The translations under genes were made by a program, and so were the position numbers. 25,566 nt of DNA, taken from positions 1 through 25,566 of the IMG/VR virus record IMGVR_UViG_3300033571_021968; one strand, 5' to 3'. This DNA comes from a virus. The notes under the pieces were generated by a model. It did not search any database. It saw nothing but the letters and a program-made list of their open reading frames with translations, and was not told where the DNA came from. Every line of letters starts with the position of its first letter. Position 1 is the first letter of the stretch. Shown here in pieces: positions 1-25,566 of this stretch.

Positions 1-364
1 CCGTGGTCGAGTAAACGTAGACGCCAGAGTTGATCGTGATGGTGATGTCGGTCGTGCCAGCCGAGTAGGTGCCGGTTCTCGACTGCGCCGACTGCGCGGC
101 TGCGGTGGCGACGTTGATCGCCGCATTGGCGGTGTTGCTGCTGAAGGTGAATTGGACTGAGGGTCGCTCGGTCAGGTTGCGGAACATGCCGATGCGAATT
201 GGCCCTGACGTGGCGATGGGGTTGCCGTCGGTGGACGAGGTGGCCTGCCCCGATGGCACGTTTGCTCCTCCACGGTAGTACTCTGACATGCTGATGGGGT
301 TGGCTCCGCCGAACTCGGTCTGGATGGCCGAGAGAGCAACGACGGTGTTCGGGATCAGAGCCAT
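1..364 (-). CDS. Tail fibre / receptor-binding-type protein, 3' end cut by window edge
   Basis: An open frame starts at ATG 364 and runs off the left edge, giving 121 residues without a stop. The N-terminus (MALIPNTVVALSAIQTEFGG, then NPISMSEYYRGG) resembles a segment that recurs at the N-terminus of many phage tail fibre or tail-associated proteins. The rest is Thr/Ser/Ala-rich with beta-prone stretches, as in fibre shafts. It begins four bases after the stop of the S74 fibre gene and is therefore probably in the same late transcript. Its likely role is host contact or fibre assembly, inferred from position and composition. The C-terminal, specificity-determining part lies outside the window, so the function cannot be refined. 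Confidence 0.7.
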   Translation of the reverse strand, partial: MALIPNTVVALSAIQTEFGGANPISMSEYYRGGANVPSGQATSSTDGNPIATSGPIRIGMFRNLTERPSVQFTFSSNTANAAINVATAAAQSAQSRTGTYSAGTTDITITINSGVYVYSTT

Positions 365-367
365 GGA

Positions 368-1339
368 CTACTCGCGCGCTTCGAGATATGCCACGCGGGC
401 GCTCAGTTCTTTCACCGCTTCGATCAGCAAACCGACCATGTTCCCGTAAGCCACGGTCTTGATGCCGTCGTCTCCGTCACGCACGGCTTCTGGAAGCACG
501 GCCTCAACCTCCTGTGCAATGACGCCGGCGTGGCGCTTGCCGTCGTTGCCGTGGTCGGTTCGCATGAAAGTGACACCACGCAGGGCGCTCACTTTGGCCA
601 GCGCGTCAGGGATGACCTCGATGTCCTTCTTCACCCTGATGTCGGAGAAGGCGGTGACATCGCCACGAGCCACGAAGTTCCCAGCGCCATCAACGGTCCA
701 GCGGGACTGCGCACCATCCGACCAGCCGCCGATGCGGAACACGTTGTCCGTGTCCAGGCCCATGTTGATGGCGTAGTTGGAGGAGCGGTGAAAGCTCATC
801 ACCGCTGCTGCGCCTGAGATCGAGTAGGCGCACAGCGTGCCCGACTGGCCGGCGGCGGTGACTGCGCCAGCGCCTTGGAAGTTCTGTACGCCAGACCATG
901 TGTAGCTGGCTGCGGTGGCCGTGGCCGTGAGCCCATTGGTTGCACCGCTGGTCAGGGCTGTTGCGGTGCCACTGAAGTTGGTGCCGACCAGCGACGGCGT
1001 GTTGGTCCAGGCAGGCGCACTCGCACCGCCGATGAGCACTTGGCTTGTCGTGCCGGCTGCCAAGAACGCGGTTGCGTTGGCTGCGGTCTGGTACGGGATT
1101 TGACCCGCAGCACCACCGACGATGTTCATCGGCAGGGTTCCCCATGCGCTGCCGTTCCATTCCTGCACGATGGCACTCGTGCGGTTGTAGCGTTTCGCGA
1201 ACGTGGGAGGCGTGCCAGTGATCGTTTCGTTCGAGCTGTCGAGCCATCGAGCTACAGCGGTCACGTTGCCCTGGATATTGGGCACGAAAGTTGTGCTGTA
1301 GTTGTCGGTGGTGGCCGGCTTGGTTGAATCGAATGCCAT
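368..1339 (-). CDS. Tail fibre protein with C-terminal S74 self-cleaving chaperone
   Basis: The protein has 323 residues. Residues 1-230 are rich in Ala, Thr, Ser and Gly and have the look of a trimeric fibre shaft (for example VGGAAGQIPYQTAANATAF). Residues 232 to the end match the peptidase S74 intramolecular chaperone: SDIRVKKDI, then RHAGVIAQEVEAVLPEAV, YGNMVGLLIEAVKEL and a C-terminal coiled coil. The Ser-Lys dyad of this family would be S232 and K237, five residues apart as in characterised members. Such domains help the fibre trimerise and then cut themselves off. The gene starts at ATG 1339, just after the hub gene stop, and fits a tail tip or side fibre that binds the host surface. 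Confidence 0.85.
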   Translation of the reverse strand: MAFDSTKPATTDNYSTTFVPNIQGNVTAVARWLDSSNETITGTPPTFAKRYNRTSAIVQEWNGSAWGTLPMNIVGGAAGQIPYQTAANATAFLAAGTTSQVLIGGASAPAWTNTPSLVGTNFSGTATALTSGATNGLTATATAASYTWSGVQNFQGAGAVTAAGQSGTLCAYSISGAAAVMSFHRSSNYAINMGLDTDNVFRIGGWSDGAQSRWTVDGAGNFVARGDVTAFSDIRVKKDIEVIPDALAKVSALRGVTFMRTDHGNDGKRHAGVIAQEVEAVLPEAVRDGDDGIKTVAYGNMVGLLIEAVKELSARVAYLEARE

Positions 1340-1342
1340 GGT

Positions 1343-4300
1343 CTAGAACCCTCGGCAAGTCCAGGAGCCCGAGCCCGTAACACGAGATCCTGCTTGGTTG
1401 AAAAGCGACACGGTGAACTGTGTCGGGTAAGGCGTGTCGATGAACTCGACCACGGGCACCAGCGGCGTGGCGCCGTTCGGCTGCACGATGGGCGTCTCGG
1501 CATCGATGAAAGAAACGCCGAACGGCACCACTACTCCGGTCGACGCATTGGTGATCACGAAGCTGCCGCTGTCGGTGCGCAGCTTGTTTGCCAGGCGCAG
1601 ATTGAATGTGCTCACTTTGATGAGGTTGTTGATTCCGCTGCAGGTGAAAGTCCACACAACGCGGACGTAGCGGAAGTTGGTGATGAAGACGTTGGTGCCG
1701 GCTGCTGCGGCAACCCACGGATAGGTCGTCGTCTGACCCGAGACGGTCGTGCCGCCGTAGGTGGCGGTGAGTACCAGCGTGGTGTTGTTGGTGATCGACT
1801 GGACCGTCACAGACGCTGCGTTCGGCGCCACGATCACGTCGCCGACCCTCACCTCGGTGAGGAAAGCGGTGCCGACGCCGGTCACCGTCGCCGAGGCGTT
1901 GGTCCATCCGGTCGTGCCGGTGAGCTGCAGGATGCGCTTGTAGCTGATCTGACAGCTCACGGTGACGGCGCCGGCCAGCACGACGCTTGAAAGCGTGGCC
2001 GTGACGTTGGTGCTGCCCAGGATGCTGCCGTAGTCGAAGCTCTCGTCGTAGCTGCCTGGAGATGACGCAGGCTGCGCGTAGATGGGCGCACCAGCCGCGA
2101 CCTGGTCTCCGGGTGTTGCCCAGGAGTTGTCCGTGTAGTGGGTGTTCCAGCTTTGCGACGTGTTGACGGGGCCAATCAGGTCTCCGTTTTCCAAGTACAT
2201 GTTCGTTTTCGTGCCTGTGAACGTGCTGTCGATACTGACTCGCAGCACGTAGTCGGGCGGCTGATTGATCGTGGCCGTGATGGCCGTCTGCGTGCCGATG
2301 TTCCCGGCAGTGTCAAAGGCGGCAACCCAGTAGTTGTAGGTGCCGCTGGACAGCTCGAACACCGAAGCGAAAGTGCTGTTGCCATTGCTTCCGACGACCG
2401 CACCACCGTCCCATGTAGCGCCTTTGCGTACCTCGTATCTGTCCACGGGAAGCGTGCCGGTCACAGGCGCGGTCCAGTACAGCAGCGCGTTGTTGTCCAC
2501 GACCTCGGAGCGCCGGCCGCCTACGGCTGCCGGTGCAGTGATGCCGACGCTCAAGCTCACAGGCGTTCCGTAGTTTCCGCGCACGTCGACAGCGGCCACC
2601 CAGTAGGTTCTGGATCCGCCCCAGCTCACCCGCTCAAGGTACAGGTTCGACTGGACAAACTGGCTCACGGTGCCGCCGGCCCAGGTGGTACCGAAGCGCA
2701 CCTCGTAGCCTGCAATCGCGAACGAGGCGGCTGTCGCAGACCATGTCAGTTCCAGGTTGGGTCCGCGAAATGCCGATGACAGTGAACTCACCGTGCCGCC
2801 GCCGATAGCGGCCGAAGCGCTGACTGGCGTGCTGTAGTTGCCCTGCGTGTCGATCGCGGCAACCCACAGCGTGTAGGTGCCCTGATCCTGCACTTGCCAA
2901 AGGTAGCTGGTGCCGCCATTGGGCTCCAGGACAGTGGCTGTGCCCCACACCAAGCCGGTGCGGTACTCGTATCGCTGCACATCGGACTCGGGGTTCTGAT
3001 TGCAGCGCACGCGAATACCGAATGGCTCGGCCACGGCCACGACGCCGGTCGGTGCGCTTGGTGGCCCGGCGGTGCTGACTAGGCTGGCGTCTGGCGACGT
3101 GTTGCCGACGACGACGGCAGACGAGTACACCGCTGCATCATGCTCGACCAGCGGAAGACGCCAGCGGCCTGGCCCGACCAGCTCGGGCGGCTCGGCCACG
3201 CGGAACAAGGCGCTCGACAGCCCCACCGGGTGAGAGACGGTGACGATGTCGCCAACCTCGTGGCGGATGCCGATGTCGAACACTTCGAGCGCCGTGCTCA
3301 GGTTGCCCAGCGTGAGCTTGTTCAAGCGCTCGATCGCCTCGCGGTTGGCCTGGCTGTAGCGCTGCACCCCCGGCATGCGCACCTGGCTGAGCCGATAGGG
3401 CCTTGAGGTGCCGGCGCCGGCCAGCGAAGCGGTGACGCTGTTTTCCCGGTAAGGCACCTTGCTGATGTCGGTGTAGAGGATTTCCACCACCGTGGGTGCG
3501 GAGCTGCTGTCGCGAATGACCAGCGGCTCGAGGCTGGCGATGTCGCCGCTGGTGTGCAGGTAGCTGGCAGATGAGGCCGCGTCTTGATCCGGCAGCAGAC
3601 GCACGCCGGCCGATCCAGGCAGCAGCCAGCAGCCAGCATGGGCGCGCAGCGAATCTGCCACGTCGCCAACGCTTGAAGGGCTGACCAACGCCATGCCGAT
3701 GACCCTGCGTTTTTCGCTCGGGCTGCCGACCAGCGCGTCGCAATGGTTGGCCGCGGCAGGCAGGCTGGTCCAATCGATGCCGGTGGCGCAGCCGTAGGTC
3801 GTGTTGCTCACCCAGTCGGCCAAGGCCAAAGCAGGGTTGTCGCTCCAGACCCAGGTGCTGGGTGTGGCAAGGCGCTGGGCGCCGCTGCCTCCTGCCGTGC
3901 TGTCCTGACGCGGGTCGTACAGCTTGCGGCCTTGCACTCGCCCCGTGATCGCCAGCGAGCCTTCGAAAGCGCGTGTCGGCATGGCTATCACGCTGTATGC
4001 GTAGCCCTGCAAGGTGTCTGTGTAAACGATGCTTTGGGCAGAAAACGCGGCAGAAAGCGACGAATCGACTGTTGACTGCGATCCGAGGTAAGTCGTGACG
4101 GTGGAGCCTGCCGGCAGCGTGGCATCGTTGAGCCGTACGTCGTTGACGGCATGAAGTGCAAAGCCCCACAGCACCTGCACCAGCAGCGTGGGCGAGTTGG
4201 CGGCGGCAGGCAGCACATTGAGGATGAGCCCGCCCAGGCGGTCTTCGCCGTACACCACGGGCACGGCCGAGCGTGCACCGGCAGCCGCGATCTGGCGCTG

Positions 4301-4372
4301 CGCAGCATCCGACCCAACAGTGTTCAGAGCGCCAGCCGGCGGGATGGTGAGGCCCGAGAACAGCAGCGGCAC
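1343..4372 (-). CDS. Tail tip hub / host-specificity protein (J-like)
   Basis: This 1009-residue protein uses a GTG start at 4372, three bases from the previous stop. Residues 1 to about 430 look like the hub of siphoviral tails (YGEDRLGG near the start, many beta-prone segments, a TVSHPVGL segment around residue 375). Three fibronectin-III-like repeats follow at about 436-520, 520-614 and 614-700, each ending in a shared motif: LWVAAIDTQGNYSTPVS, YWVAAVDVRGNYGTPVS, YWVAAFDTAGNIG. About residues 814-890 form a further beta domain (ATVTGVGTAFLTEVRVGDVI) of a kind often inserted into phage tail proteins. By position, after the two small tail-tip genes and before the fibres, it should form the central spike that contacts the host. 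The family is assigned by architecture, not by alignment. Confidence 0.75.
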   Translation of the reverse strand: MPLLFSGLTIPPAGALNTVGSDAAQRQIAAAGARSAVPVVYGEDRLGGLILNVLPAAANSPTLLVQVLWGFALHAVNDVRLNDATLPAGSTVTTYLGSQSTVDSSLSAAFSAQSIVYTDTLQGYAYSVIAMPTRAFEGSLAITGRVQGRKLYDPRQDSTAGGSGAQRLATPSTWVWSDNPALALADWVSNTTYGCATGIDWTSLPAAANHCDALVGSPSEKRRVIGMALVSPSSVGDVADSLRAHAGCWLLPGSAGVRLLPDQDAASSASYLHTSGDIASLEPLVIRDSSSAPTVVEILYTDISKVPYRENSVTASLAGAGTSRPYRLSQVRMPGVQRYSQANREAIERLNKLTLGNLSTALEVFDIGIRHEVGDIVTVSHPVGLSSALFRVAEPPELVGPGRWRLPLVEHDAAVYSSAVVVGNTSPDASLVSTAGPPSAPTGVVAVAEPFGIRVRCNQNPESDVQRYEYRTGLVWGTATVLEPNGGTSYLWQVQDQGTYTLWVAAIDTQGNYSTPVSASAAIGGGTVSSLSSAFRGPNLELTWSATAASFAIAGYEVRFGTTWAGGTVSQFVQSNLYLERVSWGGSRTYWVAAVDVRGNYGTPVSLSVGITAPAAVGGRRSEVVDNNALLYWTAPVTGTLPVDRYEVRKGATWDGGAVVGSNGNSTFASVFELSSGTYNYWVAAFDTAGNIGTQTAITATINQPPDYVLRVSIDSTFTGTKTNMYLENGDLIGPVNTSQSWNTHYTDNSWATPGDQVAAGAPIYAQPASSPGSYDESFDYGSILGSTNVTATLSSVVLAGAVTVSCQISYKRILQLTGTTGWTNASATVTGVGTAFLTEVRVGDVIVAPNAASVTVQSITNNTTLVLTATYGGTTVSGQTTTYPWVAAAAGTNVFITNFRYVRVVWTFTCSGINNLIKVSTFNLRLANKLRTDSGSFVITNASTGVVVPFGVSFIDAETPIVQPNGATPLVPVVEFIDTPYPTQFTVSLFNQAGSRVTGSGSWTCRGF

Positions 4373-4374
4373 GG

Positions 4375-4707
4375 CTACACCTCCATCAGGCTCACGCGCA
4401 CGATCACGTAGCCCGGGCGCCAGTCTTCTTCCGGCCGGTCAGCGAAGCGGCATGTGTACAAGTAGTTGTAGCCGTCGGCCGGCCAGATGAACGTGACGTT
4501 GTCGGTGCGGTTTTCGTTGTAGAACTCTCTGAGCGTCTCAAGCTCCGAGGCGCTGAGCCAATGCACGATCTCGAAGTCGTGTTTGTCTATCGGGTACATG
4601 GAACGCGTCTTGAGAGCGCCGTTGCTGGCCCTCACAGGCATGAGACCAGAGCGCGGCAGCTTGCGCGACTGCTCGGCGATGATGGGCAAGTCGGTGGGGT
4701 ACAGCAT
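4375..4707 (-). CDS. Small tail-tip protein
   Basis: The product has 110 residues. The C-terminal half (HWLSASELETLREFYNENR, then FIWPADGYNYLYTCRF, then GYVIVRVSLMEV) has the pattern of small minor tail proteins in which an aromatic-rich strand pair follows an L..FY...R helix. It lies between the DUF2163-like gene (stop at 4714) and the hub gene (start at 4372), a place normally taken by tail-tip assembly proteins. The ATG at 4707 has an AAGG-type ribosome site some distance upstream. The exact family is not recognised; a distal tail or hub-connecting role is inferred from context. Confidence 0.6.
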   Translation of the reverse strand: MLYPTDLPIIAEQSRKLPRSGLMPVRASNGALKTRSMYPIDKHDFEIVHWLSASELETLREFYNENRTDNVTFIWPADGYNYLYTCRFADRPEEDWRPGYVIVRVSLMEV

Positions 4708-4713
4708 GGCTGG

Positions 4714-5226
4714 TCAGGACCTTCGCTCAAGCCGGTAGTCAATGCCGTTGATCCGCATTACGGCGCCGGGCGGAAGCATCGACCCGAAGCCAGCGCCAGG
4801 GCCGATGTAGGTGCGCGGGCCGGTGACGAACTCCGACGGATGCCGCAAGTCGATCCTCACCTCTTCTGCAGTTACTTCGGCTGCGGCGCCCACGGCATCG
4901 CACAGCCACACCACGTCGCCGATCGCGGTGGCCGCAGCGTCGTAGCCCCAGATGCGAATGATCTTGTCGGTGACTCTCTGAGCCAGCACCAGCGCGCCAA
5001 TGCTGTCGTCGAGGTTGTTGATGACGATGGATCCGGTCACGCGCAAGGCGTCTACCTGCAGGCGTTCGAGCTGAATCGCCTGCTGCATCCACGTGAAACC
5101 GCTCCAGTCGACCTGGGCGTAGCTCGACCAGCGTTGAGTGACAGAGAAGCCCGCTTCGATCAAGACGGCTGGCTGCTGCACCGGCGCACCGAGTGCTGAG
5201 CTGAGAGCGCCGCTGAGGGTTTTCAT
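4714..5226 (-). CDS. Minor tail protein, DUF2163-like
   Basis: The product has 170 residues and begins at ATG 5226, eight bases downstream of the tape measure stop codon. The sequence is mostly beta with repeated hydrophobic strands (LERLQVDALRVTGSIVINNL; DKIIRIWGYD; EEVRIDLRHPSEFVTGPR) and ends MRINGIDYRLERRS. The HPSEF..GPR segment is typical of small proteins found directly after tape measure genes, many of which carry a DUF2163 label. The likely role is in the distal tail, linking tube to hub. Assignment is by position and general resemblance. Confidence 0.6.
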   Translation of the reverse strand: MKTLSGALSSALGAPVQQPAVLIEAGFSVTQRWSSYAQVDWSGFTWMQQAIQLERLQVDALRVTGSIVINNLDDSIGALVLAQRVTDKIIRIWGYDAAATAIGDVVWLCDAVGAAAEVTAEEVRIDLRHPSEFVTGPRTYIGPGAGFGSMLPPGAVMRINGIDYRLERRS

Positions 5227-5252
5227 CGGACGGTCATCCTCGGACGGTCATC
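5227..5252. repeat. 12-bp direct repeat at the tape measure stop
   Basis: CGGACGGTCATC occurs at 5227-5238 and again at 5241-5252. On the minus strand the copies give GATGACCGTCCG twice: the first encodes the last MTVR residues of the tape measure protein, and the second carries its TGA stop and the spacer before the next ATG. The spacer includes GAGGA, which may serve as ribosome site for the gene at 5226. It looks like a small local duplication. Confidence 0.7.
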
Positions 5253-8200
5253 CGGTTGCCGCTGTACGGACTGGTCACAAGACGCGTTTCTTGCGCTGGC
5301 GCAACGGTCACTCTGGCACCGCTGGCAAGTGCGCGCGTCTGATCCAGGATCGCCGCGCGCACTGCTTCCACAGCCGCGCGAACGCCGTTGACCGCGGTGA
5401 CCTGCTGCGTCGTGCTGTCCTGCGCGCTGAAGGCCGGCGCGAGCACACCGCCACGGGGAGCGTTGGCAGAGGCCTGCGACAGGCTCAGCCCGGTTTCCTG
5501 CAGATAGTCGGCCACCGCGGTGAACGACTGCGAAAGATCCAGCAGCGCGTTGAGCTGCTGGCGCCCCCCAGGCGTGGACACGTCGGTCGAATCGACCAGG
5601 CTGCGGAAGTCGGCGCGGGAGTTCACGTCTTGCGTGATGCCCAAGCCGCGCAAGGCGCCCTGAATCTCGCCCGCCTTCATGCCGGCGATCTCGTCGCGGC
5701 TGTAGTAATCCTGCACGAACTGCAGCGACTTCGACACGAGCTGGTCGAGACCGCCGGCCAGGCCGATCAGCTCCTCGCGCGCGCTGAAGCTCAGGCGAGC
5801 CACCTTGGCGAACACGCCGCCCAGCTCGTTCATGGACTTGCTGAAGTTCTGCAGGCCGGCCAGGCGCTGCAGAGTATCGAGCGTCTTCTCGCCGGCCTTG
5901 GCCAAGGGCTGCAGGCGAAGCTTCAAGAAATCGCTGAGCGCGTTTCCGTAGCCGTCGAGCGCCTCGGAGATGGCGACCTGATCCTTGGCTGCGTCACCGG
6001 TGAGCTTGACCTTGAATTTCGCGGTCACCTTGCTCATGTACTCGGCGGGCAAGTTCAGCGCTTTGGCGTACTCCTGCACGGTTGCCAGCATGGCCTGACC
6101 GCCGCTGTTCAGAGCGTCCTGCTGAGCTTCGCTGATTGGGTCGTAATCGGTGCCGCGCTTGGTGCTCCTGAGCCAGCCGCCCTTTCGTTTCCAGTTTTCA
6201 TACGCCTGGCCGGTGAAATCGCCACCTTCGAACGAGCCTGTGATTCCGCGCTCGGTCACTTTCTTTGGGCCGCGGCCAAAGGCCCGGTTTACGACGCCGC
6301 CGATGGCCGCGCCGATGCCCGCACCGATGGGTCCGCCGAAGATGGCACCGATAGCCGTGCCAGCGCCGATGGCGGTGTTGCCGCTGCCGCCGATGGCTGA
6401 GTATTGGCCGCTGATGGTCTTGCCAACTCCGATGCCGAGCATGGCGGGCCCCAGAGCCCCGGCGATGGACCCGGCCCCGAGCGACAGTCCCGAGCCAATC
6501 TGTCCGCCGGCCAGTAGCTGGCCCGAGCCCTGCAGAGCGGCGGCTGCGTTGCCAAAGCTCGCCATACCGGCAGTAGAGCCTGCGCTGAAGAAGCCCGACA
6601 AGCCGCCGAGCATTGAGCCCGCGCCGCTTAGGCTGGACAGACCGCTTGCACCGGACGATGCCCTTGCCGCGCCGGGCATGCCCAAAAAGCTGAGTGCCGC
6701 GCCTGAGATGGGCTGCACGATGGCCTGGACGATGGGGCGCAACACCAAGGTCTTGAACATGTTGACCACGGTGTCCTTGAGCGACTCCGCAAACCCCTTG
6801 CCTGCTTCGAAAGCGCGCATCAGGGCGTCGGTGATGCTGCGCTCCATATCCTGCGATGCGCGCTTCCAGTCTTCCATCGCGGCCTTGGCAGCGGCTTCGC
6901 TTGCCTCGCGGCCCTCGCGCTGCTGCAGCGCTGACACGACGCGGCGCTGGGCCTCGATCTGGCGCTCAAGCGTCTTGCGATTGTTGTCCTCCGGGTCCAG
7001 ACCCGCCTGTCTGGCCTTGAGCTTTTCCAGGGTGACGGCAGCGATCTCGCTTTGCAGCTTGCCATAGAGGGCCAGTTCTTCTTCCAGGGTCTGAGCTTGC
7101 TTCTCGGCGGTCAGCGCATCCTGGTTGTACGTATCCATCTGCGCTTGCGCATACTTCTCGGCGTCTTCGATCGCTTCAAGGCGCAGCTTGGCCTGTTCAG
7201 CGTACTGCTGGTCGCGCCATTCGGCGTTCTTCTTTGCCGCCTCGGCTAAGTCCCGCTGGTCTTTAAGCGTTTGCTGCGCAGCGGCGCGGCCATCTTTTGT
7301 GGCGGCTGCGGCCTGCTTGAGAAGGCTGACGTACTCGGTCGTGGAGATCACGTCCGCGTTGCGCAACTCGGCCAGGCGCTGCACGGTCTTGATGTAGTCC
7401 TTGTCGACGCCAGCAAGCTCTTGCTTGATTCGGGCCAGATCAGAAACAGCCTTCTGGCGCGCCCTGTACTCCGTCGTTCCGCGTTGCAGTCGAGCGTTCT
7501 CCGCCTCGCTGTCGCTGTCGCCTTGAGCTTGAGGGCGGGTAACGACGTTTTTCTGATACTCGTCAAGCGCCTTGCGCGCGGCCTTGGCGTCTTCGATCAT
7601 GGCCTCGCGGATCGCTGCTGACCCCGAGAAGTCACCCTTGAGGACGGCTGCGGTTTGCGCAGCGATGCCGCCGATCTCCCGGCCGACGCCGGCAAAGACG
7701 AAGACGATGTCACTCCACACCAGCCGCACGGCTTCACCGACGATACGCAGTGCCTCAAGAGTTGGCGTTTCCTTGACGATCCATTCAATGGCGCGGCCTA
7801 CGTCCACCAAGATGCTTGCCAGCGCCGAAGTGGCGCCAGCCGCAGCGTCTGCCTGGCCGATGAAGTCGGTCATGCTGTTGCTCAGCACCGTCATGCCCTG
7901 GCTGACGGTCATGATCGAGCTGCCGACTTCAGCCGCCAGCTTCGTGCTTTGACTTTCAAGCGCCGCGATCACTTGCTCTGCGGTCAATTCGCCCTGCTCG
8001 CCGAGCTTGCGAAGTTGCCCCAGCGGAATGCCCAGCCCGTCGGCCATCGCCTTTGCCAGCCGTGGTGTCTGCTCCATGACCGAGTTCAGTTCTTCGCCGC
8101 GAAGCGTGCCGCTGCCCAGACCCTGAGAAAGCTGCACCAGAGCGGCTTGCATGCTTGATGCGCTGCCACCGCTGATGGTCATCGCGTTTCCGATGGCTTG

Positions 8201-8587
8201 CGTCACTCCCAGCAGCCGGCGCTGAGAGATGCCCAGATCGGCACCCGCCCGGGCAACGGTGGCGTACGTGCTGCCCAGCTCGGTGAATCCGACCCGCGAT
8301 CTCTGTGCGATCTGGAACAGCTCGTTGTATGCCTTGCTGGCGGCTTGAGAGCTGCCGCTGGCGAGGTTCAACTGATTGCGCAGCATGGTCACCGAGTCGG
8401 CGGTCTGGATGAACTGCGACGCAAGCTGTTTCAGCATCGGCAGCACGACCAGCAACGCAGCGCCATAGGTTCCGACGCGCTGCAGTGCGCCGGACATGCT
8501 GTCGAGCTTTTGCTCAACGCCTGACAGCTCGCGCCTGGCTTGCTCGCCGCCCTGCGCGGAGATCTTGATGCCAACGTCGAAGGTCAT
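5234..8587 (-). CDS. Tail tape measure protein
   Basis: The true start is taken as ATG 8587 (MTFDVGIKISAQGG), with AGGG about eight bases upstream. The open frame continues further upstream, but that part is low-complexity shadow sequence. The product is 1117 residues. Residues about 60-215 match the N-terminal tape measure domain (LRGEELNSVMEQTPRLAKAM then LGIPLGQLRKLGEQGELTAEQ). The middle is long coiled coil (about residues 390-680, for example AEEALALYGKLQ-like heptads). About residues 740-890 form a Gly/Ala-rich hydrophobic stretch (GGPIGAGIGAAIGGVVNRAF) typical of tape measures. This protein sets tail length and is ejected into the host. It follows the G/G-T chaperones, the standard order in siphoviruses. 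Confidence 0.92.
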   Translation of the reverse strand: MTFDVGIKISAQGGEQARRELSGVEQKLDSMSGALQRVGTYGAALLVVLPMLKQLASQFIQTADSVTMLRNQLNLASGSSQAASKAYNELFQIAQRSRVGFTELGSTYATVARAGADLGISQRRLLGVTQAIGNAMTISGGSASSMQAALVQLSQGLGSGTLRGEELNSVMEQTPRLAKAMADGLGIPLGQLRKLGEQGELTAEQVIAALESQSTKLAAEVGSSIMTVSQGMTVLSNSMTDFIGQADAAAGATSALASILVDVGRAIEWIVKETPTLEALRIVGEAVRLVWSDIVFVFAGVGREIGGIAAQTAAVLKGDFSGSAAIREAMIEDAKAARKALDEYQKNVVTRPQAQGDSDSEAENARLQRGTTEYRARQKAVSDLARIKQELAGVDKDYIKTVQRLAELRNADVISTTEYVSLLKQAAAATKDGRAAAQQTLKDQRDLAEAAKKNAEWRDQQYAEQAKLRLEAIEDAEKYAQAQMDTYNQDALTAEKQAQTLEEELALYGKLQSEIAAVTLEKLKARQAGLDPEDNNRKTLERQIEAQRRVVSALQQREGREASEAAAKAAMEDWKRASQDMERSITDALMRAFEAGKGFAESLKDTVVNMFKTLVLRPIVQAIVQPISGAALSFLGMPGAARASSGASGLSSLSGAGSMLGGLSGFFSAGSTAGMASFGNAAAALQGSGQLLAGGQIGSGLSLGAGSIAGALGPAMLGIGVGKTISGQYSAIGGSGNTAIGAGTAIGAIFGGPIGAGIGAAIGGVVNRAFGRGPKKVTERGITGSFEGGDFTGQAYENWKRKGGWLRSTKRGTDYDPISEAQQDALNSGGQAMLATVQEYAKALNLPAEYMSKVTAKFKVKLTGDAAKDQVAISEALDGYGNALSDFLKLRLQPLAKAGEKTLDTLQRLAGLQNFSKSMNELGGVFAKVARLSFSAREELIGLAGGLDQLVSKSLQFVQDYYSRDEIAGMKAGEIQGALRGLGITQDVNSRADFRSLVDSTDVSTPGGRQQLNALLDLSQSFTAVADYLQETGLSLSQASANAPRGGVLAPAFSAQDSTTQQVTAVNGVRAAVEAVRAAILDQTRALASGARVTVAPAQETRLVTSPYSGNRMTVRG

Positions 8588-8605
8588 GGTGCTACCCTGT
8601 CGATC

Positions 8606-8818
8606 ATGAAGCTGACAGTCCGCTGCCTCGTCGTGTTCCTTGGCCTGGTCCTGGCGATGTTCTTCATGGCGCCGGCTTCGCACGGCGATCCCAGGGCGAC
8701 TGGGCTGCTCGGCATGTTTGCCTTGGCTGCACTGGCGGTCACGGTGCTGGTGGCCGTGCTCGAGCTGCTCGGCTTGATGGGCCGCACCCTGGAGTGGCTG
8801 GCCGGCTGGAAGCGCTGA
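8606..8818 (+). CDS. Plus-strand two-helix membrane protein between chaperone and tape measure genes
   Basis: The 70-residue frame begins at ATG 8606 (MKLTVRCLVVFLGLVLAMFF) and has two hydrophobic helices, about residues 5-22 and 34-56, then a short basic tail (LAGWKR). It fills almost exactly the 238-bp space between two minus-strand tail genes, and no minus-strand gene is convincing there. Opposite orientation inside a late operon is the usual sign of a cargo gene (moron). No good ribosome site or promoter is seen just upstream, which lowers confidence. Possible roles are superinfection exclusion or host membrane modification, but nothing in the sequence fixes the function. It ends seven bases before the convergent G-T stop. 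Confidence 0.55.
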   Translation: MKLTVRCLVVFLGLVLAMFFMAPASHGDPRATGLLGMFALAALAVTVLVAVLELLGLMGRTLEWLAGWKR

Positions 8819-8825
8819 TAGCGCA

Positions 8826-9589
8826 TCAGTTGTTTTTCTTCTGCCCCTGCCCCCACGCGCTGATCCACGCGGCATCCAGCAGCCGCAGCACCCGCACCTC
8901 CCATGCCGCCAGAGGCGTGCCGGTCAGGCGTGACCAGGCTTGCATCTCGCTCCAGCCGATGGCGCACGGCGAACCGAAGCCTGCCTGGCGGGCGCTTCCC
9001 AGCTCGTGAAAGCTGTGCAGCAGGTAAAGCAACCCAGCCGGCGCCGCCGGCGTGGCGAGGCCCTCCACAGGCTCGCCGAGAACGGCCTGAACGCTGGTGA
9101 GGTGCTCCCGCAGCGAGCATCCGCCCTCCTGCGTCAGGTCGAGGTGGAACTCGGCTGCTGCGTGGGCGAGGAGCTCGCTGACGGCGGCCGAACGAAGTTT
9201 CCCAGGTCTTGGGCCTCATCGATGACCTGGCGGCGGATCCAGGAATAGTCCGCGTAGATCGACCGGAAGTTGGCCTCGGTGGGCTCGATCACCTTGTCGC
9301 CGTCTTTGAAGCCAGACCACGTGATCGTGTAGGCCACGGCCAGGTCGATGACCTGGGCTTCCAGCTCGTCGAGGCTTTGCGGATCGACCTCCCGACCGCG
9401 CTTCTTGGCCGTCTGCTCGCGGGCGTTGATGATCGATATCTGCTGGCGCAGCATGCTGCGGACCTTGTCGCTGTCGGGTCCGCGCACCGTGATCGTGGCG
9501 CCAATGCCGGTGCCGTCAGGGTAGGTGGGCTCGAAGGTGTAGCCGCTTTCGCTGGCCGCGTGAGTCTTGGGCGTGTTTTGTCGGTTCAT
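8826..9589 (-). CDS. Tail assembly chaperone G-T, made by -1 frameshift
   Basis: This is the frameshifted product of the gene starting at ATG 9589. Reading in frame to the GGGAAAC heptamer (9197-9203) and slipping back one base opens a continuous frame from CTT at 9197 to the TGA at 8826-8828. The sequence after the shift is LRSAAVSELLAHAAAEFHLD and continues through HLTSVQAVLGEP to GWSEMQAWSRLTG, WEVRVLRLLDAAW and QGQKKNN. The last part resembles the T domain of siphoviral chaperones. The fusion would be about 254 residues. As in lambda G/G-T, a small amount of fusion with a larger amount of G would load tube subunits around the tape measure. The tape measure gene follows. Confidence 0.85.
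9134..9589 (-). CDS. Tail assembly chaperone G (unshifted product)
   Basis: The start is placed at ATG 9589 (MNRQNTPKTHAASES), because the upstream part of the open frame lies in a hairpin and has no ribosome site. The product has 151 residues and ends with a low-complexity Ser/Pro/Thr tail (PPSASSSPTQQPSSTST) that is simply the zero-frame reading after the frameshift site. The core contains ATITVRGPDSDKVRSML and LDELEAQVIDLAVAYTITW, an arrangement common in G-type chaperones (helical, acidic, placed between tube and tape measure genes). The ribosome site is weak, and a strong hairpin lies immediately upstream, so expression is probably lower than that of the tube gene. Confidence 0.85.
   Translation of the reverse strand: MNRQNTPKTHAASESGYTFEPTYPDGTGIGATITVRGPDSDKVRSMLRQQISIINAREQTAKKRGREVDPQSLDELEAQVIDLAVAYTITWSGFKDGDKVIEPTEANFRSIYADYSWIRRQVIDEAQDLGNFVRPPSASSSPTQQPSSTST
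9197..9203 (-). promoter_or_regulatory. Programmed -1 ribosomal frameshift site GGGAAAC
   Basis: On the minus strand the zero-frame codons read CTG GGA AAC, so the heptamer fits X XXY YYZ exactly (G GGA AAC). It differs from the lambda G-T slip site (GGGAAAG) only at the last base. The zero frame stops 21 codons later at 9134, while the -1 frame stays open for 123 codons and encodes the T-like domain. Confidence 0.9.
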
Positions 9590-9597
9590 GATGGCTT

Positions 9598-9646
9598 TTG
9601 CAGTTGCTTTGAAATGCCCGTGCCGAGCGCAGCCGGGCAACTGCAA
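9598..9646 (-). promoter_or_regulatory. Hairpin between tail tube and chaperone genes
   Basis: Perfect 10-bp arms TTGCAGTTGC (9598-9607) and GCAACTGCAA (9637-9646) enclose a 29-base loop. Within the loop TGCCCG and CGGGCA can pair again, partly sharing the outer arm. The structure occupies most of the 93-bp gap between the tube stop and the chaperone start. There is no T-run after it, so it is not a classical intrinsic terminator. It could stabilise the tube mRNA end or damp translation of the chaperones. Confidence 0.6.
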
Positions 9647-9682
9647 GAAGCCCGAACCGCGCCCGGTCGGTGCTCGGTGGCG

Positions 9683-10888
9683 TTACGGCAGGCTGGAGTC
9701 CTGCAGCAACATGGTGGTCGCTTGGTTGCCAGAAGCGCCGGAACTCAACATCGCCGTGAAGTCGAAGCTCTGCACGCGGCTTTGGTTGGCGGTGCTGAAG
9801 CTGCCGCCGGCGAGCTTGATGCGCGGCAGGCAGATCTGCAGGAAGCCGCTGTTCGCGCTGGTGTCGTCGACCACGCGCGCGATCAGGTTGATTTCGCTCT
9901 CAAGGTCGAACACGTCGTACAGCGTGGCGTCGGCCTCATAGATCGAGAAGCTGCCGGTCACCTCCATGGCGCCGTGGAAAATATCGGGCGCGATGTTGGC
10001 GCCCACGACAACGCCGGCTTCCATGTTGTTGGTGACGTTGATGCTGAGCGCCGTCACCGTGCCCAGGGCCTGGCCGCCCACCACCAGCAGACCCTGGTGT
10101 CCTACCTGCATGACGGCAGCGGCCGGGGTGACGGCCGAAGTGAAGTAGCGGCCCGCGGCCACCTGCGTGTCTCGGCCGATCATGCCGAAATTCAGCGTGG
10201 CTCGGTCGTTCGGAGACAGGGCGATCGCCATGGTGTTGACGCGCATGCCGACATGACGATGGCTGCGCGGTACGTCGGGCTTCCACTCCTCAATGGAGTA
10301 GCTCGTCTGCGTGTGGCCGGTCGCCGGCATGAAGGTCACGCGGCCGGGAATGGCAACCACGACCGAGTCGCCCGCGGCTTTGGCTACCACCGTCTCGGCC
10401 ACCGTCATGACTGTGGCGGTAAGGGCGATGATGGTGTAGTTGCGCGCGTTGTTGCCAGCGGCGGTGGTCGTCCAACCGGTCATGCGGATGCACAAGCCGA
10501 CGCACAGGCCGTCCGTGATCCAAGAGCCTGCAGCGCGGGTGAATGTGCCGCCCACGGAGAGCGCGGCGGCGATGACGTTGGTCAGCGCGCTGAGTGTCGG
10601 GACGGCGGTGAATTCGCGCCGCAGAGCGCTTGCCATCAGCTCGTTATAGGTGCCGGTCTGCAACTGAAGTTGCAGTTCGCCGCCGAGCGTGCGGTTCCCG
10701 TGACGCATGGTGGCGCGCTGAAAATCGCCGCGGATTTCCTGGCTGGCAATGGTGTTCTTGCTCAGGGTCAGCGTATGGCCGACGTAGGGCACTACTTTGG
10801 CCGTGGCGTCGTTCGGCGCCAGCGTGCCGATACTGCCGGTCTCGCGGCGATAGGCCAACTGCAGGCCAAAGGCGGATTGAATAGCCAT
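9683..10888 (-). CDS. Major tail tube protein
   Basis: The 401-residue product starts at ATG 10888 with CGGAG about nine bases upstream. Residues 45-95 (SQEIRGDFQRATMRHGNRTL then GTYNELMASALRREF) fit the tube protein family of siphoviruses often labelled Phage_tube_2. A second half-domain starts around residue 190 (YSIEEWKPDVPRSHRHVGM; LNFGMIGRDTQ). Between them, about residues 100-185, lies an inserted beta region (FTRAAGSWITDGLCVGLCIR) resembling domains added to the outside of tails. This would be the repeating tail subunit. It lies between the terminator-like gene and the G/G-T chaperones, the usual order. Confidence 0.85.
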   Translation of the reverse strand: MAIQSAFGLQLAYRRETGSIGTLAPNDATAKVVPYVGHTLTLSKNTIASQEIRGDFQRATMRHGNRTLGGELQLQLQTGTYNELMASALRREFTAVPTLSALTNVIAAALSVGGTFTRAAGSWITDGLCVGLCIRMTGWTTTAAGNNARNYTIIALTATVMTVAETVVAKAAGDSVVVAIPGRVTFMPATGHTQTSYSIEEWKPDVPRSHRHVGMRVNTMAIALSPNDRATLNFGMIGRDTQVAAGRYFTSAVTPAAAVMQVGHQGLLVVGGQALGTVTALSINVTNNMEAGVVVGANIAPDIFHGAMEVTGSFSIYEADATLYDVFDLESEINLIARVVDDTSANSGFLQICLPRIKLAGGSFSTANQSRVQSFDFTAMLSSGASGNQATTMLLQDSSLP

Positions 10889-10910
10889 GGTGGTTTGCTC
10901 CGGGGTGGGA

Positions 10911-11354
10911 TCAGTTCAGAGGGGCGGGACGTTGCACCAGTCGGCTGACGACGAACTCGTCGCGCCAGATCACGGTGCCGCCTGGCAGGGTGTCGTCGAG
11001 GCTGCCGCGGGTGAAAGCCAGGCGAGAGTGGCACTCGGGCGGAGACCAGCCGACGATCGCGCCGTGCACGGCCTGGCGCAGGTCGTGCAGCACGGCACTG
11101 CCGCGTGCGCCGCTGGCGTCTCCTGCATGCCTGGCGACAATGAGCACGCCGATGCTGGCCTCGTGCAACTGCACGCTGCTGCCGATGGTCTCGCTCTGCG
11201 CAGCCTGCTCGTCCAGCGGAACCACATAGGCGCACGGCGTGCTGCGCGGCACGTCGGCCAGTGCGGCCAGGTCGGCCAGCGTGCCGATGAACGCGAAGGG
11301 CTCGCTCACGCGGGCGATCAGCCGGGCCGCCACGGCGAACGACACGTCGATCAT
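10911..11354 (-). CDS. Tail terminator / Mu gp37-like protein
   Basis: The start is ATG 11354 (MIDVSFAVAARLIARVSEPF), which overlaps the stop of the preceding gene by ATGA; the longer open frame upstream is shadow. The product has 147 residues, with an N-terminal helix, a central strand pair (ASIGVLIVARHAG; LHDLRQAVHGAIVGW) and a C-terminal strand (GGTVIWRDEFVVSRL). This layout is typical of the small tail-completion or terminator proteins annotated as gp37 or DUF1834-like in Mu-related phages. Its place just before the tube gene supports a role in capping the tail at the head-proximal end. Confidence 0.7.
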   Translation of the reverse strand: MIDVSFAVAARLIARVSEPFAFIGTLADLAALADVPRSTPCAYVVPLDEQAAQSETIGSSVQLHEASIGVLIVARHAGDASGARGSAVLHDLRQAVHGAIVGWSPPECHSRLAFTRGSLDDTLPGGTVIWRDEFVVSRLVQRPAPLN

Positions 11355-11830
11355 GCGACCGCCTTCGCGAAGTGCCGGGCCAGAGCGTCGCGAATGATTT
11401 CTCCGTACTCGCGCGGAATGCCTCGCTCCCGGGTAGCCAGGAAGGAACGAGCCGGGATCGGCACCTTGCGGCTTCGGCCGGCCATGCCGCCGAACTGGTG
11501 AATGGTGCCGTACTTGACGTTGGTCCCGATGACGACGCCTGACTGGCCGAGCAACTCGAAACTGATGCTGTTGCGCAGGCGTCCAGTGTCGAGGAGCGGC
11601 TTGGCAGAGCCGGAGCCTTTGCCCTTGCGACGCGCAGCCAGAGTGGAAGACTTGAGCGGCTGCCAAGCGCGGCCGTAGGGGTCTTGGCTGCCCTTGAACC
11701 CGAGCCGAGCCTCATCGGCCACGCCCGCGCCGATTTCCCGGAAGGCAGGGCTGAGGTTGCGTGCGCGCTGGCCGAGCGCATTCAAAGCGCGCTGCACCGC
11801 AACCGAGTCCATGCTGATCTCGATCTTCAT
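11351..11830 (-). CDS. Phage virion morphogenesis protein, Mu gpG-like
   Basis: The product has 159 residues and starts with ATG 11830, overlapping the DUF1320 stop by four bases. It has the features of the virion morphogenesis family: an N-terminal helix (LNALGQRARNLSPAFREIG), then GFKGSQDPYGRAWQPLKSST, LLDTGRLRNSISFE, VIGTNVKYGTIHQFGG and the terminal RSFLATRERGIP. The order DUF1320, gpG-like, gp37-like is the same as in the head-completion block of Mu. The protein probably acts at the head-tail joint. Confidence 0.88.
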   Translation of the reverse strand: MKIEISMDSVAVQRALNALGQRARNLSPAFREIGAGVADEARLGFKGSQDPYGRAWQPLKSSTLAARRKGKGSGSAKPLLDTGRLRNSISFELLGQSGVVIGTNVKYGTIHQFGGMAGRSRKVPIPARSFLATRERGIPREYGEIIRDALARHFAKAVA

Positions 11831-12279
11831 GGCGCCCAGGCGGATGCAAAGCTGTCGCCAAAGGTGGAACCTGACGGGTAGCCGGAAACAGCCAGGCGCG
11901 AGAAGCTGCCCGAGCCCTTGGTGGGGATCGACTCGCCGGTGTCGGCCACCAGCGGCAGCTTGCCATCGCCTACCAAGCGCAGCCAGGTCAGCGAGTCCTC
12001 GTAGTGCTGACGCACCTGCTCGGGCACCGACAGGTCATGCAGCATGTACCGCGCAATGTCGCAGGCCACGCGCACCAGGTCTTGCGGGTACGGCAGCGCC
12101 AGCGGCACCACGAAGCGGGCGCCGAGGTAGCGGTTGATCACGCCGTCGGCATCGGCCAGGGCGCGATCCACCACAGTGGCGACAATGCCGCCCGCGGACG
12201 GCAGTTCGCGGTCGCTGAGCTGCTGAATCTCAGCAGTACCGAAGCGCTCCGTGAGGTTGGCCGAGGTGGCGTAGGGCAT
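11827..12279 (-). CDS. Head completion protein, DUF1320 (Mu gp36-like)
   Basis: The 150-residue product begins MPYATSANLTERFGTAEIQQ and contains ALADADGVINRYLGARFVVP and LVRVACDIARYMLHD, hallmarks of DUF1320 head-tail connector proteins. The C-terminal part (residues 115-150) is a Gly/Ser-rich tail. ATG 12279 follows the preceding stop by 13 bases. It probably forms a ring under the portal. Downstream it is translationally coupled (ATGA) to the gpG-like gene. Confidence 0.9.
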   Translation of the reverse strand: MPYATSANLTERFGTAEIQQLSDRELPSAGGIVATVVDRALADADGVINRYLGARFVVPLALPYPQDLVRVACDIARYMLHDLSVPEQVRQHYEDSLTWLRLVGDGKLPLVADTGESIPTKGSGSFSRLAVSGYPSGSTFGDSFASAWAP

Positions 12280-12292
12280 GTGCGCTCACGGC

Positions 12293-12523
12293 TCAAGCCG
12301 GTGTGCAGTCGCCGTCCGGCGCATGGTGGTCTTCATCCGGCGTGACCTGCGAGACGCAGCCTGCGGCTTGCAGGGCCTCGAGCTGCGCCGGCTCCATCAG
12401 CGGCAGCTCGTCGCCAGCGACGTACTGCACGCCGTCGTGCACGATCGTGCTCAGCGCGAAAAAGCCGCTGGGGCCGGGCGGCGTGTCTTCCGCCGGCGGC
12501 GGTTCGGTGCGATTGCGGGCCAT
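12293..12523 (-). CDS. Small hypothetical protein after the capsid gene
   Basis: The 76-residue protein begins with a Pro-rich acidic segment (EPPPAEDTPPGPSG) and continues FFALSTIVHDGVQYVAGDEL and ALQAAGCVSQV. Small proteins with a V..DG..Y..G. core occur widely between capsid and connector genes of Mu-like and related phages, with no settled function. The gene starts four bases after the capsid stop, within the same transcript. The acidic, disordered ends suggest a binding partner of capsid or connector proteins, but this is only a guess. Confidence 0.65.
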   Translation of the reverse strand: MARNRTEPPPAEDTPPGPSGFFALSTIVHDGVQYVAGDELPLMEPAQLEALQAAGCVSQVTPDEDHHAPDGDCTPA

Positions 12524-12527
12524 GGCG

Positions 12528-13445
12528 TCAGGCCACCGCGTTCTGGAAGAAGTAGCCGAGAGAGTTCTCGGCCACCACTTCCTTCACCGACTCGCCCACA
12601 CGCACGATCTCGCCGCCGCGCAGGCCGATGTCGGCATCGAACCGGCTGCCCGCGATGCGCTGGCCCCATTGCGCCGTGAAGCCGAAGGTGCGCGCACCGG
12701 TCGATTCGACGTTCAGCAGCATGCAGTGCTTGCCCCACGCGCGGCTGTAGGACGCAGCCTGGCCCTTGCGGGCCGTGTTGACCCAACCCTCGCCGATGAC
12801 GATGTTCGGGATCTCGAACAGCGCGGCGATGGCCTGACGCTGCACGACGCCATTGCTCTGCGCCGTCATGTTGACCGACTGCACCACTTTCGGGTGCTGC
12901 ATCAGCTTCGTGAACACCGCGCGGCCCATCACCAGCGTGTTCGGGCGCATGATCATCAGGTCCATCGCCGACAGGATGGCGTCGACCGGGTTGCTGTTGG
13001 TGAAGTCGCTCCACTGGCTGGTGCCAGAAAGCGTGGAGCGCTGCGCGGACGGGTAGTTGCTCAGCGTGGTCAGCAAGTTGGCAACGCGCACCTCGCGGTC
13101 AAGAGCCAACAGGTCGCTGATGTAGGTCACGGCGCGAACGCGCGGGTTCCAGCGGGCATCGGCGTTCTGCAAGTCGCTCTGCGGAATGGCGTCGTCCAGG
13201 CCATAGTCTTCGGTGCTGTCCGTCACCTCGGTGCCGCCGGTCTCGACCATGTTCGGACGCGACTTGCGGCCTACCCGCGTGTCGGGCACGGTGAACGGGT
13301 CGACCAAATTGGCCTTGAAGTACTTGAAGTCTTGTCTGCCGACGGGCACTCGCGGCAGCACCGCGTCGGCGATCATCATCTCGTTGCTGTAGGCAACTGA
13401 GACGGCGGTCAGGTCGGGATTGACTGGAAACGGGGCCTGGGCCAT
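12528..13445 (-). CDS. Major capsid protein
   Basis: The start is ATG 13445 (MAQAPFPVNPDLTAVSVAYS), preceded by AAGGAGA seven bases upstream, the best ribosome site in the window and fitting for a very abundant protein; the open frame further upstream is shadow. The product has 305 residues. The segments EMMIADAVLPRVPVGRQDFK, VGRKSRPNMVETGG and ALDREVRVANLLT are typical of a major head protein family in siphoviruses and Mu-like phages with an HK97-type fold. Its place after protease/scaffold and decoration genes confirms the role. Confidence 0.88.
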   Translation of the reverse strand: MAQAPFPVNPDLTAVSVAYSNEMMIADAVLPRVPVGRQDFKYFKANLVDPFTVPDTRVGRKSRPNMVETGGTEVTDSTEDYGLDDAIPQSDLQNADARWNPRVRAVTYISDLLALDREVRVANLLTTLSNYPSAQRSTLSGTSQWSDFTNSNPVDAILSAMDLMIMRPNTLVMGRAVFTKLMQHPKVVQSVNMTAQSNGVVQRQAIAALFEIPNIVIGEGWVNTARKGQAASYSRAWGKHCMLLNVESTGARTFGFTAQWGQRIAGSRFDADIGLRGGEIVRVGESVKEVVAENSLGYFFQNAVA

Positions 13446-13476
13446 GACGTGTTCTCCTTGAAGTGAAGTCGGGCCA

Positions 13477-13890
13477 TCAGCCCTGGAGGCTGATCGGGTT
13501 GACGCACATCTGCACGATGTCGCCAGCAGCCGAGGCGGGCTGCAGAGCGATGCCCACCACCCGGTTGTTGACGCCCGCGGCGGGAGCAGCGACGATGCCT
13601 CGGCCTGTACTGTCTGCGGTGAGCAGCGCGCCGGCCGAGAAGGCGGCGCCGGCTTCCAGTTCGGTGATTCCAAGCAGAATCACGTCGACCCGGTTGCCAC
13701 TTGCAATCACGCCGGGCGTGCCGCTGGGCTGCGAATCGCCGCTCATCGTGCTGACACCGATCGAGGAATCGGTCGCGGCCGTGGCGTGCTGGACGCTGGG
13801 GTTCGGGCTGCTGGAGTCGAAGCGCACGATGCGGCGCACCGTGACCGCGGCGGCCGCGTCGTAGTTCTTGATGAGGATGCGGTCCATCAT
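13477..13890 (-). CDS. Head decoration / capsid cement protein
   Basis: The 137-residue product is nearly all beta (VDVILLGITELEAGAAFSAG, ALLTADSTGRGIVAAP, NNRVVGIALQPASAAGDIVQ), the pattern of small capsid-stabilising proteins such as those labelled DUF2190. The L.AGAAF..GALLTAD.TGR motif is characteristic. The start is one of two adjacent ATGs (13890 or 13887) preceded by GGAGA seven bases upstream. It lies between scaffold and major capsid genes, where lambda D-type proteins are found. Confidence 0.78.
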   Translation of the reverse strand: MMDRILIKNYDAAAAVTVRRIVRFDSSSPNPSVQHATAATDSSIGVSTMSGDSQPSGTPGVIASGNRVDVILLGITELEAGAAFSAGALLTADSTGRGIVAAPAAGVNNRVVGIALQPASAAGDIVQMCVNPISLQG

Positions 13891-13909
13891 GATGGCGTCT
13901 CCGTGGCGG

Positions 13910-14311
13910 TTAGAAGTGGGCGGGGGCGGTGAACGAGCCGTGACCCTTCACTGCTGCGAAGGCCTGGTCCCAGGTCGCTCCCGGGTTGTCGGCTTTGAAC
14001 TTTTTCAGAGCTTCCGGCGTCACCACGTTGCTGCCGCTGTTGGTCGCTTGCTCGCTGGTGAAACCCTGGGGCAGCCGCGCCCTGAAAGTGAGCATCTGCG
14101 CTTTGACGGCGGCGAACTGCACGTCGGTCATGTCAAGGTAGGGCGCGGCCTTCTCGGCGGTGAAATCCTCCCCGAGCAGTTCTTTGACCGCGGCCTCGCG
14201 CTCGGCCTTCTGGCGTGCGGAGAATTGGGCCTGCAAGGCGTCGAATTGGGCCTGCAAGGCGTCGCGCTGGGCGGTGACGGCTGCCAGGTCGTCGGCGTTG
14301 GGATCGGACAT
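13910..14311 (-). CDS. Nested scaffold protein, internal start in the protease gene
   Basis: ATG 14311 lies in frame within the protease gene (residue 193 of the 325-residue frame) and is preceded by GGAGAG (14318-14323) with six bases between, better than the site of the full-length start. The 133-residue product (MSDPNADDLAAVTAQRDALQ onward) is the coiled-coil scaffold part alone. The same design is known in lambda C/Nu3, where a scaffold is produced from an internal start at the 3' end of the protease gene. Independent production would give scaffold in excess over protease. Evidence is the ribosome site, domain boundary and precedent. Confidence 0.72.
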   Translation of the reverse strand: MSDPNADDLAAVTAQRDALQAQFDALQAQFSARQKAEREAAVKELLGEDFTAEKAAPYLDMTDVQFAAVKAQMLTFRARLPQGFTSEQATNSGSNVVTPEALKKFKADNPGATWDQAFAAVKGHGSFTAPAHF

Positions 14312-14875
14312 GTTCGGCTCTCCAGTGGTTGAAGCGGTAAATGGGACGCGGCAGCCGCCGCTTTGCTGGTTGAAAACCATCGCACTGGTGCTGCTGTCCG
14401 CACCGAGCGCCACGAAGCTGGTTTCACGAACGCGGGCGCGGCGCATCACCTTGGTGGCTGAGGTCACTGGGCGGCCGTTGATCAGGGCGCCAGCCTGTAT
14501 TTCTTCCATCGCTTCGGGCCACAGGCCTACGCTCATCTGCCAAGGCATGCCAGCGTCGGCCTTGGCGGCCAACTTGTCGGCAGCCGGCTCGATGCCTGTA
14601 AACAGGCTGCCGGCGATCACGAGCTGCGTGCCGTCGTTGATGACCGAGTCGACGACTCCGATGGGCTGATCCTGATCGTGCTGCAGCAGCAGCGGCATGG
14701 GGGCGCTGGCTTTCAAGCCGGCCAAGTCGAATGCCACGGCGTCCCAGTACGGGTGGTCGGTGATGACCCCTCCGCCGTAGGCCACGCCGGAGAAGCGGCG
14801 CGGGCCGCTTGAAGCCGGTGCGGCCAGGGTCACCAAAGCCGAAAAGCTCAGGCCTTCGGCTGGGATCTCGATCAT
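13910..14875 (-). CDS. Prohead protease with scaffold-like C-terminus
   Basis: Numbering from ATG 14887 the frame has 325 residues. Residues about 15-165 fit a serine prohead protease of the HK97/U35 type: PLLLQHDQDQPIG supplies the likely catalytic H70, and WQMSVG the likely S119. Residues 193-245 are a coiled coil with duplicated DALQAQF, followed by a capsid-binding-like C-terminus, as in protease-scaffold fusions. The ATG at 14887 has no ribosome site. The ATG at 14875 overlaps the stop of an 11-codon leader frame that has a good site, so 14875 is preferred here; 14887 remains possible. The enzyme would clear scaffold and trim capsid proteins during head maturation. Confidence 0.82.
   Translation of the reverse strand: MIEIPAEGLSFSALVTLAAPASSGPRRFSGVAYGGGVITDHPYWDAVAFDLAGLKASAPMPLLLQHDQDQPIGVVDSVINDGTQLVIAGSLFTGIEPAADKLAAKADAGMPWQMSVGLWPEAMEEIQAGALINGRPVTSATKVMRRARVRETSFVALGADSSTSAMVFNQQSGGCRVPFTASTTGEPNMSDPNADDLAAVTAQRDALQAQFDALQAQFSARQKAEREAAVKELLGEDFTAEKAAPYLDMTDVQFAAVKAQMLTFRARLPQGFTSEQATNSGSNVVTPEALKKFKADNPGATWDQAFAAVKGHGSFTAPAHF
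14222..14263. repeat. Tandem 21-bp repeat, two copies, in the scaffold coiled coil
   Basis: Two perfect 21-bp units (14222-14242 and 14243-14263) encode DALQAQF twice in the scaffold. Seven residues is one coiled-coil heptad, so the duplication adds exactly one heptad without breaking the register. Confidence 0.9.
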
Positions 14876-14907
14876 TTCGCTCGACATGGGCCGCGAATTT
14901 GGGGCAT
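14872..14907 (-). CDS. Possible 11-codon leader peptide before the protease gene
   Basis: ATG 14907 is preceded by AAGGGTGATC, a close match to the anti-Shine-Dalgarno complement, and encodes MPQIRGPCRAK. Its TGA stop (14872-14874) overlaps the ATG at 14875 of the protease frame as ATGA. The arrangement would let ribosomes re-initiate on the protease. The frame is too short for a statistical argument, so it stays tentative. Confidence 0.35.
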   Translation of the reverse strand: MPQIRGPCRAK

Positions 14908-14919
14908 CTGATCACCCTT

Positions 14920-14945
14920 GTCACCCTGAACTACTTCAGGGTGAC
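14920..14945. promoter_or_regulatory. Perfect 11-bp inverted repeat in the divergent gap
   Basis: GTCACCCTGAA (14920-14930) and TTCAGGGTGAC (14935-14945) flank the loop CTAC. It lies in the 63-bp gap between divergent starts (14887 minus, 14951 plus). On the plus strand the 3' arm contains GGTGA, six bases before ATG 14951, so RNA folding would hide that ribosome site. On the minus strand a further AAGGGTGATC repeats the arm sequence. No T-run follows on either strand, so it is more likely an operator or RNA switch than a terminator. Confidence 0.65.
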
Positions 14946-14950
14946 AGCCA

Positions 14951-15157
14951 ATGATCGATCCGACAGATTCGCCGGCTGATGCGGCCGCTGATCGGCTGCT
15001 CTACGCAGCAACCAAGGTGATTGCCCAAGAGGCCGACATGGCATTCAAGACGCAAGAAAACACGATCATCTGTAGGGTGAAGACATTCACGGTTGCAGCA
15101 CCAAGCCGAGACTTCACACTGACCGCGCGACCGCGCACCCTTCTGCAGACGGCATGA
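14951..15157 (+). CDS. Plus-strand hypothetical protein, first of a two-gene pair
   Basis: The 68-residue frame starts at ATG 14951, with GGTGA six bases upstream inside a hairpin. A second possible start at ATG 15038 has a better site (AAGAGG) and would give a 39-residue product beginning MAFKTQENTIICRVKTFTVA. The C-terminal part is beta-prone and ends ARPRTLLQTA. Its TGA overlaps the next gene's ATG (ATGA), so the two are coupled. No family is recognised. The pair runs against the surrounding head operon, so it must have its own promoter or be read from another transcript; none is evident. Confidence 0.6.
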   Translation: MIDPTDSPADAAADRLLYAATKVIAQEADMAFKTQENTIICRVKTFTVAAPSRDFTLTARPRTLLQTA

Positions 15158-15477
15158 GCATTTCCCTGAACACCATCGATCCGGCGCGGTTCAGCGCCAA
15201 GGAGCCGGGAGAAATCATCACCCTGGCTTTCGACTTCGTGGAGGTGGTGGGCTCACAAGCCTTGAGCGCGCCTCAAGTGACGATCAGCGTCGTGAGCGGC
15301 ACCGATGGCAGCCCGAGCTCGATGCTCAGCGGATCGGCAGTGGCGCTCGGCAGCAAAGTGACCCAGCGCGTGATCGGCGGCTTGGCTGGCGTGACCTACA
15401 AGCTGCGAGCCCAGGTCGACGCAGCAGACGGCAGCCGGTACGTGCTGGCGGGGCTGTTGCCCGTGCGGGTGGCCTGA
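15154..15477 (+). CDS. Plus-strand small phage structural-type protein
   Basis: The 107-residue protein has an N-terminal PGEIITLAFDF segment followed by an Ig-like beta pattern: PQVTISVVSGTDGSPSSMLS, VTQRVIGGLAGVTYKLRAQV and DGSRYVLAGLLPVRVA. Proteins with the same order (SGTD..PS.MLSG..., V.Q.V.GG.AGV.Y.L, DG..Y.L...LPV) are common beside phage tail and fibre genes, where they are sometimes named fibre-tail adaptors. Here the gene is on the plus strand among minus-strand head genes, which is unusual. It ends in a palindrome shared with the stop of the converging gene. Confidence 0.68.
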   Translation: MSISLNTIDPARFSAKEPGEIITLAFDFVEVVGSQALSAPQVTISVVSGTDGSPSSMLSGSAVALGSKVTQRVIGGLAGVTYKLRAQVDAADGSRYVLAGLLPVRVA

Positions 15478-15484
15478 TCAGGCC
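15471..15484. repeat. 14-bp palindrome holding two convergent stop codons
   Basis: GGCCTGATCAGGCC is a perfect palindrome. Its centre TGATCA supplies the TGA stop of the plus-strand gene (15475-15477) and, on the other strand, the TGA stop of the minus-strand gene (15478-15480). The two coding regions therefore abut with no base between them. A hairpin of five pairs with a four-base loop is possible, but no T-run follows. Confidence 0.85.
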
Positions 15485-15726
15485 GGCTGGCTTTGTGTAC
15501 GCCGCAAGGCCACAAGAAGCTCTTCGGGGTCGAACGAAGCGACGTCGCGCTCGCGGAACACCACCCCGAGAAGCGACGCCTGCTCACGCATCACGTCGAG
15601 CACGTTGTAGTACGCCATGACTTCTCCGGCGGCCCGCGCATCGCCAGCAACCGAACGCGCGGCAGCATCGCGGCCGGCCTCGATCGCCGCCCGCATCGCC
15701 TCTTCAAGAACCACTTGAGCCGTCAC
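15478..15726 (-). CDS. Small helical phage protein next to the minor head gene
   Basis: The preferred start is GTG 15726, with AGGAGA seven bases upstream, giving 82 residues; the longer open frame has no site. It overlaps the end of the minor head gene by 23 bases. The sequence is helical (AMRAAIEAGRDAAARSVAGD) and includes EVMAYYNVLDVMREQASLLG, a YY.VL.....QA motif seen in small proteins of unknown role that follow portal and minor head genes. It ends with a short acidic-basic tail. No function can be assigned; a connector or chaperone role is possible. Confidence 0.7.
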   Translation of the reverse strand: MTAQVVLEEAMRAAIEAGRDAAARSVAGDARAAGEVMAYYNVLDVMREQASLLGVVFRERDVASFDPEELLVALRRTQSQPA

Positions 15727-16798
15727 GCTGTTTCTCCTGGAGAACGACCTCGAAAATCTCGCGTTGCTCACGCAGCCGCGCCACGTCGGCGGGCCACTTC
15801 TTCGAGACCAGATATTGTACTGCGGTCGGGCTCAGCTCGGAGACGCCTTCTTTCGTGGAGGGATCGGTGATCCAACCGAGATGGACATCAATTGTCCGCG
15901 TGAAGCTTGCGATCCCTGCCCGAAGCTGGTTCTGTCCGTAAAAGCGCGCCTGCACGAGCAGCCCATGATGGCGCCCATCTGGCCGTGACGCCTCTTCGAG
16001 AACTGTTCTGTTCGGACGCGGCCCGCCTTGTTTTTCCATCCCATCTTCGATCAGCAATCGCGCCGGGCCATCATCGCACCACAACCCACGCGCCCGGGTC
16101 TTCTTCGCCCCGAACTTCGTCGCGCAGCTCGCCTGCCGCTCCCGGATGATCCGCACCAGGTCCTCGTTTCCCTCGGTAGGATCACCCTCCCAGCCCTTGT
16201 CGGGCTCGGCCAGCGGCGCCAACTTCGGGTAGCCTCGCGCGCGGGCCTGAGATTCGGTGAGGCTGATCCTGGTGCAGCGGCACCGATGCCCCGCCGGCGG
16301 CGTCCAGCGCTTCCAGATCGGGTCGTCGATCGGCGCGATGTGCCCATCCATCGCCCGGTGCGCCGGCCGCGTGCGGCTGTCGTTGATGGCGTCCCACATC
16401 AGGTAGGGCCGGCTGGCTGAGTTCTCCCGCTGCTGGATGGAGCGGCCGATGCCGTAGTGGGTCTGCACGGCGTTGCGGAAGATGAGCTCGCGGCGGGCCG
16501 GGCCCAGCTCGAAGACGTCGGCCGGCAAGGTCTTCTGCCACTCCCGGAAGATCTGGCCTGCGGCAGTAGCGGCGGCCAGGCTGTCGGCCACGTCCTGCAG
16601 CTGGTCGAGCGCGGCGAGGCCCGCGATGCTGAACGACCTGGCGCGAACGGCCTGCAACCGCGCGCCGTAGAACTCGTCGGGGAGGATGGCGCGGCGGGCC
16701 TCAGCCCAGGCGATCGCCTCGGCGAATGGCACGTCGAACGGCAGGCGCGGCGGGGTGGCGGGGCTGCCGGGGGCGTCGAAGCGCGCCAGCTGGCTCAC
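15704..16798 (-). CDS. Minor head protein, Mu gpF-like head morphogenesis
   Basis: The 364-residue product starts at GTG 16798, overlapping the portal stop by GTGA. Residues about 75-182 match the Mu F-like head morphogenesis domain: REWQKTLPADVFELGPARRE, LIFRNAVQTHYGIGRSIQQR, WDAINDSRTRPAHRAMDGHI and the terminal HRCRCTRISLTE with two cysteines. The C-terminal part, about 230-364, contains TRTIDVHLGWITDPSTKEGV and KKWPADVARLREQREIFEVV, a tail often found on such proteins. The protein sits with the portal and may be ejected or scaffold head assembly. No toxin-like nuclease motif is recognised in the C-terminus. Confidence 0.87.
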   Translation of the reverse strand: MSQLARFDAPGSPATPPRLPFDVPFAEAIAWAEARRAILPDEFYGARLQAVRARSFSIAGLAALDQLQDVADSLAAATAAGQIFREWQKTLPADVFELGPARRELIFRNAVQTHYGIGRSIQQRENSASRPYLMWDAINDSRTRPAHRAMDGHIAPIDDPIWKRWTPPAGHRCRCTRISLTESQARARGYPKLAPLAEPDKGWEGDPTEGNEDLVRIIRERQASCATKFGAKKTRARGLWCDDGPARLLIEDGMEKQGGPRPNRTVLEEASRPDGRHHGLLVQARFYGQNQLRAGIASFTRTIDVHLGWITDPSTKEGVSELSPTAVQYLVSKKWPADVARLREQREIFEVVLQEKQRDGSSGS

Positions 16799-18300
16799 GT
16801 CCGCCGCTCCTGCGCCGCCACATACCCCAGCACCGCCGCCGCAAAGCTCGCCCGCTCCAGCGCCTGCTGGAACCTCGGGTCGGCCTGCGGAATCAGCGCG
16901 GCCAGGCGCTCGCGCAGATCGGCCTCGTCGCGCGCGGCCAGCACCGCGGCCCGCACCAGCTCGGGCGAGACCGGGTCGACGGTCTTCAGCTCCTCGAGCC
17001 CATCCTCGATGCCCTGCTGCACCGGAGTGAACTGCGCTGGATCAGCAGCAAACAAGGCAGTGGGCGAAGCGGGATCAGCCGCCGGATCTCCAGACGCTGC
17101 CGGCGCGACGGGCGCTGGCTTCGGGTCAACGAGGGTGAAGTCCCCCGGCTCGAGGTCGTAGCGCTCGGCGATGTACTGCTCGGTCAGACGCACGCCCACC
17201 TTGTCGACCAGAATGGCGTCGCGGTCTGCGCGTTCCTTCTCCAAGCCAGTGTCGTCGGCCATCACAAAAGTGGGCGCAGGCCCGCTGCGGCCGTTGAAAG
17301 CCCACAGCGCGTCGACCAGGCGCTGCACGGTGGCAGTGACCAGGCGGAGGTCGGCATTTCGCCGGTCCTTGCGTACGCCGTCAGCGACCTTGGCCGCCGA
17401 GTAGCTGCCGCCCGAGCTGGCGTCGGTGGTGAGCGTCTGCCCGAGGATCAGCTTCTGAATGCGGCGGCAAATGACGCCGTCGAAGTTCTCGAAGTGGCCG
17501 GTGCCAGTGGGCACCTGCACGGCCGCCACATCGTCGCCGATGCCCACTGCCAGGGCGCTGCCGGACAGGGCCTCGGCCATGTTCTGCGCCATCGCCTTCG
17601 GGTCGCCGGCGGTCTTGCCAAGCAGCATCGGCGTGCCGTAGCGCTCCAGCCAACGCATCCAGTGCATCCAGCCGGCCTGGCGGAAGTACCAGGGCCAATA
17701 CACGCGGCTGAGCAGCGCTTCTCCGTAGGGATTGCGGGCGGTTCCTGAGCGCACGGTCAGCAGGAACTTGCGCGGATCCACTGGAATGCCTTCGAAGGAA
17801 GCCTGGGGATCGCGCCACTTGAGGTTCACGCCGTCAGCGGCAGGGATGAACCACTCCAGCGGTTTCTCGGCTAGGCCGGCGATGCCGGCCCGGCCCTCTG
17901 GTCGGTTGACGTAGACCACCTCGATCACCGAGTAGCCGTAGGGCACGGCGGCAAAGGTACCGCGCAGCAGCGCCTCCATGTGAGGGCGCAGCTCGGCCTG
18001 CAGCTCGGCTCGCCAACGGGCCGTGCCGCCTTCGAGCCGCCAGGGCGTGCCGGTGACGGCCTCGCGCCGGGTGTCCAGTGCGGCGGTCACCTCGTCGTCC
18101 ATCTCCACGGCGCGCAACTGGTGACGCTGGATACCCGCTCGGAGCAAAGCCTCGTCAGGATCTGGCATGGAAGCCATGAGCGAGAACATGCGCTCCATGG
18201 TGGCCTGCTCGCGCGTGAGGCCGCCTGGGGCGGAGAACGAAACCAGGTTGACGGTGCGCGACGTGAGTCGCTGCCATGCTGCTGTGATGGGGTTGGCCAT
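16795..18300 (-). CDS. Portal protein, DUF935 (Mu gp29-like)
   Basis: The 501-residue protein begins at ATG 18300 with CGAGG eight bases upstream. It shows the DUF935 signature order: DPDEALLRAGIQRHQLRAVE, MDDEVTAALDTRREAVTGTP, VPYGYSVIEVVY, WRDPQASFEGIPVDPRKFLL, RNPYGEALLSRVYWPWYFRQ, WMRWLERYGTPMLLGK and FDGVICRRIQKLILGQTL. The portal forms the dodecameric gate through which DNA enters and leaves the head. The C-terminal 150 residues are Pro/Ala-rich then helical. It overlaps the minor head gene and follows the Mor-like gene by 19 bases. Confidence 0.94.
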   Translation of the reverse strand: MANPITAAWQRLTSRTVNLVSFSAPGGLTREQATMERMFSLMASMPDPDEALLRAGIQRHQLRAVEMDDEVTAALDTRREAVTGTPWRLEGGTARWRAELQAELRPHMEALLRGTFAAVPYGYSVIEVVYVNRPEGRAGIAGLAEKPLEWFIPAADGVNLKWRDPQASFEGIPVDPRKFLLTVRSGTARNPYGEALLSRVYWPWYFRQAGWMHWMRWLERYGTPMLLGKTAGDPKAMAQNMAEALSGSALAVGIGDDVAAVQVPTGTGHFENFDGVICRRIQKLILGQTLTTDASSGGSYSAAKVADGVRKDRRNADLRLVTATVQRLVDALWAFNGRSGPAPTFVMADDTGLEKERADRDAILVDKVGVRLTEQYIAERYDLEPGDFTLVDPKPAPVAPAASGDPAADPASPTALFAADPAQFTPVQQGIEDGLEELKTVDPVSPELVRAAVLAARDEADLRERLAALIPQADPRFQQALERASFAAAVLGYVAAQERRT

Positions 18301-18319
18301 GTGATGCCTCGTTTCAGAA

Positions 18320-18697
18320 TTACAGGGGGCTCTGTTGCTTCGATCTGGTCATGGCCAGGATGGAGTAGATGTGGCGCTCGGTCAGGCCGAAGCGCTGGGC
18401 CAGCTCGGAGCGCGTCTCGCCCGAGGCGGCGCGCAGCGCCACCTCTTCATTGCGCCGAGCGACAAGCCAGGCTGCGCAACGCGGCAGCGCCAGCGGGCCG
18501 GCACCGAGGTACTGGGCCAGGCGCTGGGCAGTGAGCTGGCCGATGGCCTGCGCCACCAGGTCGCGGCCGTCCGGGATCTCGTGCAGGATCACGCTGCGGC
18601 CGCCGTGTCGGGCGATCAGCGTGATGGCGGCGTCGTACCCAATCGCATCCACGATCTGCTGCGCACTGGTAACGAGCTGCTCGGAGTTCATGGTCAT
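18320..18697 (-). CDS. Mor-like transcription activator
   Basis: The 125-residue protein overlaps the large terminase stop by ATGA (ATG 18697; ATG 18691 is an alternative). The region LPRCAAWLVARRNEEVALRA followed by SGETRSELAQRFGLTERHIY (about residues 71-110) is the Mor/C family helix-turn-helix block, with the family's typical RN, G.T..ELA and LTERHIY elements. In Mu, Mor turns on middle transcription. Here the gene lies between large terminase and portal, so it might raise transcription of the head and tail genes that follow. DNA targets cannot be pointed out. Confidence 0.8.
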   Translation of the reverse strand: MTMNSEQLVTSAQQIVDAIGYDAAITLIARHGGRSVILHEIPDGRDLVAQAIGQLTAQRLAQYLGAGPLALPRCAAWLVARRNEEVALRAASGETRSELAQRFGLTERHIYSILAMTRSKQQSPL

Positions 18698-19947
18698 GTT
18701 GCGAATGCGGAAGTGAACATGGAGCGCTGGCCTGCGCTCGCCACGCGCCCGGGGCTGGCGTTCTGAGCGTGCCAGGCGATAGCCAGGCTCATCACGCCGT
18801 CGTCGTGGCCTCCCTTGGGCGCGCCGTAGCGCATCAAGCCGCTGGGCGTGCGCTCCTGGTCAAAAGCCATCAGCTCGTCAATCAGCCACTGAACCGGCGG
18901 AATGCGAATAGTCCCCTGCTCAAACGCCACGGCCAGCGCCTCGATGATCTGCGCCTTGCTCGCGTTCGTGGTCTGGAAAGCGGTGACCTGCACGCCGTCG
19001 CGGCGCAGCTGCTCAATCAGCGGGCCGCCGATGCTGTTGGCCTCGGCCACCACGGCGGCGTGCGGGAAACGCCGGCGCAGCGTGCGCAGCCGCGAGATCT
19101 GCACCGCGTACTCGATCTGCGTGAAGCGGTCGACGGCTACCACGCTGCGATCGCGCGCATCGAGCACTGTGAAGACGGTGAAGTCCTCGTGACGTCCCCA
19201 GTCGATGCCGATGACGAAGGCGCGGCCGTCGCCGGGGTCCATCGCGCTGAGCAGGCCATCCTGCAGGCGCGTATCCACCGCGGCAGTGACGTTGCGGAAC
19301 ACGCCGCCGCCGTCTTCCAGGAATTGAGCGAGGTACTCCTGCGCAAAGATGCGCTCCGGCAGCTTGCTGCGCTGGCGCTCGATCTCCGCGGGCGGCAGGT
19401 GCGGGTTCTCGGAACTCGGAGCGTGGTGGTGGGCCCAGTCCGCGTCGCGCTGACACTCCTGCGAGAGCTTGAAAAAGTGATTGCGGCCCTTGGGCGTGCT
19501 GAAGAACCACGCGCCGCCGACGTAGTCGGTCAGCGTGGGCGACAGCGCGGCGTCCCAGGCGGCCTTCAAGTGGCGCGCCATGGCGGCCTCGTCGACGATC
19601 AGCAGACCGTACTTGCGGCCTCGGCCGGCGTCCTCGTCCTCCAGCGTCCAGAAGTCCATGGCTGCGCCCGTGGAGAGTTCCATGCGGTGCAGGTTCGCGT
19701 CGGTGCGGGTGATGAATGGCCGGTAGAGCTTCTTGGACATGCGCCAGGCCTCGTCCATCAGCTTGTAGCTTGGGGCCACCCAGGCGACGTCGTAGCCAGT
19801 GCGCAGCGCGGTCTTGCGGCCAGACCAAGCCAACATCAAGCCAAGCGTCGTCTTGCCCCATCGGCGGCCGCATGCCACGGTGTTGAAGCGCCGGCTGTGC
19901 TGCAGCACGCGCACCTGGCCGGGATGGAGAAGCTCTGCCTTTTTCAC
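18694..19947 (-). CDS. Terminase large subunit
   Basis: The start is GTG 19947 (MKKAELLHPGQ), overlapping the preceding stop by GTGA; the longer frame upstream is shadow. The product has 417 residues. The ATPase domain has Walker A CGRRWGKTT (residues 26-34), Walker B LLIVDEAA with D119/E120, and a coupling motif STPKG at about 150-154. The nuclease domain has D249 (VIGIDWG), E302 (VVAEANSIGG) and the HDD at 381-383. All key residues are present, so the enzyme looks intact. It translocates DNA into the prohead and cuts concatemers. It is translationally coupled to the HTH gene upstream and the Mor-like gene downstream. Confidence 0.94.
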   Translation of the reverse strand: MKKAELLHPGQVRVLQHSRRFNTVACGRRWGKTTLGLMLAWSGRKTALRTGYDVAWVAPSYKLMDEAWRMSKKLYRPFITRTDANLHRMELSTGAAMDFWTLEDEDAGRGRKYGLLIVDEAAMARHLKAAWDAALSPTLTDYVGGAWFFSTPKGRNHFFKLSQECQRDADWAHHHAPSSENPHLPPAEIERQRSKLPERIFAQEYLAQFLEDGGGVFRNVTAAVDTRLQDGLLSAMDPGDGRAFVIGIDWGRHEDFTVFTVLDARDRSVVAVDRFTQIEYAVQISRLRTLRRRFPHAAVVAEANSIGGPLIEQLRRDGVQVTAFQTTNASKAQIIEALAVAFEQGTIRIPPVQWLIDELMAFDQERTPSGLMRYGAPKGGHDDGVMSLAIAWHAQNASPGRVASAGQRSMFTSAFAT

Positions 19948-20465
19948 AACGGATGCTCCACGGTGACCTTCTGGCCGATGAGCACCGTCCACTCCGGCTC
20001 TGCGGGGGCCTGCTGGGTAGCCGACTCGTTCAGGCCGTAGGCGTCGCGCTCTACCTTGTGGCGAATCGCCAGCACCTCGATGCTCAGCTTGGCACGCTTG
20101 CATGCTTCCAGGTCTTCTGCCTGCCTGTCGTCGCTGTGCAATGCGCGGTGCCTGGCCATGTCGGCCTTGTGGCGATCGATGATGTCGGCACGCAAATCCA
20201 CGGCCGCGTCGCGCGCATTGATGGTTGCGGACGAAAGTTCCGGCGCAACTTTTGCCGTAACTTCCCGAGCATCAGAACGTGCGTGCGCGAGCTGGGCCAG
20301 AGTGCGCAGATCTGTGATGCGCTCCCATCCATCAGATTTGGCGCGTTTGCTGACGGCGACGCGGCTGACGCCCATGAGCAGGCCGACGGCCTCGAATGTC
20401 ACGGTCGGGTCTGACTCCCACTTGATACGTGCGGCGGCCCACTGGTCGACGGTCAAGCGCGGCAC
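19944..20465 (-). CDS. Probable terminase small subunit (HTH protein)
   Basis: The 173-residue protein starts at GTG 20465 with a perfect GGAGGT site six bases upstream, inside the end of the RusA gene (13-base overlap). Residues about 20-50 form a helix-turn-helix (FEAVGLLMGVSRVAVSKRAK then DGWER), the DNA-recognition part expected in a small terminase. The middle (residues 70-140) is helical and charged, suited to oligomerisation, and the end EPEWTVLIGQKVTVEHPL could contact the large subunit. It directly precedes and is coupled to the large terminase gene, the main reason for the call. A regulator with the same HTH cannot be excluded. Confidence 0.75.
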   Translation of the reverse strand: MPRLTVDQWAAARIKWESDPTVTFEAVGLLMGVSRVAVSKRAKSDGWERITDLRTLAQLAHARSDAREVTAKVAPELSSATINARDAAVDLRADIIDRHKADMARHRALHSDDRQAEDLEACKRAKLSIEVLAIRHKVERDAYGLNESATQQAPAEPEWTVLIGQKVTVEHPL

Positions 20466-20806
20466 GGCCGTACCTCCACCCGCACGAACCCGCCGACCTC
20501 GTCCAGCAGCTCGGCGGCCAAGGTGAAGTGCTGGTCGTCCACCTGCAGCACGTCAGCCAGGCCGTCGAGGCCAGCCTTCATGCTGGCGATCAAGTTGTCC
20601 AGGTCGCGGCGACGGCGGTCGGGCGGTACGAAACAAAGCACCAGGGAGAGCTTGCCAGGCTGGATAGCCATGGCACCCTGGGATGCTGCCGTCCAGGCGC
20701 AGACGGCCCTGTAGGCCTTCTTCGCGGCGGCGTGCTTGCGCCAGTGCTTGCGCACGTTCGGATTCAGCGTGCTGGGCGGCCAGGGCAAGATGAAATTCAC
20801 GCGCAC
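20453..20806 (-). CDS. rusA: RusA-type Holliday junction resolvase
   Basis: The 117-residue product (GTG 20806; GTG 20800 overlaps the helicase stop by GTGA and is an alternative) starts with the RusA opening FILPWPPSTLNPN. It carries the acidic active-site cluster at DLDN (D68, D70) and VDD (D90, D91) with the intervening KAGLDGLADVL segment of the family. Length matches E. coli RusA (120). The enzyme cuts four-way junctions formed in phage recombination and replication, giving linear or concatemeric DNA fit for the terminase encoded next. The gene links replication and packaging blocks. Confidence 0.9.
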   Translation of the reverse strand: MRVNFILPWPPSTLNPNVRKHWRKHAAAKKAYRAVCAWTAASQGAMAIQPGKLSLVLCFVPPDRRRRDLDNLIASMKAGLDGLADVLQVDDQHFTLAAELLDEVGGFVRVEVRPCRA

Positions 20807-22188
20807 ACCACCGCAAACCGCCGCGTGCGGGTCAATGCCACGTAGGCCAGGCGGTTGCGCAGCTGGACCTCACGGCTCTTCTGGAAGCTGTCCCAAGCCA
20901 GCACCACCGCGTCGAAGGTGCTCCCCTGGCTCTTGTGCACCGTCATGGCGTAGGCGTAGCGCACCGGTGCGAAGCGAGCCTTCAGAGCCCATCCGGCACG
21001 CGATGCCTCACTTGCTTGCCGGCGCAGAGCCTCGCGCTCGCTGCCGTGCACCATCTGCTCGCGCATCTTCAGCCGGCGGTATTCGGAAAAGCACTCGCTG
21101 ATGTCGGCCTGGCACTGGCGCTGGTCGATAGCCACCCAGCACACCAGGCGGCCGCCGCCCTCGGCCTCGAGCTCGAGCTTGTAGGCCGCTCGGGCCGGCT
21201 CGTCGGGGTGTGGCTGCTCGATGCAACTCACCACCGTCAGCAGCGCTGAGTTGCGCACCGCCACGTTCGTGCGCTTGAGCAGGCCTTCGGTGCCCGGCAA
21301 CGCGGCCGTGAAGCCGTCCTGCGCCATCAGCAGCGTGCCTTTGGGGTAGTCGCCCTGCCCTGGGTACACCATCGCGTGCACGTTGGCATTCACGGCCTGT
21401 ACCGTGGCGTTGTCGAACGCCAGGGCGCGCGTGTCCTGGCCGTGGGCGATGGCGTCGGCCACCAGGTGCGAGATCTCCACCACCCCGCCGGGCTGCATGG
21501 CCAGGAAATCCTGGTCGCCGTCGTGCAGCTGATCGCTCATCACCTGCAAGTCGAACGAAGTGCCGGCCTGGATGCACTGCCGGGCGGCGGTGGCCAGGCG
21601 GATGATGGGGTTCTCCTGCGCCTGGCGCACCACCTCGGTCAAGGCCCAGTGCAGCGGCACCTGCTCGCCGAAGGCAGGCGAAAAGGCCGGGCCCTGCTCA
21701 GTGCGGCGGGCTCCGGGTTCCTGATCGACAGGTGGCAGCTGGGCTGGGTCGCCCACGAAAAGCAGCCTGCAGCGCCCGCGCTTGGAAAGCGCCGTGGCGA
21801 ACATGCCAGCGCTCAACATGCTGGCCTCGTCGATGATGGCCAGGCTGAAGTCGCGCAGACTGCCCGGCTCGCCGGTGTCCTCGGTCTGCTGCTGTCCATC
21901 GGGCATGTCCTTGACCTTCAGCGCCAGCGCCGACTGCAGGGTGGCCGTTTCCACGCCTGCGGCGCCCAGTTTTTCGGCCAGCACCGCCAGTGCCTTGTGG
22001 GTGGGTGCCAGCACGATGATGCTCAACATGTCGGCGGCCAGGGCGCCCACCACGTGGGCAACCACCGTGGTCTTGCCCACGCCGGCATAGCCTGAAAGCG
22101 TGGCCATGGAGTGCCCGGTCTGGCCGGCGCAGAACGCCAGCATTTGGTCTGCCACGGCCTGCTGGGCGGGGGTGAGGTTGATGCCCAT
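20797..22188 (-). CDS. Superfamily 1B DNA helicase (RecD2/Dda-like)
   Basis: The start is ATG 22188 (MGINLTPAQQAVADQMLAF), two bases after the preceding stop; the longer frame is shadow. The protein has 463 residues. Visible motifs are Q-like LTPAQQ, Walker A GYAGVGKTT (33-41), Walker B IIDEAS (118-122), motif III GDPAQLPP (146-153), motif V AYAMTVHKSQGSTFDAVVL and motif VI LAYVALTRTR near the end. These identify a 5'-3' helicase of the RecD/Pif1/Dda group. With the primase-polymerase it would unwind DNA at phage forks or remodel recombination intermediates. It is probably translated with the small membrane protein upstream. Confidence 0.92.
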   Translation of the reverse strand: MGINLTPAQQAVADQMLAFCAGQTGHSMATLSGYAGVGKTTVVAHVVGALAADMLSIIVLAPTHKALAVLAEKLGAAGVETATLQSALALKVKDMPDGQQQTEDTGEPGSLRDFSLAIIDEASMLSAGMFATALSKRGRCRLLFVGDPAQLPPVDQEPGARRTEQGPAFSPAFGEQVPLHWALTEVVRQAQENPIIRLATAARQCIQAGTSFDLQVMSDQLHDGDQDFLAMQPGGVVEISHLVADAIAHGQDTRALAFDNATVQAVNANVHAMVYPGQGDYPKGTLLMAQDGFTAALPGTEGLLKRTNVAVRNSALLTVVSCIEQPHPDEPARAAYKLELEAEGGGRLVCWVAIDQRQCQADISECFSEYRRLKMREQMVHGSEREALRRQASEASRAGWALKARFAPVRYAYAMTVHKSQGSTFDAVVLAWDSFQKSREVQLRNRLAYVALTRTRRFAVVCA

Positions 22189-22190
22189 GC

Positions 22191-22712
22191 TCACACCCCC
22201 GCCAGCGGAGCCACCGCACCCAGCAGGCCAGCGGCCAGCAGAGCAGCACGCCAGCCAAAGGCGGCCAGGGCGTAGCGCCACTCCGTGGCTCTGCCTGGTG
22301 CATCACGCCGGGCCAGGGCCAGCTGCCAGTCCATGGGCAGGTGGTTCTCCGGGCACTCGGCCAGCGCCTCGTGGTAGCGGGCCAGCGCGTCGGCCTCCGG
22401 CAAGGCGGGCGCCTGGCGCATCAGCGCGCGCAGCTTCAGTGCGTTGGCATGCAGCCGCTCGCTCTTCACGCCATGGGCGGCGCTGGCCTCGATCAGCGAG
22501 AAGGCCAGCGCCAGCGCCGAAGCCAGCATGGCCGCCAGCGTCAGGCCCGGGCTGGGCTTGAGCATGGTGGCCGCACCCAGCATCGTGGCGGCCAAGCTCA
22601 GGGCTGCGCTGGCGTACAGGCTCAGCGCGCTCTGTCTGGCCAGCCGTTCGGCGGCGTTGAAGCGGGCTGACGAGGTTTCCCACAGGTTCTTGTCCAGGGT
22701 CTCGGGTGTCAC
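22191..22712 (-). CDS. SLATT-type membrane protein
   Basis: The 173-residue protein starts at GTG 22712 with AAGGA about six bases upstream. Residues 17-33 (RFNAAERLARQSALSLY) precede two hydrophobic helices (about 30-50 and 56-76), then VKSERLHANALKLRALM (83-99) and ARYHEALAECPENHLPMDWQ (111-130). The order R..A..R, two helices, (R/K).E..H..AL.L..L and Y..aL...ENH..(I/M)D is that of the SLATT family. A third hydrophobic stretch follows at about 146-172. SLATT proteins are proposed membrane effectors in bacterial conflict systems. No nucleotide-signalling partner is seen nearby. Its stop is two bases from the helicase start, so it belongs to the replication operon. Confidence 0.75.
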   Translation of the reverse strand: MTPETLDKNLWETSSARFNAAERLARQSALSLYASAALSLAATMLGAATMLKPSPGLTLAAMLASALALAFSLIEASAAHGVKSERLHANALKLRALMRQAPALPEADALARYHEALAECPENHLPMDWQLALARRDAPGRATEWRYALAAFGWRAALLAAGLLGAVAPLAGV

Positions 22713-22731
22713 GGTGGTCCTTCAGGTCATT

Positions 22732-22917
22732 GGTAGAGCTGTTTGTCAGTGGTAGATAGCCCTTCTCTACCGCAATTCGCAAGCATTGGCGCGGGTTTCT
22801 GGGCTACGGGAGAGCGGTGAGAGGTAGATGCTTATTACGTTTTTCTTTCCTATAGGTGATAGCGGTTCTGTCGCGGCCAAAGCCGCAAGATGTACATCTA
22901 CCCCATCTACCTCTACC
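22732..22917. repeat. Seven-copy GGTAGA/TCTACC array: candidate origin or operator
   Basis: The 206-bp gap between the SLATT gene and the primase-polymerase stop contains GGTAGA on the plus strand at 22732, 22751 and 22823, and TCTACC at 22766, 22897, 22906 and 22912. The last three are tightly packed as tandem direct repeats. Between the groups lies the most AT-rich patch of the window (about 22829-22862), with the palindrome CCTATAGG (22849-22856). A small stem GCGGC-CAAA-GCCGC is at 22873-22886. Iterated motifs beside an AT-rich patch next to replication genes fit a replication origin; an operator controlling the SLATT and helicase genes is the main alternative. No clear sigma70 promoter is seen. 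Confidence 0.6.
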
Positions 22918-22918
22918 G

Positions 22919-25180
22919 CTATTTCGTGGCGGCCACCCCGGGGTCCGGCTTCTCGATGACGAACTGCCGCGCGAAGTAGCGCTTGCCGCGCGGCGTGTTG
23001 ATGTCGGTGATCTCGTCGTCGGCCAACAGTCGGCCCAGCACCTCGAGGCGCTCCTCGCTGCTCAGCTTCTTGTAGGCCCAGATCAGCTTGGGCAAGTCGC
23101 GCTGGGCCATGCCCTCCGGGCCGGCGCGCACCAGTGCCTCGACGACTTTGCTGGCCGCATCCGGCCGGTCATCGTCGTCGCCCAGCAGCTGCACTTCGGC
23201 CAGCGTCATGTCCAGGCACTCGCGCACCAGGCGCTCGCACCAGGCCAGCATCTCCGGCCGCACGAGCGGCGCAACCGGCTCGCAGAAAGCGGCCATGGCC
23301 ACGCACAGCCGGCGCATCGTGGCGCGCGCGCCCCAGCTCAGCGGGCGCAGGTACGCTGGCAGCTTACGGCCGTGCTCGATCCAGCGCTGCTCTGCTGCGG
23401 CCAGGTCGCAGGCGAAGCGCACCACCGTGGGCGTGGCCCGGATCAGGATGCTGTCGATCTCCGGCTCGCTGGCCTCGGCCGCGTCGGCGGGCAGGCCGCG
23501 CAGCTCGCGCAGCCGGGCCGCCACGTTGGCCGGCAGCGCCGCCTGCGCGGCCACCGATCGGTCCACCCAGTCCTCGAGCTGCAGCGCTGGCACGAACAGC
23601 ATGCAGTCCAGTGCCCCGCGGCCGAACTCGGCGCGCTTGAACACCGCGCGCAGCGTGGGCTCGGCAATGGCCGCCATCAGCGTGAGGGCTGGGCGGTACA
23701 GCGTGGGCATGTGGCTGGCGGGCATGTTCTCGGGCCGCTTGGTCAGCCCGATCTCGGCCCAGTTGTCCAGCGCGATGTCCTTGGCCGCGTGCACCCGCCC
23801 GGCCAGCACGCCGTGGGCGATGCTCAGCAGGCCCGAGGGCTGGCGCTTGGCCGCGGCCAGCTGGTCGCCCCAGTCGTCGGCCGCGTACAGCACACTGCTG
23901 CTGCGCACAAAGGCGCTGTACACCTGCTGCGCGCTGCCCATGCGCTGGCTGCGCACCAGGCGGCGCAGGTTGCAGTCGATCAGCGCCGTCTCGGCCGCGG
24001 TGAGCATGGGCCGCGCCTGGCTGGCTGTGGGCGTGAGCAGCCCGAAGTACAAGCTTCCCGGGTCGCCATACTCGCTCACGTAGCGCCGCCCAGCGCAGGT
24101 GGCGGCCAGCGCCAGCGCCGTGGCCTGGGCCAGCAGCCCGTGGGCGTTCGGCGTGCTGTCGTACACCCAGCGCGCCAGGTCGTTCAGCCCCTGCACCGGC
24201 ATGGCCTGCAGCTGCACCCTGGGGCCCGATACGATCTCCGGCGTGGTGTTGAGCGCTCGCGGATCCGGCTGGCCTGCTGGCGCCGGCTGCGCCGACACCA
24301 GCGCCAGCGCCGGCTTCGGCCGCTGGAAACCATGCTTGTAAGCCAAGTCGAACACCGTGCCCAGCTGCACGGCCTCGCCCATCGGCTTGCGCGTGAAGCT
24401 GCGCCACACGCGCAACTGGTCCTGCGGGTCGAACTTCTCGGGGCAGGTCTGCGACCAGGCGCACCACAGCTCGTAGCCCAGAGCGCCGCCCACGTCCTTG
24501 TGCAGCGCCATGCCCACAATCACCCAGGTCTCGCGCTCGGCAGCCGGGATCATGGCCAGCGCGTTGCGGATGTCGGCCAGATCGACGTCGGAAAGCGCCC
24601 GGCCAGGTACAGCAATGGCTGCAATACTGGGGCTGGCAGGCGCAGCGCGGCTCAGATCCTGGATCCAGCCCGGCAACGGCGAAGGCACGCACTCTTCCAG
24701 AGGGTTGCTGCTGCCTTCCCAGGCGTAAGGCTTCAGGTGCGGCGGGTCGGCCAGCGGCGCGAAAGTCGGCTCGACCGCAATGTAGCCGTCGGCCTTCAAG
24801 TCGATGCCCTTGGCCAGCTTGCGCGGCAGCCGGCCGATGTCTGAAGGCGCCAGGAACACCAGGTGAAGGCCGCCACCACCGGTGAAGGCCAGCACATCGG
24901 ACTCCAGCTTGCCGTGCTCGGCCTCCAGGCGCTCCATGTCGAAGTGCCCGCCGTTGCGCGGGTCCACATCGACGGTCACCAGACCGCTGGCCTGCATGGC
25001 CACGCCGATGCCGGCCTCGGGCTCTGCCGTCCACCAGCCGGTGATCTTGTCCACGTCCAGCGTGGCGTCCAGGTGCCCGCGAGGTGCCAGCTTGCCGTTG
25101 GGCCGCTTGGTGCCCTTCAGCAGCGGAAACACATGCCAGCCGATGGCGGCGTAGGCCAGGGCAAATTCGAGCGACGTCAC
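22919..25180 (-). CDS. Primase-polymerase with PriCT-2 and DUF3987-like C-terminus
   Basis: The 753-residue protein starts at GTG 25180, overlapping the CII-like stop by GTGA. Residues 1 to about 160 form the archaeo-eukaryotic primase domain: VTVDVDPRNGG gives the metal-binding D71 and D73, GGGGLHLVF the H106, and GIDLKADGYIAVEP the third motif. About 203-285 is a PriCT-2 module (ALAMIPAAERETWVIVGMAL; LWCAWSQTCPEKFD; GTVFDLAYKHGF). The remainder resembles DUF3987, found at the C-terminus of phage and island replication proteins; no intact Walker A is obvious there. It should prime, and perhaps extend, phage DNA synthesis. All three AEP motifs are intact. Confidence 0.87.
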   Translation of the reverse strand: MTSLEFALAYAAIGWHVFPLLKGTKRPNGKLAPRGHLDATLDVDKITGWWTAEPEAGIGVAMQASGLVTVDVDPRNGGHFDMERLEAEHGKLESDVLAFTGGGGLHLVFLAPSDIGRLPRKLAKGIDLKADGYIAVEPTFAPLADPPHLKPYAWEGSSNPLEECVPSPLPGWIQDLSRAAPASPSIAAIAVPGRALSDVDLADIRNALAMIPAAERETWVIVGMALHKDVGGALGYELWCAWSQTCPEKFDPQDQLRVWRSFTRKPMGEAVQLGTVFDLAYKHGFQRPKPALALVSAQPAPAGQPDPRALNTTPEIVSGPRVQLQAMPVQGLNDLARWVYDSTPNAHGLLAQATALALAATCAGRRYVSEYGDPGSLYFGLLTPTASQARPMLTAAETALIDCNLRRLVRSQRMGSAQQVYSAFVRSSSVLYAADDWGDQLAAAKRQPSGLLSIAHGVLAGRVHAAKDIALDNWAEIGLTKRPENMPASHMPTLYRPALTLMAAIAEPTLRAVFKRAEFGRGALDCMLFVPALQLEDWVDRSVAAQAALPANVAARLRELRGLPADAAEASEPEIDSILIRATPTVVRFACDLAAAEQRWIEHGRKLPAYLRPLSWGARATMRRLCVAMAAFCEPVAPLVRPEMLAWCERLVRECLDMTLAEVQLLGDDDDRPDAASKVVEALVRAGPEGMAQRDLPKLIWAYKKLSSEERLEVLGRLLADDEITDINTPRGKRYFARQFVIEKPDPGVAATK

Positions 25181-25446
25181 TCGTCACCCCACACCAGCCG
25201 CTGCGCCGTCTCGGTGTCGGCCATTGCCTTGGAAGCGATGCGCGTCATCGCCTCGTACATCTGCGGGTCGACACACACGCGCTCGATCGGCACGATCTTC
25301 AGCCCGGCATGGGCCAGGATCAGCGTCATCTTCTCCAGGTGGTCGCTGATGAAGCGGCTGATCGTCGCCGCGCTGATGCCCATGGCCACCGCGATGGCCG
25401 CCTGAGTTGCGTCGCGTTGCACCCGCTGCAAGATGGTCGAAGTCAT
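25177..25446 (-). CDS. CII-like transcription regulator
   Basis: The start is taken as ATG 25446 (MTSTILQRVQRDATQ) because GAGAGAG lies about eight bases upstream; ATG 25488 in the same frame has no site and would add 14 residues. The 89-residue product has a helix-turn-helix at about 13-33 (AAIAVAMGISAATISRFISD) followed by LEKMTLILAHAGLKIVPIER, matching the arrangement of lambda CII (97 residues). CII activates repressor and integrase promoters during the lysogeny decision, so the phage is probably temperate. It is coupled by a GTGA overlap to the primase-polymerase, as CII precedes replication genes in lambdoid phages. Confidence 0.78.
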   Translation of the reverse strand: MTSTILQRVQRDATQAAIAVAMGISAATISRFISDHLEKMTLILAHAGLKIVPIERVCVDPQMYEAMTRIASKAMADTETAQRLVWGDE

Positions 25447-25566
25447 CTTGCGTGCTCTCTCGGCAGGGCTGACGCACAGTGCGGCCATGGAATCAGACGC
25501 TCGCGATCTTCATTGGGCCAGGAAGGCGGTGCGGCGCATGCTCATTGCCATCTTCCAGCGCATCGC
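25447..25566. other. Right edge: coding not resolved
   Basis: Two readings are possible. On the minus strand an open frame entering from the edge ends MRRTAFLAQ with TGA at 25510-25512, in the same frame as the CII-like gene, and could be the tail of a Cro-like or other early gene. On the plus strand ATG 25487 opens a frame to the edge (MESDARDLHWARKAVRRMLI...), without a ribosome site. The piece is too short to choose. Confidence 0.3.

Follow-up and report, generated by a model that had tools for sequence, protein, structure and literature searches.

What is the function of the short repeats that are clustered in the 206-bp gap between the genes for a primase-polymerase (prim-pol) protein and a SLATT_5 protein? 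The window analysed here, a linear fragment of 25,566 bp from an incomplete genome (an IMG/VR virus record), carries on its minus strand, in order, a CII-like regulator, the prim-pol gene, the gap, SLATT_5, a Dda-like helicase, RusA, terminases, a Mor-type late activator and virion genes. Since its sequence includes tailed-phage genes for terminase, late activator, virion and tail, the window is not a satellite; judged by these genes, it is a phage fragment and not a PICI. All of the called genes are on the minus strand except for two small plus-strand ORFs at 14951-15477, the second of which is weakly Gp77-like. We consider it probable (about 0.77) that the gap is the replication origin of this phage, with iterons that lie 3' of the gene for their own initiator and are bound by the C-terminal winged helix of that protein. 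The elements on which this reading draws are as follows.

25177..25488, minus strand: CII-like regulator, upstream of prim-pol
22919..25180, minus strand: replication protein, with Prim-Pol (residues 7-172), PriCT_2 (204-280), a helicase-like part and a C-terminal winged helix
22961..23164, minus strand: C-terminal winged helix, proposed iteron reader, residues about 673-740, recognition helix 708-720 (structure prediction)
22713..22918, no strand: proposed replication origin, prim-pol/SLATT intergenic region of 206 bp (L002 and L003 have a homologous region, laid out alike but with a different word)
22912..22917, minus strand: iteron 1, GGTAGA (exact count)
22906..22911, minus strand: iteron 2, GGTAGA (exact count)
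22897..22902, minus strand: iteron 3, GGTAGA (exact count)
22870..22889, no strand: G+C hairpin, TTGCGGCTTTGGCCGC on the minus strand, no T run (kept in L002 and L003)
22849..22856, no strand: palindrome CCTATAGG, the sole CCTWWAGG of the window, between the iteron clusters
22821..22860, no strand: AT-rich core, candidate melting region, 65% AT versus 34%
22823..22828, plus strand: iteron 4, GGTAGA (exact count)
22808..22813, plus strand: iteron 5, GGGAGA, one mismatch; relatives read CTCTCCAC
22766..22771, minus strand: iteron 6, GGTAGA (exact count)
22751..22756, plus strand: iteron 7, GGTAGA (exact count)
22732..22737, plus strand: iteron 8, GGTAGA (exact count)
22722..22730, minus strand: ATGACCTGA, apparent relic of an ancestral helicase start (this start follows the last iteron in L002 and L003)
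22191..22712, minus strand: SLATT_5 gene, apparent insertion separating origin and helicase (L002, L003 and L014 lack it at this place)
20797..22281, minus strand: Dda-like helicase ORF, conserved part from Met 32, about 22188

The repeat array and its counterparts in close relatives

The original prediction had claimed seven exact copies of GGTAGA in the gap, and these were found at 22732-22917. They are 7 of the 10 copies that occur on both strands of the 25,566 bp; with only 3 in the rest of the fragment, the word is not equally frequent elsewhere, and shuffled windows contain a mean of 2.8 copies in all (maximum, 8). The predicted arrangement was likewise borne out: three copies are in tandem right behind the prim-pol stop (22897, 22906 and 22912, minus strand), the first of them 1 bp past it, which places the array immediately 3' of the initiator gene, and two copies are just before the SLATT gene (22732 and 22751, plus strand). 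The three iterons behind the stop are co-oriented with the genes and the remaining ones are mostly in the opposite orientation, so that 3 exact copies on one side and 4 exact copies plus 1 near copy on the other flank a stretch of 65% AT. This is the predicted AT-rich block in GC-rich DNA (22821-22860, compared to 34% AT for the window), and it provides a candidate for the melting region that iteron origins have beside their iterons.

Some 6-mer is present at least 7 times in 4.3% of the other 303-bp windows as well, and in 206-bp windows all other 6-mers that reach such counts are C+G-rich words of coding sequences (e.g., GCCAGC and CTGGCC). The array is special by its word composition, its non-coding place and its conserved position in relatives, rather than by raw count alone. 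The GC skew of the window exhibits no clear turn at the array, and the region yielded no match in Rfam or in a nucleotide search of phage records. A conserved stem-loop origin, as in pRN1, was rejected because the region folds only weakly better than its shuffles (z = -2.0).

The two closest relatives, L002 and L003, encode prim-pol proteins that are 77-78% identical to that of the window and have an alignable gap at the same place, right behind the prim-pol stop. Their sites occupy the positions of the window sites, with GGTGGAGA or a close variant at most of them; neither gap contains GGTAGA. Of the conservation that the original prediction looked for, the array was thus kept by position and the exact word was not. 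In the 44.8-kb record of one relative, 6 of 13 copies of GTGGAGA are within 186 bp of the corresponding gap. A concerted change of sites is what would be expected if a single protein reads all of them and its specificity has shifted, and the differences between the proteins of the window and these relatives include S707N, S708T and E710D, which lie where the predicted recognition helix begins.

In L002 and L003 the last site abuts the ATG of the helicase gene, whereas in the window this ATG remains as ATGACCTGA and is followed by the SLATT gene. The relic, together with the location of SLATT next to the array, makes SLATT_5 look like a later insertion between origin and helicase, possibly a defence or immunity cargo gene.

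The replication protein as the candidate reader

Only one gene family, that of the replication protein, is present in all of the first 11 loci compared. In the window this protein contains Prim-Pol (PF09250, E 4e-27) and PriCT_2 (PF08707, E 2e-14) domains, and among the loci its parts vary, with Prim-Pol and PriCT_2 joined to a DUF3987-like, AAA_25, VapE-like or D5-like part. The original prediction had named the prim-pol as the partner of the array, which appears to be right with respect to the protein; the likely reader, however, is the C-terminal winged helix and not the catalytic domain. The prim-pol domain was rejected in this role because L021, in which a DnaB N-terminal domain takes its place, retains the word seen in its kin (CGGGACA, as in L007 and L020); L021 and L020 have the helicase part and the C-terminus in common. 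The Dda-like helicase was rejected as well, because the records of L007, L011 and L012 contain no match to it.

Comparisons among the loci point to the C-terminus. The helicase parts of L020 and L029 have 76% identity and the two loci share the core CTCGCGCGCGCATAAGG, but they differ in word (CGGGAC versus CGGCAC), and the alignment of their C-termini reaches only 46% identity, over 48 residues. Among pairs with homologous helicase parts, the word is shared by 59% where the C-termini score at least 120, by 18% at scores of 60-120 and by 5% below that, with relatedness not removed from these figures: sameness of word and C-terminal similarity correlate with each other, and both also correlate with overall relatedness. 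By comparison, each initiator appears to have an iteron word of its own, which varies between relatives in step with the C-terminal domain.

In the window, the C-terminus (residues about 673-740) is predicted to form a winged helix (pLDDT about 80; winged-helix models built on 5-9 sequences); most of its top structural hits are DNA-binding domains of the winged-helix type, none of them with E below 0.001. The predicted full-length fold is of low confidence outside of the Prim-Pol, PriCT_2 and C-terminal parts, and a PDB sequence search with the full protein returned nothing meaningful. On the basis of these alignments and models, the winged helix at the C-terminus of the replication protein is apparently what reads the private word. 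In the same protein, the helicase-like part (residues about 381-392) seems to have lost its Walker A motif (LLTPTASQARP versus GKSGSGKE in L011 at the apparently equivalent place, aligned by eye), and the clade with this apparent loss encodes a Dda-like helicase as a separate gene, located downstream of the origin.

A natural specificity series may exist in E. coli. L081 and L083-L088, from E. coli chromosomes and one plasmid, are near-identical RepA-type elements with arrays of GTGAGG, GTGGGG or GTGGGC, and the array word covaries with the presence of Asn or His, and with nearby substitutions, in the winged helix. Specifically, proteins with ...EMKNFRRWL occur with AAGTGAGG, those with ...E(M/I)KHFRRWL with AAGTGGGG-type arrays and one with ...DTKHLKRWL with AAGTGGGC; in these satellite-like elements, Asn goes with GTGAGG and His with GTGGGG. 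The sets comprise few independent changes, and their regions are so AT-rich that the array test yields p values of only 0.07-0.18. Judged by gene content, the elements look like capsid-carrying PICIs themselves. L079, from a Salmonella plasmid record, encodes a RepA-type protein that is 61% identical to that of L081 over residues 1-436, followed by an unrelated C-terminus, and has a different word (GCCGCA); the alignment suggests a swap of the end domain.

Private words and a shared core in other loci

Dozens of other phages and prophages appear, by sequence comparison, to have the same layout with a different word. The nearer prim-pol relatives all have a private-word array after the stop, and the words in prim-pol relatives other than L002 and L003 are GGTCAGTGG, GGAGACC, CGGGACA, GTAGACA and TGTGACA. 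Each of these arrays exceeds its shuffles, and all but that of the window also exceed other windows of the same locus (k=6). Genes for RepA-like helicase proteins, in viral contigs and in genomes related to a betaproteobacterial assembly, are followed by CGGCACA, CCGGACA, ACGGAAG, TTCCCGAA, GAGACA, GACACA and more. Rhizobium phages 16-3 and RHph_X2_25 have the word GCGTGACA, and in 16-3 the 330 bp that follow p101 contain 13 of the 17 copies in the genome.

Altogether, 35 of the 83 replication proteins fetched have a strong array after the stop, defined as a top 6-mer count of at least 6 at p <= 0.05, and about half of the 83 have no significant array by this crude test. Among other gene ends, used as a control, 12 of 132 passed at p <= 1/30, all 12 with only 4-6 copies. 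By such tests, an array directly after the gene is absent in the more distant prim-pol phages (among them Vibrio 1.005, Pseudoalteromonas, Dickeya, Alcaligenes and Caulobacter), and single-protein scans of viral contigs matched only the contigs from which the proteins came.

Many of the regions have a palindrome in common. CCTWWAGG is found in 20 of the 83 regions after replication genes versus 1 of 401 other gene ends, with 9 occurrences elsewhere in the loci; each of 19 further palindromes with a comparable composition is found 0-3 times. CCTWWAGG might serve in melting or as a hairpin, or possibly as a terminator, with no terminator-like site called in the window, and a literature search on it returned nothing relevant. 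L043, L044 and L048 have private words and a common stretch, GTAAGTCATTGAAATC(A/G)TT, behind the replication gene, which is a second type of common core. In L091 (E. coli), GGTGAACAG-type words occur about 9 times after a gene for a D5-type primase; these repeats resemble P4 iterons.

These loci might belong to a widespread modular class of origins in phages and their satellites, in which a private word and the C-terminal winged helix of the initiator are a fast-evolving lock and key, set on unrelated helicases (DUF3987-like, RepA/AAA_25, VapE, DUF927 and D5) and accompanied by a prim-pol, a DnaB-N or no primase domain, with the CCTWWAGG core common to many. We hold this generalization tentatively, at somewhat less than even odds. 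If it is true, the turnover of words would make co-resident elements compatible in replication, and a readable recognition code would allow origins to be predicted from protein sequence. To our knowledge, the origins of most phages are unmapped; the generalization would provide a rule for finding them, i.e., behind the replication gene, where a private word surrounds CCTWWAGG or an AT-rich core, with a reader that can be named. The change of word with a few residues of one helix in the E. coli elements (Asn/GTGAGG, His/GTGGGG) would offer a natural series for the co-evolution of initiator and origin. The loci speak against the origin layout as a hallmark of satellites and suggest that satellites and phages share a module. 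This kind of origin is already known, and it is the breadth, the turnover of words and the shared core that are of interest.

Alternative readings and known origins

The interpretation of the gap draws on what can be read from the sequence, namely the array, where it lies, how symmetric it is, its positional conservation, the concerted shift in word and the predicted winged helix; from these we infer that binding, melting, priming and the start of replication occur at the array. The prim-pol protein would be the initiator, and its winged helix would bind the GGTAGA iterons, which in opposite orientations flank the AT-rich stretch with its CCTATAGG palindrome. Binding would load the initiator and lead to opening of the AT-rich core, whereupon the prim-pol domain would make the first primers and the neighbouring Dda-like helicase would unwind the DNA. 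An iteron-like origin beside the prim-pol gene, as the original prediction had it, seems to be the best reading in view of the same architecture in dozens of relatives and, by analogy, in Sfi21 and PICIs.

The array might instead be an operator, at which the replication protein, the CII-like protein or another regulator controls transcription of the SLATT-helicase-packaging operon. Its location between co-directional genes and the CII-like gene upstream are compatible with such a role, and initiators often repress their own operons too. We nevertheless consider an operator unlikely. The array is kept whatever gene follows it (in L002, L003 and L014 this is the Dda helicase, in L007, L011 and L012 a different gene); the promoter and terminator scan of the region called none, with nothing like a sigma-70 promoter; the lambda CII site TTGCN6TTGC does not occur in the region and has its only match in the window far off, at 25407; and the symmetric clusters around a shared palindrome, along with the Sfi21 and PICI origins, favour an origin.

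It is also conceivable, at quite long odds, that the prim-pol domain or PriCT_2 reads the word as a template motif for priming. A precedent exists in the NrS-1 polymerase, which primes at an 8-nt motif, TTTGGTTA, whose two genome copies may be its origin (PMC8718748, PMC7102993). That motif has 0 copies in the window, L021 keeps the word of its relatives in the absence of a prim-pol domain, and words change with the C-terminus while the rest of the protein stays alike. Least credible of all is a partition, incompatibility or packaging site, or a chance recurrence of the word with no function. Repeat clusters beside replication genes can be centromere-like sites; the scanned genes of the window include no ParA or ParB, the terminase is located elsewhere, and chance would hardly account for concerted turnover at homologous sites.

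The preferred reading, a phage origin with iterons behind the gene of their initiator, has counterparts in several known systems. The NrS-1 polymerase resembles the window protein as a phage Prim-Pol, one that needs a short specific motif; it differs in that the motif is read by a helix-bundle domain and is not arrayed. The alpha protein of P4 is a primase-helicase whose winged helix binds short origin repeats (PMC4234260), much as proposed for the window, although its primase domain is of the bacterial (Toprim) type. Plasmid pRN1 requires a sequence element located 3' of the prim-pol gene, and both its ORF904 and Bordetella phage BIP-1 (Berkner et al. 2014, PMC4234260) share with the window a prim-pol initiator, a C-terminal winged helix and an element directly 3'; for these a long stem-loop rather than iterons was proposed as the origin, whereas in the window iterons flank a core and folding is weak.

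Closer still are the Streptococcus phages Sfi21 and DT1, in which a non-coding origin lies right after a primase gene that itself follows a prim-pol gene. In the Sfi21 record (NC_000872), the feature at 34487-34784, after the primase gene, is annotated as the replication origin and contains an AT-rich core surrounded by 7 copies of AGTAAC that face in both directions; no CCTWWAGG was seen in the region. Unlike the window, Sfi21 has its prim-pol and helicase-like primase as separate genes, a different word and a Gram-positive host. In PICIs the origin is immediately 3' of the initiator gene and always has two iteron sets around an AT-rich region, and the rep-ori of EcCICFT073 replicates a plasmid (Fillol-Salom et al. 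2018, PMC6092414). PICI and SaPI initiators have primase and helicase parts, and the islands use several iteron sequences, as do the loci compared here. The window has this architecture in position, in its flanking iterons with an AT-rich middle and, by comparison, in an initiator-specific word; it differs in belonging to a tailed phage rather than to a satellite that relies on a helper phage to supply its particle, and in having an initiator of the archaeo-eukaryotic type (Prim-Pol plus PriCT_2). Given the match with the PICI, Sfi21 and pRN1 origins, the gap of the window probably works as they do, in a genome that is not itself a PICI.
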